The notes under the pieces are model-generated. The model did not search any database. It had not been told where the DNA came from and saw only the letters and a program-made list of their open reading frames with translations. The translations under genes and the position numbers were made by a program. DNA of 64,000 bases, taken from assembly GCF_902459645.1 (NCBI RefSeq), contig NZ_CABPSK010000003.1, forward strand, positions 310,001 through 374,000, in the 5' to 3' direction. This stretch comes from Pandoraea pneumonica. Its GTDB lineage: Bacteria; Pseudomonadota; Gammaproteobacteria; Burkholderiales; Burkholderiaceae. Below are positions 1 through 64,000 of the stretch, one piece after another. The stretch's first letter is position 1, and every line of letters starts with the position of its first letter.

Positions 1-124
1 GCCCAGGCGGGTCGGCGCTCTGCGCTTGCGCCAGCGCTGGTGCGACCAGCGCACCGAGGGCGCCGAACATCAGTCCGGTGCCGAGAAAGCGAACCATCGT
101 CCGCCATGAATTCAGGGGTTTCAT
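1..124 (-). CDS. N-terminus of an exported protein, cut by the window edge
   Basis: Only the first 41 codons are inside the window. The ATG at 124 is preceded by a GGGAG-like ribosome binding site. The peptide has a basic start (MKPLNSWRTMVR), a hydrophobic stretch of about 18 residues rich in Leu, Gly and Ala, and an APALAQAQ segment that looks like a signal peptidase I site, so the product is probably exported to the periplasm or beyond. The mature part is outside the window and no family can be named. It is transcribed in the same direction as hrcA, about 280 bases downstream of it. Confidence 0.6.
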   Translation of the reverse strand, partial: MKPLNSWRTMVRFLGTGLMFGALGALVAPALAQAQSADPPG

Positions 125-401
125 ACCGACTCCCGGCCCATCCGGCGGGCCTAGTCAAGCTAGCGTGTGCTGCGTGCCGCCTTGTTGTTCTGTCCGAATC
201 CTTTGGCGAGTCCATCCACCCACTTCCGCCCAGTCACCCCGCCATAAGGGACACCTTGAGCGTAAGCCCGCCGTCTGTGACAGCGTGTAAAGGAATGCTA
301 CGGGTTTGTAACGCGAAAGCGCCAGGCGTGCACGGGAAATGCCGAACGCGGCGGAAAGTAGCGGGATCGACGCGGGGCAATCGAACCACCGCCCCCTGCG
401 T

Positions 402-1433
402 TCAATGCTGGCTAAGCGCGTTCGAGAGCAGCTTGGCCGTGATGTCGACGATCGGAATCACGCGTTCGTACGCCATGCGTGTCGGGCCGATCACGCCCAG
501 CGTGCCGACCACTTCGCCGTCCACCTCGTAAGGGGCGGTCACCACGGTCATCTCTTCGATCGGCACCAGGCTCGATTCGCCGCCGATAAAGATCTGCACC
601 CCTTGCGCCCGGCTCGATACGTCGAGCAGTTGCAGCAGACCGGTCTTCGACTCGAACACATCGAACAGCTTGCGCAGCCGCTCCATATTGGAGGAGAGAT
701 CTTCCACGCCGAGCAGATTTCGCTCGCCGGAGATGAGCACACTCTCTTCGCGCGTGGTGTCCGCCATGGCGTCGCTGCCCGCGTCGACGGCGGCTTGCAT
801 CAGGGCGCTCATGTCAGAGCGCAATGCGTCGAGTTCGCCACGCAAGTAAGCGCGCACATCGTCAAAGCTTTGACCGCCGAAGTGGGCATTCAGGTAATTG
901 CCCGCTTCGACCAGTTGCGCTGGCGAATAGTCTTTTTCGGTCAGGATGATGCGGTTCTGCACATCGCCATCGGGCGTCACGATGATGAGCAGCACCCGCT
1001 TTTCGGACAAACGCAGAAATTCGATCTGGCGGAAAACTTGGCTGCGCCGCGGCGTGAGTACCACGCCCGCGAATTGCGACAAGTTCGACAGCACTTGCGC
1101 AGCGGAGGCCACCAGTTGCTGCGGCCCGGCCGGTTGCAGGCGGTTTTGCACTTGCGACGCCAGGCGGTGCACGGCGTCTTCGAGCGGACGCACCGAAAGC
1201 ATAGTGTCGACGAAGAGCCGGTAGGCGCGTGGCGTGGGAATGCGTCCGGCGGACGTATGAGGGCTGGCGACGAAGCCTAGCGCCTCGAGGTCGGCCATCA
1301 CGTTGCGGATGGTCGCCGGGGAGAGATCGAGTCCTGAGTAACGGGAGAGCGTGCGCGAACCGACCGGCTGGCCATCGGCGATGTACCGTTCGATCAGGGT
1401 TTTGAGGAGAGTCTGCGCACGTTGATCTAGCAT
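402..1433 (-). CDS. hrcA: Heat-inducible transcription repressor HrcA
   Basis: This 343-residue protein matches the HrcA repressor family, which binds CIRCE inverted repeats upstream of groESL or dnaK-type heat-shock genes and is kept active by GroEL. The N-terminal winged helix begins [18 protein letters not shown] and includes the typical [13 protein letters not shown] recognition segment. The C-terminal GAF-like part carries the family [18 protein letters not shown] stretch. The open frame could extend 26 codons upstream, but the ATG at 1433 gives the normal HrcA N-terminus. I see no CIRCE element in the 129-base gap to the divergent nadK, so autoregulation is not evident here. Confidence 0.95.
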
Positions 1434-1562
1434 GGCAAAAATTGTAACGCGAAAAGAGAGCACGCGGCGTCTGGCGCGCACGCCTGTCGGGCCAATGGCA
1501 CAGCCAGACATTGCGCGGGGAACGCGTTGGTTGCTGTCATCGACTTATGGTGTAATGGCGGC

Positions 1563-2471
1563 ATGAAAACAGGGAGCCCTTTCAAGACCGTAGCGCTCGT
1601 CGGGAAGTATCACGCCGACGGCGTTGCCGAACCTTTGCTCACGCTAGCGGCATGCATTGCCCAGCGGGGCCATCACGTTGTCTTCGAGCGCGATACGGCG
1701 CACAACATCGGCGCCGCTGCCGACCCGTACGGCACGCTCGACATTCAGGAAATCGGTACGCAGGCAGATGTCGCCGTCGTGGTGGGTGGCGACGGCACGA
1801 TGCTCGGCGTCGGCCGTCAACTCGCCGCCTCGGGCGTGCCGCTCATCGGCGTGAACCACGGCCGCGTGGGTTTTATCACGGATATTCCGCTCGACGACAT
1901 GCGTCAGGTGGTGCCCGCGATGCTCGAAGGCCATTTCGAAGCCGAGCAGCGCACGCTGCTCGCCGCACGCATCGATCGCGATGGCCAGACGCTGTTCGAG
2001 ACGCTCGCCTTCAACGACGTGGTGGTGAACCGCTCGGGCATCTCGGGCATGGTGGAACTGCGCGTGGATGTCGACGGGCGCTTTATGTACAAGCAGCGCT
2101 CGGACGGCCTGATCGTCGCCACGCCGACCGGCTCGACGGCTTACGCGCTTTCCGCTTCCGGTCCGATCCTGCATCCGCGCCTCGGCGGCGTGGTGCTCGT
2201 GCCGATCGCCCCGCATGCGTTGTCGAACCGGCCGATCGTGTTGCCGGACTCCAGCGATATCGTGATTACGATCACGGGCGGGCGCGAAGTCGGTGCCAAC
2301 TTCGACATGCAGTCGTTTGCGGAACTGCGTCAGGGTGACAAGATTCTGGTGAGCCGCTCGGCGCATCAGGTCACGTTTCTGCACCCGGTGGGCTACAACT
2401 ACTACGCGACGCTGCGCCGCAAGCTGCACTGGAACGAACATATTTCGGACGAAGACACGCCGCAGAACTGA
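1563..2471 (+). CDS. nadK: NAD kinase
   Basis: The product phosphorylates NAD to NADP in the cytoplasm, using ATP. It is 302 residues from the ATG at 1563 ([16 protein letters not shown]). The catalytic GGDGT motif is at residues 75-79, followed by the [11 protein letters not shown] segment and the [15 protein letters not shown] substrate-binding signature. The frame is open 12 codons further upstream, but the chosen start fits the family length. It is divergent from hrcA and is followed by recN after about 160 bases in the same direction, the common order in Burkholderiales. Confidence 0.96.
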
Positions 2472-2634
2472 TCCGCACCCACGCCACCCAACCCGGTGGC
2501 GTGTGTTTTTGTGCGCAGGTCGCGCACGCGCGGGCGACGCATGCGGCCTCCCGTTCGTCGCAAAGTCCCCTTATCATTGACGCTTCCCGCTGGCCCGCCG
2601 GGCCGGTGTCCGAATGTCAGGCACCCGATACCCC

Positions 2635-4299
2635 ATGCTACGCAGTCTCTCGATTCGCGATTTCGTGATCGTCGATCGTCTCGATCTGGAATTCTCCGCC
2701 GGTTTCACGGTGTTCTCCGGCGAGACCGGTGCTGGTAAGTCGATTCTGATCGATGCGCTCGCGCTGGCCATGGGCGAGCGCGGCGACGCGAGCATGGTGC
2801 GCACCGGTCAAACGCGCGCGGACATTACGGCGGAATTTGCGGCGGACGCCGAGGCGCGTCCAGATCTTGAAGCGTGGCTGCAAGCGCAGGCGCTCACGCT
2901 GGAGGAACACGGCGGCGTGTTGCTGCGTCGCGTGCTCGATACGAGCGGCCGCTCGCGGGCGTTCATCAACGGCACACCGGCCACGCTCACCCAATTGCGT
3001 GAACTCGGCGAGATGCTGGTGGATATTCACGGGCAGCACGCGCATCAACAATTGCTGCGCCCCGATGCGCAGCGCCGCCTGCTCGACTCGCACGCAGCAG
3101 CCACTGCACTGGCCGCCGATACGGCCGCCGCGCACAAGGAATGGCGGCGTCTCGTGAAGCGCTGCGAAGAGGCCCAAGGGCGCGACCGCGAACTGCAACT
3201 GGAGCGCGAGCGCCTCGAATGGCAGACAGCGGAACTGGACAAGCTCGGGCCGCAGGAAGGCGAGTGGGACGACGTCAACGCGGAACACCGTCGCCTCTCG
3301 CACGCTGCGAGTTTGATTAACGGTGTGCAAGGCGCACTCGATGCGCTGGCCGAAGCGGACGGGGCGATTGTGCCGTCGCTCGGGCACGTGGTGCATCAGA
3401 TTCGCGAACTGGCGGAAATCGATACCGGGCTTGCCGACGCGCTCGCCGCGTTGGAGCCTGCCGAAATTCAACTCCGTGAAGCCGTGCACTCGCTCTCGCA
3501 TTACGCACAACGCATCGATCTCGATCCGGAGCGGCTGGCGGTGGTCGAGCAACGGCTCGACGCGCTGCACTCGGCGGCGCGCAAGTTCCGCGTGACACCG
3601 GAGAACCTGCCCGCCGAGCACGCCGAACGCCGCGCACAACTCGAAGAACTGACGGCGTCGCAGGACACCGCCGCCATGCAGGCCGCGGCCGATGCGGCGC
3701 ATGCGGCGTATCTCGAACTCGCGAAATCGCTGTCGAAGGCGCGTGCGAAAGCCGCCGCCTCGTTGTCGCGCGAAGTCACCCGCGCGATGCAAGATCTCTC
3801 GATGCCCGGCGGACGCTTCGAAGTCGCCATTACCCCTGCCGCAGAACCGCAATCCTTCGGGCTGGAGACCATCGAGTTTCTGGTCGCCGGTCACCCCGGC
3901 GTGCCGACGCGTCCACTTGCGAAAGTCGCCTCGGGCGGCGAACTCGCGCGTATCAGCCTCGCGCTGCAAGTTATCGCGAGCAGCGCCAGCCTCACGCCGA
4001 CGCTGATCTTCGATGAAGTGGACTCGGGCATTGGCGGCGCTGTGGCCGAAGTCGTCGGACGCTTGCTGCGTGAACTCGGCCAAGGCCGACAAGTGCTCTG
4101 CGTCACGCACCTACCGCAAGTTGCGGCACTCGGCCATCAACACCTGCGTGTGAAGAAGCGCAGCGATGGCGATACCACCATGAGCGAGATCGAACCGCTC
4201 AATCGCACTGAACGTGTAGAGGAAATCGCACGCATGCTGGGCGGCGTTGAAATCACCGCCACCACGCGCAAACACGCTCGGGAAATGCTGGCGCTTTAA
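2635..4299 (+). CDS. recN: DNA repair protein RecN
   Basis: This is an SMC-like ATPase of 554 residues that acts in recombinational repair of double-strand breaks. The Walker A motif GETGAGKS is at residues 29-36. A long helical, coiled-coil-prone middle section follows. The ABC signature KVASGGELAR and the Walker B segment LIFDEVDSGIGG (from residue 457) lie near the C-terminus. The start at 2635 (MLRSLSIRDFVIVDRLDLEF) is the conventional RecN N-terminus; a start seven codons upstream is possible but unlikely. No LexA-type operator is obvious upstream. It converges with glnE. Confidence 0.96.
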   Translation: MLRSLSIRDFVIVDRLDLEFSAGFTVFSGETGAGKSILIDALALAMGERGDASMVRTGQTRADITAEFAADAEARPDLEAWLQAQALTLEEHGGVLLRRVLDTSGRSRAFINGTPATLTQLRELGEMLVDIHGQHAHQQLLRPDAQRRLLDSHAAATALAADTAAAHKEWRRLVKRCEEAQGRDRELQLERERLEWQTAELDKLGPQEGEWDDVNAEHRRLSHAASLINGVQGALDALAEADGAIVPSLGHVVHQIRELAEIDTGLADALAALEPAEIQLREAVHSLSHYAQRIDLDPERLAVVEQRLDALHSAARKFRVTPENLPAEHAERRAQLEELTASQDTAAMQAAADAAHAAYLELAKSLSKARAKAAASLSREVTRAMQDLSMPGGRFEVAITPAAEPQSFGLETIEFLVAGHPGVPTRPLAKVASGGELARISLALQVIASSASLTPTLIFDEVDSGIGGAVAEVVGRLLRELGQGRQVLCVTHLPQVAALGHQHLRVKKRSDGDTTMSEIEPLNRTERVEEIARMLGGVEITATTRKHAREMLAL

Positions 4300-4338
4300 T
4301 CAAAGCGCTCATCACACCGCACACGCTGTCCTCCGAGC

Positions 4339-4404
4339 CGGACCGGGGCCCTTTCTCGCTGCTCAGACAGTGTTCAACTCGCCTCGAGAAAGGGCCCCGA
4401 TCCG
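4339..4404. repeat. Long near-perfect inverted repeat between recN and glnE
   Basis: The arms are 4339-4358 and 4385-4404. Nineteen of 20 positions pair, including an uninterrupted 15-bp block (CGGGGCCCTTTCTCG at 4344-4358 against 4385-4399). The loop is 26 nt. There is no T-run next to either arm, so it is not a standard intrinsic terminator. Its position between converging genes suggests an RNA 3'-end barrier or a dispersed palindromic element. Confidence 0.75.
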
Positions 4405-4420
4405 TCTCCGCAATCGCCCA

Positions 4421-4447
4421 TAAAAAACGCCGGGGATCACCCGGCGT
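4421..4447 (-). terminator. Rho-independent terminator of glnE
   Basis: Read on the minus strand, the stem CGCCGGG / CCCGGCG plus an A-T pair encloses a 5-nt loop and is followed directly by six T residues. It lies 43-69 bases after the glnE stop codon. Confidence 0.85.
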
Positions 4448-4489
4448 CTCGCTTTCCCACTCGCTTTCGATTCGATCGGGCTGCCGTGC

Positions 4490-7345
4490 TTATACCGGCC
4501 CTGCGTTCGCGAAGACGGAATCCCACAGCGCGATCACCGCGCCACGTTCCGTCTCCACATCCGCTACCGGTACCCTCGCCGCTTCCACGCCATCCAAGCG
4601 CAACTTGTGTTGACGCTTGCGATACGTCCGGTACGCCGCTGCTGCCTCATCCGCCAGCTTGGCGTCGATCAGCCCCAATTGCGCGGCCTCTCTCAACAAC
4701 GCGATATTGCCCGCGTTGCGCAACAGCGCCGGATGCGCGCCCGAATGCAGCAAGACCAAATACTGCACCGTGAACTCGATGTCCACCATGCCGCCCCGGT
4801 CATGCTTCAAATCGAACAACTGCGTCGGGTTCGGATGCCCCTCCAACACCTTGCGGCGCATCGCGACAATCTCTTGCGCCAACGGCAGCGCCTCGCGCGG
4901 CGTCGCCAGCACTTGCTTGCGAATGTCCTCGAACGTCGCACCAATCGCCTCGTCGCCCGCACAGAACCGCGCACGCGTGAGCGCCTGATGCTCCCACACC
5001 CACGCCGTATTCGCATTCCCCTCTCGGAACTGATACTGGCGGAAGCTCTCGATGTTCGTCACCAACAACCCCGACAAACCGTTCGGGCGCAGCCGCAAAT
5101 CCACATCGAACAACATGCCCGCGCCCGTGTGCGTGGTCAGCCACGTCACGAAACGGCGCGCCAATGCTGCATACGCATCCGGGGCGCGATCGTCGTCATC
5201 GTCGTAAAGGAAGATCAAGTCGAGATCGGACGCGTAACCCAATTCCTTGCCGCCCAACTTGCCGTACGCAATCACGGAGAAACGCGGCACCTCGCGATGA
5301 CGCGTCGCCACGTGCGGCCAGACAGTCGCAATCGTCACGTCGACAATCACGTCTGCCAATTCGGATAGCCGGTCGCCAATCGCCTCGACCGACAACGTGC
5401 CCTGCAAATCGAGCAACAGAATGCGGAAGACCTCGGCATGGTGCGCACGCCGCAAGATATCCATCTGCACTTCGACGTTACCGATGGCACCCGAGGCGTT
5501 CAGGCTCAGCAACAACTGTGTCTTGAACGACGGCCAGTCGAACGGGGCGGCCAAGGCCTCGTCGTCCAACAACTCGTCGAGCAACTGCGGATGGCTGATC
5601 AGATACCCCGCCGCCCAGCGCGAGCCAGCCAATACCTTCACCACGCGCTCCAACGCGCGCGGATATTCGGTGAGCAATGCCAGATACGAACTGCGGCGGC
5701 TAATGGTCGAGAGCAAGTCGAGCATGCGCGCGAGCACGGCATCGGCTTCCTTCGTACCCGACGCGCCCTCCACGGCCCGCTGCACCAACTGATCGAAGCG
5801 CCGACGGCTGGTCTCGTTGAGCGCCTTGTAACGCGATGACGTCCACACCGCGCGCAAACGATCCAGTGCGCCCTCGGCATCGGTGAAGCCCAAGCGCGTG
5901 AGCTGGTTGCCCAAGTCGCCGGTCTGCGCCTCGTCGGCCAGACACTCGCTCCACAACTCCGGCGGACACTCGCAATCGCCCTCGCCCGCCGCACCGCCCT
6001 TCTGCGCGCTGGCGTTCGCTTTGTCGGCGAATATCTCGTCGAACTGCGCCGCCACAAACTCGCGATGCTCGTCGAGCACGGTCATGAACGCCGTCTCGTC
6101 GGGAAAGCCCATCGCCTTCGCCACCGCGAGACGGTCGTCTCCCGGCATCGGCAAGATATGCGTCTGCGCATCGTCGAGATACTGAATTCGGTGCTCGAGT
6201 TTGCGCAAGAAAACATAAGCGTTCGCCAACGCGTCGGCCACACTCTGCGCCAGCCAGCCACGCCGCGCCGCCACACCCAGCACGGCCAACGTCGGGCGCA
6301 CACGCAGCTCCGGCTCCTGTCCGCCCCGAATCAGTTGGAAAACCTGCGCGGAAAATTCGACCTCGCGAATCCCGCCGCGTCCCAACTTGATGTCGTTGAT
6401 ACGCGCCGGTTTGGCACGCGCACGGCGCTCGGCCTCGTGGCGAATCTGCTCGTGCAACGCGCGAATGGCGCCGATCACGCCGTAATCGAGATAACGGCGG
6501 AAGACGAACGGCTGCACCAGCGACGACAACAGGCGCTCGATGCGCTTGCCCGGCTCGCTCGCGACCTCGGACACCAAGCGGCCCTTGATCCAGGCGTAGC
6601 GCTCCCACTCCCGGCCCTGCACATAGAAATACTCTTCGAGCATCGGCAGACTGCACACGAGCGGCCCCGAATCGCCATTCGGGCGCAGCCGCATATCCAC
6701 CCGGAATACATAGCCGTCGGGCGTCAATTCCGAAATCAGGCCGATCAGCTTGCGGCCGAGCTTGGTGAAGAACTCATGATTGGAGAGCAGACGCAGCCCT
6801 GCGCCATCGCTGCCATCGGGTGCCGTCGTGTCGCCATCGTCTTCGTAAAGGAAGATCAGATCGATGTCCGACGAAACATTCAGTTCGCGCCCGCCGAGCT
6901 TGCCCATGCCGACGACGCCCAGCGTCTGACGTTCCCCCTCGGTATTGCGCGGCACGCCGTGAATCGCCTCCAACTCGCGCGACAGCACAGCAATGCCCGC
7001 CTGCACGGCGAATTCGGCGAGCGCCGTCATGGCGCCGGTCACTTCCGCCAACTCGGCGCGACCGTCGAGATCGCGCTGCATCACGGCGCACAACGCTTCG
7101 ACACGCAGCACGCGCAAAGCCCGCGTAAGCCCGGCCTCGTCGATACCAGTCACGCCGGACGGCTGATCGGGCGGCGTGAGCATCACCCCGGCAATGGCTT
7201 CGAAACGCCGCGCAAGCCAACGCGCGTCAACGGGATGCTCACTCAGATCAGGCAGTGCCTCGGCCAGCGCAGGGCGGCTTGCCAACATGCGCGCGGCGTA
7301 ACGGGAGTAAGTCTGGATATCGGTCTGAATTTCAGGTGAACTCAC
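4490..7345 (-). CDS. glnE: Bifunctional glutamine synthetase adenylyltransferase / adenylyl-removing enzyme
   Basis: GlnE adenylylates glutamine synthetase when nitrogen is plentiful and reverses this when it is scarce, under PII control. The two nucleotidyltransferase cores typical of the family are both visible: GMGKLGGRELNVSSDIDL about 145 residues in, and AYGKLGGKELGYASDLDL in the C-terminal half, each followed by acidic metal-binding residues. I chose the GTG at 7345 (SSPEIQTDIQTY, 951 residues) because it gives the family length. The frame stays open to about 7441, so the exact start is uncertain. The gene is divergent from the YhdP-like gene and ends in its own terminator. Confidence 0.92.
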   Translation of the reverse strand: MSSPEIQTDIQTYSRYAARMLASRPALAEALPDLSEHPVDARWLARRFEAIAGVMLTPPDQPSGVTGIDEAGLTRALRVLRVEALCAVMQRDLDGRAELAEVTGAMTALAEFAVQAGIAVLSRELEAIHGVPRNTEGERQTLGVVGMGKLGGRELNVSSDIDLIFLYEDDGDTTAPDGSDGAGLRLLSNHEFFTKLGRKLIGLISELTPDGYVFRVDMRLRPNGDSGPLVCSLPMLEEYFYVQGREWERYAWIKGRLVSEVASEPGKRIERLLSSLVQPFVFRRYLDYGVIGAIRALHEQIRHEAERRARAKPARINDIKLGRGGIREVEFSAQVFQLIRGGQEPELRVRPTLAVLGVAARRGWLAQSVADALANAYVFLRKLEHRIQYLDDAQTHILPMPGDDRLAVAKAMGFPDETAFMTVLDEHREFVAAQFDEIFADKANASAQKGGAAGEGDCECPPELWSECLADEAQTGDLGNQLTRLGFTDAEGALDRLRAVWTSSRYKALNETSRRRFDQLVQRAVEGASGTKEADAVLARMLDLLSTISRRSSYLALLTEYPRALERVVKVLAGSRWAAGYLISHPQLLDELLDDEALAAPFDWPSFKTQLLLSLNASGAIGNVEVQMDILRRAHHAEVFRILLLDLQGTLSVEAIGDRLSELADVIVDVTIATVWPHVATRHREVPRFSVIAYGKLGGKELGYASDLDLIFLYDDDDDRAPDAYAALARRFVTWLTTHTGAGMLFDVDLRLRPNGLSGLLVTNIESFRQYQFREGNANTAWVWEHQALTRARFCAGDEAIGATFEDIRKQVLATPREALPLAQEIVAMRRKVLEGHPNPTQLFDLKHDRGGMVDIEFTVQYLVLLHSGAHPALLRNAGNIALLREAAQLGLIDAKLADEAAAAYRTYRKRQHKLRLDGVEAARVPVADVETERGAVIALWDSVFANAGPV

Positions 7346-7592
7346 TGGCGGGGTTCCGGTCAGCAATGAGAATGGAGACACACAATGTCTGTCGGCGAGA
7401 CGGCAACACGCACCTTTGGACACCACGCCGCGAACTTTCACGGGCTTGCGGGAGCTTTCGCCCGCTTACCCGTGCGAAATTAAACGGCGGAACACCTGTC
7501 TGTTTGTACGACGCTCCACCCGTCGAACCGCCATGGGCTTGTGTTACAGTCTTTGCCACAGAAACTACCACATTCCCTCGTAGACGAGCAGC

Positions 7593-10500
7593 ATGACCGA
7601 CCGTAAGCCGCCTGCCTCGCCCATTGCGACCCGGTCCTGGTTCTCGTCACTGCCTCGCGGCATACGCTTGGGCCTGGAATGGCTGCTGGCGCTCATCGTG
7701 GTCGTGTATTTCGGACTTGGTGCCGTTGTACTCGCAACCCGGTACGTGATCCTCCCCCGTGTCTCGGACTACCGCCCTCAAATCGAGGCGGCAGCGTCGC
7801 GCGCGCTCGGCCTGCCCGTCACCATCGGCAAGATCGACGCCGTCTGGCGCGGCTGGCATCCCTATCTGACGCTCGAAGACGTGCGCATTCAGCACGCGGT
7901 CGCGCCTGCACAACCGGCGTCGCGGACCCGTGCTTCCCGCAGCAACACGAAACCGGCGCCGCAAACCGCATCGGCGGCGATTGCGGCTAGCGCCGCTGGC
8001 GCTGCGTCGGCCCCCTCGGCCCCCTCCGATACCGCGACCTATGCCCCCCCCGGCGCGCCGCCGCCCGTCGAACCCGGCCTCACGCTGCATCGCCTGGACG
8101 CCGTGCTGTCGTGGACCAGCCTCGTCCATCTCGACGTGCGCCTCTCGAGCCTCACGCTCTATCAGCCGGACCTCAGCGTCGAGCGGCTCGCCGACGGCTC
8201 GATCCTCGTGGCGGGCATGCCGGTCTCGGGGGGCGGCAGCGACGCGGATACCCGCGCGACCGACTGGCTCATGCGTCAGGCCCGCGTCATGATTCGCGGC
8301 GGCACAGTGCGCTGGCGCGACGCCACCCGCCCTGTGCCGGAAGTCGTCGTCACGAACGTGAACGCCATGCTGCGCAATCGCGGACTGGAACATCGCTTCG
8401 GCATGCAAGCGACGCCGCCCGCCGGGATGGTCGCCCCGCTCGACATTCGCGCGCGCTTCACGAACCCGCTCTTCGCTCGCCCCGGTGAACTCAAACGCTG
8501 GCGCGGGGAAATTTATGCGGATGTCGGCACGATCGATCTCGCCGAACTCGCCCAACACGTCGATCTTCCCGGCGAACACGACGCCCGCGACACCCGCGGA
8601 CGCGTCGCCGCGCGCGCATGGGTGAGTTTCGACAACGGCAACATCACCGGCGCCACCGTGCGCGCCGCCGGGGAAAACACGTCGGCACAACTCGCCGACG
8701 ATCTGCCGCCGCTGTCGTTCGACGCAACACAGGGCCGGATCGATATCACCCGCATCGGCCCGCAAGCCGACAGCGGCTGGAATTGGCGGGTGCGCGAGCT
8801 CACGCTTGCGGCCGCCGGACGCCCCACGCTCGACGTGCCCGACATGCACGGCAGCTACGCCCCGGCCACCGGCGATCACGGCTTGCACGTGACATTGGCC
8901 GGTCAGCGCTTCGACATCGGCGCGGCCATGGCGCTCGTGCCCGCGCTGCCGATCGACAAATCGACACGCGACACGCTTGCCAGCTTCCAGCCGCGCGGCC
9001 GACTCGCTAACTTCGACATGAGCTATCAGGCGCCGAAGCCCCACGGCACGGGGAACTGGCGCGATCTGCCCGGCATTCGGCAATTGCCGCCCGAGCGCGA
9101 TCGCTATCGCGTGGTCGCCGACTTCGAAGACGCCGGTATCGACAGCCTGCCCAACCCGAACCCGCCGCCGCGCAACGGTGGCCCCAACGCCGGACGCCCG
9201 GGGTTCTCGCATCTGAGCGGTCATATCGAAGCCGACCAATCGCGCGGCAGCCTCACGTTGAATTCGAAGGGGACGGTGCTCGACTTCCCGGGCCGCTTCG
9301 ATCAGCCTCGCATCGCCCTCGACACGCTCACCGCGCGTACGAGTTGGCGCGTCTCGCACCCCGTGACGAAGCGCGATGCCCCTGCCGAGGTGCACGTGCG
9401 CGTCGATTCGCTGCATCTGCAAAATGCCGAACTGACCGGCGACGTGAGCGGCACTTGGCAGAACGGCGGCAAGGGCAACGGCATCGTCGACCTGAAAGGC
9501 ACGATTACGCGCGCGAATGCCAATGCGGTGCCGCGCTACCTGCCCACCGATATCGGCGCAAGCGTGCGCGACTATCTACAACGCGCGCTGGTTGCCGGTA
9601 CAGTGCAAAACGCGCCGTTTGCCGTGCAAGGCGATCTGGAAGACTTCCCCTACGAAAAAGGTCACGGCAAGTTCCGTATCGACATTCCGCTGGTCGACGT
9701 GACATTCAATCCGTCGCCGCTGCGCCCGGGGCATACGGAAGTCTGGCCCGCGTTCGAGAAGGTGCGCGGCAATCTGCGCTTCGATGCCGACAAGCTGCAC
9801 ATCGCCATCGATTCCGGTTCGATCTACGGGGTAACGCTCACGCAAGTGGTGGGTGATATCGACAAGATCGGCCAGGAAGATTCGACGCTGGCGCTCAAGG
9901 GCGACGCCCGTGGCCCGGCAGCGGACTTCGTGAAGTATCTGAATTCGAGTCCGGTCGGTCACTGGATCGGCGACTTCACCGACGAAACGCGTGCGAACGG
10001 CAACGCGCAGCTTTCCTTGCAGCTTTCGATGCCGCTGGAACACACCGACCGCTCGAAGGTCAGCGGCCGCGCCAAATTCCTGCGTAATGACATCGCGCTG
10101 ATCAACGGGCTGCCGACGTTCGGGGCTGTCGACGGCGAACTCGCGTTCACCGAGCACGGCATCTCGCTCGACAACTTGCGCGGCACCTTCCTCGGCGGCG
10201 ATGTGCGCGCGTCGGGCGGCAGCCGCGACGACGGCACCATCGCGCTGAATGTGGCCGGAACGATGAGCGCACAAGGGCTGCGCGAGAACCGCGAAAACGC
10301 CACGCTCGCCCAGCTTGCGAAACGCATGACCGGGGCCACGCCTTATACGGCGGTCGTCACCGTGCGGCAGGGCATGACAGACGTGGCCGTGCAATCGACG
10401 CTCGCCGGTCTCGCGGTGAATCTGCCCGCACCGCTGGGCAAGAGTGCCGACGTGTCGCTGCCCGCGCGCTTCTCGCTGCGTCCGCAGCCGAACCCCGGCG

Positions 10501-11996
10501 GGCGTCGGATCGACATGCTCGACTTCGCGATCGGCAGCGTGCAAGGCAACTACGTGCAACAGCGCAACGGCAATCGCGTGGAAGTATTGCGTGGCGGCAT
10601 CGGCATCAACCAGCCAGTGCCCGCGCCGCGCGAAGGCGTACAGGCCACGGCGCAGTTCGACACGCTCGACGTGGACGCATGGCGCAGCGTCATCGCCTCG
10701 CTCGCGACGGATGCTACGACGCCAGGCACGCAAGGCACACCGCCCGCGCCCGCCGAGACGGCCGCTGCCGCACGCGAGGAATTCGGTGCTTTGACGCCGT
10801 ATCTGCCGACACGTTTGGCCTTGCATGCGAAGCAAGTGCGGCTGATGTCACGCGTGTGGCCGGAACTGGTGCTGGGCGCGCAGCGCAACGACCGCGACTG
10901 GCAAGTGAGCCTCGCGTCCGATCTGGTCTCTGGCTTTGCCGAATGGCATGCCCCGGATGCCAAGAACCCGTCGGGTGCGATCCGTGCTCGGTTGGCCAAA
11001 CTGGTGATCCCCAAGGAAGAGCACGGCGACGATGTGCTGACCCAGGTGCTCGACGAGCCGAGCGACGAATTCCCGGCGATCGACGTCGTCGCCAACGATT
11101 TCGTGTTGCGCGACAAGCCGCTCGGACGCCTGCAACTGAACGCGCACAACGATCTCGAAGACGGCGTGCCGGTCTGGCAACTCACCAAGCTGGAATTGAG
11201 CAATAGTGCCGCCACGCTCGATGTCACGGGCAATTGGCGCACGTCGCGCCGACGCGCTGCGACCGCTGCGGCCGACGAAGACGTGCCGCGCCGTACGGTG
11301 CTCGACTTCAATCTCGACGTGAAGAATGGCGGTGCCCTGCTCGACCGGCTGGGCCTGCCCAAGACGCTCAAGGACGGCTCGGGCACGGTCTCGGGCCGCT
11401 TCGGTTGGCGCGGCGGGCCAGACGCCATCGACTATCCGACGCTCGGCGGCAAGGTCAAGATCGATTTGAAGCGCGGCCAGATTCTGAAGGCGGACCCGGG
11501 CCTGGCGAAACTGCTGGGCATTCTGTCGGTGCAAACGCTCGCCAAAATCCTCACGTTCGACTTCAACAGCGTGGTGGGCAGCGGCCTGCCGTTCGACAAC
11601 ATCGACGGCAACGCGACGATGCAGGCGGGCGTGGCGAGCACCGACGATCTGACGATTCATGCCAATGCGGCGACGATCAAGATCGACGGTCACACCGATC
11701 TGGCGCGCGAAACGCAGGATCTGAACGTGCTGGTGCTGCCGAAGATCAATGCCGCGTCGGCCTCGCTGGCATGGGCGATCATCAATCCGGCGCTAGGGAT
11801 CGGCTCGTTCTTCGCGCAGTTGGCGCTGGGCGAACAGCTCTCGCGTACGCTCTCGACGACGTATCACGTGACGGGTTCGTGGGATAACCCCGTCATCGGA
11901 CAGGCGAGCGGCAATCAGAGTAAGATCGATCCATCCCCGGAAACCCGGCCCGAAGCCCAGAACACCGGCACGCCCAACGGGCTGCACGGTAACTGA
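7593..11996 (+). CDS. YhdP-family giant AsmA-like envelope protein
   Basis: This 1467-residue protein fits the YhdP/TIGR02099 family of AsmA-like proteins, which are anchored in the inner membrane and thought to carry phospholipids to the outer membrane. A single membrane segment (about residues 28-50, LLALIVVVYFGLGAVVLAT) precedes a long periplasmic part rich in beta repeats. The C-terminal part has the family features, including FDFNSVVGSGLPFDNIDGNA. An Ala/Pro-rich insertion near residues 110-155 looks like low-complexity linker. It starts a run of plus-strand genes (amidase, tldD) that may be cotranscribed: the next gene begins 32 bases later. Confidence 0.85.
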   Translation: MTDRKPPASPIATRSWFSSLPRGIRLGLEWLLALIVVVYFGLGAVVLATRYVILPRVSDYRPQIEAAASRALGLPVTIGKIDAVWRGWHPYLTLEDVRIQHAVAPAQPASRTRASRSNTKPAPQTASAAIAASAAGAASAPSAPSDTATYAPPGAPPPVEPGLTLHRLDAVLSWTSLVHLDVRLSSLTLYQPDLSVERLADGSILVAGMPVSGGGSDADTRATDWLMRQARVMIRGGTVRWRDATRPVPEVVVTNVNAMLRNRGLEHRFGMQATPPAGMVAPLDIRARFTNPLFARPGELKRWRGEIYADVGTIDLAELAQHVDLPGEHDARDTRGRVAARAWVSFDNGNITGATVRAAGENTSAQLADDLPPLSFDATQGRIDITRIGPQADSGWNWRVRELTLAAAGRPTLDVPDMHGSYAPATGDHGLHVTLAGQRFDIGAAMALVPALPIDKSTRDTLASFQPRGRLANFDMSYQAPKPHGTGNWRDLPGIRQLPPERDRYRVVADFEDAGIDSLPNPNPPPRNGGPNAGRPGFSHLSGHIEADQSRGSLTLNSKGTVLDFPGRFDQPRIALDTLTARTSWRVSHPVTKRDAPAEVHVRVDSLHLQNAELTGDVSGTWQNGGKGNGIVDLKGTITRANANAVPRYLPTDIGASVRDYLQRALVAGTVQNAPFAVQGDLEDFPYEKGHGKFRIDIPLVDVTFNPSPLRPGHTEVWPAFEKVRGNLRFDADKLHIAIDSGSIYGVTLTQVVGDIDKIGQEDSTLALKGDARGPAADFVKYLNSSPVGHWIGDFTDETRANGNAQLSLQLSMPLEHTDRSKVSGRAKFLRNDIALINGLPTFGAVDGELAFTEHGISLDNLRGTFLGGDVRASGGSRDDGTIALNVAGTMSAQGLRENRENATLAQLAKRMTGATPYTAVVTVRQGMTDVAVQSTLAGLAVNLPAPLGKSADVSLPARFSLRPQPNPGGRRIDMLDFAIGSVQGNYVQQRNGNRVEVLRGGIGINQPVPAPREGVQATAQFDTLDVDAWRSVIASLATDATTPGTQGTPPAPAETAAAAREEFGALTPYLPTRLALHAKQVRLMSRVWPELVLGAQRNDRDWQVSLASDLVSGFAEWHAPDAKNPSGAIRARLAKLVIPKEEHGDDVLTQVLDEPSDEFPAIDVVANDFVLRDKPLGRLQLNAHNDLEDGVPVWQLTKLELSNSAATLDVTGNWRTSRRRAATAAADEDVPRRTVLDFNLDVKNGGALLDRLGLPKTLKDGSGTVSGRFGWRGGPDAIDYPTLGGKVKIDLKRGQILKADPGLAKLLGILSVQTLAKILTFDFNSVVGSGLPFDNIDGNATMQAGVASTDDLTIHANAATIKIDGHTDLARETQDLNVLVLPKINAASASLAWAIINPALGIGSFFAQLALGEQLSRTLSTTYHVTGSWDNPVIGQASGNQSKIDPSPETRPEAQNTGTPNGLHGN

Positions 11997-12028
11997 GCCG
12001 GCTTTGAGAGCGTCTTTTCAGCCACTTC

Positions 12029-12919
12029 ATGACGAGCCCCGATAGTTCTGCCACCCGCGCCGCGAGCCTCGCCCCGGCACGCGTGGCCGCAGTGCAAATG
12101 GTCAGCGCCCCCGACGTCACCCGCAATCTGCAAGACGCCGGGCGCTTGGTCGCCGAAGCGGCCGACGCTGGCGCGCAACTGGTGCTGCTGCCTGAGTACT
12201 TCTGCTACATGGGCCAGCGCGACACCGACAAACTTTCCCTGCGCGAACAACCCGGTCAGGGTCCGATTCAGGACTTTCTGGCGGAAACGGCACGCCGCAA
12301 CAACGTCTGGCTGATCGGCGGCACGCTGCCGCTGGCCGCCCCCGAGCCCGACCGTGTTCTGAACACCACGCTCGTTTATGGCCCGGACGGCGCACAAGCG
12401 GCGCGCTACGACAAGATTCACCTGTTTAATTTCGTCAAAGGCGAAGAGGCTTACGACGAAGCCCGGACCATTCGTCCCGGCGAAACCGTACGCGCGTTTG
12501 AAGCGCCGTTTGGCCGCGTGGGCCTGTCGGTCTGCTACGACCTGCGTTTTCCCGAGTTGTACCGTGCGATGGGCGACTGTACGCTCATGGTCGTACCCGC
12601 CGCCTTCACTTACACGACGGGGCGCGCGCACTGGGAATTGCTGTTGCGAGCGCGCGCCGTCGAAAACCAATGTTACGTGCTGGCGTCCGCGCAGGGCGGA
12701 CACCACGACAACGGGCGGCGCACCTGGGGGCATTCGATGCTGATCGATCCGTGGGGCGAGATCGTCGCCCAACGTGAAGACGACGGCGCCGGCGTAGTCG
12801 TCGGCGACATCGACCCGGCACGGCTCGCCGCCGTGCGCCAAAGCCTGCCCGCCTTGCGGCATCGCGTATTGGGTGCGCAAGCATCCTGCGAGTCCGCCAC
12901 GCCGGCTGCGCTAGGTTGA
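12029..12919 (+). CDS. Nitrilase-superfamily amidohydrolase (Nit1/NIT2-like)
   Basis: This is a 296-residue carbon-nitrogen hydrolase. The catalytic triad is visible as Glu56 (LLPEYF), Lys129 (YDKIHLF) and Cys169 (SVCYDLRFPE). The close match to the Nit branch, with the KIHLFNF and CYDLRFPELYR segments, suggests a deaminated-glutathione amidase repair role, but omega-amidase cannot be excluded from sequence alone. The protein is cytoplasmic with no signal peptide. The order YhdP - nitrilase - tldD is a common one in beta-proteobacteria. Confidence 0.88.
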   Translation: MTSPDSSATRAASLAPARVAAVQMVSAPDVTRNLQDAGRLVAEAADAGAQLVLLPEYFCYMGQRDTDKLSLREQPGQGPIQDFLAETARRNNVWLIGGTLPLAAPEPDRVLNTTLVYGPDGAQAARYDKIHLFNFVKGEEAYDEARTIRPGETVRAFEAPFGRVGLSVCYDLRFPELYRAMGDCTLMVVPAAFTYTTGRAHWELLLRARAVENQCYVLASAQGGHHDNGRRTWGHSMLIDPWGEIVAQREDDGAGVVVGDIDPARLAAVRQSLPALRHRVLGAQASCESATPAALG

Positions 12920-12972
12920 CATCGCGCCATCCGTCCCCATATTCCGAACATATTTCCTTGGCCTGACACCGC

Positions 12973-14433
12973 ATGAAAATCATCGAACCCGGCATTCAGA
13001 ACCTGGCCACCGCGCGTGAGTTGCTGCTCACCCCGTATGGCCTCGACGAAACCCATCTGCAACGCGCACTCGGCGACATCTTCACGCACCGCGTGGACTA
13101 TGCCGACCTGTACTTCCAGTACACGCGCAGCGAAGCGTGGAGTCTCGAAGAAGGCATCGTCAAGTCCGGCTCGTTCTCGATCGATCAAGGCGTGGGGGTT
13201 CGCGCCATCGTGGGCGACCGCACGGCCTTTGCCTACTCGGACGACATCTCCGACATCGCGCTCAAGGAAGCCGCCGCCGCCACGCGCAGCATCGCTACCG
13301 CTGGCCGTGGCCGCGTGAAAGTGGGCAGCAAGCTCGCGAACGTCTCTGGCCGCGCGCTTTATCTGCCGTCGGACCCGCTGGCCTCGCTCGACGCGAACGG
13401 CAAGGTCGCGCTGCTCGAGCGCATCGAAAAACTCGCTCGCGCCCGCGATCCGCGTGTGTCGCAGGTGATGGCCGGTCTGGCCGGTGAATACGATGTGGTG
13501 CTCGTGGCCCGCAGCGACGGCGTGATCGCCGCCGACGTGCGCCCGCTGGTGCGCGTCTCGGTCACGGTGATCGTCGAGTCGAACGGCAAACGCGAAATCG
13601 GCAACAGCGGTGGCGGTGCCCGTCTCGACTACGGCTACTTCACCGACGATCTGCTCGAAAAGTACGTCAAGGAAGCTGTCGACGGCGCCATCATCAAGCT
13701 CGACGCCCGCCCGGCCCCGGCCGGTGCGATGACTGTGGTGCTTGGACCGGGCTGGCCGGGTGTGCTGCTGCACGAAGCGATCGGCCACGGCCTGGAAGGC
13801 GACTTCAACCGCAAGGGCTCGTCGGCGTTCTCTGGACGTCTGGGCGAGCGTGTTGCCGCCAAGGGCGTGACCGTGGTCGACGACGGTACGCTGTCGAACC
13901 GCCGCGGCTCGCTCAATATCGACGACGAAGGCAACCCCACGCAGTGCACGACGCTCATCGAAGACGGCATTCTGAAGGGCTATATGCAAGACAGCCTGAA
14001 CGCCCGCCTGATGAAGATGCCGGTGACCGGCAACGGCCGCCGCGAGTCGTACGCCGCGCTGCCGATGCCGCGCATGACGAATACCTACATGCTTGGCGGC
14101 GACAAAGACCCCGAAGAAATCATCGCCTCGGTCAAGCACGGCCTGTACGCGGTGAACTTCGGCGGCGGTCAGGTCGACATCACCAACGGCAAGTTCGTGT
14201 TCTCGATGTCCGAGGCTTACATGATCGAAGACGGCAAGATCACGTACCCGGTCAAGGGCGCGACGCTGATCGGTAACGGTCCGGAATCGCTCAAGGACGT
14301 GACCATGATCGGTAACGACATGGCGCTCGACTCGGGCGTGGGCGTGTGCGGCAAGGAAGGCCAAAGCGTGCCGGTCGGCGTGGGCCAGCCGACGCTGCGC
14401 ATGGAAAACATGACCGTGGGTGGTACGGCGTAA
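12973..14433 (+). CDS. tldD: Metalloprotease TldD
   Basis: This is the TldD subunit (486 residues) of the TldD/TldE zinc protease, which in E. coli degrades unfolded peptides and matures microcin B17. The zinc motif HEAIGH is at residues 267-272 inside [13 protein letters not shown], as expected for the active subunit. The N- and C-terminal regions ([35 protein letters not shown]) are typical. The partner TldE/PmbA is not in this window. The gene is followed by an intrinsic terminator. Confidence 0.95.
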
Positions 14434-14541
14434 GTCGGGACCACACGACAGAAGACCGTCGCCACAGCGCGCCACGGCTTCTGTTGGTCGAATGCCACGC
14501 ATAAGATTGCGCACTGCAAAAAATGCGTGAAGCTTAGCAAA

Positions 14542-14567
14542 GCGCCCGGGTCAAACCGGGTGTTTTT
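14542..14567 (+). terminator. Rho-independent terminator after tldD
   Basis: A GC stem (CGCCCGG / CCGGGTG, one G-T pair) with a 6-nt loop is followed by TTTTT. It lies about 110 bases after tldD and upstream of the aroG promoter, so it insulates the two units. A second small hairpin (CCGCGC / GCGCGG, 14628-14645) follows. Confidence 0.7.
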
Positions 14568-14663
14568 GCATGATTTCGAAATATCAGGAATTTTCGACGC
14601 ATTTCACACCAATGAAATGCAATATTTCCGCGCGTTTTTGCGCGGTTTAGCGCAGAGTCACGG

Positions 14664-14692
14664 TTGCAGCGTCATCCGATTCGGCGTATAAA
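14664..14692 (+). promoter_or_regulatory. Sigma-70 promoter of the aroG leader
   Basis: TTGCAG (14664-14669) and TATAAA (14687-14692) are separated by exactly 17 bases. Transcription would start near 14699, about 45 bases before the leader peptide start codon. Confidence 0.65.
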
Positions 14693-14742
14693 GTTGTTTC
14701 TGTGCACGGCGAAAGCCTGCGATGCAACGACAGACACCCTTC

Positions 14743-14823
14743 ATGACCGCCAATAAGTTTTACTTTTACTTTTTTGCGAATCTCACACCGCTGGCGGAAG
14801 GAGAGGGGCAGTTGCAGCAGTAA
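14743..14823 (+). CDS. Phe/Tyr-rich leader peptide of the aroG attenuator
   Basis: This is a 26-codon open frame, ATG at 14743 and TAA at 14821-14823. Residues 6-11 are FYFYFF, i.e. four Phe and two Tyr codons in a row (14758-14775). Such runs are the hallmark of ribosome-mediated attenuation leaders that sense charged tRNA. The peptide lies between a good promoter and an intrinsic terminator, and it overlaps RNA segments able to form alternative hairpins. Its ribosome binding site is weak (no clear purine tract before ATG), which is the main reservation. It is predicted to have no function beyond being translated. Confidence 0.8.
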   Translation: MTANKFYFYFFANLTPLAEGEGQLQQ

Positions 14824-14875
14824 GCACCGAAACGAATCCTGAAAAACCGCCAGCGAGTCTGGCGGTTTTTTTTTT
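14747..14875 (+). promoter_or_regulatory. Four-segment transcription attenuator upstream of aroG
   Basis: Segment 1 is CCGCCA (14747-14752, leader codons 2-4). Segment 2 is CGCTGGCGG (14789-14797). Segment 3 is CCGCCAGCG (14847-14855). Segment 4 is CTGGCGG (14859-14865). Segments 1:2 can pair (6 bp), 2:3 can pair (9 bp, antiterminator), and 3:4 form the terminator, extended by an A-tract/T-tract (12 bp) and followed by ten T residues ending at 14875. A ribosome stalled at the Phe/Tyr codons (14758-14775) would cover segment 1, free segment 2 to pair with 3, and allow read-through into aroG. With plentiful charged tRNA the terminator would form. Confidence 0.82.
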
Positions 14876-14928
14876 GACCCGCATTCCCGAGAAACGAACC
14901 GCAGTCCGAACTGCCCAGGAGAAAAACC

Positions 14929-16002
14929 ATGCCTCCCCACAACACCGATGACGTCCGTATTCGTGAGCTCAAGGAACTGACGCCCCCGGCGCACCTGATT
15001 CGCGAATACCCCTGCTCGGAGAAGAGCGCGGACCTCATCCACCGCTCGCGCGGCGCCATCCACCGCGTGTTGCACGGCATGGAAGACCGTCTCGTCGTCA
15101 TCATCGGCCCGTGCTCGATCCACGATCCGAAAGCGGCCATGGAATACGCCGCACGTCTGGTCGAACAGCGTGAACGCCTCAAGGGCGAGCTCGAAATCGT
15201 GATGCGCGTGTACTTCGAAAAGCCGCGCACGACGGTGGGCTGGAAGGGTCTGATCAACGACCCGCACATGGACAACAGCTTCAAGATCAACGACGGCCTG
15301 CGCCTTGCGCGCGAGCTGCTCGCCCAAATCAACGAGTTGGGTCTGCCCGCTGGCACCGAATACCTCGACATGATCAGCCCGCAATACATCGCGGATCTGG
15401 TGTCGTGGGGCGCCATCGGTGCGCGTACGACCGAATCGCAGGTGCACCGCGAACTGGCTTCCGGCCTGTCGTGCCCGGTCGGCTTCAAGAACGGCACCGA
15501 CGGCAACGTGAAGATCGCGGTCGACGCCATCAAGGCCGCATCGCAGCCGCACCATTTCCTGTCGGTCACCAAGGGCGGCCACTCGGCGATCGTCTCGACC
15601 GCGGGCAATGAAGACTGCCACCTGATTCTGCGCGGCGGCAAAGCGCCGAACTACGACGCAGCCAGCGTACAGACGGCGTGTGAAGACATCGCCAAGTCGG
15701 GTCTGGCAGCGCGCGTGATGATCGACGCCTCGCACGCCAACAGTCAGAAGAAGCACGAGAACCAGATTCCGGTTTGCGAAGACATCGCACGCCAGATCGC
15801 CGGTGGCGACGACCGCATCATCGGCGTGATGGTCGAATCGCACCTCGTGGCGGGCCGTCAGGACCACGTGCCGGGCAAGCCGCTGACCTACGGTCAGAGC
15901 ATCACCGACGCCTGCATCAACTGGGAAGACAGCCTCGGCGTGCTCGACACGCTCGCCGAAGCCGTGCGTGCCCGCCGTCTGGCACGCGGCTCGGGGAACT
16001 GA
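14929..16002 (+). CDS. aroG: 3-deoxy-7-phosphoheptulonate (DAHP) synthase, class I
   Basis: The enzyme condenses phosphoenolpyruvate and erythrose-4-phosphate in the first step of the shikimate pathway to aromatic amino acids. The 357-residue sequence resembles the E. coli AroG/AroF type throughout: GPCSIHDP at residues 60-67, MRVYFEKPRTTVGWKGLINDPHMD split across the active site, and GARTTESQVHRELASGLSCPVGFKNGTDG. The feedback-inhibitor class (Phe or Tyr) cannot be settled by eye. The upstream leader with Phe and Tyr codons suggests control by one or both. A good AGGAG site precedes the ATG at 14929. Confidence 0.95.
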   Translation: MPPHNTDDVRIRELKELTPPAHLIREYPCSEKSADLIHRSRGAIHRVLHGMEDRLVVIIGPCSIHDPKAAMEYAARLVEQRERLKGELEIVMRVYFEKPRTTVGWKGLINDPHMDNSFKINDGLRLARELLAQINELGLPAGTEYLDMISPQYIADLVSWGAIGARTTESQVHRELASGLSCPVGFKNGTDGNVKIAVDAIKAASQPHHFLSVTKGGHSAIVSTAGNEDCHLILRGGKAPNYDAASVQTACEDIAKSGLAARVMIDASHANSQKKHENQIPVCEDIARQIAGGDDRIIGVMVESHLVAGRQDHVPGKPLTYGQSITDACINWEDSLGVLDTLAEAVRARRLARGSGN

Positions 16003-16065
16003 GCCGGTAGGAAGTATCGCTGGCGCACCGCCCTCGGCGTACGTTGATGGCACGACAGCAAAACA

Positions 16066-16102
16066 AAAACCCGGTCGATGCGAGACAGCACGACCGGGTT
16101 TT
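16066..16102 (+). terminator. Strong terminator shared by aroG and the converging cobalamin gene
   Basis: A perfect 12-bp stem (AAAACCCGGTCG / CGACCGGGTTTT) with a 13-nt loop is flanked by T-rich sequence on both strands, so it can stop transcription from aroG and from the minus-strand gene that ends at 16152. Confidence 0.9.
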
Positions 16103-16151
16103 CTTTTGCGTCGGCGGCGCCCGGCGTCGTACCGAGCCGCCTCAAGCTGTA

Positions 16152-16712
16152 TCAGGCTTCGCCGCTATCGCGCTCGCGCTGCCACAGCACGTCGCTGCCG
16201 CCACCGGCACGGTTGAGCACGCGCGCCAGCACGAACATCAGGTCCGACAGACGGTTGATGTACTGACGCGGGGCCGGTCCGACCGTCTCTTCTGCGCCGA
16301 GCGCCACCATTGCGCGCTCCGCACGGCGGGCCACGGTACGTACCACGTGAGCCAGCGCCGCCGCCCGCGTCCCACCGGGCAGAATGAATTCTTTGAGCGG
16401 CGGCAGCGCCTCGTTGTAATGCGCTAACCAGCCGTCGAGCCGGATTACATGGGCGTCGCCCAGCAACGTGTGACGCGGCGTACTGAGTTCGCCGCCGAGA
16501 TCGAACAGATCGTGCTGAATGGCGACCAGCACGTCGCGCACGTCCGTCGGCAGGTCTTCACACAACAACACCCCGATATGCGAATTGGTCTCGTCGACCT
16601 CGCCGATGGCGACGATGCGCAGGCTATGTTTGTCGACGTGGGCACCGTTGCCCAGACCGGTTCTGCCGCCATCGCCCGTTCGCGTGACGATCTTGCTCAA
16701 ACGATTCCCCAT
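16152..16712 (-). CDS. PduO-type cob(I)yrinic acid a,c-diamide adenosyltransferase
   Basis: This 186-residue cytoplasmic enzyme transfers the adenosyl group of ATP to cob(I)alamin, making coenzyme B12. The N-terminal ATP-binding stretch SKIVTRTGDGGRTGLGNG and the central IGEVDETNSHIG are diagnostic of the PduO/EutT-like ATR family. FILPGGTRAAALAHVVRTVARRAER and INRLSDLMFVLAR are also family blocks. It converges with aroG. The upstream 336-base gap separates it from the divergent oxidase operon. Confidence 0.92.
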   Translation of the reverse strand: MGNRLSKIVTRTGDGGRTGLGNGAHVDKHSLRIVAIGEVDETNSHIGVLLCEDLPTDVRDVLVAIQHDLFDLGGELSTPRHTLLGDAHVIRLDGWLAHYNEALPPLKEFILPGGTRAAALAHVVRTVARRAERAMVALGAEETVGPAPRQYINRLSDLMFVLARVLNRAGGGSDVLWQRERDSGEA

Positions 16713-17048
16713 CTTGCGATACCTGCTCCTTGCGGCATGCCATGCCCGCCGGTTGTCATGCCCCGACGGCCGTACGACTTACCTTCTTGTGATAGAAAAA
16801 CGCCATCTGCCACGCGCCGCCTATTTTTCGGGCAATTCCGATGGCGCGTGTCGACGACAAGTTCGTATGATATGACGCAAAGGGTGGGGAAAAACGCCAT
16901 CACAGCGTAAAATCCCCGCTCATGAGGTGTCAGGGCATTCGCCGTCTTCGATAGGCGAGCCCGAGACCCCGCCCAATATGGAGCAAGCCCCCGGGAGCAC
17001 GCCACCGCTGTCCCGCGTTGGCCGCCCGGAGACCCGAAGGAGAAAGCC
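16713..17048. other. Intergenic region between the adenosyltransferase and the FAD oxidase operon
   Basis: This divergent upstream region holds no convincing gene. Weak -10-like hexamers (TATGAT at 16866, TAAAAT at 16908) lack good -35 partners. An AGGAG site just before 17049 serves the GTG start of the next gene. An open frame on the minus strand (16697-17005) has no family resemblance. Confidence 0.5.
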
Positions 17049-18470
17049 GTGAATCACCCCCACCTGCCGTTTGCCGCCAAGCGTCCGTTCCCCGACGCCC
17101 TGCTCACCGAATTGCAAGCCCTGCTGGGCGAGCGCGTGAGCACGAAGGAGGCGCTGCGCGAGCACCACGGCCGTGACGAGTCTCCGTTCGACCCGATGCT
17201 GCCCGACGCCGTCGCCTTTGCGCACAGCACCGACGAAGTCGCGCAGATCGTGAAGCTCTGCGGCAAGTACAACGTGCCCCTCATCCCATACGGTGCCGGT
17301 TCGTCGCTCGAAGGCCATCTGCTGGCCGTGGAAGGCGGCCTGTCGCTCGATTTGTCCGAGATGAACAAGGTCGTCTCGATCAATGCGGAAGATCTGACGG
17401 TCACCGTCGAACCTGGCATCTCGCGCAAGGCGCTGAACGAAGCGCTGCGCGACACGGGCCTGTTCTTCCCGATTGATCCGGGTGCGGACGCCAGCATCGG
17501 CGGCATGTGCGCGACGCGCGCCTCGGGCACCAACGCCGTGCGCTACGGCACGATGCGCGAGAACGTGCTCGCACTCACCGTGGTACTTGCCGACGGCCGT
17601 GTGATCCACACCGGCACGCGCGCACGCAAATCCTCCGCTGGTTACGACCTCACGCGCCTGTTCGTCGGCAGCGAAGGCACGCTGGGCATCATTACCGAAG
17701 CCACCGTTCGCCTGTATCCGCAACCGGAAGCCGTGTCGGCGGCCATTTGCTCGTTCCCGAGCATGACGGACGCGGTGAACTGCACGATTCAAACGATTCA
17801 GTTGGGCGTGCCGGTCGCACGCGTCGAATTCGTCGACGCGCTGGCCGTACGGGCGATCAACAAGCACTCGAAGATGGAACTGCCCGAGACGCAGACGCTG
17901 TTCTTCGAATTCCACGGCAGCGAAGCCGGGGTCAAGGAGCAAGCCGAGACGGTGCAGGCGCTGGCCGATGAGAACGGCGGCACTGGTTTCGAATGGGCCA
18001 CCCGCACCGAAGATCGCAACCGTCTGTGGGGGGCGCGTCACAGCGCGTACTTCGCCATGCTGCAACTCAAGCCGGGTTGCCGCGCAGTGACGACCGACGT
18101 CTGCGTGCCGATCTCGCGTTTGGCCGAATGCGTGGGCGAAACGGAAGTCGATTTGCGCGCGTCGAGCCTGCCCTGCCCGATCGTGGGCCACGTCGGTGAC
18201 GGCAACTTCCACGTGGCGATTCTGATCGACCCGGACAAGCCCGAAGAGATCGAAGAAGCCGAGCGCCTGAATGAACGCATCGTCGAGCGCGCCATCCGCA
18301 TGGGCGGCACTTGCACGGGCGAGCATGGCGTGGGCCTGCACAAGATGGGGTTCCTCGTCACCGAGCATGGTGAAGATGCCATCGACGTGATGCGCTCGAT
18401 CAAGACGTCGCTCGATCCGCATAACCTGCTCAATCCGGGCAAGATTTTCCGGTTGCGCTCGGCGGGCTGA
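17049..18470 (+). CDS. FAD-binding 2-hydroxy-acid oxidase (D-lactate dehydrogenase, cytochrome type)
   Basis: This 473-residue flavoprotein is of the VAO/GlcD family. The FAD-binding segments are PYGAGSSLEGH near residue 80, DPGADASIGGMCATRASGTNAVRYG, and GSEGTLGIITE. The C-terminal half has the metal/substrate stretch VGHVGDGNFH and CTGEHGVGLHKMGF. This organisation resembles mitochondrial-type D-lactate dehydrogenases more than GlcD proper, so oxidation of D-lactate to pyruvate is my preferred reading. The start is GTG at 17049 behind AGGAG. Only 7 bases separate it from glcD, so the two are cotranscribed. Confidence 0.85.
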   Translation: MNHPHLPFAAKRPFPDALLTELQALLGERVSTKEALREHHGRDESPFDPMLPDAVAFAHSTDEVAQIVKLCGKYNVPLIPYGAGSSLEGHLLAVEGGLSLDLSEMNKVVSINAEDLTVTVEPGISRKALNEALRDTGLFFPIDPGADASIGGMCATRASGTNAVRYGTMRENVLALTVVLADGRVIHTGTRARKSSAGYDLTRLFVGSEGTLGIITEATVRLYPQPEAVSAAICSFPSMTDAVNCTIQTIQLGVPVARVEFVDALAVRAINKHSKMELPETQTLFFEFHGSEAGVKEQAETVQALADENGGTGFEWATRTEDRNRLWGARHSAYFAMLQLKPGCRAVTTDVCVPISRLAECVGETEVDLRASSLPCPIVGHVGDGNFHVAILIDPDKPEEIEEAERLNERIVERAIRMGGTCTGEHGVGLHKMGFLVTEHGEDAIDVMRSIKTSLDPHNLLNPGKIFRLRSAG

Positions 18471-18477
18471 GCACCGC

Positions 18478-20001
18478 ATGAACGCTCCCGCGATGTCGCA
18501 AAGCCCGCACGACGCTGACGCGCCCGATCGGCAGACGCCGCTCGAAGAGCGCCAGCGTCAGTTGCTCGATGCCCTCGGACAGATTCTGCCCGCGCACTGC
18601 ATCCTGCATCGCCGTGAGGACACCACGCCCTATGAGTGCGACGGCCTCGCCGCGTACCGCCGCGTGCCGCTGGCCGTGGCGCTCCCCGAGACCGAATCGC
18701 AGGTGCAGCGTATTTTGCAGGCCTGCCATCAGCTCGGCGTGCCGGTCGTGCCGCGCGGCGCGGGCACCAGCCTGTCGGGAGGGGCCATGCCCATTACCGA
18801 AGGGCTCGTGCTCTCGCTGGCCAAGTTCAAGAAGATTGTCGAGATCGATCCGTACGCGCGCACGGCCACCGTGCAACCTGGCGTGCGCAACTTGGCCATC
18901 TCGGATGCGGCGGCCACTTACGGCCTTTACTACGCCCCCGATCCGTCCTCGCAAATCGCTTGCACTATCGGCGGTAACGTCGCGGAAAACTCCGGCGGCG
19001 TGCACTGCCTGAAGTACGGCCTCACCGTGCACAACGTGCTGCGCGTGCGCGCCATCACGATGTCGGGCGAAGCGATCGAATTCGGCTCGCTCGGTCCCGA
19101 TTCGCCGGGGCTGGATCTGCTCTCGGTCTTTATCGGCAGTGAAGGCATGTTCGGCGTGGTGACCGAGATTACGGTCAAGCTCGTGCCGAAGGCGCAGACG
19201 GCGCAGGTCATCATGGCGAGCTTCGACGACGTGGAAACCGGTGGCAACGCGGTGGCCGCGATCATCGCCGCCGGCATCATTCCCGCTGGGCTGGAGATGA
19301 TGGACAAGCCTGCCACGCAGGCCGTCGAAGAGTTCGTTCACGCGGGCTACGACCTCGACGCCGCCGCCATCTTGCTGTGCGAGTCGGACGGCACCCCGGA
19401 AGAAGTGGCCGAAGAGATCATGCGCATCTCGCATGTGCTGCGCACGTCGGGCGCCACACGCTTGCAGATTTCGCGAAGCGAAGAAGAACGCCTGCGATTC
19501 TGGTCGGGCCGCAAGAACGCTTTCCCGGCCGCCGGGCGCATCTCGCCCGACTATTACTGCATGGACGGCACCATCCCTCGACGCGCGATTGGGACATTAC
19601 TCAAACGCATTGAGCGGTTGGAACAAACCTACGGATTGCGCTGTATTAACGTCTTTCACGCGGGAGACGGCAACATGCATCCGCTCATTCTTTTCAACGG
19701 CAACGACCTCGACGAGTGGCATCGCGCCGAAGCTTTCGGTTGCGACATTCTCGAAGCGTGCGTCGAACTTGGCGGCACGATCACCGGCGAGCACGGCGTT
19801 GGCATCGAGAAGATCAACTCGATGTGCGTGCAGTTCTCGGCCGAAGAGCGCGACGCTTTCTTCGGTGTGAAGCGCGCTTTCGACCCGGTCGGATTGCTCA
19901 ACCCGGACAAGGGCATTCCCACGCGTGCGCGCTGTGCCGAATACGGCAAGCTGCACGTGCGCGGCGGCCTGCTGCCTCACCCCGACCTGCCGAGGTTCTG
20001 A
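18478..20001 (+). CDS. glcD: Glycolate oxidase FAD subunit GlcD
   Basis: This is the FAD-linked subunit (507 residues) of glycolate oxidase, which converts glycolate to glyoxylate. The FAD-binding PRGAGTSLSGGAMP segment, PDPSSQIACTIGGNVAENSGG and GSEGMFGVVTEITVKL are close to GlcD. The C-terminal NVFHAGDGNMHPLI and ITGEHGVGIEK complete the fold. It is the second gene of the operon: one base separates its stop from the channel gene start, implying coupled translation. GlcD normally works with GlcE and GlcF. Confidence 0.9.
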   Translation: MNAPAMSQSPHDADAPDRQTPLEERQRQLLDALGQILPAHCILHRREDTTPYECDGLAAYRRVPLAVALPETESQVQRILQACHQLGVPVVPRGAGTSLSGGAMPITEGLVLSLAKFKKIVEIDPYARTATVQPGVRNLAISDAAATYGLYYAPDPSSQIACTIGGNVAENSGGVHCLKYGLTVHNVLRVRAITMSGEAIEFGSLGPDSPGLDLLSVFIGSEGMFGVVTEITVKLVPKAQTAQVIMASFDDVETGGNAVAAIIAAGIIPAGLEMMDKPATQAVEEFVHAGYDLDAAAILLCESDGTPEEVAEEIMRISHVLRTSGATRLQISRSEEERLRFWSGRKNAFPAAGRISPDYYCMDGTIPRRAIGTLLKRIERLEQTYGLRCINVFHAGDGNMHPLILFNGNDLDEWHRAEAFGCDILEACVELGGTITGEHGVGIEKINSMCVQFSAEERDAFFGVKRAFDPVGLLNPDKGIPTRARCAEYGKLHVRGGLLPHPDLPRF

Positions 20002-20002
20002 C

Positions 20003-20872
20003 ATGCGAGCGCTGTCGGAATGGCTGCCGCACGACTGGCGGCAGCGGCTCTACATCATCATCTTCGAGGCCGATACCCGGGAGGGGCGGCTGTTCGACAT
20101 CGCGTTGCTCATTGCGATCGTCACGTCGGTGTTCGTGGTCGTCATCTCCAGCGTGCCGGTGGTGCAAAACACGCTGCCGCTGCCGATGGCGATTCTCGAG
20201 TGGTTCTTCACGCTGCTCTTCACGGCCGAATACATCGCGCGACTGTTGTGCGCGCACCGGCCGCTGCGCTATGCGCTCTCGTTCTACGGCATCATCGATC
20301 TGCTCTCGATCCTGCCGACGTATCTCGCCATCCTCGTGCCCGAATTGCACGGTCTGATCGACGTACGTTTGCTGCGCCTGATGCGCGCGTTCCGAATTCT
20401 CAAGCTCACTGCCTACGTGGACGAGGCCGGTGTGTTGAGCCTCGCGCTCTATAACGCGCGCCGAAAAATCTTCGTGTTTCTGGGCTTCGTGTCGATCATC
20501 GTCGTGATCTTCGGCACGCTCATGCACATCATCGAAGGGCCGGAGCACGGCTTCACCAGCATTCCCGTGGGCATCTACTGGGCCATCGTCACGCTGACGA
20601 CGACGGGCTATGGCGACGTGGTTCCGGTCACCGGACTGGGCAAAGCCATCACGGGTTTCGTGATGCTGCTCGGTTACAGCGTGATTGCCATTCCCACGGG
20701 CATCATGGGCGCCGAAATTCATTCGGCCATGCGCAAGCGGCCGATTACGACGCGCACTTGCAAGCAATGCCTCACCGAAGGACACGACGCCGACGCGAGC
20801 TTCTGCAAACATTGCGGCAGCGCGCTCGATCCCTATCAAACCGACACGCCACCGCCGCCCGAACCGAGCTGA
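20003..20872 (+). CDS. Voltage-gated-type potassium channel with C-terminal zinc ribbon
   Basis: This 289-residue membrane protein has a six-helix Kv-like layout. The S4-type segment RLLRLMRAFRILKL is at residues 123-136, with positive charges spaced roughly every three residues. The pore loop has the selectivity filter TTTGYGD ending at residue 205. After the last helix, residues 253-271 hold CKQC...CKHC, a likely zinc ribbon, and then a Pro-rich tail. The ATG at 20003 is one base after the glcD stop, and its own stop overlaps the glcE start (TGATG at 20870-20874). It is therefore embedded in the glc operon, an unusual partner. Selectivity for K+ is inferred from GYGD. Confidence 0.88.
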   Translation: MRALSEWLPHDWRQRLYIIIFEADTREGRLFDIALLIAIVTSVFVVVISSVPVVQNTLPLPMAILEWFFTLLFTAEYIARLLCAHRPLRYALSFYGIIDLLSILPTYLAILVPELHGLIDVRLLRLMRAFRILKLTAYVDEAGVLSLALYNARRKIFVFLGFVSIIVVIFGTLMHIIEGPEHGFTSIPVGIYWAIVTLTTTGYGDVVPVTGLGKAITGFVMLLGYSVIAIPTGIMGAEIHSAMRKRPITTRTCKQCLTEGHDADASFCKHCGSALDPYQTDTPPPPEPS

Positions 20873-21954
20873 TGACCGACACGAACGACACTCTCGATCA
20901 ATTCCGCGCCGTCATCGAACACGCCACCGCCCGGCGTCAGCCGCTGCAATTGCGCGGCGGCGGCACCAAAGCCTGGTATGGCCAGCAACGAGTGGGCGAA
21001 GTGCTCGACACGCGCGCCTACAGCGGCATCGTGGCCTACGACCCCGCCGAACTGGTGATTGTCGCGCGCTGCGGCACACCGCTCGCCGACATCGAAGCGG
21101 CGCTTGCCGAGCGCAATCAATTGCTGCCGTTCGAGCCGCCGTACTTTGGGCCGGGCGCCACCATCGGCGGTGCAGTGGCCGCTGGCTTGTCCGGACCGCG
21201 GCGCGCTGCGGTAGGTGCCGTGCGTGACTTCGTGCTGGGCGCCAAGTTGATGGACGGGCGCGGCCACGTGCTGAATTTTGGCGGGCAGGTCATGAAGAAC
21301 GTGGCCGGTTTCGACGTCTCGCGCATGCTCGCGGGGTCGCTCGGCACGTTGGGGCTCATTCTTGAAGTCTCGATCAAGGTGCTGCCGCAGCCGTTTGCCG
21401 AACTGACGCTGCAATTCGAGATGAACGCCGTAGACGCCGTGCGAAAGCTCAACGAATGGGGCGGGCAGCCGTTGCCCATTACCGGCAGCGCGTGGCGCAA
21501 CGACTTGCTCGTGATTCGTCTGGCGGGAGCTTCGGCGGCGATCAAAGCCGCGCGGGTGAAGATGGGCGGCGAACTGGTCGATGCGATTCATGCGGCCAAG
21601 TTCTGGCATGCGATTCGCGAGCAGACCGATACCTTCTTTGCCGATGCTGGCCCCGGTCAGGCGTTGTGGCGTCTGGCAGTGCCGTCGACCGCCGAGCCGC
21701 ACCGCTTGCCGGGCAAACAGTTGATCGAATGGGGCGGCGCACAACGCTGGTGGATCACCGATGCCGATGCGCAGATCGTGCGCTCTGCCGCGCGTCAGGA
21801 CGGCGGGCACGCCACGCTGTTCCGCTACGGCGAGCCGGGCGTGAGCGTATTCACGCCGCTGCCCGCACCGGTCATGCGCATCCACCGCAATTTGAAATCG
21901 GTGTTCGACCCGGCAGGCATCTTCAACCCGGGGCGGATGTATCCCGAGTTGTGA
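20872..21954 (+). CDS. glcE: Glycolate oxidase FAD-binding subunit GlcE
   Basis: This 360-residue subunit starts at an ATG overlapping the channel stop codon. LQLRGGGTKAWYG, GPGATIGGAVAAGLSGPRR, GGQVMKNVAGFDVSRMLAGSLGTLG and the C-terminal NLKSVFDPAGIFNPGRMYPEL are typical GlcE blocks. GlcE pairs with GlcD and the iron-sulfur subunit GlcF. No glcF follows: the next gene is on the other strand, and its 3' end overlaps that of glcE by 32 bases. Confidence 0.92.
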   Translation: MTDTNDTLDQFRAVIEHATARRQPLQLRGGGTKAWYGQQRVGEVLDTRAYSGIVAYDPAELVIVARCGTPLADIEAALAERNQLLPFEPPYFGPGATIGGAVAAGLSGPRRAAVGAVRDFVLGAKLMDGRGHVLNFGGQVMKNVAGFDVSRMLAGSLGTLGLILEVSIKVLPQPFAELTLQFEMNAVDAVRKLNEWGGQPLPITGSAWRNDLLVIRLAGASAAIKAARVKMGGELVDAIHAAKFWHAIREQTDTFFADAGPGQALWRLAVPSTAEPHRLPGKQLIEWGGAQRWWITDADAQIVRSAARQDGGHATLFRYGEPGVSVFTPLPAPVMRIHRNLKSVFDPAGIFNPGRMYPEL

Positions 21955-23572
21955 CGGCGTCGACGTTACCCGTTTGTGTCCCGCCTGTATCCACTAACCG
22001 GGTCACTTCCGTGGCGAGCGTGCGCACCGCGCGGTCGATGTCTCGCGTGAACGGATGCCCGGTGTTCATGCGCAGAAAGTGGTCGTAACGCGTCGAATTG
22101 GAGAACAAACTCCCCGGCGCGACACGAATTCCCTTTGCCAATGCCGCGTCGAACAGCTTCTCGGAACTCACGCCGCCCGGCATCTCCACCCACAAGCTCA
22201 GACCGCCCGTCGGCAATGTAAGCCGTGTGCCAGCCGGGAAGTAGGTCGCGATCGCTTCCGCCATCGCCGCCCGCTGTTCGCGCAAATGCGCGCGCAAGCG
22301 CCGCAGGTGGCGGTCGAACTTCGGCGAGTCCATGAACTCGCCCATGGCGATTTGCGCCAGCGCTTCGTTCGGACGCGTTTGTGCGTACTTCAGCATCTCG
22401 ATACGCCACTGCCACTTACCGCCTGCAATCCAGCCCAGACGCATGCCCGGTGCCAGCGTCTTGTGCAGCGATGCGCAGTGAATCACGTTGCCGGTGGTGT
22501 CCCAACTGCGAATGGCGGCGGGCGTCGTGTCGTCGTCGCCCAGTGCCGAATAGGTGTCGTCTTCGATGATGGCAATGCCGCGCGACTCGCCCCACTTCGC
22601 AAGACGCGCCTTGTGCGCATCGGGCATCACCGACCCCATCGGGTTCTGGAAATGCGGCACGACAATCACAGCCTTGATGTTGTCGTAGGTCTCGCAGGCG
22701 AGTTCCAACGCTTCGAGCGAGATGCCGGTTTGCGGACTCGTTGGAATTTCGAGGGCGCGGATGCCCATGCTTTCCAGCGTTTGCAGCAATGCGTAGTAAG
22801 TCGGTGACTCGACGGCCACCACGTCGCCCACACTGGCCACAGCACGCAGCGCGAGGTTGATCGCCTCGATGCATCCGTGCGTGACGACGATTTCTTCCGG
22901 CGCAATGTTCATGCGCGCTTCCAGCGCACGCCGGGCGATGGCCGCACGAAAACGCGCCTCGCCGCCGCCCGGAGGCGGGGTGCCGTACAGCAGCGGATTG
23001 TCGCGCAGCGCACGCAGCGTCGACTGACGCAACTCCGCGACGGGATAGAGATTCGGCGCACCGTGCGCCACGGCAAAGTTAATCTGCACGTTCGCCTGAA
23101 GCCCACGCGCGAGAATCGACGACACGCGTTGATTGATGCCGACGTACTGCGCGAGATCGGGCACCCACGGGCGTGGTTCGTCCAACGGCGCGAGGCTGGC
23201 GCGTGCGGGCGTTCGTACAAAATACCCCGAACGCGGACGCGCTTCGAGCACGCCCTGAGCCTCCAGATGGCGGCAGGTCTGCAAGGCAGTCGAGAGGCTA
23301 ACTTGATGGCGATCCATCAGCGTGCGTACGCTTGGCATGCGATCGCCGGGGGCCAAGGTGCCCGCTTCGATGGCTTGGCGGTAGTGCTCTGCGAGTTGCC
23401 GATACAGCGGCAGCGCTTGCGCGGGGGCCGCCGTGGTGGCGATCGATGGCGACGACGGCGTCATCTCTGCACGCTGGACAGACGTAACAAGCGTGTCGGT
23501 CGTGTCGAGCGTCGCAGGCGCGTTCGGGTCGAGGGAGGTGATGGCGGCTTCCATGGAGCGATCATCGGGCAT
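21923..23572 (-). CDS. MocR-type GntR/aminotransferase transcription regulator
   Basis: This is a fusion of a GntR-family winged helix (about residues 50-120; LYRQLAEHYRQAIEAGTL, MPSVRTLMDRHQVSLSTAL) to a fold-type I aminotransferase domain. The PLP lysine is in SLHKTLAPGMRLGW, at about residue 371. MocR proteins use the aminotransferase part as an effector sensor, often for PLP or amino compounds. I chose ATG 23572 (549 residues); ATG 23554 is also possible. The gene overlaps glcE tail to tail and is divergent from the DUF2917-like gene, with repeated sites between them. Its target is unknown. Confidence 0.88.
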   Translation of the reverse strand: MPDDRSMEAAITSLDPNAPATLDTTDTLVTSVQRAEMTPSSPSIATTAAPAQALPLYRQLAEHYRQAIEAGTLAPGDRMPSVRTLMDRHQVSLSTALQTCRHLEAQGVLEARPRSGYFVRTPARASLAPLDEPRPWVPDLAQYVGINQRVSSILARGLQANVQINFAVAHGAPNLYPVAELRQSTLRALRDNPLLYGTPPPGGGEARFRAAIARRALEARMNIAPEEIVVTHGCIEAINLALRAVASVGDVVAVESPTYYALLQTLESMGIRALEIPTSPQTGISLEALELACETYDNIKAVIVVPHFQNPMGSVMPDAHKARLAKWGESRGIAIIEDDTYSALGDDDTTPAAIRSWDTTGNVIHCASLHKTLAPGMRLGWIAGGKWQWRIEMLKYAQTRPNEALAQIAMGEFMDSPKFDRHLRRLRAHLREQRAAMAEAIATYFPAGTRLTLPTGGLSLWVEMPGGVSSEKLFDAALAKGIRVAPGSLFSNSTRYDHFLRMNTGHPFTRDIDRAVRTLATEVTRLVDTGGTQTGNVDAVTTRDTSAPG

Positions 23573-23583
23573 CGGCGGCAACC

Positions 23584-23644
23584 ATAACAGATACAGATTT
23601 GCTGATTTGGCATCGTAACAGATGCGCGAAAGCCCTTCTGTTAC
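23584..23644. promoter_or_regulatory. Repeated TAACAG sites between the MocR gene and its divergent neighbour
   Basis: ATAACAG (23584-23590) and GTAACAG (23615-23621) are direct repeats 31 bases apart. CTGTTAC (23638-23644) is the inverted copy. MocR regulators commonly bind spaced direct repeats in the divergent promoter, so this is the likely operator of the adjacent regulator. The binding itself is inferred. Confidence 0.5.
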
Positions 23645-23730
23645 GGGCGAAACCGCCGATCTGTGTGCCTACCGGCGCTGCCCTCGGGCCGATACGCTGT
23701 ACTCACTCGTACAACGCACCGGAGTCCGTC

Positions 23731-24168
23731 ATGGCAAAGCGCCCTCACTCTGTTTTCTCCCCCGATCTCGCACTCTCGCGGGGCGCCCGGCATGTGACGG
23801 CGATTCGGGATTCGCGTGACGCCGCAACCCGCGCCAGCGCCCCGGGCAAGGACGATCTCACGGCGTTGCCCGAGCAACTGACGCTGGCGAAGGCGCAGGC
23901 GTTCCACGCCTATGTGCGTCGGGGCACGGTATTCCATGTGAAGCAGGGAAGTGTGTGGCTCACGCCCGCCGCACGGTGGCTTGCGGCGACGGTCTGGGCC
24001 GCGCCGGTGCACCTGCCTGCGGGGCACGCCTATGTCGCGGAAGACACGGGCTGGCTTGTGCTGAGCACCGATAGCGGCGCTGAACTGTTCTGCCATGCCG
24101 TCGAAGCGCCGCCCGCGCGCTGGTACGCCCTGGCGTGGCAGGCGCTTCGGGAACGCTTGGGCGCGTAG
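23731..24168 (+). CDS. DUF2917-like small protein
   Basis: This 145-residue protein starts at ATG 23731 behind a GGAG site. The central part, TLAKAQAFHAYVRRGTVF through VKQGSVWLTPAARW and VHLPAGHAYVAEDTGWLVLS, reads as an all-beta, cupin-like domain that I associate with DUF2917. Function is unknown. It has no signal peptide or membrane helix. It is divergent from the MocR gene, and the shared intergenic region carries repeated sites, so it may be that regulator's target. Confidence 0.7.
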   Translation: MAKRPHSVFSPDLALSRGARHVTAIRDSRDAATRASAPGKDDLTALPEQLTLAKAQAFHAYVRRGTVFHVKQGSVWLTPAARWLAATVWAAPVHLPAGHAYVAEDTGWLVLSTDSGAELFCHAVEAPPARWYALAWQALRERLGA

Positions 24169-24225
24169 TCAGTGCTTGGTTATCGCCGCCACCGCGCCTC
24201 CATCGCACATCGGCAACGCCCAGAC

Positions 24226-24732
24226 TTAAGCCGGTAACAGCCGCTCAATATCTGCGCGGATCGCCTCGGGCTTGGCGGTCGGCGCGTAGCGGGCCACGAC
24301 GTTGCCGCTCGCGTCGACCAGAAACTTCGTGAAGTTCCATTTGATCGCCTTTGTCCCCAGCACGCCGCGCTTCTCGTCGGTCAGGTACTGATACAGCGGC
24401 GCGGCGTCGGGGCCCTTGACGTCGACCTTGGCGAACATCGGGAACGTGACGTGAAAGCGCAAATCGCAAAAGCTGCGAATCGCCTGCGCATCGCCCGGCT
24501 CCTGCTTGCCGAATTGGTTACACGGGAACGCCAGCACCTCAAAACCGCGCGGTGCCAATTGCGCGTAAAGCGTCTGCAAACCCTCGTACTGCGGCGTGAA
24601 GCCACATTCGCTGGCCGTGTTCACGATCAGCAGCACCTTGCCGCGATACCGCGACAGACTCACCGTCTCGCCCGCCAGCGTCTGCACGGAAAAATCGTAA
24701 ACCTGCTTTGCCTGGTGTGAACTCGCGCTCAT
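24226..24732 (-). CDS. Glutathione peroxidase (Cys type)
   Basis: This 168-residue thiol peroxidase reduces hydroperoxides; bacterial members often use thioredoxin. The peroxidatic cysteine is Cys43 (NTASECGFTPQYEGLQ), in place of selenocysteine. The catalytic FPCNQFGKQEPG and KWNFTKFLVD blocks are intact. The ATG at 24732 follows a GAGGGAG site; the frame extends 26 codons upstream without family similarity. It is cytoplasmic and appears monocistronic. Confidence 0.94.
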   Translation of the reverse strand: MSASSHQAKQVYDFSVQTLAGETVSLSRYRGKVLLIVNTASECGFTPQYEGLQTLYAQLAPRGFEVLAFPCNQFGKQEPGDAQAIRSFCDLRFHVTFPMFAKVDVKGPDAAPLYQYLTDEKRGVLGTKAIKWNFTKFLVDASGNVVARYAPTAKPEAIRADIERLLPA

Positions 24733-24926
24733 CTTTGGCTCCCTCTGAATTGTCGGCACGCGCAGTCTGCCATATTCACCGGTAGCACCTCGTTTTTTCC
24801 GGGGTAGCACCTCCCTTTTCGCACGGCTATAATCGTTGGCCTACCCTGCGGCCTGCGGGGCCGGTGACGCAAGCGATGCGTCAGCCCCTTCGCTTCACGA
24901 CGCTTCCCGACGCCTGAACTCGCCTC

Positions 24927-25640
24927 ATGTCGACCATCGCTTCTCATCTCGACGCCGTCCTCTCCCGGATCGCCCAAGCTACCGCCGACGCCGCACGCCC
25001 GGCGGGCAGCGTGCAACTGCTCGCCGTGTCGAAAACCTTCGGCCCGGACGCCGTGCGTGAAGCGATTGCCGCCGGTCAGCGCGCCTTCGGTGAGAACTAC
25101 GTCCAGGAAGCGCTCGACAAAATCGCGGCGCTCGCCGGTGAAACGGTCGACGGCAAGCCGCTCGAATGGCACTTCATCGGGCCGCTGCAAAGCAACAAGA
25201 CACGCCCGGTCGCGGAACACTTCGCTTGGGTCCACTCGGTCGACCGGCTGAAGATTGCCGAGCGCTTGAGCGCGCAACGCCCCGCCGGTATGCCCCCGCT
25301 TCAGGTCTGCCTGCAAGTGAACATCAGTGGCGAAGCCACCAAGAGCGGTGTGCTCCCCGCCGAGGTGCCTGGGACCGCCCGCGCCATCGCCGCCCTGCCC
25401 AATCTGACGCTGCGCGGCCTGATGGCGATTCCCGAGCCCGAGGACGACCCGGTGCGCCAACGCGCCCCGCTGCGTGCGATGCGCGAATTGTTCGATGCAC
25501 TTCGCGCCGACGGCTTGGCGCTCGACACGCTCTCGATGGGCATGTCCGGCGACCTCGAAGCGGCCATCGCCGAGGGTGCGACAATGGTGCGCATCGGCAC
25601 AGCCATTTTCGGGGCCCGTGACTACGGGTCCCACGCCTGA
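24927..25640 (+). CDS. YggS/PROSC-type PLP-binding homeostasis protein
   Basis: This 237-residue PLP-binding protein is thought to buffer free pyridoxal phosphate and influence amino-acid pools. The PLP lysine is Lys36 in LLAVSKTFG. GENYVQEAL, WHFIGPLQSNK, VNISGEATKSG and LSMGMSGDLEAAIAEGATMVRIG are the family blocks. It lies about 120 bases upstream of proC in the same direction, a frequent pairing that links PLP balance to proline synthesis. Confidence 0.94.
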   Translation: MSTIASHLDAVLSRIAQATADAARPAGSVQLLAVSKTFGPDAVREAIAAGQRAFGENYVQEALDKIAALAGETVDGKPLEWHFIGPLQSNKTRPVAEHFAWVHSVDRLKIAERLSAQRPAGMPPLQVCLQVNISGEATKSGVLPAEVPGTARAIAALPNLTLRGLMAIPEPEDDPVRQRAPLRAMRELFDALRADGLALDTLSMGMSGDLEAAIAEGATMVRIGTAIFGARDYGSHA

Positions 25641-25759
25641 GGGGCCTATTGGCAATTGGCAGCCCCTTGGCTTATTCGGATGACGGACGAGACGCAAACG
25701 GCTCGCCACGGCATGACACGGTAACGACGCAAACGACTCACGCAACGCAAAGGATGGTT

Positions 25760-26572
25760 ATGAGAATTGCATTCATCGGCGGCGGCAATATGGCCAACGC
25801 CCTGATCGGCGGATTGGTGGGACGCGGCACGGCACCGCGCGACATTCTCGCGATCGACGTCAACGAATCGACCCGCGAGGGCCTCGTCAAGCAATACGGT
25901 ATCGACACGGCCAGCGCGCCCAACGACCGTCTGCGCGATTTCGACACGCTCGTGCTGGCCGTCAAACCGCAAGTCCTCAAGGACGTCGCCCAAGCCCTGC
26001 AACCGCACTTGAACGGCCAACTGGTCATCAGCATTGCGGCCGGTATCCGCGCGTCGGATCTGGCGCGCTGGCTCGGCGGTCACAACCAGATCGTGCGTTG
26101 CATGCCTAACACCCCGGCCCTCATCGGCATGGGCATCACCGGGCTGGCTGCACTCTCGGGTGTGGATTCGGACCAGCGCAAGCGCGCCGAGACCGTGCTG
26201 GGCGCCGCGGGCCAAATCGTCTGGGTGGAAAAGGAAAGCCAGCTCGACGCCGTGACCGCGATTTCGGGTAGCGGCCCGGCCTACGTGTTTTATTTCATCG
26301 AAGCCCTTGAGCAAGCCGCGCAAGAACTCGGCTTCTCGCCCGAGCAAGGCCGTCAATTGGCGATCGCCACGTTCACCGGCGCCTCGCAACTGGCCGCCCA
26401 GTCGAGCGAACCGGCCAGCGTGCTGCGCGAGCGGGTTACGTCCAAGGGGGGCACGACGTTCGCCGCCCTGAGCTCGTTCGAGCGCGATGCCATTAAGGCC
26501 GCCATCGTGCGCGGCGTGCACGCAGCCAATACGCGTGCCAAGGAATTGGGCGACGAACTCGGCGACGCTTGA
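25760..26572 (+). CDS. proC: Pyrroline-5-carboxylate reductase
   Basis: ProC reduces pyrroline-5-carboxylate to proline with NAD(P)H. The 270-residue sequence begins MRIAFIGGGNMANALIGG, a Rossmann nucleotide-binding start. The active-site segments CMPNTPALIGMGITGL and TAISGSGPAYVFYFIEAL and the C-terminal VTSKGGTTFAAL are intact. An ATG two codons upstream (25754) overlaps the AAAGGA site, so 25760 is the better start. A strong terminator follows. Confidence 0.95.
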   Translation: MRIAFIGGGNMANALIGGLVGRGTAPRDILAIDVNESTREGLVKQYGIDTASAPNDRLRDFDTLVLAVKPQVLKDVAQALQPHLNGQLVISIAAGIRASDLARWLGGHNQIVRCMPNTPALIGMGITGLAALSGVDSDQRKRAETVLGAAGQIVWVEKESQLDAVTAISGSGPAYVFYFIEALEQAAQELGFSPEQGRQLAIATFTGASQLAAQSSEPASVLRERVTSKGGTTFAALSSFERDAIKAAIVRGVHAANTRAKELGDELGDA

Positions 26573-26651
26573 TGTGAAGGTGCTGGCTGACATCGCTCGA
26601 TCAAGACCGACGTCAGCCGCCCGGCGTTTGTCGGCACGCTGAAATGGCGCA

Positions 26652-26689
26652 ACGGCGCGAGTGATTCACGAATCACCGCGCCGTTTTTC
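26652..26689 (+). terminator. Rho-independent terminator of proC
   Basis: The stem ACGGCGCG / CGCGCCGT, extended by GTGATT / AATCAC across a bulged A, is followed by five T residues (26684-26688). It ends the yggS-proC unit. Confidence 0.88.
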
Positions 26690-26803
26690 ATTTCGACCGG
26701 CTTCGCTCATCGTTTTTCACCCCGCAGTGATCGCTTTCTGGAAGCGCCCCTCAGCATCGGAACGCTAGCTTCTGCGTACGACAACCGTGCGGAGATAGCC
26801 ACC

Positions 26804-27748
26804 ATGCCGGGCACACCATCGAGACCGCCACACGGCCCCCTGAAATCGCAACGCCGCAACTTTCTTAGAGGGGCTTCGGCGTGGTCGGCCACCGCACTCG
26901 TGCTGCCGATTAGCGGATGTGCAAGCCTGCTCGAGCCAACCGAACCGCGCGCATCGTACAAACTCGACGCGCTCATCGCTTCGCCCAACCAAGACTCTCG
27001 CGTACGTACGTTGGTGCTGCACTACACCGCACTGCCGCTCGGCGCATCGATCGCGATACTGACCGATCCGAAGCGGGCCGTCAGCGCGCACTACCTCGTG
27101 CCGAACGTCCCGCGTAACGATGGGGAATTCGGCGTCTTCGCATTGGTGCCGGAATCGCGACTGGCACGTCACGCCGGAGTGAGCTACTGGCAGGGAGAGC
27201 GCATGCTGAACGGCACATCGATCGGCATCGAGATCATCAACGGGGGCTTTCCGGCGAAAGACAATCGCGTACCGCTCATGACCCGAAGCTGGGAAGCCTA
27301 CGGTCAAGACCAAATTGCCGTGGTCGGGCAACTTGCAGGCGATATCGTGGCACGCCATGACATCGCTCCCCATCGAGTGGTGGCGCATGCCGACGTGGCC
27401 CCGGGGCGCAAGCTGGATCCGGGGCCGCTATTTCCATGGCATACGTTGTATGAGATTTACGGGGTCGGCGCGTGGCCCGATGCAGACGTCGTGGAGTATC
27501 ACCGCGTTGCGCAACCGTTTGACGGCGATATCGGCGACTTGCAGGCAAAGCTGCTGGCGTATGGCTACGACACGCCGCAAACCGGTGAGCTAGACGCACG
27601 CACCGTCGATGTCGTGTCCGCGTTCCAGATGCATTTTCGCCCGGCGCGGTACGACGGTGTCCCCGACGCCGAGACCGTCGCTATTCTCGATGCGTTGTTG
27701 GAGAAGTATTTCAACCGGCCGCGTAAGCCTCGGAACGGGCCGGTTTGA
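26804..27748 (+). CDS. Lipoprotein N-acetylmuramoyl-L-alanine amidase (AmiD-like)
   Basis: This is a 314-residue peptidoglycan amidase. The N-terminus combines a twin-arginine-like motif (QRRNFLRGAS, Arg17-Arg18) with a lipobox ending at Cys39 (PISGC), so it is probably a lipoprotein. The Amidase_2 domain (residues ~60-220) has the zinc-binding HYTALPL, SIGIEIINGG and HADVAPGRKLDPGPLFPW segments. A C-terminal peptidoglycan-binding domain (LQAKLLAYGYDTPQTGELDA) follows. It is probably involved in wall recycling at the outer membrane. It converges with ubiA, only 13 bases away. Confidence 0.92.
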   Translation: MPGTPSRPPHGPLKSQRRNFLRGASAWSATALVLPISGCASLLEPTEPRASYKLDALIASPNQDSRVRTLVLHYTALPLGASIAILTDPKRAVSAHYLVPNVPRNDGEFGVFALVPESRLARHAGVSYWQGERMLNGTSIGIEIINGGFPAKDNRVPLMTRSWEAYGQDQIAVVGQLAGDIVARHDIAPHRVVAHADVAPGRKLDPGPLFPWHTLYEIYGVGAWPDADVVEYHRVAQPFDGDIGDLQAKLLAYGYDTPQTGELDARTVDVVSAFQMHFRPARYDGVPDAETVAILDALLEKYFNRPRKPRNGPV

Positions 27749-27761
27749 CACGGCCGCCGGA

Positions 27762-28634
27762 TTAGCCGTGCGCCGTCAGCAGGTAATGCCCGGCAATCCC
27801 TGCGAAGACCGCAGCGCCGAGCCAGTTGTTGTGGCGGAATGCCGCAAAGCACGGCATGCGCTCGCGTTTGCGAATCAGGAAGTAGTGATAGATGGCGAAA
27901 CTCACCGCCACTGCCATACCCAGCCAGAACGGCCAGCCGAAGCCAAGATAAGCGCCCACACCCATCTGAATGCCCAACGCGCCCGCGTAGCAGAGCATGA
28001 TGGCCGCTACATCGAAACGGCCGAACGTGATGGCCGAGGTCTTGATGCCGATCTTCAGATCGTCGTCACGATCGACCATCGCGTACTCGGTGTCGTACGC
28101 AACTGACCAGAACACGTTCGAGAGCAGCAGAATCCACGCGAGCATCGGCACTTGATCCTGCACGGCGGCAAATGCCATCGGAATGCCGAAGCCGAATGCC
28201 ACGCCCAGATAAGCCTGCGGAATCGCCAGAAAACGCTTGGTGAACGGGTAGGTGCCAGCGACGAACAGCGCCGGGATCGACAGCCATTTGGTCAGCGCGT
28301 TGAGCGGCAGAATCAGCAGAAAACTCACCAACGCCAGCGTCGCGGCGACGGCCACCGCCTCCCACGCACGAATGCGGCCCGACGTGATCGGACGCTCCTT
28401 GGTACGCTTCACGAACTTGTCGAAATCGCGGTCGGCATAATCGTTGATCGCGCAGCCTGCCGAGCGCATCAGGAACGTACCTAGCGTGAAAATCAGCAGG
28501 AGCAGCGGATCGGGATGTCCGTTCGAGGCAATCCACAGCGCGGCCAGCGTCGGCCACAGCAGCAGCACGGTGCCGATCGGCTTGTCCAGACGAACGAGGC
28601 GGAAATACAGCGGAAGGCGTTGAGCGAGCAACAT
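27762..28634 (-). CDS. ubiA: 4-hydroxybenzoate octaprenyltransferase
   Basis: UbiA prenylates 4-hydroxybenzoate in ubiquinone synthesis and is a polytopic inner-membrane protein. The two Asp-rich prenyl-diphosphate/Mg motifs are present: [10 protein letters not shown] near residue 65 and [12 protein letters not shown] near residue 185. Eight or nine hydrophobic helices fit the family length (290 residues). I chose ATG 28634; a GTG three codons upstream is possible. Confidence 0.94.
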
Positions 28635-28736
28635 GGGCGGCACACAGGAAGACTTGTGGCGACATTGTAGGGCACGCGCCCGACGCCCGCCAATTCAGCC
28701 TAGCGGATGGCGGGACGGCCCCTTGCTACTTACCGC

Positions 28737-30131
28737 TTACCAGATCCAGAACATCAACAGCCAGAGCCAGTTGACCAGCGCGAGCGCCGCCACGATACCG
28801 GCCATCCCGGCCAGACGGCGTCCCAGCGTGGCAGCATGACGTCCCGTCACGCGCCAGCCCAGCCACAGACTCCAGAGCGTGGTGGCCGCCAGAATGGTCG
28901 CGCGCACATCGTTCGCCCAGTACACCGGCAAATGCTCGGCGCGCAGCAGGCTGATCGTGGTGGCGGAGAGGCCGAGGAACACGCCCGCACCCGCAATCGG
29001 AATCAGCGCCTGCACCAGATGGTTGAAGCGCGACGTCTCCCACTTCCCCATCGCCCGGTTGGCCAGCGCGAAGATGACGGTGAACGCCAGCCCCAGCAGC
29101 AAACCGTTGCCCAGGATGTAGGCCACCACCAAGCTGCCGTCGAGCCACGTGAACACATCGCTCTGATCGGGGTAGTTGGTGAAGACGAACCACGGCGCAT
29201 TCGTCTCGAACGGCCACATGATGTTGCGGTCGATGAGCCACGAGGCAATCGCCGTCTTCACGGTGACGAACCACGGGTTCACGGTCCAGTGGAACGCGCC
29301 GATGGCCACACCGAGCAGGCCGTACATCACGAGCACGCTGTCCCACACGCTGTTGTTCTCGGTCGCGCCGAACTTCACGATTTCTTCGCTCGGCGAGCGG
29401 CCGACCAGCTCGATCGCGTCGCGGTGTCCGGCGCAGCGGCCGCACATATGGCACTCCGCACCGCCCTTCATATTGCGCAGCGGCACGAGGGGCGCGCAAT
29501 TGACGGGAATGATCTTATGACCGTTGGTGTGATACGACTTGCGCCAGGCTTCTTCGTTGACCTTGAAGTGGAACGGCGCGAGACGCGCCAGCAGCGAAAA
29601 CACGCCGTTGACCGGGCACAGGTATTTGCACCACACGCGCTTGTCGCGGCCGTAGAAGTAGCCGATCACCATCGCGCCGACGGTCGAGCCGCCCAGCACC
29701 AGCAGCACGGCTTTCGGATACTGATAGACGCTGACCATCTGCCCGTAGAGCGTGGTCCCGGCGAAAGCGACGAACGGCCAGCCGCCCCAGCGCATCCAGC
29801 GCGGAATGGCGCGGCCACGGCCGTGGCGGCTTGCGAATTCGGAGAGCGTACCTTCGGGGCAGAGCACCCCGCACCAGACGCGGCCCATCAAGACCATGCT
29901 GATGAGCACGAACGGCCACCAGATGCCCCAGAACGTGAACTGGGCAAAAACGGTGAGGTTATTGAGGATGTGCGCCGTCTCGTCGGGCAGCGGCATCATG
30001 ACCGGCACGCAGATGAGGAAGGCATAGACCAACACAATGCCCCACTGCACGCCGCGGATCAGTTTGCCGTGGCGTTGCATCCAAAGGCCCACGCGGGCCA
30101 GCAGGTTCGGGACAGGTATGGCGATGCTCAT
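28737..30131 (-). CDS. ftrD: Membrane polyferredoxin of the Ftr iron-uptake system
   Basis: This 464-residue protein has several membrane helices plus NapH/CcoG-like cysteine clusters: Cys87/Cys91 (WCGVLCPEG), Cys168/Cys172 (CKYLCPVNG) and Cys227/230/233 (CHMCGRC). These suggest two [4Fe-4S] sites for electron transfer across the membrane. In Burkholderia and Bordetella FtrABCD systems the equivalent protein supports ferrous iron uptake by the permease, probably as a redox partner. I chose ATG 30131 over a TTG two codons upstream. It is the last gene of the operon, 147 bases after ftrC. Confidence 0.88.
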   Translation of the reverse strand: MSIAIPVPNLLARVGLWMQRHGKLIRGVQWGIVLVYAFLICVPVMMPLPDETAHILNNLTVFAQFTFWGIWWPFVLISMVLMGRVWCGVLCPEGTLSEFASRHGRGRAIPRWMRWGGWPFVAFAGTTLYGQMVSVYQYPKAVLLVLGGSTVGAMVIGYFYGRDKRVWCKYLCPVNGVFSLLARLAPFHFKVNEEAWRKSYHTNGHKIIPVNCAPLVPLRNMKGGAECHMCGRCAGHRDAIELVGRSPSEEIVKFGATENNSVWDSVLVMYGLLGVAIGAFHWTVNPWFVTVKTAIASWLIDRNIMWPFETNAPWFVFTNYPDQSDVFTWLDGSLVVAYILGNGLLLGLAFTVIFALANRAMGKWETSRFNHLVQALIPIAGAGVFLGLSATTISLLRAEHLPVYWANDVRATILAATTLWSLWLGWRVTGRHAATLGRRLAGMAGIVAALALVNWLWLLMFWIW

Positions 30132-30209
30132 GCTCAACTCGTGCTTCGGGGATTACTTCAGCGACCCGGCGGACTCTCTATGCAGCGTGGTCCGCTCAGG
30201 CCGTTCAGG

Positions 30210-30236
30210 CCAGATGGGGCAGTTGGCCCCGTCTGG
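30210..30236 (-). other. Intercistronic hairpin between ftrC and ftrD
   Basis: An 11-bp stem (CCAGATGGGGC / GCCCCGTCTGG, one G-T pair) with a 5-nt loop sits in the ftrC-ftrD gap without a T-run. Next to it, around 30257-30287, CTTAGGCG occurs three times in tandem. It may process or pause the transcript and lower ftrD expression. Confidence 0.5.
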
Positions 30237-30278
30237 CGGATGGCGCCGTGGTGTCGCTTAGGCGACGACTTAGGCGAC

Positions 30279-31115
30279 TTAGGCGGCCTTAACCTGCTTG
30301 GCCGGGGCACCTGCGCGCTTCAACAGCGCCCAGATGAACAGCCAGTACAACGCGTACACCAACAGATTCATACCGGACGGATGCGCGCGGTAGCCGGTCA
30401 GCGTGGCAACCAGGCTGCCGAACGGGCTGGCGTCGTCGAGAATCGCGGAAGTATCCCACAGTTGGTCGACCAACGTCGGCACGAACTCCAGCGAAATCAA
30501 CCGGTCCAGCCCCGACTCCAGCAAGCCTGCCGCGAGGAACAACAGCATGATTTCCGTCACGCGGAAGAACAGACGCCACGAGAAAATCTTGCCGCCCAAT
30601 TGCAGCAGCCAGAACGTGAGTAGCGCCAGCGCGAAACCGATCACCACGGCCAGCCACATGTTCAGCGGCACACTGCCCTGCTGACCGAAGCCGATGCCGT
30701 ACAAGAAGATCGCCGTCTCGCTGCCTTCACGGGCAATGGCCAGCGCCACCAGTACCAGCACGCCCCACCAAGTGCCCTGATCGTGATTCTTCCTTAGCGA
30801 CGACTCCATGTCGCGCTTGAGCGTGCGGCCGTGCCGCTTCATCCAGAACACCATTTGCACGATCAGCACACAGGCGATCAGCACCATGGCGGTCTGGAAG
30901 TAATCTTGCGCGTCGCCCGAGAGCACTTCGGTGAAACCGACCAGCGCGGCACCGAGTGCCACCGCCGCCGCAATACCGAGCGCCACACCGGCCCACAGAT
31001 AGGGCAGGCCGCGCTTCGCGCCGTGCTCGGGGTTGGCCAGCCAGGCATGCAGAATGCCTACGACCAGCAGTGCCTCGACGCTTTCGCGCCAGACGATGAA
31101 CATGACCTGACCCAT
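30279..31115 (-). CDS. ftrC: FTR1-family iron permease
   Basis: This 278-residue inner-membrane permease carries the two REXXE iron motifs of the FTR1 family: RESVE at residues 10-14 and REGSE at residues 129-133. About seven hydrophobic helices are visible, with a basic loop (residues 92-112) between them. AAGGAA precedes the ATG. It sits between the cupredoxin and polyferredoxin genes, as in described FtrABCD loci. Confidence 0.93.
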   Translation of the reverse strand: MGQVMFIVWRESVEALLVVGILHAWLANPEHGAKRGLPYLWAGVALGIAAAVALGAALVGFTEVLSGDAQDYFQTAMVLIACVLIVQMVFWMKRHGRTLKRDMESSLRKNHDQGTWWGVLVLVALAIAREGSETAIFLYGIGFGQQGSVPLNMWLAVVIGFALALLTFWLLQLGGKIFSWRLFFRVTEIMLLFLAAGLLESGLDRLISLEFVPTLVDQLWDTSAILDDASPFGSLVATLTGYRAHPSGMNLLVYALYWLFIWALLKRAGAPAKQVKAA

Positions 31116-31225
31116 CGTGCAATTCCTTTAGTGATGCGTGTTGATGCTTGTTGCTGCTGATTGGTACTTACTGTTACCTACGCCGCACGCGTACGCGGGT
31201 TCGCGCAAACGCCTGCGAGATAACC

Positions 31226-31582
31226 TTACTTGGCGACGATCACGCCTTGTGCCTGCTGATGAAAGTCGTCGAAAAACTTGTATTCGCCCGGTTGCAGCGG
31301 CGCGATCACGACAAACGACTGCGCGCCCGGTGCGAGCACCTTTTCCTTGCGCAGTTGCAGGCTCTCGAACTCGACCGCGTTCGTGCCGGTGTTATGCACT
31401 TCGATCTTGATACGCTTGCCGGCGGGCACTTCGATGCGGGCGGGGTTGAGCTTGCCGTTGTTCATTTCCAGCTTGAACGTGGGCAGGTCGTCCGCGTGCG
31501 CAAGCGACGTGGCGCCGAGTGCGAACAACGTGGCCAGCACGGCCGTCATGGTGGCCAGCAGGCGCGCGATGCGCTGAATCAT
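31226..31582 (-). CDS. ftrB: Periplasmic cupredoxin-like protein of the Ftr system
   Basis: This 118-residue protein has a signal peptide (residues 1-~30, LATLFALGATSLAHA) and a cupredoxin-like beta domain with FKLEMNNGKLNPARIEVPAG and EYKFFDDFHQQAQG. Ligand residues are less obvious than in classical blue copper proteins. In the FtrABCD model the cupredoxin is proposed to oxidise ferrous iron before transport. It follows ftrA after 69 bases. Confidence 0.86.
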   Translation of the reverse strand: MIQRIARLLATMTAVLATLFALGATSLAHADDLPTFKLEMNNGKLNPARIEVPAGKRIKIEVHNTGTNAVEFESLQLRKEKVLAPGAQSFVVIAPLQPGEYKFFDDFHQQAQGVIVAK

Positions 31583-31651
31583 CCTTCATGCTCCAAATGA
31601 AAACAGCGTCGACCCGCCATCAGGCCAACGCTGCATCAAGATAGTAAGGGC

Positions 31652-32257
31652 TTAGTAGCCGCCCTTCTTGCCGATACCGCTGAACGTGAACTCGACGGTC
31701 TTGGTAATCGGCTTGAACCACGGGCCCACGCCGGTTTCCTTATCGACGTGACGGCCAAAGCACCACGGGCCCATGCCGCCGTGCGCTGCGTGCGCACCCG
31801 AGGCGGCCATCGCGCCCATCTTGCAGCCGAATTGTTCCAGCGTGCCCGGGGCATTGACCACCATCGTCAGCGTGTACTTGCCCACGCCGTCGAGCTTGAC
31901 GTTGTCGCCGTAGTGCGGGCCGTCGCTTGCGACCATCGGCATCATCAAGCCTTCGATCACCTTCGTGCTACCGGCCTTTTGCAACTTGTACGTGATTTCC
32001 AGCCCCGGAATCCAGTCGCCTTCGGCGTAACCGTTCGGGTTCTTGGCAACGGCGTGAATATCGGCTTCGAGGTGGATATCCGACTTCTTGGCATCGTTCA
32101 TCATGCCGGCCGGTTCCATCGTGATCGGTTGCAGATAAACCGTGTTGATTTCCATGCCAGCCGTGACCAACGGCTTGCCAATCGGAAACTCGGCGGCTTG
32201 CGCCAGGGTTGCCGCACCGGCAAGCAGCACCGCTGCCACGAGGGATTTCACGCGCAT
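31652..32257 (-). CDS. ftrA: Periplasmic P19/Tp34-type iron-binding protein
   Basis: This is a 201-residue member of the P19 (Tp34) family of periplasmic high-affinity iron/copper proteins. The signal peptide ends around residue 22 (AATLAQA). Family blocks are EFPIGKPLVTAGMEINTVYLQP, SDIHLEADIHA (metal-binding His and Asp), MVASDGPHYGDN and WFKPITKTVEFTF. I chose ATG 32257, behind TGGAG. It is the first gene of the operon, with a Fur-like box just upstream. Confidence 0.92.
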   Translation of the reverse strand: MRVKSLVAAVLLAGAATLAQAAEFPIGKPLVTAGMEINTVYLQPITMEPAGMMNDAKKSDIHLEADIHAVAKNPNGYAEGDWIPGLEITYKLQKAGSTKVIEGLMMPMVASDGPHYGDNVKLDGVGKYTLTMVVNAPGTLEQFGCKMGAMAASGAHAAHGGMGPWCFGRHVDKETGVGPWFKPITKTVEFTFSGIGKKGGY

Positions 32258-32282
32258 ACGAACTCCAGAAGGTGAGAAGTTA

Positions 32283-32301
32283 ATGCAAATTATTCTCAAT
32301 A
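32283..32301 (-). promoter_or_regulatory. Fur-like box upstream of ftrA
   Basis: The 19-base site ATGCAAATTATTCTCAATA (plus strand) resembles Fur boxes built from GATAAT/ATTCTCA repeats. On the coding strand it reads TATTGAGAATAATTTGCAT. It lies 26-44 bases upstream of the ftrA start codon, where it would overlap the promoter. Iron repression of the operon is inferred. Confidence 0.65.
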
Positions 32302-32376
32302 AGTTTAGCACTATCGCCACTACCCGACAAACCCGAAGTCGACGCTATATGGGGAATTGGGGGGATTGAAAAGGCG

Positions 32377-32403
32377 ATGGGGCCGCATTCTGCCCCATTT
32401 TTT
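32377..32403 (+). terminator. Intrinsic terminator with no gene upstream on its strand
   Basis: The stem ATGGGGC / GCCCCAT with an 8-nt loop is followed by TTTTT on the plus strand. No plus-strand gene precedes it. It could end a short RNA started near the Fur box. Read on the minus strand it is less canonical, but it could still stop the Lrp gene, which ends at 32538. Confidence 0.6.
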
Positions 32404-32537
32404 GCACAAGACTTAGGGAACCCGCGGCTTCCGTTTACGGAAAATTACCAAACCGCCGACGAACACCGCGGTGAACTGCGCAACGGCCGCCGGCCGACAC
32501 CTTAACGGCACATTCTTAGCGCCGAATTAGCGTGGCA

Positions 32538-32999
32538 TCAGGGCAACACGCCGCCCCGGTCGATCTTGCGGGCCAGCACCACCGACGTGGTGGTGCGCGT
32601 CACGCCATCGATCTCGCCAATCGTGTCGAGCAACGCGTCGAGCTGGTCGGGCGACGCGGCATGCAGCCACGCCACATAGTCGAATTCCCCGCTGACGGTG
32701 CAAAGCAGATGGATTTCGGGCATTTTGTCGAGCCGACGCTGCACGTCGCGTCCCGAGCGGGGTTGCACGCTGATGCCCACGCACGCCTGCAAGCCGCCAC
32801 CTGCGGCATCTTGCCCGAGGCGCACCGTGTAGCCCGCGATCACCCCCGCGCGCTCCAGCCGTCCGATGCGCGCAAGCACCGTCGTTCGGGCCACCCCGAG
32901 CCGACGTGCCAAATTGGCCGCGCTCTCGCGGGCATTGACGCGCAACAGCGCGAGCAGATTCCGATCGAGTTCGTCGAGCGGCGTGGCGGACAGGGTCAT
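32538..32999 (-). CDS. Lrp/AsnC-family transcription regulator
   Basis: This 153-residue regulator has an N-terminal helix-turn-helix (LDELDRNLLALLRVNARESAANLARRLG, then VARTTVLARIGRLERAGVI) and a C-terminal RAM/AsnC effector domain (GEFDYVAWLHA, TIGEIDGVTRTTTSVVLA). Such proteins bind amino acids and often control neighbouring transport genes. It is divergent from a polar amino-acid ABC transporter, so that is its likely target. Confidence 0.92.
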   Translation of the reverse strand: MTLSATPLDELDRNLLALLRVNARESAANLARRLGVARTTVLARIGRLERAGVIAGYTVRLGQDAAGGGLQACVGISVQPRSGRDVQRRLDKMPEIHLLCTVSGEFDYVAWLHAASPDQLDALLDTIGEIDGVTRTTTSVVLARKIDRGGVLP

Positions 33000-33428
33000 G
33001 ACGGACTCGGCAAGGGCTAGAGCCTAGCGATCGGGCTCGTGAGCGGTAAAGCGCGATTATAAGAGGTCGTCACGCAAAGGTCTGCGCGCCAGGCTCACAT
33101 CGACGAGCATCCCCCTGCCCGCCCAAGAGATACGATGACATGGGGCAAACGCGGCCGTCATCAACCGGTCGTTGAAGCGGCCTCACTGGCTGTCGACGCG
33201 CCCACCGCATCGCCTTCGACAGCACTTAACCCTAGTCCTATCAAGGCCATGGCCTCGGGTATCCCCGCAAGCCCCCGGTATTGACAACGCGGAAGTCCGA
33301 TGCGCAAAATCACATCACTTATATGACGACGTACAAGAAAGACCCACCACGGCAGTTGCGGATGTCATAGCCGCAGATCGATTGCCTGGCGCGTCGGCCC
33401 CGAACGTCACCGGAGACAGGCGTCAGCC
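33000..33428. other. Divergent intergenic region between the Lrp gene and the ABC transporter
   Basis: This 429-base gap holds no gene that I can support. A candidate promoter for the transporter is TTGACA (33281-33286), an 18-base spacer and CAAAAT (33305-33310). It would give a 5' leader of about 110 bases. GGAGACAGG just before 33429 is the ribosome binding site. No Lrp consensus stands out. Confidence 0.45.
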
Positions 33429-34211
33429 ATGCATTTCTCGTTGAATTTCGCCCCGCTGGTTCCTTATTGGCCAGTTTTTCTGGAAGGCGCATGGCTCACG
33501 CTGAAGATGACGGCCTTGTCCGTGGTCATCGGCACGGCGCTCGGTACGTTGGTCGCGTTCGCCAAACGTAGCCGCCATCGTCTGCTGTCGCGCCTGTGCG
33601 GCATCTACATCGAGTCGGTGCGCAACACCCCCTTCCTCGTTCAAATCTTCCTGCTTTATTTCGGCCTTGCGAGTCTGGGCATTCATATGCCGACGTTCGC
33701 GGCGTCGGTCATCGCCATGGTGATCAACATCGGCGCTTATGCGGCCGAGATCATTCGTGCGGGTATCGAGTCGGTGCCGCGCGGGCAGATCGAAGCGGCC
33801 GAGTGTCTTGGCCTGTCGAAGTGGCGCATTGCGTGGCACGTGATGCTGCAACCGGCCATCGAGAAGGTGTACCCCGCGCTCACGACGCAGTTCATTTTGA
33901 TGATGCAGGCCTCCGCCATGGCCTCGCAAATTTCTGCGGAAGAACTCACGGCCGTCGCCAACACCGTGCAATCGGACACCTTCCGCTCGCTCGAAACCTA
34001 CATCGTCGTTGCCGGGTTGTATCTCGTGCTATCGCTGCTGGTGAAGCTCGTCGCGTGGGGCGTGGGCGAATATCTCTTCAAGCGCCGCCGCACCGTGCGC
34101 CGCGCTGCGGCCCAGACGGCACAGGCCGCACGCCGACGTGCCACGGCAGCGCGCAATGCCGGTGTGACAGGCGCAACCGGCAGCAGCGCCGCACAACGGA
34201 GCGCGTCATGA
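33429..34211 (+). CDS. Polar amino-acid ABC transporter permease (first)
   Basis: This 260-residue HisMQ/GltJK-type inner-membrane permease has the EAA loop IEAAECLGLSKWRIAWHVMLQPAI and the family start PYWPVFLEGAWLTLKMTALSVVIG. A basic, Ala-rich C-terminal tail of about 45 residues is longer than usual. The stop codon overlaps the ATG of the second permease (ATGA), indicating coupled translation. Substrate class is inferred from the family; the exact amino acid cannot be told. Confidence 0.9.
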   Translation: MHFSLNFAPLVPYWPVFLEGAWLTLKMTALSVVIGTALGTLVAFAKRSRHRLLSRLCGIYIESVRNTPFLVQIFLLYFGLASLGIHMPTFAASVIAMVINIGAYAAEIIRAGIESVPRGQIEAAECLGLSKWRIAWHVMLQPAIEKVYPALTTQFILMMQASAMASQISAEELTAVANTVQSDTFRSLETYIVVAGLYLVLSLLVKLVAWGVGEYLFKRRRTVRRAAAQTAQAARRRATAARNAGVTGATGSSAAQRSAS

Positions 34212-34861
34212 TCGGCAGTTTCTCGTGGACTTATCTCGGCTATCTCGTGCAGTCGATCGGCTGGACGCTGGTGCTTTCGCTCATCGCGTTTGTGCTCGGT
34301 AGCGCCGGTGGCTTTCTCGTGATGCTCGCGCGCATCTCGCCGCGCCGCTGGCTGCGTTTGCCTGCACAGGTGTTTATCGAAGCGATTCAGGGCGTGCCGC
34401 TGCTGATTCTGCTGTTCATCGTGTACTTCGGCCTGTCGGTGTACGGCTTCGAATTGCCCGCCATCGTGGCCGCCGCCCTCGCGCTGATGGTCTACACCAG
34501 CGCGTATCTGGGCGACATCTGGCGCGGCTGCGTGGAAGCGATGCCGCGTGCGCAGTGGGAAGCCGCTGAGTGCTTGTCGTTCACGCGCTGGCAGACGTTG
34601 CGTCTGGTGATCATTCCACAAGCCATTCGTTTGTCGCTGCCGCCCACGATCGGCTTCTTGGTGCAGATCATCAAGATGACGTCGCTCGCATCGGTGATCG
34701 GCTTCGTCGAACTCACGCGCGCCGGTCAGATCATCAACAACTCGATTTTCCAACCCTTCCTCGTGTTCTCGCTCGTGGGGGTGTTTTATTTCGTGCTGTG
34801 CTACCCGCTTTCGCGCTGGAGCGCTGCACTGGAGGACAGACTGAATGTCGGCAATCGTTAA
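34208..34861 (+). CDS. Polar amino-acid ABC transporter permease (second)
   Basis: This 217-residue partner permease starts MIGSFSWTYLGYLVQSIGWTL at an ATG overlapping the previous stop. It has the EAA loop QWEAAECLSFTRWQTLRLVIIPQAIR and five hydrophobic helices. The two permeases would form a heterodimer. Its 3' end overlaps the ATPase gene by 17 bases. Confidence 0.9.
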   Translation: MIGSFSWTYLGYLVQSIGWTLVLSLIAFVLGSAGGFLVMLARISPRRWLRLPAQVFIEAIQGVPLLILLFIVYFGLSVYGFELPAIVAAALALMVYTSAYLGDIWRGCVEAMPRAQWEAAECLSFTRWQTLRLVIIPQAIRLSLPPTIGFLVQIIKMTSLASVIGFVELTRAGQIINNSIFQPFLVFSLVGVFYFVLCYPLSRWSAALEDRLNVGNR

Positions 34862-35573
34862 GGTCAACCAGATTCACAAACGCTTCGGCGACAACCCGGT
34901 GCTCAAGGGCGTGTCGTTCGAAGTGGAGCGCGGCAAGATGGTCGCGATCATCGGCGCGAGCGGTTCGGGCAAGAGCACGGCGCTGCGCTGCATCGACCGG
35001 CTGGAGACGATTGACGAAGGCTCCATCGAAGTGTGCGGTATTCGCGTGGAAGATCCGAAGATCGATCTGCACGAACTGCGCCGCGAAGTCGGCATCGTCT
35101 TCCAGAGCTACAACCTGTTTCCGCACCTAAGCGTGCGCGAGAACATCATGCTCGCGCTGCGCCACGTGAAGCGCATGCCGCGCAGCGAGGCCGAAGCGGT
35201 TGCCAAGCGCGTACTCGCGCAAGTGGGCCTTGCCGAAAAAGCTGACAGCTATCCCGAGCAACTCTCAGGCGGTCAGCAGCAGCGCGTGGCGATTGCGCGT
35301 TCGCTCGCCATGTCGCCGAAGGTGATGTTGTTCGACGAAGTGACTTCGGCGCTCGATCCGCAACTCACCGGCGAAGTGCTGCGCGTGATGGAAGACCTCG
35401 CTGCCGACGGCATGACAATGGTGCTCGTCACGCACGAGATGGCGTTTGCCAAGCGCGTGGCCGATCAGATTATTTACATGCATCAGGGCAAGGTGTGGGA
35501 AGTCGGTCCGGGCGAGATGCTCGACAACCCGCAAACGCCTGAACTGCGTGCGTTCCTCGCCAATGGTCTGTAA
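34845..35573 (+). CDS. Polar amino-acid ABC transporter ATP-binding protein
   Basis: This 242-residue ATPase is of the GlnQ/HisP type. The Walker A motif is GASGSGKST (residues ~36-44), the signature LSGGQQQR, and the Walker B segment VMLFDEVTSALDP, followed by LVTHEM. All motifs are intact. It overlaps the second permease and precedes the binding-protein gene. Confidence 0.95.
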   Translation: MSAIVKVNQIHKRFGDNPVLKGVSFEVERGKMVAIIGASGSGKSTALRCIDRLETIDEGSIEVCGIRVEDPKIDLHELRREVGIVFQSYNLFPHLSVRENIMLALRHVKRMPRSEAEAVAKRVLAQVGLAEKADSYPEQLSGGQQQRVAIARSLAMSPKVMLFDEVTSALDPQLTGEVLRVMEDLAADGMTMVLVTHEMAFAKRVADQIIYMHQGKVWEVGPGEMLDNPQTPELRAFLANGL

Positions 35574-35636
35574 GACAGGCCGCCTGCGTACGCTAGCAAA
35601 TCGCAGCAAAACACAACACTTCAAGGAGACCACCGC

Positions 35637-36431
35637 ATGAAACTCAAGACGCTCTTCACCCAAGCCTGCGCGGCCGTTGTGCTCGGCGCGATGGCGCACG
35701 CTGCGCTCGCCGATCAACTCGACGACATCAAGAAGGCGGGCAAGATTCGCGTCGCGATTGCCATGGGCACGCCGCTGTTCTCGTTTGCCGATGCCAATCT
35801 GCAACCTGCGGGCTCGGATGTCGATACGGCGAAGTTGCTCGCGCAAGACCTCGGCGTGAAGCTCGACATCGTGTCGGTGACGAACGCTGCGCGCGTACCG
35901 ACGCTGCAAGCGAACCGCGCCGACGTGGTGGTGGCCGACTTGTCGATCACGCCGGAGCGTGCGCAGGTCATCGACTTCTCGGTGCCGTATGCGGTGATCT
36001 CGATCATCGTCGGCGCGCCCAAGAGCATGAACATCAAGACCTATGACGATCTGAACGGCAAGCGCGTCGGCCTCACGCGCGCGACCGTCAACGACACGCT
36101 GACCACGCAGAACGCCAAGGGCGCGCAGATTGTTCGTTATGAAGATGACGCGACGCTCATCACGTCGATGGTGACGGGGCAAGTGGACATCTTCTCGAGC
36201 ACGCCGTCGAACCTCGGCGAGATGGCCAAGCGTGCGCCGGAAAAGAATCTTGAATTGAAGTTCACGCAGAAAGACTTCGATCTGGGCATCGCGCTCAACA
36301 AAAACCAGCCGCGCCTGAAGGAGTGGATCAACGAGTGGGTGAAGACCAACCTCAAGAACGGCAAGCTCAACGCGATCTACAAGAAGTATCACGGCCGTGA
36401 TCTGCCGGACAGTGTGACGAAGGCTTCGTAA
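35637..36431 (+). CDS. Periplasmic amino-acid-binding protein of the ABC transporter
   Basis: This is a 264-residue family 3 solute-binding protein. The signal peptide ends near residue 25 (MAHAALA), then DQLDDIKKAGKIRVAIAMGTPLF opens the mature domain. DLSITPERAQVIDFSVPY is the family signature. AAGGAGA precedes the ATG. In many relatives the binding-protein gene comes first; here it is last and is followed by a strong terminator. Confidence 0.93.
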   Translation: MKLKTLFTQACAAVVLGAMAHAALADQLDDIKKAGKIRVAIAMGTPLFSFADANLQPAGSDVDTAKLLAQDLGVKLDIVSVTNAARVPTLQANRADVVVADLSITPERAQVIDFSVPYAVISIIVGAPKSMNIKTYDDLNGKRVGLTRATVNDTLTTQNAKGAQIVRYEDDATLITSMVTGQVDIFSSTPSNLGEMAKRAPEKNLELKFTQKDFDLGIALNKNQPRLKEWINEWVKTNLKNGKLNAIYKKYHGRDLPDSVTKAS

Positions 36432-36444
36432 GCGTCTGTTTCGC

Positions 36445-36496
36445 ACGGGTGATGGCGATGAAGCACGCATGTGCCGAATCGCCCTCACCCGTTTTC
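36445..36496 (+). terminator. Terminator of the amino-acid ABC operon
   Basis: The arms ACGGGTGA / TCACCCGT and GGCGAT / ATCGCC (one T-C mismatch between them) form a 14-pair stem with a 17-nt loop, followed by TTTTCTGTTT. Confidence 0.85.
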
Positions 36497-36500
36497 TGTT

Positions 36501-37013
36501 TCACGACGCCAGCGGCACCGCCTTATTCCCGGCCAGCCGAATCGCCCGCCGTACCGCCAGCCCTCGGCCGAGAAATACGCCGGTGAAGGCGCCGTAGGCC
36601 AAGCTGATCCACGCGACGAAGCCGCCTTGCTCGCGCAGCGCTGGATGCATCGCTAATTGCACGGCGACAGCGAATTTCAACGCGAAGATCGCGAGCATCC
36701 AGACGAGTGGCATCCAACTCCCTGCGACGATGACTCTGCGCGTCGCTGGCACCCAGCGCACGTCGCCCCAGATACCAAGCGCGGCACGCAGCGCCACGAC
36801 GATCACCACGGCACTCGTCCATGCGACGAGCGACGGTGCACTCGCCCCAAACGAATTCGCCACGCCGTATGCGGAAAACACCGTCATGGCCACCGGCATC
36901 GCCAGCGCCGCCCACAAGGGCTTTTGCTGTGTACGCGTGGCCGACAAGCCCAGCGCCACCAACCCCACGAATAGAAACCCGACCCACAGCGGGATATGAG
37001 ACAGAAAGGTCAT
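36501..37013 (-). CDS. Conserved membrane protein of unknown function
   Basis: This 170-residue protein has about five hydrophobic helices (PLWVGFLFVGLVALGL at the start, then ALAMPVAMTVFSAYGVA and VAWTSAVVIVVALRAALG). No enzyme motif or transporter signature is visible. I recall similar Burkholderiales proteins annotated only as membrane proteins. It is a lone gene, converging with the ABC operon and divergent from a cytochrome gene. Confidence 0.75.
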   Translation of the reverse strand: MTFLSHIPLWVGFLFVGLVALGLSATRTQQKPLWAALAMPVAMTVFSAYGVANSFGASAPSLVAWTSAVVIVVALRAALGIWGDVRWVPATRRVIVAGSWMPLVWMLAIFALKFAVAVQLAMHPALREQGGFVAWISLAYGAFTGVFLGRGLAVRRAIRLAGNKAVPLAS

Positions 37014-37349
37014 TGCAACGCTCCGAAGAATGGCCGCAGTCGTGCGGCGATGACCGAAGCATCGGAGATTGCATGAGATGACTCGACGAGGATGCGACGA
37101 ACGGCAGGCGGCATGGCGCGAGTTGCCGATGCGATACGCGAGCCGAGCGCACTGTCACGCGCCGACGCTGCAACGCACCGCCGTGCCACCGTTCCATTGC
37201 ACCACCGCATCACCGCATCGCCGCACCATCGCGCCACCGCGACACGATGTCGCAACGTGTCGCCGCGCGGGAGAAACACTGGCCCGAGAATTTAGAACGC
37301 GGTAACGTAGCGCCTTGCTCACAAAACGCTTCGCGCAGCATTTCCGCCG
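37014..37349. other. Gap with CACCGC-rich repeats and an inverted repeat
   Basis: No gene is supported. Around 37170-37243 the sequence is a degenerate run of ACCGC/CATCGC units. At 37239-37263 a perfect 8-bp inverted repeat (GCGACACG, 9 bases, CGTGTCGC) lies about 87 bases upstream of the cytochrome start and may be an operator. Confidence 0.45.
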
Positions 37350-37817
37350 ATGAACCGTTCGTCCTTAGCTTCCCCGCTCGCCACCGCGCTCCACCACGAG
37401 CCATCACGCCAGATCGCAGCTTCCGTCGCGCCCTTGAACGCTCGGCAAATCGCGTCGCTCGGCGCAATGCTCATGGCGCTTGCATTCGCGTCGCCAGTCT
37501 TCGCGGAGGGGAATATTGCAGAAGGGAAAACGCTCTTCACGGCGCGCTGTTCGTCCTGCCATTCGGTCGGGCCGATGGCGGGCTCCGGGTTCGGGCCGCA
37601 ACTCAATGCGATCGCGGGCCGCCGGGCGGGCAGTCTGAAAGATTTCGACTATTCGACCGCGATGAAGCAGTCGGGCATCGTCTGGGACGACAAGTCGCTC
37701 GCCGCCTTCATCGAGAACCCGGGCAAGACCGTGCCCGGGACCAAGATGCGCTTCTGGGGCATCAGCAACCCGCGCAAGATTGCCGATTTGCTGGCGTATC
37801 TGGATTCGCTCAAGTAA
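37350..37817 (+). CDS. Class I c-type cytochrome
   Basis: This 155-residue product carries the haem-attachment motif CSSCH at residues 67-71 and a downstream Met (PGTKMRFWG) as likely sixth ligand. A hydrophobic stretch (residues ~36-52, ending SPVFA) is the signal peptide. The first 35 residues make an unusually long N-region, so translation may start later, for example at Met40 or Met42. It is probably a small periplasmic electron carrier of the c2/c550 sort. Confidence 0.86.
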   Translation: MNRSSLASPLATALHHEPSRQIAASVAPLNARQIASLGAMLMALAFASPVFAEGNIAEGKTLFTARCSSCHSVGPMAGSGFGPQLNAIAGRRAGSLKDFDYSTAMKQSGIVWDDKSLAAFIENPGKTVPGTKMRFWGISNPRKIADLLAYLDSLK

Positions 37818-37830
37818 GCCCAATCACCGC

Positions 37831-38403
37831 TCAGTCGTCGGCTCGCTGCTTCAGCGCGGCGAGCACGTCAGCCGTGGTCGTCGTCTCACCAAGCCTCGGG
37901 AAGATCTTCTCGACGCTGTGCGCATGCGACGCGGCATTCAGGTCAGTCATCGCATCGACCACGAGCGCCACGTTGTAGCCAAACTCGTGGGCATTGCGTG
38001 CGGTCGATTCCACACCAATGCTGGTGGAAATACCCGCCAGCACCACCTGCGTCACACCACGCCGACGCAAGAACTGATCAAGCGACGTGCCGTAAAACGC
38101 GCCCCATTGCAGCTTCGTGACTTTGTGATCGCTGGGCTGCACGTCGAGCTCAGGGATCAGATCAGCCCAATCGGGGGCAGGCGTGCCGTGCACAGGCGCG
38201 TCGGTTCGGCCCGCCGGGCGGCCAGCGACGTTGACCAGCACCACGGGCAAACCCCGCGCGCGAAACATTTGCGTCAATGCGGCGCAGTGCTTTTTGATGT
38301 CTTCGACCGGATGCGCGGTCGGCAAGCTCACAATGCCCTTCTGCATGTCGATGACGACAAGCGCAGGCAGACCGGGATGGGAATCGAGTTGGGAGAGTGG
38401 CAT
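37831..38403 (-). CDS. Isochorismatase-like hydrolase with Gly at the usual Cys position
   Basis: This 190-residue protein has the cysteine-hydrolase fold. The Asp is present (VVIDMQKG, Asp19), with Lys94/Lys97 as lysine candidates. In the segment LAGISTSIGVESTARNA, Gly130 occupies the place where nicotinamidase-like members have the nucleophilic Cys. True isochorismatases also lack that Cys, so the reaction may not be an amide hydrolysis. It is eight bases downstream of a MarR regulator and probably controlled by it. Confidence 0.82.
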   Translation of the reverse strand: MPLSQLDSHPGLPALVVIDMQKGIVSLPTAHPVEDIKKHCAALTQMFRARGLPVVLVNVAGRPAGRTDAPVHGTPAPDWADLIPELDVQPSDHKVTKLQWGAFYGTSLDQFLRRRGVTQVVLAGISTSIGVESTARNAHEFGYNVALVVDAMTDLNAASHAHSVEKIFPRLGETTTTADVLAALKQRADD

Positions 38404-38411
38404 CGGAAGCC

Positions 38412-38843
38412 TCAGGAGTTGCCGAGTCGGCGAATCAGTTCTACCGCCGAGACGAGCGTCTTGCGCTCGGCGGGCGTGAAATTGGCGACGGCGCTCATCA
38501 GCCAGTCGTGCTTGGCTAAGCGCACTTTGCGCCGCGTCTCACGGCCATCGTCGGTGAGCGCAACCAGCATTTGCCGACCGTCGTCGGGATGAGCGTATCG
38601 CTCGATGAGCCCTTCCGCCTCCATCACCGCCAGCGTGACGCCCATCGATTGCGGCTTGACCGCTTCCGCGCGGGCGAGATCCGCCGTCGTCGTGGGGCCG
38701 CCCTCTTCAAGGCGCGCCATGATGGCCACTTGCGACCACGTCAACTCGCGGGTGTTGGAAACCGCCCGCAGGCGGCGCAGCAATTGGCCCATCACCGGCA
38801 ACAGGTCGGCGATGGCGCTTTCAGATTCGTTGGGAACAGTCAT
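38412..38843 (-). CDS. MarR-family transcription regulator
   Basis: This 143-residue winged-helix regulator has LTWSQVAIMARLEEGGPTTTADLARAEAVKPQSMGVTLAVME as recognition region and HPDDGRQMLVALTDDGRE as the wing. It is the first gene of a two-gene unit with the isochorismatase-like hydrolase. A large palindrome lies 17-48 bases upstream of its ATG, and autorepression is likely. MarR ligands are often phenolic; none can be named here. Confidence 0.92.
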   Translation of the reverse strand: MTVPNESESAIADLLPVMGQLLRRLRAVSNTRELTWSQVAIMARLEEGGPTTTADLARAEAVKPQSMGVTLAVMEAEGLIERYAHPDDGRQMLVALTDDGRETRRKVRLAKHDWLMSAVANFTPAERKTLVSAVELIRRLGNS

Positions 38844-38859
38844 GGGCGAAGCATAGAAC

Positions 38860-38891
38860 TTGGAATATTAACTTGCAAGTTAACATTCCAA
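38860..38891 (-). promoter_or_regulatory. MarR operator palindrome overlapping the marR-type promoter
   Basis: A 32-bp palindrome has only one mismatched pair: TTGGAAT, A, TTAACTTG, then CAAGTTAA, C, ATTCCAA. Its centre supplies a -35 (TTGCAA, 38873-38878). After a 17-base spacer follows a -10 (TATGCT on the minus strand, 38850-38855). A bound dimer would block RNA polymerase. Confidence 0.75.
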
Positions 38892-39134
38892 TTTCATCGT
38901 GCCGTTGAAATGCTGCGTCGTATCGGGGACCGAAATCCGAACCCCTATTGTCTTTGCAATAATTCCTGCGTAGATTTGGAACGCCACAAGCAGTTGCCGA
39001 CCACGGTCGGCGTCGCCCACAAGCGATATTCAACGCACTACGAAGCGGCCGTCCGAGACGGCCGTCTTTTCGCTAGGCAGCAGCGCTATCCACACCACAG
39101 GCAATTCGGCTTACTCAACCCTCGGGGGTTAGAA

Positions 39135-40046
39135 ATGCGGAAGCTTCTCTCGTTTCTGTTGCTGCTTGTCTCTGTTCACGCCCTTCCTGCGGCGGCAGAC
39201 GTATTTACATTTCCCACCAGTTTCAAGCATCAAACGATCGCTACCAACGGCGCGAAAATTTACGTGCGCGTCGGCGGTCACGGGCCAGCCGTCGTATTGC
39301 TGCATGGCTATGGCGAGACCGGTGACATGTGGGCACCCATCGCCGCAAAGCTCGCGGCCAACCATACGGTGGTCGTCCCCGACCTTCGCGGCATGGGGCT
39401 CTCCGACCATCCAGCCACTGGCTACGATAAGAAGAACGAAGCACGCGATATTGCCGGGGTTCTGGATGCGCTCCAGATTGGCAAGGTCGATGTGGTTGCC
39501 CATGACATCGGCAACATGGTCGCCTACGCTTTCGCAGCCGAGCAGCCTGAGCGCGTGACGAAACTCGTGCTCATGGATGCCCCGATTCCGGGTGTTGGCC
39601 CGTGGGAAGAGATTCTGAAGAGCCCGCTGCTCTGGCACTTCCGTTTCGGCGGGCCGGACATGGAGCGTCTGGTCAAGGGACGAGAGCGTATTTATCTCGA
39701 TCGATTCTGGAATGAGTTTTCCGCAGATCCCAAGAATTTCAACGAGGCATCGCGTCGGCATTACGCAAAGCTCTATGCCCTGCCCGGTGCGATGCACTCC
39801 GGCTTCGAGCAGTTCCACGCTTTCGATCAGGACGCGATCGACAACAAGGCGTTTCTAGCCAAAGGGCCTTTGCCAATGCCGGTACTGGCGATCGGGGGAG
39901 AGAAATCCTTCGGAACGATGATGGCGACGGTCGCCAGTGCGGCGGCCAGCAACGTTCAAGGTGTCGTGATTCCAAACGCGGGCCACTGGCTGATGGAAGA
40001 ACAGCCGCAGGCAACCATGAGCGCGATCACCGCATTCCTTCAGTGA
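39135..40046 (+). CDS. Exported alpha/beta hydrolase (epoxide hydrolase/dehalogenase-like)
   Basis: This 303-residue protein has an N-terminal signal peptide (RKLLSFLLLLVSVHALPAAA). The fold has the oxyanion HGYG (residues 57-60) and the nucleophile elbow VAHDIGNMVA with Asp124, as in epoxide hydrolases and haloalkane or haloacetate dehalogenases. A C-terminal NAGHWLMEE supplies the catalytic His. Because the nucleophile is Asp, not Ser, it is not a simple esterase. Periplasmic location is inferred. It is divergent from the MarR unit, so the palindrome region may also influence it. Confidence 0.85.
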   Translation: MRKLLSFLLLLVSVHALPAAADVFTFPTSFKHQTIATNGAKIYVRVGGHGPAVVLLHGYGETGDMWAPIAAKLAANHTVVVPDLRGMGLSDHPATGYDKKNEARDIAGVLDALQIGKVDVVAHDIGNMVAYAFAAEQPERVTKLVLMDAPIPGVGPWEEILKSPLLWHFRFGGPDMERLVKGRERIYLDRFWNEFSADPKNFNEASRRHYAKLYALPGAMHSGFEQFHAFDQDAIDNKAFLAKGPLPMPVLAIGGEKSFGTMMATVASAAASNVQGVVIPNAGHWLMEEQPQATMSAITAFLQ

Positions 40047-40140
40047 TGGTCATGCCCGCATGGATCGCCCCGTCGGCACGAAATCGATTCGCTCGATGTC
40101 GCGTCAGGGGCCTGACTTGATTAGCGTCTGCGGTGAGCGC

Positions 40141-40165
40141 TGGCTCGGGAAGTACAACCGAGCCA
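40141..40165. other. Perfect hairpin 10 bases after tRNA-Leu
   Basis: TGGCTCGG and CCGAGCCA form an 8-bp stem with a 9-nt loop. It lies directly 3' of the tRNA on its strand and about 95 bases after the hydrolase gene on the other. No T-run follows on either strand, so termination is uncertain. Confidence 0.5.
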
Positions 40166-40175
40166 AATGTGCAGA

Positions 40176-40260
40176 TGGTACCGGGGACCGGACTTGAACC
40201 GGCAAGCCCGAAGGCGGCGGATTTTAAGTCCGCTATGTTTACCAATTTCATCACCCCGGC
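40176..40260 (-). tRNA. tRNA-Leu (anticodon TAA)
   Basis: The 85-nt minus-strand sequence folds as a class II tRNA with a variable arm. The acceptor arms are GCCGGGG / CCCCGGT and the encoded CCA is at 40176-40178. The anticodon stem GCGGA / TCCGC closes the loop CTTAAAA, giving anticodon TAA (40224-40226). The T-loop is GGTTCAAGTCC. It reads UUA codons, which are rare in this GC-rich DNA. Confidence 0.95.
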
Positions 40261-40352
40261 AGGGTCGCGCATTCTAACATCCCCACCGCGTTACGTCAGT
40301 TGAGTATCATGGCGGCATGCGCGCGGTGCGCGCTCCACCGGAGATCGATCCC

Positions 40353-40556
40353 ATGCTGGAGAATCTCGACCGCATCGCCATGTCGCTCGACGCCATCGAA
40401 ACCGCCGCGCGCGACGTCGCCCTGCACTCCCCCCAGAACGCGCAGGCGCTCTACACCGCGCTCATGGAAATTCGTAACGCCATCGCACTCGTCGCCCAAG
40501 AAGTCGTGCGGCTGGAACACGAAATCCATGGCCCCACCGGCAACGGGCCGACATAA
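40353..40556 (+). CDS. Small hypothetical protein
   Basis: This 67-residue protein begins MLENLDRIAMSLDAIETAARD at ATG 40353 behind a GGAG site; an ATG 12 codons upstream is possible. The sequence is acidic, predicted to be largely helical with an amphipathic heptad-like pattern, and has no signal peptide or Cys. I do not recognise a family. Codon use matches neighbouring genes (high G+C third positions), which supports it as real. Confidence 0.55.
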   Translation: MLENLDRIAMSLDAIETAARDVALHSPQNAQALYTALMEIRNAIALVAQEVVRLEHEIHGPTGNGPT

Positions 40557-40645
40557 GCGCGCGAGCATCTCACGAATGACCTCCCGCTAGCACAGCGGCG
40601 CCCCCGCTTTGGGTGCGCTCCCACACTTTCTGTCTCTTCGTCGTC

Positions 40646-41236
40646 ATGGCCGTCGATTCCGATAGCACCCCGCCGCGCCCGTCCTGCTGGCAACTCGCCC
40701 TCGCTTTCGGCACCGTCGGGGCCACCGGCTTCGGCGGCGTGCTGCCGTGGGCACGCCGCATGGTCGTCGATCAAAAGCAATGGCTAACCGACCGCGAATT
40801 CGCCGAACTGCTGCCGCTCGCACAACTGCTGCCCGGCCCTAACGTCGCCAACATCGCCACCGTGCTCGGCCGCCGGTTTCGAGGCCCACGCGGGGCGGCC
40901 GCAGCAGTCGCCGGACTCTACTTCTGCCCAACCATCGTCATCATCCTCATCGGCTTCGCGTATGCGCAGTGGGGACAAACGCAGGTGGTGCAGCACCTGC
41001 TCTCGGGCCTGATGCCCGCCGCCACCGGACTCGTCATCGCCACCGCCCTGCGCCTGCTCGCCGGTTTGGAGCGGCACTGGAGCACGCTGACGTTTGCCGC
41101 CGCCACGTTCATCGGCAGCTTCGTCTTCGGCCTGCCCTTGCTGCTCGTGCTCGGCGTACTCGGGCCGTGCGCCATTCTCATGGCGTATCACCTGCGACGA
41201 CAGCGCGACCGACAAACACCGCCCGATGCCGTCTGA
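40646..41236 (+). CDS. Chromate transporter, N-terminal-type half (ChrA)
   Basis: This 196-residue membrane protein corresponds to one half of the CHR family. SCWQLALAFGTVGATGFGGVLPWARR and LPLAQLLPGPNVANIATVLGRRFRG are the first CHR motifs. About six hydrophobic helices follow. Short CHR proteins are often encoded as adjacent pairs that act together. The second half starts one base after this stop codon. Confidence 0.88.
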   Translation: MAVDSDSTPPRPSCWQLALAFGTVGATGFGGVLPWARRMVVDQKQWLTDREFAELLPLAQLLPGPNVANIATVLGRRFRGPRGAAAAVAGLYFCPTIVIILIGFAYAQWGQTQVVQHLLSGLMPAATGLVIATALRLLAGLERHWSTLTFAAATFIGSFVFGLPLLLVLGVLGPCAILMAYHLRRQRDRQTPPDAV

Positions 41237-41237
41237 T

Positions 41238-41762
41238 ATGCACACGCTCATCGATCTCTTTCTCCACGGCTCGCTCTGGTCGCTGCTGGCCGTGGGCGGC
41301 ACCAACGTCACGCTCGCAGATATTCATCGCTACGCGGTGGAAACGCGCCACTGGATCACCGACGCGCAATTCGTCACCTTCTTCTCGCTGGCGCAAGCGG
41401 CGCCCGGCCCGAACGGTATGGCCGTCACGCTCATCGGCTTGCAAGCCGCAGGGCTGCCCGGCGCGCTCACGGCCACGCTCGCCAAATGTGCACCGAGTTC
41501 GTTACTCGCCTATTTGGTTGGCGGCTGGGTCGACCGGCACGAACGCTCACCGTGGGTGCGGGCGGTGCGCGCCGGGCTCGCGCCGATTACCGTCGGGTTG
41601 CTGGCCGCCAGCAGCGCTATTTTGGCCCGCGAAATCGACATCAATCTGGCGCGCGCACTCGTCACCCTCGTGGCCATCTTCATCACGCTGCGCACGCGCT
41701 GGAATCCGCTCTGGCTCATCGCGGGCGGCAGTCTGCTTGGGTTGACCGGATGGTTGATGTAG
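41238..41762 (+). CDS. Chromate transporter, C-terminal-type half (ChrA)
   Basis: This 174-residue second CHR-domain protein has LWSLLAVGGTNVTLADIHRYAVE and FFSLAQAAPGPNGMAVTLIGLQAAG, then about five helices. I chose ATG 41238, directly after the previous stop; ATG 41226, overlapping the first gene, is equally open. The two genes form a heteromeric short-chain chromate/anion transporter. Resistance is assumed from family knowledge only. Confidence 0.87.
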   Translation: MHTLIDLFLHGSLWSLLAVGGTNVTLADIHRYAVETRHWITDAQFVTFFSLAQAAPGPNGMAVTLIGLQAAGLPGALTATLAKCAPSSLLAYLVGGWVDRHERSPWVRAVRAGLAPITVGLLAASSAILAREIDINLARALVTLVAIFITLRTRWNPLWLIAGGSLLGLTGWLM

Positions 41763-41863
41763 TACCTCCCGGCCGGGGTTCAAACCGGCCACTCCCGGTG
41801 TCATACGAAGCGCTGGCAACAGGTCTACAATAGAGCGCACGTTTCACAACACGGTGTGTCCCC

Positions 41864-43189
41864 ATGACCGTCCCCTGTTGTACGTCGCAAGCCGAGGCGC
41901 CCTCCGGCACCTCCCCCGAAGCGAGCGTCCTGCGCACTATGCGTGACGGGCCGTCCGCCAATGGCACCATCGCCGATCGGTTCGATTCGGTGCGCGCCGC
42001 ATCGGTCGCGTTCGCGTCCGGGCTATCGGACGCCGACGCCACCGTGCAGTCGATGCCCGACGCCAGCCCCATCAAGTGGCATCTCGCACACACTACGTGG
42101 TTCTTCGAGACGTTTTTGCTCGGTGAATACGGCGCACTGGCTGGCAGACGCTATCGCCCCTACGATCCGCACTTCGCGTTTCTCTTCAACTCATATTACG
42201 AAGCCGCCGGTCCGCGTCATCCGCGCCCGCAACGCGGCTTGCTCACGCGCCCAACGCTCGACGAAATTCTGCGCTATCGCGCCCATGTCGACGCGGCGAT
42301 GCACGAGTTTCTACTGCACGCCGATCTGCCTCGCGATGTCTTCGATCTGATCACGCTCGGGCTTCATCACGAAGAGCAGCATCAGGAACTGATGCACACC
42401 GATTTGCTGCATCTGTTCGCGCAGAATCCGTTGCGGCCCGCGCATCGTGAAATCGTTCGCGAAGCGGATCGGGCACCGCATCCGAATATCCCCTTGCAAT
42501 GGATCGAGCTCGACGGCGGACAGCATCGCATCGGCCACGCGGGCGAGCCCTTCTCGTTCGATTGCGAGACACCCGCGCACGATGTGCTGCTACGCCCCTT
42601 TGCCATCGCGTCGCGCGTGGTGACCAATGGCGAGTGGCGCGACTTCATCGAAGACGGCGGCTATCGCATGGCGGGGCTCTGGCTCTCCGACGGCTGGGCG
42701 ACTGTGCAACGCGACGGCTGGGGGCATCCGCTTTACTGGGAATTACGCAACGGCGAATGGCATGCGATGACGCTCAACGGCATGCAACCCGTCGACGACA
42801 ACGCACCGGTGCGGCATGTGAGTTATTTCGAAGCCGATGCGTTTGCGCGCTGGGCTGACAAGCGATTGCCGACAGAACATGAGTGGGAGGTCGCGGCACA
42901 GACACAGGCGGCGCGACAGAACTCTCCGACGCAGCAGCACGATCAGCTTCACCAGCTCTACGGCCCGGTCTGGCAATGGACCGCGAGCCCGTACGTCGCT
43001 TATCCCGGATTCCGGACGGCAGCGGGGGCCGTCGGCGAATACAACGGCAAGTTCATGTGCGGACAATTCGTGCTGCGTGGCGGCTCGCTGGCAACACCGG
43101 CGGGACATTCGCGCGCGACGTACCGCAACTTCTTCTACCCGCATCAGCGCTGGCAATTCTGCGGCCTGAGGCTCGCGGAGGACCGCTGA
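41864..43189 (+). CDS. egtB: Ergothioneine sulfoxide synthase EgtB
   Basis: This 441-residue non-haem iron enzyme joins a thiol to hercynine. The N-terminal DinB-like domain has the iron ligands within WHLAHTTWFFETF (His73/His76) and HHEEQHQELMHTD (His169, His173). The C-terminal formylglycine-generating-enzyme-like domain contains RVVTNGEWRDFI and the final LRGGSLATPAGHSRATYRNFF. The stop codon overlaps the egtD start, so the pair is cotranscribed. There is no egtA or egtC nearby, which bears on whether gamma-Glu-Cys or Cys is the sulfur donor. Confidence 0.93.
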   Translation: MTVPCCTSQAEAPSGTSPEASVLRTMRDGPSANGTIADRFDSVRAASVAFASGLSDADATVQSMPDASPIKWHLAHTTWFFETFLLGEYGALAGRRYRPYDPHFAFLFNSYYEAAGPRHPRPQRGLLTRPTLDEILRYRAHVDAAMHEFLLHADLPRDVFDLITLGLHHEEQHQELMHTDLLHLFAQNPLRPAHREIVREADRAPHPNIPLQWIELDGGQHRIGHAGEPFSFDCETPAHDVLLRPFAIASRVVTNGEWRDFIEDGGYRMAGLWLSDGWATVQRDGWGHPLYWELRNGEWHAMTLNGMQPVDDNAPVRHVSYFEADAFARWADKRLPTEHEWEVAAQTQAARQNSPTQQHDQLHQLYGPVWQWTASPYVAYPGFRTAAGAVGEYNGKFMCGQFVLRGGSLATPAGHSRATYRNFFYPHQRWQFCGLRLAEDR

Positions 43190-44172
43190 TGTCGCATGCC
43201 ACCCAAGCCACGGCATTCGTTTGCCCGTCACTGCCCGAAAACGCGTTTGCCACCGACGTGCTCGCCGGTCTCGGCCACACGCCCAAGTCGCTACCGAGCG
43301 TCTGGCTCTATGACCGGCGCGGCAGCGAACTCTTCGAGGAAATCACCGGCCTCGACGAGTATTACCAGACACGCACCGAAACTGCCTTGCTCGGCGAATG
43401 CGCCGCCGCGATTGCCGATGTCATCGGCCCGGACGCCGTAGTCGTCGAATTCGGCAGTGGCTCCAGCCGCAAGACCCCATTGCTGCTCGACGCCCTCGTG
43501 ACGCCGCGCGCCTATGTACCGGTCGATATCGCCGACGATTTTCTCGACGACGCCGTGGCGGCACTCGCGCGCCGTTGCCCGGGCATTCCGATGCTGCCGG
43601 TGCGAGCCGACTTCACGCGGCCGTTTCACCTTCCGCCGCAATTGCAGAACACGCAGGGGCCGCGTCTGGGCTTCTTTCCCGGCTCGACCATCGGCAATTT
43701 CGCGCCCGGCCAGGCGGCCGCCTTTCTGGCGCACGTGGGCAAGATGCTCGGTGCGCGTCGGCGCATGGTCGTCGGCGTCGATGCCTGCAAAGACCCTGCC
43801 GTACTGCTGCCCGCCTACGACGATGCTCGTGGCGTAACGGCGCAGTTCGATCTAAATGTGTTGGTGCGCATCAATCGCGAACTCGACGGCAACTTGCCGC
43901 TCGACGCCTTCCGCCATGAAGCGCGATTCAACGCGGGCGCGAGCCGCATCGAGATGCATTTGGTGGCGCAGCGGCCTTGCCACGCGGATGTGCTCGGTCA
44001 GCGCTTCACATTTGCCGCGGGCGAATCGATTCACACCGAGAACTCTTATAAATACGGTCCCTCGGAATTTCGCGCGCTCGCCAACTCGGCTGGCTGGGAC
44101 GTGGAACGTGTATGGCACGACGCCCGTTCGCGCTTCGCGGTGTATCTCCTCGGGCCAGCGGCTAACGCCTGA
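43189..44172 (+). CDS. egtD: Histidine N-alpha-methyltransferase EgtD
   Basis: EgtD trimethylates histidine to hercynine with S-adenosylmethionine, the first step to ergothioneine. The 327-residue sequence has the family opening LPSVWLYDRRGSELFEEITGLDEYYQTRTE, the SAM-binding VVEFGSGSSRKTPLLLDAL and LGFFPGSTIGNF. The start ATG shares a base with the egtB stop (TGATG). Confidence 0.94.
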   Translation: MSHATQATAFVCPSLPENAFATDVLAGLGHTPKSLPSVWLYDRRGSELFEEITGLDEYYQTRTETALLGECAAAIADVIGPDAVVVEFGSGSSRKTPLLLDALVTPRAYVPVDIADDFLDDAVAALARRCPGIPMLPVRADFTRPFHLPPQLQNTQGPRLGFFPGSTIGNFAPGQAAAFLAHVGKMLGARRRMVVGVDACKDPAVLLPAYDDARGVTAQFDLNVLVRINRELDGNLPLDAFRHEARFNAGASRIEMHLVAQRPCHADVLGQRFTFAAGESIHTENSYKYGPSEFRALANSAGWDVERVWHDARSRFAVYLLGPAANA

Positions 44173-44642
44173 CGGCCAGGCACGGTTCGCGCGAGTGACA
44201 GGTTGGTCTGACCGGTCATTCGCGCGACGCCTTCCACACTTCAAAGCCAAAAACGCAGCAGCCCTAAAGTTTTTCTGCGCTTTTGCCGTTAAGCCGAGGG
44301 GATCCACGCTGCTTGCTCTGCAAAGTGTGAATTCGACAGCGTTTTAATGAATCGCGGTGACTTGCTGGCAACGAATACGCTAGAATCGCCGCCATATGGG
44401 GTCACGCGCGCCGCGAGACAGCGGCGGGAATCGATGGCCATCTTCATAGCGCACGGCCATGACCGGCGCGCACCGTTTAGACGTATCGCTGCAATGACTT
44501 CACGCGCAATGGGGATGCACGTGGCACGGGCTCCGGCGACGCCGCCTGCGGCCTGTTGCACTCAGGCAGACGCTCGCCGAGCCATGACGGGCTCGCGTGA
44601 CGACTGGCATCGCGCCGTCGCAGTGGCCGGGAGCCTGTCACG
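44173..44642. other. 470-base gap with a weak terminator and a promoter
   Basis: After egtD, a weak hairpin (CGCAG / CTGCG, 44254-44279, flanked by A and T runs) may end that operon. An open frame from about 44347 ends in ATGA overlap with the next gene, but its third-position composition is poorer than that of neighbours and I do not accept it as a gene. Confidence 0.45.
44358..44386 (+). promoter_or_regulatory. Candidate promoter of the unknown 277-residue gene
   Basis: TGACTT (44358-44363), a 17-base spacer and TAGAAT (44381-44386) form a plausible sigma-70 promoter. It would leave a long leader of about 250 bases before the start at 44643. Confidence 0.4.
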
Positions 44643-45476
44643 ATGAGCCGTATCTCACTCACCCTGTCCGACACCGCACTTGCGGACCTGCAAAAAGACT
44701 TCGACGCGTTCGTGCGTATCTCCGCCGCCGTCGATCGTCACTTCACGCCCCCGCCTTTCGACGACTTTCTGCGCGCACGCCTGCTCGACAGCACCGTCCC
44801 GCTCACCGAAGCCGCCGTCGCGCAATTGCTCGCGGGCGGTCACTACGCGTGGGCCAAGCGCACGTTCGACAAGCAGTTTCCCGACGTCGTCTCGATCATC
44901 CTGAATCAGGCGCGCCAGCACGGCTTTTACTTCGTGTCGCGCCCGGAATGGACGCGCGAAGATATGTCGCGTCAAGCCAGCCGCTGGGCCGAAGGCATCG
45001 TGCGCGAAGCGAAGGGCGAAGAGCGCATCGTGGAGTCGCTCGCGGGGCAGATCGTGACCTCGGCACAAGACCTCCGCACGCTGGAAGCGACGTTGCAGAC
45101 GCCCGCGTGGCGCGCAGCATCGGTACTGCGCGAGCGGGTATTCGACGCCAAACGCGCCGTGGAAACCGCCCGCACCTTGCAGGCGAGAGAAAAGCTGGGG
45201 GAGTTGCGCGCACTGCTCGACCTCGCCGTGATCTACGGGTCGGTCGGGCATCAGGAAGCGGATCAGATTCTCGAATACCTGCGTGTGCTGCGTCCGGAGA
45301 TTTTCAACGACGACCCCACCGTGTTCGAGCGGCTCGCCGCATGGTTGCGTCGCTTGCTCACGCCTTCCGCACCGCGTCCGGCCATCAACGACGCACCGCC
45401 TGCCGCCGCGTCAGGCTTGTCACACGATCAGACATCGAAGAACGCCGACAGCTTGCAGTCGCCGCTGACGCGTTGA
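44643..45476 (+). CDS. Hypothetical protein, 277 residues
   Basis: I do not recognise a family. The protein is soluble, largely helical, with no signal peptide, Cys motif or nucleotide-binding loop. Residues 1-160 alternate charged helices (TEAAVAQLLAGGHYAWAKRTFDKQF); residues 160-235 look like an extended helical hairpin. A Pro/Ala/Ser-rich tail follows. The stop codon lies within a run of six 8-bp tandem repeats, so the C-terminus may vary between strains. Codon use is normal for the region. Confidence 0.7.
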   Translation: MSRISLTLSDTALADLQKDFDAFVRISAAVDRHFTPPPFDDFLRARLLDSTVPLTEAAVAQLLAGGHYAWAKRTFDKQFPDVVSIILNQARQHGFYFVSRPEWTREDMSRQASRWAEGIVREAKGEERIVESLAGQIVTSAQDLRTLEATLQTPAWRAASVLRERVFDAKRAVETARTLQAREKLGELRALLDLAVIYGSVGHQEADQILEYLRVLRPEIFNDDPTVFERLAAWLRRLLTPSAPRPAINDAPPAAASGLSHDQTSKNADSLQSPLTR

Positions 45477-45511
45477 TGTGCTGATGTGCTGACGCGCTGA
45501 TGTGCCGACAC
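45464..45511. repeat. Six tandem 8-bp repeats across a stop codon
   Basis: Units are GCTGACGC, GTTGATGT, GCTGATGT, GCTGACGC, GCTGATGT and GCCGACAC. The period is exact. The stop codon of the 277-residue gene (45474-45476) is in unit 2. Confidence 0.8.
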
Positions 45512-45570
45512 AGTAACGTGTCGCTTCGCACGCGCATCGACGCGCGCTGATACGCGGCGTCTCCCTCGCA

Positions 45571-46464
45571 TCAACGGTTGAAAATCAGCGCCACCCCAGC
45601 GCTCGCAATCAACGCGCCTACCCACGCACCGGCTGCCGGACGCTGACGCGTACGAATCCACAGCAGCGGCAGCACCATCACCGGCGTGGTAGCCGAGAGC
45701 GTGGCGATCACCCCCGTATTGCCATGCCCCATGCCGTAGAGCAGCAACGTCATGCCCACGGCCACGCCCACAAAGCCAGACAACGCCGTCAGCGCCAGCG
45801 TGCCCGGCGTGAACGCGGCGAAGATGCTCCGCCCGCGCCGCGCGGCAAGTATGGTCAGCCCGAGCGCCGACACCCCCACGCGCACCGCCGATGCCCCCAC
45901 CGGATCGACACCGGCCGCCATCACCGGCTTGGCGATGAGCGTACCGATCGAGTGACACAGCGCCGCCGTCAGGCCAATCGCCACGCCCACGCGCACGTCG
46001 CCGCGCACCGATTCCCAGTGATGGGCATCTTCCCGGCGGCCACCGAAAGCGATAGCTAACGCCACCCCCGCCGTCACCAGCGCAACGCCGACGATGGCAC
46101 GCCAGCCGAGCGCCTCGCCCAGCCAGAAGTAGCCAAGCATGGCCGTCATCGGCGCATTGGTTGCAAAGATGATGGAGTTACGGCGCGGCCCGAGACGGCC
46201 GAGCGAGGTGTAGAGAATGGTGTCGCCCACCAGAATGCCGATCAGCCCCGAGGCGCATAGCCGCAGCCATTGTTCGGGCGTGAGCGACGGCCAGCCACGC
46301 AACACCGCCAGCGCGAAGAGCAGCATCGCGAAGACGAGCAGCATGCGGGCGTAGTTGAACGGGAAGGAACCGGCCTGACGAACAGGCGTGATGGCGATCA
46401 TGCCGCTGCAAGCCCAGCAAAGGGCGGCACCGAGGGCGGCGAGGTAGGCGAGTTGGGTTGTCAT
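45571..46464 (-). CDS. DMT-superfamily EamA-type exporter
   Basis: This 297-residue inner-membrane protein has ten hydrophobic helices in two EamA halves (LAYLAALGAALCWACSGMIAI; GVAIGLTAALCHSIGTLIA) and the usual final helix GAWVGALIASAGVALIF. The substrate is unknown; members export metabolites or amino acids. I chose ATG 46464. It lies downstream of the peptide/342-residue gene pair on the same strand, with a 185-base pyrimidine-rich gap (46465-46649), so cotranscription is possible but unproven. Confidence 0.88.
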   Translation of the reverse strand: MTTQLAYLAALGAALCWACSGMIAITPVRQAGSFPFNYARMLLVFAMLLFALAVLRGWPSLTPEQWLRLCASGLIGILVGDTILYTSLGRLGPRRNSIIFATNAPMTAMLGYFWLGEALGWRAIVGVALVTAGVALAIAFGGRREDAHHWESVRGDVRVGVAIGLTAALCHSIGTLIAKPVMAAGVDPVGASAVRVGVSALGLTILAARRGRSIFAAFTPGTLALTALSGFVGVAVGMTLLLYGMGHGNTGVIATLSATTPVMVLPLLWIRTRQRPAAGAWVGALIASAGVALIFNR

Positions 46465-46649
46465 GGTCAGGGGGCGGACGGCGCGAAGTCGCAACCGCCC
46501 CCCGCCGTTGGGACGCCATTATACGAGCCGCGCGCCCCATCCGGGTGCATCTTCTCGTTGTCTTATTGCCCCTTCCGTCTCGCTCCTTCCCCCCCACGCG
46601 TTCTCGGCCCTTCCCCCTTCCCCGCGTCGCTCGATCGGACTTTGCAGGC

Positions 46650-47678
46650 TTACATATCCTCGTCGAGCCGATACAACGCATCGAACATCGCGCGATAGGC
46701 CGCCGCGACACCCGAGGCACCGCGCAGCATGCGCAAGCGCGCGGCGGCATCCGGCGGCCCAGCCTCCTGCACCCAGAGCGACAACAGCGGCGTGCCGCCA
46801 CACACACTGGCGTCGTGACGCGCATGCGCACACACCGCCGCAAACCCCTCCGCGGCCGACGGGTAGCGTTGCGAGAGCGCCTCGAACTGCGCTTCGATCT
46901 CGCTCACCGCCCGCGCCGCAGCCGGGGCCTGACAGAGTGCACAACAGCCGACGTAGCTCGGCATGTCCCCCGCCGCTTCGATAATGAAGTCGACCAACGC
47001 GTGTGTCGCGTCGAACGCGCCGCTATCGAGGAACGTGCGGGCAGCCGCGCCGCAGCGCAGCAATCCGGCAGCCAGCATCGTCGCCTGCCCGCGCTGCTCG
47101 CGGTATTGGCGCAACAGCATCGGCCGCAAGACCGGGTCGGTACAACGTTCGACGGCGATCCTGTTATGCACGTCGGCACCCGCCGCACGGTGGTAAAGCT
47201 GCGCGAGAAACGCGAGCACTTGAATGTCGCTCGACTCTCTGGCGAGAAAGCGCGCCCAGAATGGCGTCGAGAAAATGCCGCGCATCCACGTGTCGCAAAT
47301 GCTCCCGAATGCGGGCACGATATCGGGCTGCGTCGCGGGCAACACACTGACGAGCCCCTCGTCGACAAGCCTCGCGAGCCAGCCGCTGGGCGCCGGTGCC
47401 GACGCCAGCAACACACCGTGCCTCACGCGCTCCAGCCATGTCGGCACCTCAGGTGTCACACCGTGCAATGTGCACGACACCTCGTGCGACGCCACCGTGA
47501 CGACATCCCCCGCACAAGACCACTCCGCGTGCGGCGAGACGATGACCCACACGGCCCCGCCGGGCCTGTCGGTCTCTGCATGGGGATGGGGATGGGTATT
47601 GGTATTGGCATCGGCAAGTTGGCGAGACTCGTCGAGCGGGCGCGGCACCGAATTGGGCATGACTGGCACCGCACTCAT
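46650..47678 (-). CDS. Unrecognised protein: possible PqqD-like region plus haem-oxygenase-like helical domain
   Basis: This 342-residue protein starts at an ATG overlapping the stop of the 81-residue gene (ATGA). A low-complexity stretch (residues 23-34, NT/HP repeats) comes first. Residues ~43-115 (WVIVSPHAEWSCAGDVVTVA ... WLARLVDEGLVSVL) have the beta-strand then helix-wing pattern of PqqD-like or winged domains. Residues ~125-342 are all helical with His/Asp/Cys clusters (GCCALCQ 244-250; HARHD 285-289), which recalls the haem-oxygenase/TenA/PqqC fold. Both domain readings are inferences and need profile searches. No membrane segment is seen. Confidence 0.55.
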   Translation of the reverse strand: MSAVPVMPNSVPRPLDESRQLADANTNTHPHPHAETDRPGGAVWVIVSPHAEWSCAGDVVTVASHEVSCTLHGVTPEVPTWLERVRHGVLLASAPAPSGWLARLVDEGLVSVLPATQPDIVPAFGSICDTWMRGIFSTPFWARFLARESSDIQVLAFLAQLYHRAAGADVHNRIAVERCTDPVLRPMLLRQYREQRGQATMLAAGLLRCGAAARTFLDSGAFDATHALVDFIIEAAGDMPSYVGCCALCQAPAAARAVSEIEAQFEALSQRYPSAAEGFAAVCAHARHDASVCGGTPLLSLWVQEAGPPDAAARLRMLRGASGVAAAYRAMFDALYRLDEDM

Positions 47679-47920
47679 CGGACGATCGCGCCAAGCAACA
47701 GCACCTCGGCACCGGTCACGACACGCACCACGTCGATGCGCAGACCGGCGAAGCCGCTGTCGGGCGACGTCATCGGGGTCTGACGCGTGCCGCCCGACAC
47801 ACTGCGTTGTGCGTTGCGAGATTTGGGAGGGATGGCAGAAGTGAAAGCCTGCGATGCCGAGGGTGGTGCTGGCGTCACGGGCACGAAGGGAAAGGGTAGC
47901 GGCGAGGCGTTGGTCGGCAT
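47675..47920 (-). CDS. Small 81-residue protein, translationally coupled to the 342-residue gene
   Basis: The ATG at 47920 has an excellent AGGAG site six bases upstream. Its TGA overlaps the next start codon. The N-terminal part is Pro/Ser/Ala-rich (PTNASPLPFPFVPVTP); the middle is Ser/Thr/Arg-rich; the C-terminus is hydrophobic (LRIDVVRVVTGAEVLLLGAIVR). There is no Cys and no signal peptide. I cannot assign a family. Size, coupling and the partner's domains make a peptide substrate of a maturation enzyme conceivable, but this is speculation. Confidence 0.6.
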   Translation of the reverse strand: MPTNASPLPFPFVPVTPAPPSASQAFTSAIPPKSRNAQRSVSGGTRQTPMTSPDSGFAGLRIDVVRVVTGAEVLLLGAIVR

Positions 47921-48303
47921 GTCGGCTCCTGTCGAATCCTGCGAGCAAACGCTAACCTTAGGAAAACGCGAGGGTTTCGTGATTGGGGCAATGCTCTAGG
48001 AAAATTCCCAACGAGTGCCACGCCGCTGCCATGCGCCATACCCGGCTTTTGCGCGCACACCACCGCCCTGAATGGCTGCCGCGCGGGCACCCGTCGTCGC
48101 GCGTTGCGCCCGTCAGGTCACTGAAGGCGTTACGCGCAAGCGTCACGAATATCCGTCGGCTGAGTGGCACTTTCGGAAACCGCCCAAGAACCTGTTGGGA
48201 GAATCCGAAGCCACCTCGCACTTCTGCGCCCTGTCGCGATGGCGGCAACTGCACAGGTACAATCGTCTGGCTACGATATGTCGCCACACGAGGAGTTACG
48301 CTC
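47921..48303. other. Divergent intergenic region
   Basis: 383 bases between the 81-residue gene and the nitrate-reductase-associated gene. GAGGAG just before 48304 is the only firm signal. I see no FNR-type or other palindromic operator and no supported gene; open frames through it lack good composition or start sites. Confidence 0.4.
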
Positions 48304-48780
48304 ATGCATCTCTACCAGCGTCTGCCGATCTTTGTCTTCGAGATCGAAGCCTGCGAAGACCTGAAGTTCATCACGATGGCGATTCGCTTCAATCTGGATC
48401 GCAACGGACAACACTTGTCGCTGGCCGATTGGCAGCGCCTGCCGTATGAGGCGCGCGAGACGCTGGCGTCCTGCGCGCCGGGCGATGAGGATTTTGCGGC
48501 GCGTCTGGATGAGATTGCCGAACAGCATCTGGGCCAGCCGGTCGAGCGCAGCATCGACGCTGCGCCGACGGCGTGGCAAGACGGTAACGCCCTGCCGCCG
48601 GGCTTACTCAAGCAATGTGAACTGGCCGACCTGCTGCCGCCCGACGTGGGCGACTGGGGCACGCTCACGCCGTTTCGCCGCTACGTGCTGACCAAACTCT
48701 CGCGGCGCGACACGCTCAACCACTGCTTCGTGCCCGCCATGCTGGAGTTCGGTCTGGCGCAAACGCAAGCAGAGCTCTGA
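48304..48780 (+). CDS. Nitrate-reductase-associated protein family member
   Basis: This 158-residue protein begins MHLYQRLPIFVFEIEACEDL. IFVFEIE, FITMAIRFNLDRNGQHLSLADWQRLP and the C-terminal FRRYVLTKLSRRD match the small family found near nitrate assimilation genes in cyanobacteria and proteobacteria. No nitrate reductase gene is in the window, so the name says little about its job here. The start at 48304 has GAGGAG upstream. Confidence 0.8.
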   Translation: MHLYQRLPIFVFEIEACEDLKFITMAIRFNLDRNGQHLSLADWQRLPYEARETLASCAPGDEDFAARLDEIAEQHLGQPVERSIDAAPTAWQDGNALPPGLLKQCELADLLPPDVGDWGTLTPFRRYVLTKLSRRDTLNHCFVPAMLEFGLAQTQAEL

Positions 48781-48813
48781 GGCCAGCCCCCCCTCCGCCG
48801 CCCTCGCCTATCA

Positions 48814-50454
48814 TCAGGTCACCGGTGCGGGGTTGAACAGCACGAGTGCGTTGTGCAACTCCCACCGCTCGGCCCACGTCTTTTCGCCGCTCGCCACCGC
48901 GAGCATCAAGTGGAAGAGTTGCCAGCCCACGTCTTCGATAGTGGCCTCTCCCGTGGCGATCCGCCCCGCGTCGACGTCCATCAGATCGTGCCAACGGCGC
49001 GCGAGATCGCTGCGTGTCGCGACTTTGATCACCGGCACTTCGGCCAAACCATACGGTGTGCCGCGCCCGGTCGTGAACACATGCAGATTGATACCGGCCG
49101 CGAGTTGCAGCGTGCCGCAAATGAAATCGCTGGCAGGGGTCGCCGCATAGATGAGCCCGCGCTGGCGTGACCGGTCGAGCTTGTCGCCCGGCGACACCAC
49201 GCCGTGAATCGGCCCGCTGCCTGACTTCACGATCGATCCCATCGCCTTTTCGACGATGTTCGACAAACCGCCTTTCTTGTTGCCCGGCGTCGTGTTCGCA
49301 CTGCGATCGACGCGCCCGCGCTCCAGGTAGGCGTCGTACCACGCCATCTCCTTGATCATGGCTTGCGCCACTTCGGGCGTGGCCGCGCGCGAGGTCAACT
49401 GATCGATGCCGTCGCGCACTTCCGTCACTTCCGAAAACATGACTGTCGCGCCGGTGCGTACCAGCAAGTCCGTGGCGAAGCCGACAGCCGGATTCGCGGT
49501 CACGCCCGAGAACGCGTCGCTGCCGCCGCACTGCACGCCGACCACCAGTTCCGACGCGGGCACCGTCTCTCGCCGACGGGCATTTAGGCGCTGCAAGTGC
49601 ACTTCCGCCGTCGCGAGAATCGAATCGATCATCGACAGAAAGCCGACATGCGCCTCGTCTTGCAGGCAAACCGTGTCGGGTTTGCCGTCGGCGTTCGCGC
49701 TGCCGATGGGGATACTGCCCGCCGGGAGCAGCCGCTCCGGCTGAAGCTTCTCGCACCCCAAACTCACCACCATCACTTCGCCGCCGAAGTTCGGATTCGT
49801 CGCGATGTTACGCAGCGTGCGGATGGGGACGATCGCATCGGGCGCATCGATGGCGACCCCGCAGCCGTACGTATGCTCCAGACCGACAACGTCGTCGACA
49901 TTCGGATACTTGGGCAGCAGCTTCTCTTTGATGCGCTTCACGGCAAACTCGACCACGCCCGCCACACACTGCACGGTCGTCGTGATCGCCAGAATGTTGC
50001 GCGTGCCGACTGAGCCGTCGGCATTCCGATAGCCCTGAAACGTGAACCCTTCGAGCGGTGGCAATTCGGCCGGCACGCGCGTTGCGATCGGCAGCCGGTC
50101 GAGCGACGGCGCTTCCGGCATATGCAGATTGCGCTCGTTGACCCAACTGCCCGCAGGCAATGCGCGCGCCGCGTAGCCGATGACCACGCCGTAGCGAATC
50201 ACCGGCGCGTCCTGCGCGAGATCGACAAGGGCGACCTTATGGCCCTGCGGCACCGCATCGACCAGCACCAGACCGTCGGCAAAACGACTGCCCGCAGGCA
50301 AGCCGCCGTCGTTCACCACGATGGCAACGTTATCTGCGGGTTGCATGCGGATGTAGCGCGGCAAAGCCGACGACTTGTTGGAAATATCCGACACACCGGC
50401 GGCGGTGTCCTGATGTGCATCGCTTGCGCGGCGCGTGTCCTGTGTTGAAGACAT
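48814..50454 (-). CDS. garD: Galactarate dehydratase
   Basis: GarD dehydrates D-galactarate to 5-dehydro-4-deoxy-D-glucarate. This 546-residue protein is of the UxaA/GarD family: an N-terminal SAF-like domain (residues ~35-115), then [43 protein letters not shown] and [20 protein letters not shown], with Cys/His residues likely to bind Fe2+. It is divergent from the dehydratase that uses its product, confirming the pathway. Confidence 0.93.
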
Positions 50455-50524
50455 CTTGCGTCCCTCTCCTCCTGCTGACTTGATCCCATCCGGCGTCGTT
50501 GACGTTAGCTCAACCCGCCGTCAC

Positions 50525-50542
50525 TTATGCGTCATCATACAT
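50525..50542 (-). promoter_or_regulatory. Candidate regulator site on the garD side
   Basis: On the minus strand the site reads ATGTATGATGACGCATAA. It shares the GATGAC core and ATAA end with a plus-strand site at 50659, each oriented towards its own gene. It is about 71 bases upstream of garD. Confidence 0.5.
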
Positions 50543-50657
50543 CTAGACGCTTTCTGCGCGTACGCTTTCGCGGTCACACCCATATACCGATAAGCCCTTT
50601 CCGGGTTTATCCCAACTGCCATTCCGGCAGCCGCCCTCTTGCTCGTCCGAATGACAT

Positions 50658-50677
50658 GTTATACGATGACATATAAC
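50658..50677 (+). promoter_or_regulatory. Candidate regulator site on the kdgD side
   Basis: GTTATA and TATAAC form a perfect 6-bp inverted repeat around CGATGACA, about 74 bases upstream of the dehydratase start. The core TTATACGATGACATATAA matches 13 of 18 positions of the garD-side site. A GntR-family sugar-acid regulator encoded elsewhere is the likely binder. Confidence 0.55.
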
Positions 50678-50750
50678 TAAGCGCCGGACGCTAGTTGAGC
50701 GATCCCTTTTTTATTGAATCCGGCCCTGCGGGCCGACAGGAACTGCCGAA

Positions 50751-51662
50751 ATGACCGCACCCCAAGAACTCAAACAGATCGTCTCCGACGGCTTGTTGTC
50801 TTTCCCCGTGACCGATTTCGACGCGAATGGAGACTTCAACGCGCGCGCTTACGCGGCTCGCCTGGAATGGTTGGCGCCGTTCGGTGCGACGGCCCTGTTT
50901 GCAGCCGGCGGCACGGGCGAATTCTTCTCGCTCACGCCGCAGGACTACAGCGCCGTGATCAAGACCGCCGTCGATACCTGCGCAGGCAAGGTGCCGATTC
51001 TGGCCGGTGCCGGTGGCCCGACACGCATGGCCATTCAGTACGCACAAGAAGCCGAACGCCTCGGCGCCAAGGGCGTGCTGCTCATGCCGCACTACCTGAC
51101 GGAAGCCAGCCTCGACGGTATCGCCGCGCACGTCGAACAGGTCTGCAAGGCCGTGAACATCGGCGTGATCGTCTACAACCGCGCCAACTCCAAGCTGAGC
51201 GCCGACGAACTGGAGCGACTCGCCGACAAGTGCCCCAACCTGATCGGCTTCAAGGACGGCGTGGGCGACATCGAGCGCATGGTGCAAATACGCCGCCGTC
51301 TGGGCGAGCGCTTCTCGTATCTGGGTGGCCTGCCCACGGCCGAGGTCTATGCCGCAGCGTACCGCGCACTGGGCGTGCCGGTGTACTCGTCGGCCGTCTT
51401 CAATTTCATCCCGAAGACCGCCATGCAGTTCTACCGTGCCGTGTGCGAGGACGATCAAGCCACGATGGGCCGTCTGCTCGACACGTTCTTCCTGCCGTAT
51501 CTCGAAATTCGCAATCGCCGCGCCGGGTATGCCGTGAGCATTGTGAAAGCGGGCGCGAAGCTCGTCGGCCACGACGCCGGTCCGGTGCGCGCGCCGCTGA
51601 CCGACTTGCTGCCGCAGGAACTCGAAGCGCTCGACGCGCTGATCAAGAAGGTCGAAGGCTAA
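50751..51662 (+). CDS. kdgD: 5-dehydro-4-deoxyglucarate dehydratase
   Basis: This 303-residue member of the DapA/NAL family decarboxylates and dehydrates 5-dehydro-4-deoxyglucarate to 2,5-dioxopentanoate. The Schiff-base lysine is in [11 protein letters not shown], with Tyr in VIVYNRANS and the GGTGEFFSL phosphate-loop equivalent. It is the first gene of a two-gene unit: the aldehyde dehydrogenase for its product starts 10 bases downstream. Confidence 0.94.
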
Positions 51663-51672
51663 GGAGCCCCGC

Positions 51673-53247
51673 ATGCAGATCACCGGTGAGATGTTGATTG
51701 GCCGCGCCGATGTGCGCGGCAGCGCGGGCACGCTCGACGCGTTCGATCCGTCGCGTGGCGAGCGTCTTGCGCCCGCGTTCGGCGCGGGCACCCCGCAAGA
51801 CGTCGACCGGGCCTGCGAACTGGCCCGTGCGGCGTTCGACCCGTTCCGTGCGCTGCCGCTTGCGAAGCGTGCCGAATTTCTCGAAGCCGTCGCGCAAGCC
51901 ATTCTCGATCTGGGCGATGCCCTCATCGAACGCGCCCATGCGGAAAGCGGCCTGCCTGTCGCGCGTTTGCAAGGCGAGCGCGGCCGCACGGTCGGGCAGT
52001 TGCGGATGTTTGCGCAAGTGGTGCGCGACGGACACTTTCTCGACGCCACCATCGATCCTGCACAACCGGCACGCCAGCCGCTGCCGCGCAGCGATCTTCG
52101 TCTGACGAAGATCGGCCTGGGCCCCGTGGCGGTGTTCGGTGCGAGCAACTTCCCGTTAGCATTCTCCGTGGCAGGCGGCGACACGGCGTCGGCGTTTGCG
52201 GCGGGATGTCCGGTCGTGGTGAAAGCGCACTCTGCACATCTGGGCACGTCGGAGTTGGTCGCACGCGCGGTGCGTTCCGCTGTGCAAAAGCTCGGCTTGC
52301 CCGAGGGCGTCTTTTCGCTGCTCGTGGGTGAGCGTGCAGTGGGCGAAGCGCTGGTGGCGCATCCAGCCATCGCTGCGGTCGGCTTCACCGGCTCGCGCAC
52401 TGGCGGACTCGCATTGCAACGCATCGCGCAAGCCCGCCCGGTGCCGATTCCGGTTTATGCGGAAATGAGCAGCATCAACCCGGTGTACGTATTGCCGGAA
52501 GCGCTCAGCGCGCGCGGCGACGCCATCGCCAAGGGCTTTGCCGATTCGCTCACGATGGGCGTCGGTCAGTTCTGTACGAATCCGGGGCTGGTGCTGGGCA
52601 TTGCGGGCGAGGCGCTCGAGCGTTTCTGCCAAACCGCTGGCGACGCCCTCACGGCGAAGGCCGCGGGCACGATGCTCACGCCGGGCATTCATCAGGCCTA
52701 CGACAAGGGTGTCGCGCGTCTGGCCGACGAAAGCAACGTAGCGCTCGTCGCACGCGGTCAGGCAGGCAGCGGTTGCCAGGGGCAAGCCGCCCTCTTCCGC
52801 ACGACGGCTGCGGCGTTTCTCGCCACACCGGCGTTGCACGACGAAGTGTTTGGTCCGGCGTCCGTCGTCATCGCATGCGAGAGCATCGACGAGATGATCG
52901 CGATTACCGAGCGTCTCGAAGGCCAGCTCACGGCGACGTTGCAACTCGATGCAGGCGATGTGGAAACCGCGCGCCGCCTGTTGCCGAGTCTGGAGCGCCG
53001 CGCTGGCCGCATTCTCGCCAACGGGTTCCCGACCGGCGTCGAAGTGTGTCATGCGATGGTGCACGGCGGCCCGTTCCCGGCCACGTCGAACGCGATGTTC
53101 ACATCCGTGGGCGCCACCGCCATCGATCGCTTCTTGCGCCCGGTCTGCTATCAAGACCTGCCTGATGCGTTGCTGCCGGATGCACTGCGTCAGGACAACC
53201 CGCTCGGTTTGTGGCGTCTGGTCGACGGGGCACTCAAGCAAGCGTAA
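51673..53247 (+). CDS. 2,5-dioxovalerate (alpha-ketoglutaric semialdehyde) dehydrogenase
   Basis: This 524-residue NADP-type aldehyde dehydrogenase oxidises 2,5-dioxopentanoate to 2-oxoglutarate, the last step of aldarate breakdown. The catalytic Cys is in [13 protein letters not shown]. The Rossmann segment FTGSRTGG and the substrate-side [15 protein letters not shown] are present. AAGGAG precedes ATG 51673. Pathway assignment rests on the adjacent kdgD and garD. Confidence 0.92.
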
Positions 53248-53267
53248 TACCTGCGTAGTGCGTAATT

Positions 53268-53328
53268 CGCGAGGGGCGTCATCGAGAAACGCTGGGAGTT
53301 AAAAGCGTTTCCCGATCCGCCCCTCGCG
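53268..53328. other. Long hairpin between converging genes
   Basis: Outer arms CGCGAGGGGCG / CGCCCCTCGCG (53268-53278, 53318-53328) and inner pairs ATCG / CGAT and AAACGCT / AGCGTTT make a stem of about 22 pairs. There is no T-run on either side. The minus-strand gene ends at 53329, the next base. Confidence 0.75.
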
Positions 53329-53973
53329 TCATTCATACAGCCATTTCGAGGCGAGCCGGGTCACACGCGGCATGATCACGTAAGTCATCAACCCGACGAT
53401 GACGGCGGCGACCACGAGTTTGGCGAAGATCGTATTAGTCAGCCAAGGCAAGCTGGCTGCCAGCCAATGCACGGGTAACGGCACCACCACCGTGAGCGGA
53501 AAGATCACCGACAGCGTCAGCAGAAACTGCTTATAGCGCTTAGCGGGTTTTTGTCCCGGTGCCGGGTGAAACCAGAACTCGAGCCCGGTGATCGTCTGAC
53601 GCCGCTCGTCACTCGCCAGAAACGGCATCACCTCGCTGAGCAAGGTCTGCCGCGCATCCGACTCGAACCAATCTTCCGCATGCGCTAGCGAGTCGAAACG
53701 CAACGTCACGGTGTAGACCGTCGAGCCCGCCGCAGGACGAAGGACATGCACACCACGGTGCCCGGGGAATCGTTCCGCGATCGGCACAATGCGCTTGAGC
53801 CATGCTTCGTACGCGGCAACGGACTCCGGGCGAATGTGATGCTCGATGACGGCCGTCACACTCTCGGGACGCGGCAAACTGCGTGCCGAAAGATCGCCCA
53901 GCGAGGCGCTACGCAGCGAGGGATCGCGCGGATCCATGGAATCTGTGGCGGCGGTGGTTTCGGCTTGATGCAT
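53329..53973 (-). CDS. Antibiotic biosynthesis monooxygenase-domain membrane protein
   Basis: This 214-residue protein has an ABM-like ferredoxin-fold domain (residues ~38-130, SVTAVIEHHIRPESVAAYEAW ... YTVTLRFDSLAHAEDW) followed by two hydrophobic helices (FLLTLSVIFPLTVVVPLPVHWL; LVVAAVIVGLMTYVIMP). Similar ABM-plus-two-helix proteins are common but uncharacterised. It is the last gene of a long minus-strand cluster, 22 bases after the zinc-finger gene. Confidence 0.82.
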   Translation of the reverse strand: MHQAETTAATDSMDPRDPSLRSASLGDLSARSLPRPESVTAVIEHHIRPESVAAYEAWLKRIVPIAERFPGHRGVHVLRPAAGSTVYTVTLRFDSLAHAEDWFESDARQTLLSEVMPFLASDERRQTITGLEFWFHPAPGQKPAKRYKQFLLTLSVIFPLTVVVPLPVHWLAASLPWLTNTIFAKLVVAAVIVGLMTYVIMPRVTRLASKWLYE

Positions 53974-53995
53974 AAGATCCTCTTCGAATTGTTAT

Positions 53996-54304
53996 TTAGA
54001 CGTAGCGCGGAATCGGCCCGTTTTGCGGCGTCGTATCGTCGCCCAAGTCCAGCATGACGCGATCGACATAGCACCAGCCCCAGCCTTCCGGCGGGTCGTA
54101 GCCCTCGATGATCGGATGACCGGTTTCGTGGAAATGCGCGTTAGCGTGGCGGTTCGGCGAGTCGTCGCAGCACCCCACGTGGCCGCACGTGCGGCACAGT
54201 CGCAAATGCACCCAACGGCTGCCGGTTTTCAGACACTCTTCGCAACCGAGTGCGCTGGGTGTGACGTGTTGAATGCTGTCGGTATGCGTGCAACGTTTGG
54301 ACAT
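53996..54304 (-). CDS. UBP-type zinc-finger protein
   Basis: This 102-residue protein is almost entirely a ZnF-UBP domain: CEECLKTGSRWVHLRLCRTCGHVGCCDDSPNRHANAHFHETGHP, with the usual Cys and His ligands. In eukaryotes the domain binds ubiquitin C-termini; the role in bacteria, which lack ubiquitin, is unknown. GAGGAG precedes the ATG. It follows the flavoprotein gene after 12 bases, a pairing I have seen repeatedly in related bacteria. Confidence 0.92.
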   Translation of the reverse strand: MSKRCTHTDSIQHVTPSALGCEECLKTGSRWVHLRLCRTCGHVGCCDDSPNRHANAHFHETGHPIIEGYDPPEGWGWCYVDRVMLDLGDDTTPQNGPIPRYV

Positions 54305-54316
54305 GGCGATCTCTCC

Positions 54317-55597
54317 TCAGAGGGTTGCGAGATGCTGATGGATAAACGCGACTGCCATTGCGCCTTCGCCCACCGCGGACGCGACGCGCTTCATCGAGCC
54401 ATGCCGCACGTCGCCCACGGCGAACGAACCCGGCACACTCGTTTCCAGCGGAAACGGGGCACGCGCGAGCGGCCAGCCCGCCGCCGCCAACATCGCCGGG
54501 GTGAGATCCGGTCCGGTGACGAGATAGCCGGAGCCATCGCGCGTAATGGCGGTATCGCGCGCCCAATCGGTATTGGGCAAACCGCCGATACAGACGAACA
54601 AATGATGCGTCGCCAGATGTTGCTCCGCACCGCTCGCACGTTCGCGCACCGTGATCGCCTCCAGAAAGCGATCGCCATGCAACGCACTCACTTCGCAGCC
54701 CGTGACCACCCGAATGTTGGCCGTGCCTTGAATCTTCTGAATCAGATAATCGGACAACGTATCGGCCAAGCGCGCACCGCGCACCAGCATGACAACTTCG
54801 CGCGCATAAGCCGACAGATGCATCGCAGCCTGCCCCGCCGAATTGCCACCGCCGACCACATACACCGTCTCGCCGGTACACATCGGCGCTTCGCTCGCAC
54901 CGGCGCCGTAAAAAAGCCCCAGCCCCTGCAACCGCGCCTCGTCTGGCAGACCGAGACGGCGCCACTCGATGCCGGTCGCGCAAATGTTGGTGCTCGCGCT
55001 TAGCTGTGTGCCGTCGGCCAGATCGACATGAATGCCGCGCTCGGCAAACACGGCGTACACGCCCTCGCGTAGACGAAGAATTTCTGCCCCAAAGCGCACC
55101 GCCTGCTGACGCGCACGCTCGGCAAGTTCACCGCCGCTAATGCCCTGCGGAAACCCCAGATAGTTCTCGATCAACGACGAGTTACCCGCCTGTCCGCCGA
55201 CCGCATCGCGCTCGACGAGCACCGTGTTCAACCCTTCCGAAGCGGCATACACCGCCGCACTCAACCCCGCCGGGCCAGCACCGTAGATGGACACGTCATA
55301 CGCCTTCCGGCGGGGCTTTTCCACCCATCCCAGCCGCCGCGCAACGTTTGCGACAGTCGGGTTGAACAACCGCGTTCCATCGGGAAACTCACACACCGGC
55401 AGCCCCGGATCGTCCAATCCCCGAATACCGGGAATGCGGCGCGCCGCCGCTTCATCCAACTCGACCCAGTCGAAGGTGACCACACTTCGGCTCAGGAAAT
55501 CGCGAATCTCAAATGCACGTGCAGAGATGGCAAGCCCGAGCAAGCGCACTCGGGGGCGTGGGGTGTCAATCGGATCGGCAGCGGCGGGCGATGTCAT
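54317..55597 (-). CDS. Thioredoxin-reductase-like flavoprotein without the CxxC motif, with N-terminal thioredoxin-fold extension
   Basis: This 426-residue protein has an N-terminal ~95-residue region resembling a glutaredoxin-like fold (SARAFEIRDFLSRS ... LPVCEFPDGTRLFNPTVANVARRLG). A TrxR-like domain follows, with the FAD site GAGPAG (106-111), GGQAGNSSLIENYLGFP and the NAD(P)H site VVGGGNSAGQAA. Where thioredoxin reductase has CAxC, this protein reads GLFYGAGASEAPM, so it lacks the redox disulfide. The C-terminal VGDVRHGSMKRVASAVGEGAMA is the second FAD segment. The electron acceptor is unknown. Confidence 0.88.
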   Translation of the reverse strand: MTSPAAADPIDTPRPRVRLLGLAISARAFEIRDFLSRSVVTFDWVELDEAAARRIPGIRGLDDPGLPVCEFPDGTRLFNPTVANVARRLGWVEKPRRKAYDVSIYGAGPAGLSAAVYAASEGLNTVLVERDAVGGQAGNSSLIENYLGFPQGISGGELAERARQQAVRFGAEILRLREGVYAVFAERGIHVDLADGTQLSASTNICATGIEWRRLGLPDEARLQGLGLFYGAGASEAPMCTGETVYVVGGGNSAGQAAMHLSAYAREVVMLVRGARLADTLSDYLIQKIQGTANIRVVTGCEVSALHGDRFLEAITVRERASGAEQHLATHHLFVCIGGLPNTDWARDTAITRDGSGYLVTGPDLTPAMLAAAGWPLARAPFPLETSVPGSFAVGDVRHGSMKRVASAVGEGAMAVAFIHQHLATL

Positions 55598-55612
55598 GAC
55601 AGCTCCGTGTCG

Positions 55613-55930
55613 TTACAAACCGAGCAAGGTGCGGCCTTCATCGGCCAGCAAGTCGTGCGTCTCGGGATGCGCACGCATATAAGCCGCAAACACGGGGCAC
55701 TGCGGAATGACACGCAGACCACGCTCCCGCGCCGAGGCCAGCCCCGCCAGCACCAACTTCGTGGCGATGCCTTGGCCACGCAACGCGTCGGGCACCAGCG
55801 TGTGAATGAACGTAATGACGTTGCCCTCCAGCGAGTAGATCGCAACGGCGTGTTCGCCTTGCACCGTGTACTCGAAGCGGTGCTTTGCCGGGTTGTCTTG
55901 CACCTGAATCGGCGTGGTCGAAGTGGTCAT
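55613..55930 (-). CDS. Small GNAT-fold acetyltransferase (YjdJ-like)
   Basis: This 105-residue mini-GNAT has the acetyl-CoA loop VPDALRGQGIATKLVLAGL and the C-terminal VIPQCPVFAAYMRAHPE typical of this small family. The substrate is unknown. It lies 15 bases upstream of the flavoprotein gene in the same cluster. Confidence 0.9.
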   Translation of the reverse strand: MTTSTTPIQVQDNPAKHRFEYTVQGEHAVAIYSLEGNVITFIHTLVPDALRGQGIATKLVLAGLASARERGLRVIPQCPVFAAYMRAHPETHDLLADEGRTLLGL

Positions 55931-55984
55931 GAAAGTTTCTCGATGAGGGGGCGCGGTTTTACACGCCCCCGGGGCATGTGCCCC

Positions 55985-56806
55985 TTAGCCCTTGATGAAT
56001 GCCAGCAAATCGGCGTTGAGTTGATCGGCGTGGGTGGTCGCAGTGGCGTGCGGTGCGCCTGCATAGACCTTCAACTGCGCGCCCTTGATCATCTCCGCCG
56101 CGATCTTGCCGGTCGCCTCGAACGGCACCACTTGATCGTCGTCACCGTGAATCACGAGCGTGGGCACGTCGATCTTCGCCATGTCAGGGCGGAAATCCGT
56201 TTCGGAAAATGCCGTCACGCAATCGATGGTGGCTTTGATCGACGCCTGCAACGCGATCTGCAACGTCTGCTTGAGGACGCCTTGCGACACCTTCGCGCCC
56301 GGCCGATTGGTGCCGTAGAACACCGTGCTGAAGTCATCGATGAACTGCGGCCGATCGGCGGCAAGACCTGCACGGATACCGGCAAAAACAGAGGCATCCG
56401 GCCCCATCGGGTGATCGGCCGTCTTGACGAAAAGCGGCGTCACGGCGCTGATGAGTGCGAGCTTGGCAATCCGCGAGCTGCCTTTACGGGCGATGTAGCG
56501 CGTCACGTCGCCCCCACCCATCGAGAAGCCAGCGAGGATCACGTTCTTCAGATCGAGCGCTTCGATGAGCTCGCCGATGTCGTCGGCGAACGTGTCGTAG
56601 TCGTAGCCGGTCCACGGCTGGCTCGAACGGCCGAAACCCCGGCGGTCGAACGCAATGGCGCGGTAGCCGCGCTCGGCGAAGAACAGCATCTGGGCATCCC
56701 ACATGTCGGCGCTCAGCGGCCAGCCATGGCTAAAGAGAATCGGCTGGCCCGAGCCCCAGTCCTTGTAGTAAAGCTCGGTGCCGTCGCGCAAAGTCAGAGT
56801 CGTCAT
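55985..56806 (-). CDS. Alpha/beta hydrolase (non-haem chloroperoxidase/arylesterase type)
   Basis: This 273-residue hydrolase has the oxyanion HGWP, the nucleophile Ser95 in GFSMGGG, Asp in [11 protein letters not shown] and His in [10 protein letters not shown]. The sequence [20 protein letters not shown] is typical of esterases annotated as cofactor-free chloroperoxidases. It is cytoplasmic. The natural substrate is unknown. I chose ATG 56806. Confidence 0.9.
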
Positions 56807-56879
56807 GATTTTTTCCAAAGAAATGGGGGAAACGAGATCGAGAAAACGAAGCACTTACCGAAGCAATTACCGCTGCCGT

Positions 56880-57293
56880 TTAGGCATCCGCACGGGCTTT
56901 CCAGTCGTGCCATGCCACCAGCAAAAAACCACCCACCAAACCGAGATGCTCGAAGAACGCGTTCTCGGCCATGAAGCGCTCGGGCTGCGGCATCTCCCAG
57001 AAGCGCAGCGCCAAGAAAGTGGCGAACAACGTGAACGCCGCCAGGGCCAAGGCCCCCAGCCACCGATAGAAGCCGGTGAGGATGAGCAGCGACGCGCCCA
57101 ACTCCAGCACGATGACGGCCGCCGCCATCGGTGCCGCGGGCGACACGCCGAAGTGCTGCATTTCGGCGATCGCGGCGTTGAAATCGAACGCCTTATCGAG
57201 GCCGCCCTGCAAGTAGGCGGCACACAACAGCAACAGTGCGATCCACCGCAGTGCGGGCGCGGGTTGCCAACGCGCAAGGGTTGACGTGTTCAT
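56880..57293 (-). CDS. DoxX-family membrane protein
   Basis: This 137-residue protein with four hydrophobic helices matches DoxX: LRWIALLLLCAAYLQGGLDKAFDF, then AAAVIVLELGASLLILTGFYRWLGALALAAFTLFATF. DoxX proteins are linked to redox and thiol stress in some bacteria. Only two bases separate it from the upstream amidohydrolase stop, so they are cotranscribed. Confidence 0.87.
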   Translation of the reverse strand: MNTSTLARWQPAPALRWIALLLLCAAYLQGGLDKAFDFNAAIAEMQHFGVSPAAPMAAAVIVLELGASLLILTGFYRWLGALALAAFTLFATFLALRFWEMPQPERFMAENAFFEHLGLVGGFLLVAWHDWKARADA

Positions 57294-57295
57294 CG

Positions 57296-59209
57296 TCACA
57301 CCGCCCAGCAGGCACAACCCAGCGCGCCCCAGAAGCCCTTCAGATCGGACACGGGCAGCTTGCTGCTCCACGCCGTCGCATGCCGGTGACCGTGCACGTT
57401 GCAGTTGTTGGCGCAGGCACAGGCCGCTGCGGCGTTGTGCAGTGCCTTCTGCATCGGCGTGCCTTGTGCCGACGTTTCCTTATCTGCCCATCCGGCATAA
57501 CCGCCGAACGTGCGGGCAGGCGACCAGTCGGGCATCGCTACCGGCGGCGTGCCTTCGTCGAACGAGGCAAACGGACCCGCCCCGTAGACCACTTTGCCGC
57601 CAACCATGGTGAGCAGCGCGGTGGTGTCGGCAATATCCGATTCGGCACAGCCGAAGAAGTCGCGATCCGGCACGATCAGATCGGCCAGTTGACCCGCTTC
57701 GATACGGCCCTTCTTGCCGACTTCGTTCGAGAACCACGTGACCTTCTCGGTCCACATGCGCAGCGCCGTCTCGCGATCCACGCAGTTGGCCTGCGGGTAA
57801 AGCTGCATGCCGCCCACCGTTTTGCCCGTGACCAGCCACGACAGCGACACCCACGGGTTGTAGCTCGCCACGCGCGTCGCGTCGGTCCCGGCCGACACAT
57901 TCACGCCCTTCTCCAACATGCGCTTGACCGGCGGCGTTGCCTCGGCAGCGCCTGCACCGTAACGCTCGACGAAATACTCGCCTTGATATGCCATCCGATG
58001 CTGCACGGCGATACCGCCACCGAGTGCCGCGATGCGATCGATCGACTTCTCGGAGATCGTTTCGCAGTGATCGAAGAACCAGTTCAGGCCTTCGAGCGGC
58101 GTGTCTTGATTTACCTTTTCGAACACATCGAGCGCTCGCTCGATGGTCTCGTCGTACGTCGCGTGCAGACGCCACGGCCAGCGGTTCTGTGCGAGTACAC
58201 GCACCACTTCTTCGAGTTCGCCTTCCATCTCCGGCGCCATGTCCGGGCGCGGCTGGCGGAAGTCTTCGAAGTCGGCGGCGGAGAACACCAGCATCTCGCC
58301 CGCGCCGTTATGGCGGAAGTAGTCGTCGCCCTGCTTGTACTTGGACGTTGCGGTCCAGTTCAGAAAGTCTTCCTTTTCCTGCTTCGGCTTTTGCGTGAAC
58401 AGGTTGTAGGCGAGGCGAATTGTGAGTTGACCGGCGTCGGCCAACTGCTGAATCACCTGATAGTCCTCGGGGTAGTTCTGGAAGCCACCGCCAGCATCGA
58501 TCGCGCCGGTCACGCCAAGGCGATTGAGCTCACGCATGAAGTGGCGCGTGGAGTTGACCTGATAGTCCAACGGCAGCTTGGGGCCTTTGGCCAGCGTGGC
58601 GTAGAGAATCGAGGCATTGGGTTTGGCGAGCAGCAAGCCCGTGGGGTTGCCCGCGCTATCGCGCACAATCTCGCCGCCCGGCGGCGCCGGCGTATCTCGC
58701 GTGTAGCCCACAGCGCGCAATGCGGCGCCGTTGAGCAAAGCGCGGTCATACAAATGCAGGATGAAGACCGGGGTGTCGGGGGCCACGGCATTGAGTTCGG
58801 CGATGGTCGGCAGGCGCTTCTCGGCAAACTGATGCTCGGTGAAGCCGCCGACCACACGCACCCATTGCGGTGCGGGCGTGATTGCCACCTGACGCTTGAG
58901 CATGCCCATCGCGTCGGCCAGGCTGCGCACGCCGTCCCAGCGCAATTCCAGATTGAAGTTCAGGCCGCCGCGAATGATGTGCAGGTGGTTGTCGATCAGG
59001 CCCGGCAGCACCGGCTTGCCCTTCAAATCGATGACTCGGGTGTTGTCGCCTGCAAGGGGCAGGACTTCTTCGGTACGGCCAACGCGCACGAAGCGGCCGT
59101 CTTTGATGGCCACAGCACTCGCCGTGGGATTGGTGCGGTCCAGCGTGGTAAAGCGCCCGTTGTGCAGGATGACGTCGGGGGTAGCGGTCGAGGCGTTGGT
59201 GGCGGTCAT
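57296..59209 (-). CDS. Amidohydrolase (YtcJ-like) with Cys/His-rich C-terminal tail
   Basis: This 637-residue metal-dependent amidohydrolase is of the Amidohydro_3/YtcJ group. The metal ligands HLH are at residues 75-77 (DNHLHI), with downstream RLHATYDET, DHCETI and SAGTDATRVASYNPW. The last ~47 residues carry five Cys (597, 599, 603, 632, 634) and three closely spaced His (606, 608, 610), a pattern not needed for the core fold and possibly a metal-binding tail. The substrate is unknown; family members act on N-acyl amino acids or formamides. Confidence 0.87.
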   Translation of the reverse strand: MTATNASTATPDVILHNGRFTTLDRTNPTASAVAIKDGRFVRVGRTEEVLPLAGDNTRVIDLKGKPVLPGLIDNHLHIIRGGLNFNLELRWDGVRSLADAMGMLKRQVAITPAPQWVRVVGGFTEHQFAEKRLPTIAELNAVAPDTPVFILHLYDRALLNGAALRAVGYTRDTPAPPGGEIVRDSAGNPTGLLLAKPNASILYATLAKGPKLPLDYQVNSTRHFMRELNRLGVTGAIDAGGGFQNYPEDYQVIQQLADAGQLTIRLAYNLFTQKPKQEKEDFLNWTATSKYKQGDDYFRHNGAGEMLVFSAADFEDFRQPRPDMAPEMEGELEEVVRVLAQNRWPWRLHATYDETIERALDVFEKVNQDTPLEGLNWFFDHCETISEKSIDRIAALGGGIAVQHRMAYQGEYFVERYGAGAAEATPPVKRMLEKGVNVSAGTDATRVASYNPWVSLSWLVTGKTVGGMQLYPQANCVDRETALRMWTEKVTWFSNEVGKKGRIEAGQLADLIVPDRDFFGCAESDIADTTALLTMVGGKVVYGAGPFASFDEGTPPVAMPDWSPARTFGGYAGWADKETSAQGTPMQKALHNAAAACACANNCNVHGHRHATAWSSKLPVSDLKGFWGALGCACWAV

Positions 59210-59260
59210 GTCGGGCTTCCTTGGCTTGGCGGAGTGGGACGTCTCAGGACTGGGAACAAG

Positions 59261-59283
59261 GCGCTCGCCATTTAGGCGAGCGC
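59261..59283. other. Perfect hairpin between xapX and the amidohydrolase gene
   Basis: GCGCTCGCC and GGCGAGCGC pair perfectly (9 bp) around a 5-nt loop, ATTTA. It lies in the 150-base gap, 52 bases before the amidohydrolase start, without a T-run. It may adjust expression between the first two genes of the cluster and the rest. Confidence 0.55.
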
Positions 59284-59319
59284 GACACCGGTTGCACGCG
59301 CTGCGTGGGCAGCGTGCGC

Positions 59320-59375
59320 TACGTGCGTTCTTCTGCGCTTTCTTCTGCGCTTTCTTCTATTACGTGCGTTCTTCT
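59320..59375. repeat. Tandem and duplicated repeats over the xapX stop codon
   Basis: Two identical 15-bp copies (TACGTGCGTTCTTCT at 59320-59334 and 59361-59375) flank two tandem 12-bp units (GCGCTTTCTTCT at 59335-59346 and 59347-59358). The xapX stop codon is at the edge of the second 15-bp copy. Confidence 0.8.
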
Positions 59376-59644
59376 TTGACGGGCGCGGCCGCAGCAACGT
59401 CGGTCTTGGCGCATCGCGGCAGCTCGCCGAACACATGCGGCTTGACCTGCTCTTTCAGCCACGAAGTCTGCACCGTGTCGGGCTTGATCCAGCCTTTGAC
59501 GAGGGGCGGAATCTGCTCACCGAGCAAGATTCCGAGAAGCCCCACCAGAGCGACGACCGGCGGTGCCGGGGAGCGCACGTGAAACATCGCGTAGATCACG
59601 CCAACCAGTACGCCGAGCGCCAGTGAAAGTAGGTAGGGCTTCAT
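59360..59644 (-). CDS. XapX-domain membrane protein
   Basis: This 94-residue protein starts MKPYLLSLALGVLVGVIYAMF and has two hydrophobic helices (YLLSLALGVLVGVIYAMF; PPVVALVGLLGILLGEQ) of the XapX/DUF1427 family. A charged tail ends KEERT, encoded by the repeat region. XapX genes often neighbour isochorismatase-like hydrolases, as here (14 bases away), but their function is unknown. Confidence 0.85.
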   Translation of the reverse strand: MKPYLLSLALGVLVGVIYAMFHVRSPAPPVVALVGLLGILLGEQIPPLVKGWIKPDTVQTSWLKEQVKPHVFGELPRCAKTDVAAAAPVKEERT

Positions 59645-59658
59645 CGTCTTCCTCCGGA

Positions 59659-60321
59659 TTAGCCTTCGTGAGCGCCAAACATCGTCTTGGCATAGTTGAT
59701 GCCGATGCCGTACGACCCGCCCCACTTCTTCGCGATACCCGTGGTCATGTCGTACGTGTCGGTGCGCGCCCAGTCACGTTGCAATTCGAGCAGATACTGC
59801 AACGACGTCATCGGGCGGGCGCCAGCCTGGATCATGCGCTCAACGGCGCGTTCGTGGGCTTCCGTCGAAACGTCGCCGCTGGCGTCGGTAATCACATACA
59901 CCTCGAAACCTTGATCGATCGCCGAGAGGGCCGGGCCCACGATGCAAACGCCGGTCCAGAGACCTGCGAGCACGATGCGCGACTTGCCGATCTCGTTCAC
60001 GCGGCGAATCACTGCCTCGTCTTCCCACGTGTTCATCGACGTACGGTCGAGCATCTTCTGCCCCGGGAACGGTGCGGTGACTTCTTCGAACATCGGGCCG
60101 CTGAAGCTCTTCTCAGCCACGGTGGTGAGGATGGTCGACACGCCGAAACCGGCAGCGGCGTTAGCAACCAGCGCGGCGTTGTTGCGCAGCGTGACGGCGT
60201 CGATCGAGTGCGTAGCGAAAGCCATCTGCGACTGGAAGTCGATCATGATCAGCGTGTGGTCTTGCGGCGTGAGCAGCAGCGAACCGGGCTTGGCGGCGGC
60301 GACGGGTTTGTTGAGGGCCAT
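59659..60321 (-). CDS. YcaC-like isochorismatase-family hydrolase
   Basis: This 220-residue cysteine hydrolase has Asp28 (IMIDFQSQMAF), a downstream lysine candidate, and nucleophile Cys126 in LAGLWTGVCIVGP, so unlike the hydrolase at 37.8-38.4 kb it retains the full set. It resembles the YcaC group, whose substrate is unsettled. TAGGAGA precedes the ATG. It is the first gene of the nine-gene minus-strand cluster and is divergent from a LysR regulator. Confidence 0.9.
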   Translation of the reverse strand: MALNKPVAAAKPGSLLLTPQDHTLIMIDFQSQMAFATHSIDAVTLRNNAALVANAAAGFGVSTILTTVAEKSFSGPMFEEVTAPFPGQKMLDRTSMNTWEDEAVIRRVNEIGKSRIVLAGLWTGVCIVGPALSAIDQGFEVYVITDASGDVSTEAHERAVERMIQAGARPMTSLQYLLELQRDWARTDTYDMTTGIAKKWGGSYGIGINYAKTMFGAHEG

Positions 60322-60509
60322 GGTAAGTCTCCTAGATTGCGTTGAATGACAGAAAAGTTAAAAACCAACGGGAAATCGCGTTTTACTGTTCGATAAAATT
60401 CACTAAATCAAACTCGGCGGCTCGTGTAAGCTTTCGTCTGTGTTTCCCGCCGCGTTGGAAGAAGTTTCGTCGGAATCAAGGCACGCGAGGTTGAAGGTTT
60501 TGACGACTT

Positions 60510-60530
60510 ATCATCGAAAATTTCGATGAT
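60510..60530. promoter_or_regulatory. LysR-type operator palindrome
   Basis: ATCATCGAAA, one central A, and TTTCGATGAT form a perfect 21-base palindrome containing the T-N11-A pattern of LysR sites. It lies 22-42 bases upstream of the LysR start codon in the divergent region. A run of six T follows, so it could also act in RNA. Confidence 0.65.
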
Positions 60531-60551
60531 CGATTTTTTGGAGAATCATCC

Positions 60552-61454
60552 GTGCTCAAGCTGTCTCTGGAAGCCATCGAAATCGTCGATGCCATCGCTC
60601 GGTACGGCTCGTTCGCCGCTGCGGCCGAACGGCTGCACAAAGTGCCGTCGACCATCTCGTACGCCGTCTCCAAACTGGAAGATCAACTCGGCCTTGCCCT
60701 ATTCGTTCGTAACGGACCGAGGGTGACGCTCACCGACGCGGGACAGGAGATGCTCAAGGAGGGCCGCTGGCTGCTGGCGGCGGCAAACCAGCTTGAATCA
60801 CGCATGCGGCAAATTGCGACCGGCTTCGAGGCGGAAATCCGGTTGGTTCACGATTCGCTGATCCCCACGAGCGCCTTCAATCCGGATATCTGCGCCTTCG
60901 AAGACCTGAACTGCGGCACACGCCTGCGCATTGGCACCGAGACGCTCACGGGGACTTGGGAGTTGTTGCGGGAAGGACGGGCGGATCTGGTGGTGGCGGC
61001 GGGGGAAGGACCGGCCAGCGGCGGCTATAAGGCCGTGGCGATCGGCACGCTGGATTTCGCGTTCTGCGTGAGCGCCAACCACCCGTTCACCAAGCTGGGC
61101 CGTCCGCTCACGCGGGACGACCTGCTGGAGAACACCGCCATCGTCGTGGGCGACGGGGCGCGCTCGCTGGCCGATCGCTCAGTGGGGCTGTTGCTGGGCC
61201 AGCGCCGGATCACGGTGCCCGGCATGCAGGCGAAGATTGCCGCCCAGTTGGCCGGGCTGGGCCACGGCTTTCTGCCGCGCGCCTGCGTGTGCGCGGAACT
61301 CAAGCGCGGTGCGCTGGTGGAATTGCAGGTCGAAGAGCCCCGCCCGCCGGAGACCTTCTGGCTGGCGTGGCGCACCGAGCGCATGGGCGAGGCGTTGAAA
61401 TGGTGGAGCCAGCGGCTTAGCCGGCCGTTGTTGCCCGAAATTCTGGCGCTTTAA
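60552..61454 (+). CDS. LysR-family transcription regulator
   Basis: This 300-residue regulator has the N-terminal helix-turn-helix (LEAIEIVDAIARYGSFAAAAERLHKVPSTISYAVSKLEDQLGLALF) and a C-terminal periplasmic-binding-like effector domain. The start is GTG at 60552 behind GGAG. It is divergent from the YcaC-like gene and is the obvious regulator of that cluster. Its TAA stop overlaps the stop of the converging anti-sigma gene. Confidence 0.93.
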   Translation: MLKLSLEAIEIVDAIARYGSFAAAAERLHKVPSTISYAVSKLEDQLGLALFVRNGPRVTLTDAGQEMLKEGRWLLAAANQLESRMRQIATGFEAEIRLVHDSLIPTSAFNPDICAFEDLNCGTRLRIGTETLTGTWELLREGRADLVVAAGEGPASGGYKAVAIGTLDFAFCVSANHPFTKLGRPLTRDDLLENTAIVVGDGARSLADRSVGLLLGQRRITVPGMQAKIAAQLAGLGHGFLPRACVCAELKRGALVELQVEEPRPPETFWLAWRTERMGEALKWWSQRLSRPLLPEILAL

Positions 61455-62359
61455 AGCTGCGCCAGCGAACTCGCAACGGCCTTCAGATCGACCGAACCTG
61501 GCGCGCCGATCAGCGCATAACCGAGCTGCCCCTTTCGCCAGGTGACCACGCCCATACGGTCGATATGCTGCTCGGCAACGCCTTGATCCGGGCGCGGGTC
61601 TTTCACCACGCATAGCGCAATCGGGTCGCCCTTCTCGGGCAAATACACCATCTGCACCAAGGCGCGATCCTGCCAGCGCAAGCGCTGCACACGCTTGAAC
61701 GTCAGGCCCTGCGCCTTCAGATCCGGCACTTGGATATCGAGTTGATCGTCGCGCTGAATATCGGCCACGGTGCGCGCGGTGTCGCTGGCGTCCACGTTCA
61801 CCGACGCCACTGTGTCGCGCGCATAAAGCTGCTGATATTCGGCCGCCGCACGCACCCACGTCACGCCTTGCGGTGACTTCGGCGGGGGAGTCGTGGCACT
61901 GGTGAGCACCGGTGCACCAATCCCTGCCTTCTGCAAAACGCCCGGCAACAACGGCATCGTGACGGCGGTCACCGCCACACCGGCCGCAAACGCCGCAGCG
62001 AGCCACCACGGGCGCACACGACGCCCCGGCCCATTCGTCGGCATCGACGATTCGATCGGCGCATCGTTAGCGACAGGCGCATTCGTTTGCGGAATCTCAC
62101 TCGCGGGCTTCGCCCCCGCCTGCTGACGTTGCGCATGCGTGCGCAGCAACGCGTCGAGATTGGCGCTCAGGCTTTCGGGCACGGGGGGCAACGCTTGCGC
62201 AGCAAACGTCTCGCGATACGGCAGGCGCGACGCCCGCAGCGAGGCCACCACGTCGGCCAGCGCGGGCGAGGCGGCTACGGCCGCTTCTACCTCGGCACGT
62301 TCGGCCGGGGCGAGTTCGTTGTCGACGTACGCGAGCAGGCGGATATCGTCTTCGTTCAT
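61451..62359 (-). CDS. Anti-sigma factor (membrane)
   Basis: This 302-residue protein begins MNEDDIRLLAYVDNELAPAERAEVEAA, the opening of RsiW/ChrR-like anti-sigma factors, without an obvious HxxxCxxC zinc site. One membrane helix (residues ~118-140, WWLAAAFAAGVAVTAVTMPLL) separates it from a periplasmic domain. Its ATG shares a base with the sigma stop codon (TGATG), so the two are translationally coupled. Confidence 0.87.
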   Translation of the reverse strand: MNEDDIRLLAYVDNELAPAERAEVEAAVAASPALADVVASLRASRLPYRETFAAQALPPVPESLSANLDALLRTHAQRQQAGAKPASEIPQTNAPVANDAPIESSMPTNGPGRRVRPWWLAAAFAAGVAVTAVTMPLLPGVLQKAGIGAPVLTSATTPPPKSPQGVTWVRAAAEYQQLYARDTVASVNVDASDTARTVADIQRDDQLDIQVPDLKAQGLTFKRVQRLRWQDRALVQMVYLPEKGDPIALCVVKDPRPDQGVAEQHIDRMGVVTWRKGQLGYALIGAPGSVDLKAVASSLAQL

Positions 62360-62913
62360 CACGCGTCCTCCTCACGTGCGCCGGGGGTGGTGTCGATCCG
62401 GCGGGGTTGTCCCTCGGGGTTACGGAACCGGTCGCCGATGGTACGGCGAGCACGTGACAGGCGGCTCATGACCGTGCCGATGGGCACGTCGAGCACGAGC
62501 GCAGCCTCTTGATAACTCAAGCCTTCAACCGCCACGAGCAGCACCACGAGACGTTGCGCCTCGGGCAACTGGTCGACGGCACCGAAGACCTGGTGATAGC
62601 TGGCAAGCTCCTCCGGCGTCGACGCTTGCAAATCAGGCACGGTTTCCACATCGGCGTCTTCCCACGCGAGACTGCCGCGCGAGCGTACCCGCCGCGCACG
62701 AATCTCGTTGATCCACGTGGTGTGCACAATGCTGTACATCCAGCTCAGCGCGGAGGTGCCCGGCTGCCACTGATGCACGCGCTCCAAGGCATGCACGCAG
62801 GCGCGCTGCACGAGGTCTTCGGCATCGTGACGATCGCCTGCGATACGCAGCGCGAACGCCCAGAGGCGTGGCAGCAGGCCCGGGAGCATGCTGGGCAAAT
62901 CCTGACCGGTCAT
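62359..62913 (-). CDS. ECF-type RNA polymerase sigma factor
   Basis: This 184-residue sigma-70-family ECF factor has region 2 (RLWAFALRIAGDRHDAEDLVQRACVHALE ... SWMYSIVHTTWINEIR) and region 4 (LPEAQRLVVLLVAVEGLSYQEAALVLDVPIGTVMSRLSRARR) intact. The frame continues upstream, but ATG 62913 gives the family length. It is paired with the anti-sigma gene; the signal is unknown. The secreted-protein gene just upstream on the same strand may be a target or part of the unit. Confidence 0.93.
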   Translation of the reverse strand: MTGQDLPSMLPGLLPRLWAFALRIAGDRHDAEDLVQRACVHALERVHQWQPGTSALSWMYSIVHTTWINEIRARRVRSRGSLAWEDADVETVPDLQASTPEELASYHQVFGAVDQLPEAQRLVVLLVAVEGLSYQEAALVLDVPIGTVMSRLSRARRTIGDRFRNPEGQPRRIDTTPGAREEDA

Positions 62914-63058
62914 CGGCGAATTTCCTGGCGGAGGAGACCTGGCGGCAAGCCAGTCCGAAGCGCCGCCGGCGGTGGCCGCCAGCGTACGCCGCGAAATTAT
63001 ACTGAGCCGCCGGGAAACCCGCGCGACGGGAGTTCGCACCCGCGTCCTCCCGCTTCGC

Positions 63059-63451
63059 TCAAGGCTTGATGGCGTGCCACACGTCCTTAAAGCCGTCGCC
63101 CTTCATGTCGCCCGGTGCGGCATCTTTCGTGAACAGGTACATCGGCTTGCCTTTGTAGGCCCACTGCATCTTGCCGTCGTCGCGCTTGATGATCGAGTAG
63201 TCGCCTTCGGGCTTGGCGCCCAACATGGCCATCACCGGCGGCCACGCTTCGGCGCACGGGCCGTTACATGCGCTCTTGCCGCTGCCGGCTTCATCTTTGT
63301 CGAACGTATAGATCGTGCGGTTCTGGCCATCGACCAGCATGCCGTTGGCCGCCTTGAACGGCACTTCTGCGTGGGCAACGGTGGCGGCAAACGCTCCGGC
63401 GGCGACGACGAGAGCGGACAGAACGGCGGACATCGATTGACGTTGGTTCAT
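63059..63451 (-). CDS. Secreted COG4315-type repeat protein
   Basis: This 130-residue protein has a signal peptide (SAVLSALVVAAGAFAATVAHA) and a mature domain with the family pattern MLVDGQNRTIYTFDKDEAGSGKSACNGPCAEAWPP and a second repeat YKGKPMYLFTKDAAPGDMKGDG. Such proteins are periplasmic or lipoprotein-like, with no known activity. Two Cys (in SACNGPC) may form a disulfide. It precedes the sigma/anti-sigma pair by 145 bases. Confidence 0.9.
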   Translation of the reverse strand: MNQRQSMSAVLSALVVAAGAFAATVAHAEVPFKAANGMLVDGQNRTIYTFDKDEAGSGKSACNGPCAEAWPPVMAMLGAKPEGDYSIIKRDDGKMQWAYKGKPMYLFTKDAAPGDMKGDGFKDVWHAIKP

Positions 63452-63563
63452 CAGATTGGCTCCTCAGGTAATTGTCGGTGTCGACATTGAGAGAACGTTC
63501 GCCCGCAACGCTTTATTCCATCGCGAGCGATCGGTATTTTCCGCCGCTGCCCGGTAAACGACA

Positions 63564-63593
63564 ACGGCCACCCGAGCCCCCTCGGATGGCCGT
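63564..63593. terminator. Strong hairpin downstream of the ABC permease gene
   Basis: ACGGCCA and CCGAG pair with CTCGG and TGGCCGT across one mismatch, with a short C-rich loop. No long T-run follows on either strand. It lies about 83 bases after the permease stop and probably ends that operon. Confidence 0.55.
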
Positions 63594-63675
63594 CACCGGG
63601 CAGGCCGCGCCGGGGGGACATCCGGCGCGTCTGCCTGACAAACGCAATATTCCTTTGCTGGCTGACTTCCCCTCT

Positions 63676-64000
63676 TTATTCTCCTTTCGGTGCTTCTTTG
63701 ACGCGGCTCACCAACTGCGTCGGGCTGACGAATTGCAGCGCGATGAGCACCCACAGCAACGTGATCGCCATGTAGATCATCGCCATCGCATCGATCGACT
63801 GTGGCGCCCGCACGCCGGTGGAAAACACCGCGTAGTACAGCGCCACCACGAGCGTCTGTGTGTCTGGGCCTGCCGTGAAGAACGTCAGTTCGAACATCCC
63901 GATGGTGCGCACCAGCACCAGCAAGCCTGCCGCAAGCATGCCCGGCACCAGCAACGGCAGCAGCACGTAGCGGAAGTACTTGAGCGTGTTCGCACCGAAG
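63676..64000 (-). CDS. C-terminus of an ABC transporter permease, cut by the window edge
   Basis: Only the last ~107 residues are present. The EAA-type loop GANTLKYFRYVLLPLLVPGMLAAG and the following helices (LLVLVRTIGMFELTFF; AMIYMAITLLWVLIALQF) fit BPD-type inner-membrane permeases such as those for spermidine, iron or thiamine. The substrate cannot be told. The tail ends VSRVKEAPKGE. Confidence 0.85.
   Translation of the reverse strand, partial: FGANTLKYFRYVLLPLLVPGMLAAGLLVLVRTIGMFELTFFTAGPDTQTLVVALYYAVFSTGVRAPQSIDAMAMIYMAITLLWVLIALQFVSPTQLVSRVKEAPKGE

Follow-up and report, generated by a model that had tools for sequence, protein, structure and literature searches.

The Rfam family Phe_leader (RF01859) represents the attenuator of the E. 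coli pheA type, which responds to Phe only. When the families of Rfam 15 were compared with the aroG leader described here and with a set of 20 loci that included it, none reached its gathering score, and the match to a known aromatic-leader RNA family that the original prediction had suggested looking for was thus not obtained. The aroG leader shares a Phe leader peptide with RF01859 and aligned over the entire model, but with 21.5 bits it stayed below the gathering score of 55.

Among DAHP synthase genes, aroF of C. glutamicum is preceded by the aroR leader, which has been described as a transcription attenuator acting under Phe limitation (PMC11802643, crediting Neshat 2014; aroF leader in PMC4046766). 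Compared by these descriptions only, aroR resembles the present leader in placing a peptide that contains Phe-Tyr-Phe in front of a DAHP synthase gene, and differs in belonging to another phylum and in a run shorter than FYFYFF. The uORFC-13-1 motif before aroF in Acholeplasma was proposed to be an attenuator (PMC8632094); as described there, it likewise consists of a predicted uORF that includes one or more Phe codons, followed by a terminator and the DAHP synthase gene, but it comprises 24 sequences from one genus and environmental DNA and has a predicted ribosome binding site. Furthermore, Table 7 of PMC1173090 lists two Vibrio species in which the operon of DAHP synthase and tyrA (aroAI-alpha-Y > tyrA) has a predicted attenuator upstream, and attenuation was once hypothesised for E. 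coli aroF (cited in PMC8632094). Likened by description and not by sequence, these two proposals also place attenuation at a proteobacterial class I DAHP synthase gene, but they are predictions or a hypothesis and concern other operons. On the account of these sources, attenuation of a DAHP synthase gene, which the original prediction called a different design from that of E. coli, is not new as such, and the aroG leader would add another case. No account of this leader was found in the open full-text literature (subscription papers and the Merino attenuator database lay outside this scope), and term counts in the main text of a Burkholderia TSS paper (PMC4603805) gave neither aroG nor attenuation.

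The leader lies in a stretch of 64,000 nucleotides from Pandoraea pneumonica, hereafter the window, between tldD (12973-14433, assigned by Pfam) and aroG. The features of the locus are as follows.

14544..14570, forward strand: terminator-like hairpin 3' of tldD (sequence and fold, -12.1 kcal/mol).
14664..14669, forward strand: -35-like element TTGCAG (sequence; by eye, TTGCCA at the matching site in Burkholderia and many Oxalobacteraceae relatives).
14687..14692, forward strand: -10 element TATAAA after a spacer of 17 nt (sequence; TATAAA or TATAGT in relatives).
14743..14823, forward strand: leader peptide frame, MTANKFYFYFFANLTPLAEGEGQLQQ and stop, without Shine-Dalgarno sequence (sequence, relatives).
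14747..14751, forward strand: core of segment 1, CCGCC, weak and pairable with 14793-14797 (folding).
14758..14775, forward strand: control codons FYFYFF, with all four Phe encoded by TTT (sequence).
14789..14797, forward strand: segment 2, CGCTGGCGG, 5' arm of the antiterminator (sequence, covariation).
14841..14853, forward strand: segment 3 as the 5' arm of the terminator (sequence, covariation).
14847..14855, forward strand: segment 3 as used in 2:3, CCGCCAGCG (9-nt complementarity to segment 2; covariation).
14859..14875, forward strand: segment 4 (14859-14871) and T run (14866-14875) (sequence, covariation).
14917..14921, forward strand: Shine-Dalgarno sequence AGGAG of aroG (sequence).
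14929..16002, forward strand: aroG, class I DAHP synthase, with the start codon ATG at 14929 (NCBIfam NF006723, 603 bits against a cut-off of 568; Pfam PF00793, DAHP_synth_1).

A base-by-base check showed that the coordinates given by the original prediction between 14664 and 14928 were all correct. Indeed, the leader frame consists of 26 codons and a stop and contains FYFYFF, and the nine pairs between segments 2 and 3 are present. The claimed terminator with ten T between promoter and aroG was also found; it occupies 14841-14875, with a stem of 13 bp (14841-14853 with 14859-14871) and a loop at 14854-14858. The antiterminator 2:3 and the terminator 3:4 are mutually exclusive. As for the promoter with a 17-nt spacer, its coordinates held, but the -35 element agrees with the TTGACA consensus at only three of six positions and a promoter scanner listed nothing at the leader; transcription is predicted to start near 14699. 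A terminator scanner did not list the leader hairpin either, probably because the stem occupies most of the T run. When the leader was folded as a single sequence, the structure was not significant (z of -1.55, with 14 of 200 shuffles as good). We set aside the idea that this hairpin terminates tldD, since tldD has its own terminator-like hairpin at 14544-14570. In the six frames of the 64-kb window, FYFYFF was the sole stretch of F/Y codons to reach a length of at least six, and 50 first-order Markov copies of the window contained none. An in-frame ATG at 14722 could add seven codons (MQRQTPF, 14722-14742) to the leader, and 21 of the 30 genus loci have an ATG upstream in the leader frame with no intervening stop; in the alignment with relatives, however, the start falls at 14743.

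The locus thus has a run of end-product codons in a short leader frame and an intrinsic terminator between this frame and the gene. We are highly confident that the aroG leader is a ribosome-mediated transcription attenuator, a judgement that concerns the class of mechanism and its target and not the mix of amino acids sensed. RNA polymerase would initiate near 14699. When charged tRNA-Phe, and probably also tRNA-Tyr, is scarce, the leading ribosome would stall on FYFYFF with its front edge just before segment 2, so that 2:3 would pair, no terminator would form, and aroG would be transcribed. When aromatic amino acids are plentiful, the ribosome would reach the stop codon, 3:4 would form, and transcription would end at about 14875. 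The switch probably activates the aromatic pathway during a shortage of aromatic amino acids.

The original prediction held that relatives should keep the leader frame and its Phe/Tyr run, and this was borne out. Among the loci of AroG relatives, 70 of 80 had the leader; 65 were recognised by a script as leader plus terminator, and five more (L004, L030, L068, L072, and L073) by R1, a model built from 56 sequences with the terminator pairs only. A partial terminator match was obtained at L062, which is cut by a contig end, and in nine loci (L057, L059, L061, L066, L067, L071, L076, L079, and L080) the leader was absent by both script and R1; six of the nine are Rhodocyclales relatives by title. 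AroG was present in all 32 genomes of the genus, and all 30 genus loci examined had the leader, with FYFYFF in 29 and SYFYFF in L089. The leader peptide of one genus genome (L142, G018) is identical to that of Candidatus Pandoraea novymonadis (L005). In the window's genome, the aroG leader was the one full-length R1 match below E 1; no paralogous leader was found at full length below this value, one further full-length match had an E of 1.75, and several partial terminator-like matches had lower E values.

In the order, R1 matched 208 of 399 genomes at E<=0.01, many of the matches being confined to the terminator. At least 110 full-length matches lay in other genomes of the order, of which 109 (all but that in G362) were examined; among these listed matches, 104 from 14 families precede AroG. 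The other five comprise three in family f27 before a gene without assignment, one leucine-type leader, and one apparent chance match. A second model, R2, was built from 112 sequences, partly from the same genomes as those searched. R2 matched 108 of 398 genomes of the order at E<=1e-6, one of them (G313) through a leucine-type leader, vs AroG in 302 of 399, the two counts being independent of each other; the leader is therefore widespread but patchy. In one genus of the window's family (g2), AroG was present in eight of eight genomes and an R2 match in none of them.

Beyond the order, a class-wide draw of 370 genomes gave R1 matches in seven, of which four lay outside the order, and all four precede AroG. 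In a phylum-wide draw, R2 matched 75 of 397 genomes at E<=1e-4, the order included; of 14 matches outside the order that were examined, nine in another class and two in the window's class precede AroG, with leaders such as SYFWYFSY and SFWYFYSS. With both models taken together, 15 of the 18 matches examined beyond the order precede AroG. The remaining three, weaker R2 matches (L241, L244, and L243), also have Phe-rich leaders and a terminator, but they precede prephenate dehydratase genes of the pheA type (two) or a Phe-tRNA synthetase gene, pheS (one).

Several of these loci showed further features. In L241, the Phe-rich leader is followed by a frame from position 420 with chorismate mutase, prephenate dehydratase, and DAHP synthase, the last cut at the locus end, which is an apparent three-domain fusion. 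The three f27 loci (L215, L222, and L227) have a leader rich in F, Y, and W (YFYWYRSS), a GGCGG segment, and a terminator before a non-AroG gene of about 200-260 aa, which is perhaps a second target of aromatic attenuation; the gene frame behind the L222 leader had no Pfam match. L223 has a leucine-rich leader (ALLSLLLLS) and a terminator, followed first by a short frame and then by an HMGL-like gene of the leuA type.

Covariation, which the original prediction had proposed to look for in the RNA segments, was found in segments 2, 3, and 4. In an alignment of 112 sequences, the terminator 3:4 had 45 cells changed on both sides against a shuffled mean of 9.0, and the antiterminator 2:3 had 38 against 16.9; none of 500 shuffles reached either value. 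These and all other covariation and duplex controls were shuffles that ignore relatedness. Less decisive were the number of doubly changed pairs, which 22 of 500 shuffles reached for 3:4 and 315 for 2:3, and the number of pair types, which 9 and 86 reached, respectively. When the helices were slid by 1-3 columns, every measure was lower, apart from the number of doubly changed pairs in 2:3, which was again three at +1. A second alignment, A2, agreed with these results (11 against 1.3 for 3:4 and 14 against 5.0 for 2:3). It comprised 56 sequences, chosen from 79 distinct ones by omitting 11 of the 16 genus rows and 12 rows that were odd or nearly duplicate.

The column beside the core links all three segments. 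Across segments 2, 3, and 4 it reads U-A-U in 45 of the 112 sequences, C-G-C in 19, and A-U-A in 3; 45 read otherwise, 17 of those being A-A-U. Both helices were Watson-Crick at this column in 67 of 111 sequences, vs 41.6 on shuffling and a maximum of 55 in 10,000 shuffles. In leaders of the Oxalobacteraceae type, the 2:3 helix extends on the opposite flank as GGCGGU:ACCGCC. Furthermore, native duplexes of segments 2 and 3 were stronger than permuted ones, overall and within two flank types (0 of 2000 permutations each, 79 sequences).

Such a conserved RNA core would also suit a protein- or ligand-operated, riboswitch-like attenuator in which the peptide is secondary. Nothing further speaks for that reading, little is conserved outside the aromatic run and segments 2-4, and no Rfam family reached its gathering score in the window stretch or the 20 loci; we regard it as extremely improbable. 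A released trp leader acts in trans in rhizobia, and by this precedent the terminated aroG leader of about 175 nt might also, or mainly, act in trans as a small RNA. The conservation observed here is explained by a function in cis, and a role in trans is very unlikely in our judgement.

We then return to the attenuator and the spacing of its codons. The leader set contained 192 sequences, of which eight were lost by the thresholds of the script, four for want of a terminator (L172, L183, L211, and L218) and four for want of a leader (L210, L219, L229 with a GTG start, and the frameshifted-looking L004). The 184 kept gave 177 distinct leaders; 176 had enough upstream sequence, segment 2 was placed in 168, and 167 were folded with masks. 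In the 168 leaders, counted back from GGCGG, codons -9 to -6 are Phe, Tyr, or Trp in 86, 93, 93, and 95%, respectively, codon -4 is so in 65%, and codons -3 to -1 in 10% at most. Measured from the first base of its A-site codon, a ribosome usually extends forward by about 12-13 nt. With this footprint and the observed codon spacing, a ribosome on codons -9 to -6 would halt just before segment 2. The core GGCGG itself (14793-14797 in the window) is nearly invariant among relatives, and GGCGG or GGTGG occurs in reading frames 2, 0, and 1 in 138, 19, and 11 of the 168 leaders, respectively; it is found in all three frames and is thus conserved as RNA.

The aromatic codons vary silently (TAC 165, TAT 162). 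The Phe codons of the leaders are TTT in 535 of 708, and six genes of the window have 12 TTT and 83 TTC. If the terminator were constitutive or served a small RNA, with the leader frame incidental, the lack of a significant promoter in the scanner and of a significant structure in the single-sequence fold would be unsurprising, as would a leader without Shine-Dalgarno sequence. Such a reading would not account for codons -9 to -6 staying aromatic despite the silent variation, or for the inclusion of segment 2 in the three-way covariation, and we consider it highly improbable.

Which amino acids the attenuator senses is a separate question. Sensing of Phe only, with the Tyr and Trp codons as passengers, is a tentative possibility from which we lean away: F outnumbers Y in the leaders (38.6 vs 17.8%), but 159 of 168 leaders contain Y in the control window, and W is found there in 11 of 11 leaders of family f22 and 10 of 11 of f48, which is rather regular for passengers. 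Trp codons are an addition to the Phe/Tyr picture of the original prediction; 62 of 168 leaders have them in the control window, and none of these is among the 16 from the window's genus.

The effect of the ribosome was modelled by masked folding of transcripts halted before segment 4, with the ribosome absent, on codon -7, or at the stop codon. In 167 leaders, the mean P(2:3) was 0.46 free, 0.84 stalled, and 0.35 at the stop, and the stalled value exceeded the free one in 157. Together with the codon spacing, these in silico results indicate that a ribosome stalled on the aromatic codons would leave segment 2 free for segment 3. In the 16 genus sequences, the means were 0.91, 0.92, and 0.94, and the window's leader gave 0.99, 0.99, and 1.0, that is, no discrimination.

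The position of the stop codon likely contributes to this difference. It lies 23 nt after GGCGG in the window's genus vs 5-11 nt in 78 of 168 leaders. In relatives with the near stop, a ribosome at the stop would cover segment 2; in the genus, it would stand between segments 2 and 3 and may block their pairing sterically. The late stop and a weak 1:2 helix are the likely causes of 2:3 pairing in all ribosome states of the genus model. Since the genus fold favours 2:3 throughout, termination with plentiful amino acids would need steric or kinetic effects, and by this modelling the termination branch is the least secure step of the mechanism in the genus.

Accordingly, the 'complete' four-segment system of the original prediction is retained for 2:3 and 3:4, but 1:2 is not well supported in the genus, where it folds weakly against 2:3. 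When segment 3 was omitted, segment 2 paired upstream in 74 of 79 folds, often with immediately adjacent sequence and not with segment 1. In four Massilia-type leaders (L035, L040, L044, and L045), ACC-GGC inside the aromatic run matches a downstream GCCGGT, and in L031 ACC-TGC matches GCAGGT; by eye, this is a possible compensatory change in a helix of the 1:2 type.

Initiation of the leader appears to differ among relatives. Shine-Dalgarno sequences were not enriched before leader frames (core 4-mer in 13 of 177, vs 9.7 by shuffling), and one precedes aroG in all 61 loci whose match begins at Met. Outside this 4-mer count, GGA was seen by eye about 10 nt before the leader ATG in several Oxalobacteraceae. 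Among the 176 leaders with enough upstream sequence, hexamers of the form TANNNT lay 6, 7, or 8 nt before the ATG 53 times, vs 8 times over the eleven places from 11 to 21 nt. A box 4-10 nt before the ATG predicts a leaderless transcript. By family, leaders with such a box numbered 9 of 10 (f4), 12 of 12 (f22), 11 of 12 (f48), 4 of 5 (f12), 6 of 9 (f9), and 6 of 10 (f42); none was present in the 16 leaders of the window's genus, the 11 of f7, or the 4 of f1. Judged from these positions, the leader in relatives often looks leaderless, and that of the window is expected to follow a 5' UTR of about 44 nt. A leader peptide without ribosome binding site has a precedent in C. glutamicum ilvBNC, going by a title cited in PMC4046766.

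Finally, the regulatory context of aroG was examined. A single class I DAHP synthase gene, aroG, was found in the window's genome, which gave no match to class II DAHP synthase or to TrpR, the family model of each having matched its control genome. TrpR and TyrR regulons of aromatic genes have been described for gammaproteobacterial lineages (PMC5343134). With a sole class I enzyme, no class II match, and no TrpR match, attenuation may be the main transcriptional control of aroG in this genome. In 5 of 32 genus genomes (G002, G006, G023, G025, and G030), a second class I DAHP synthase with 60-63% identity was observed, one of the five having an in-frame TAG.

We are evenly divided on a broader proposal, namely that the leaders form an unregistered, phylum-wide RNA family in which one leader pools the charging of tRNA-Phe, tRNA-Tyr, and, in many lineages, tRNA-Trp for entry into the shikimate pathway, with leader frames that are leaderless or lack a Shine-Dalgarno sequence, passed on together with class I aroG in two or more classes of the phylum and replacing TrpR/TyrR control. 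For the organism of the window, the leader is a likely regulator of the committed aromatic step in a genome where TrpR was not found. For the relatives, the leaders form a natural series in which the codon mix (Phe and Tyr, or Phe, Tyr, and Trp), the mode of initiation, and the position of the stop vary around a fixed RNA core, and with this series one can ask directly how one switch read by the ribosome integrates several tRNAs and how it operates without a Shine-Dalgarno sequence.
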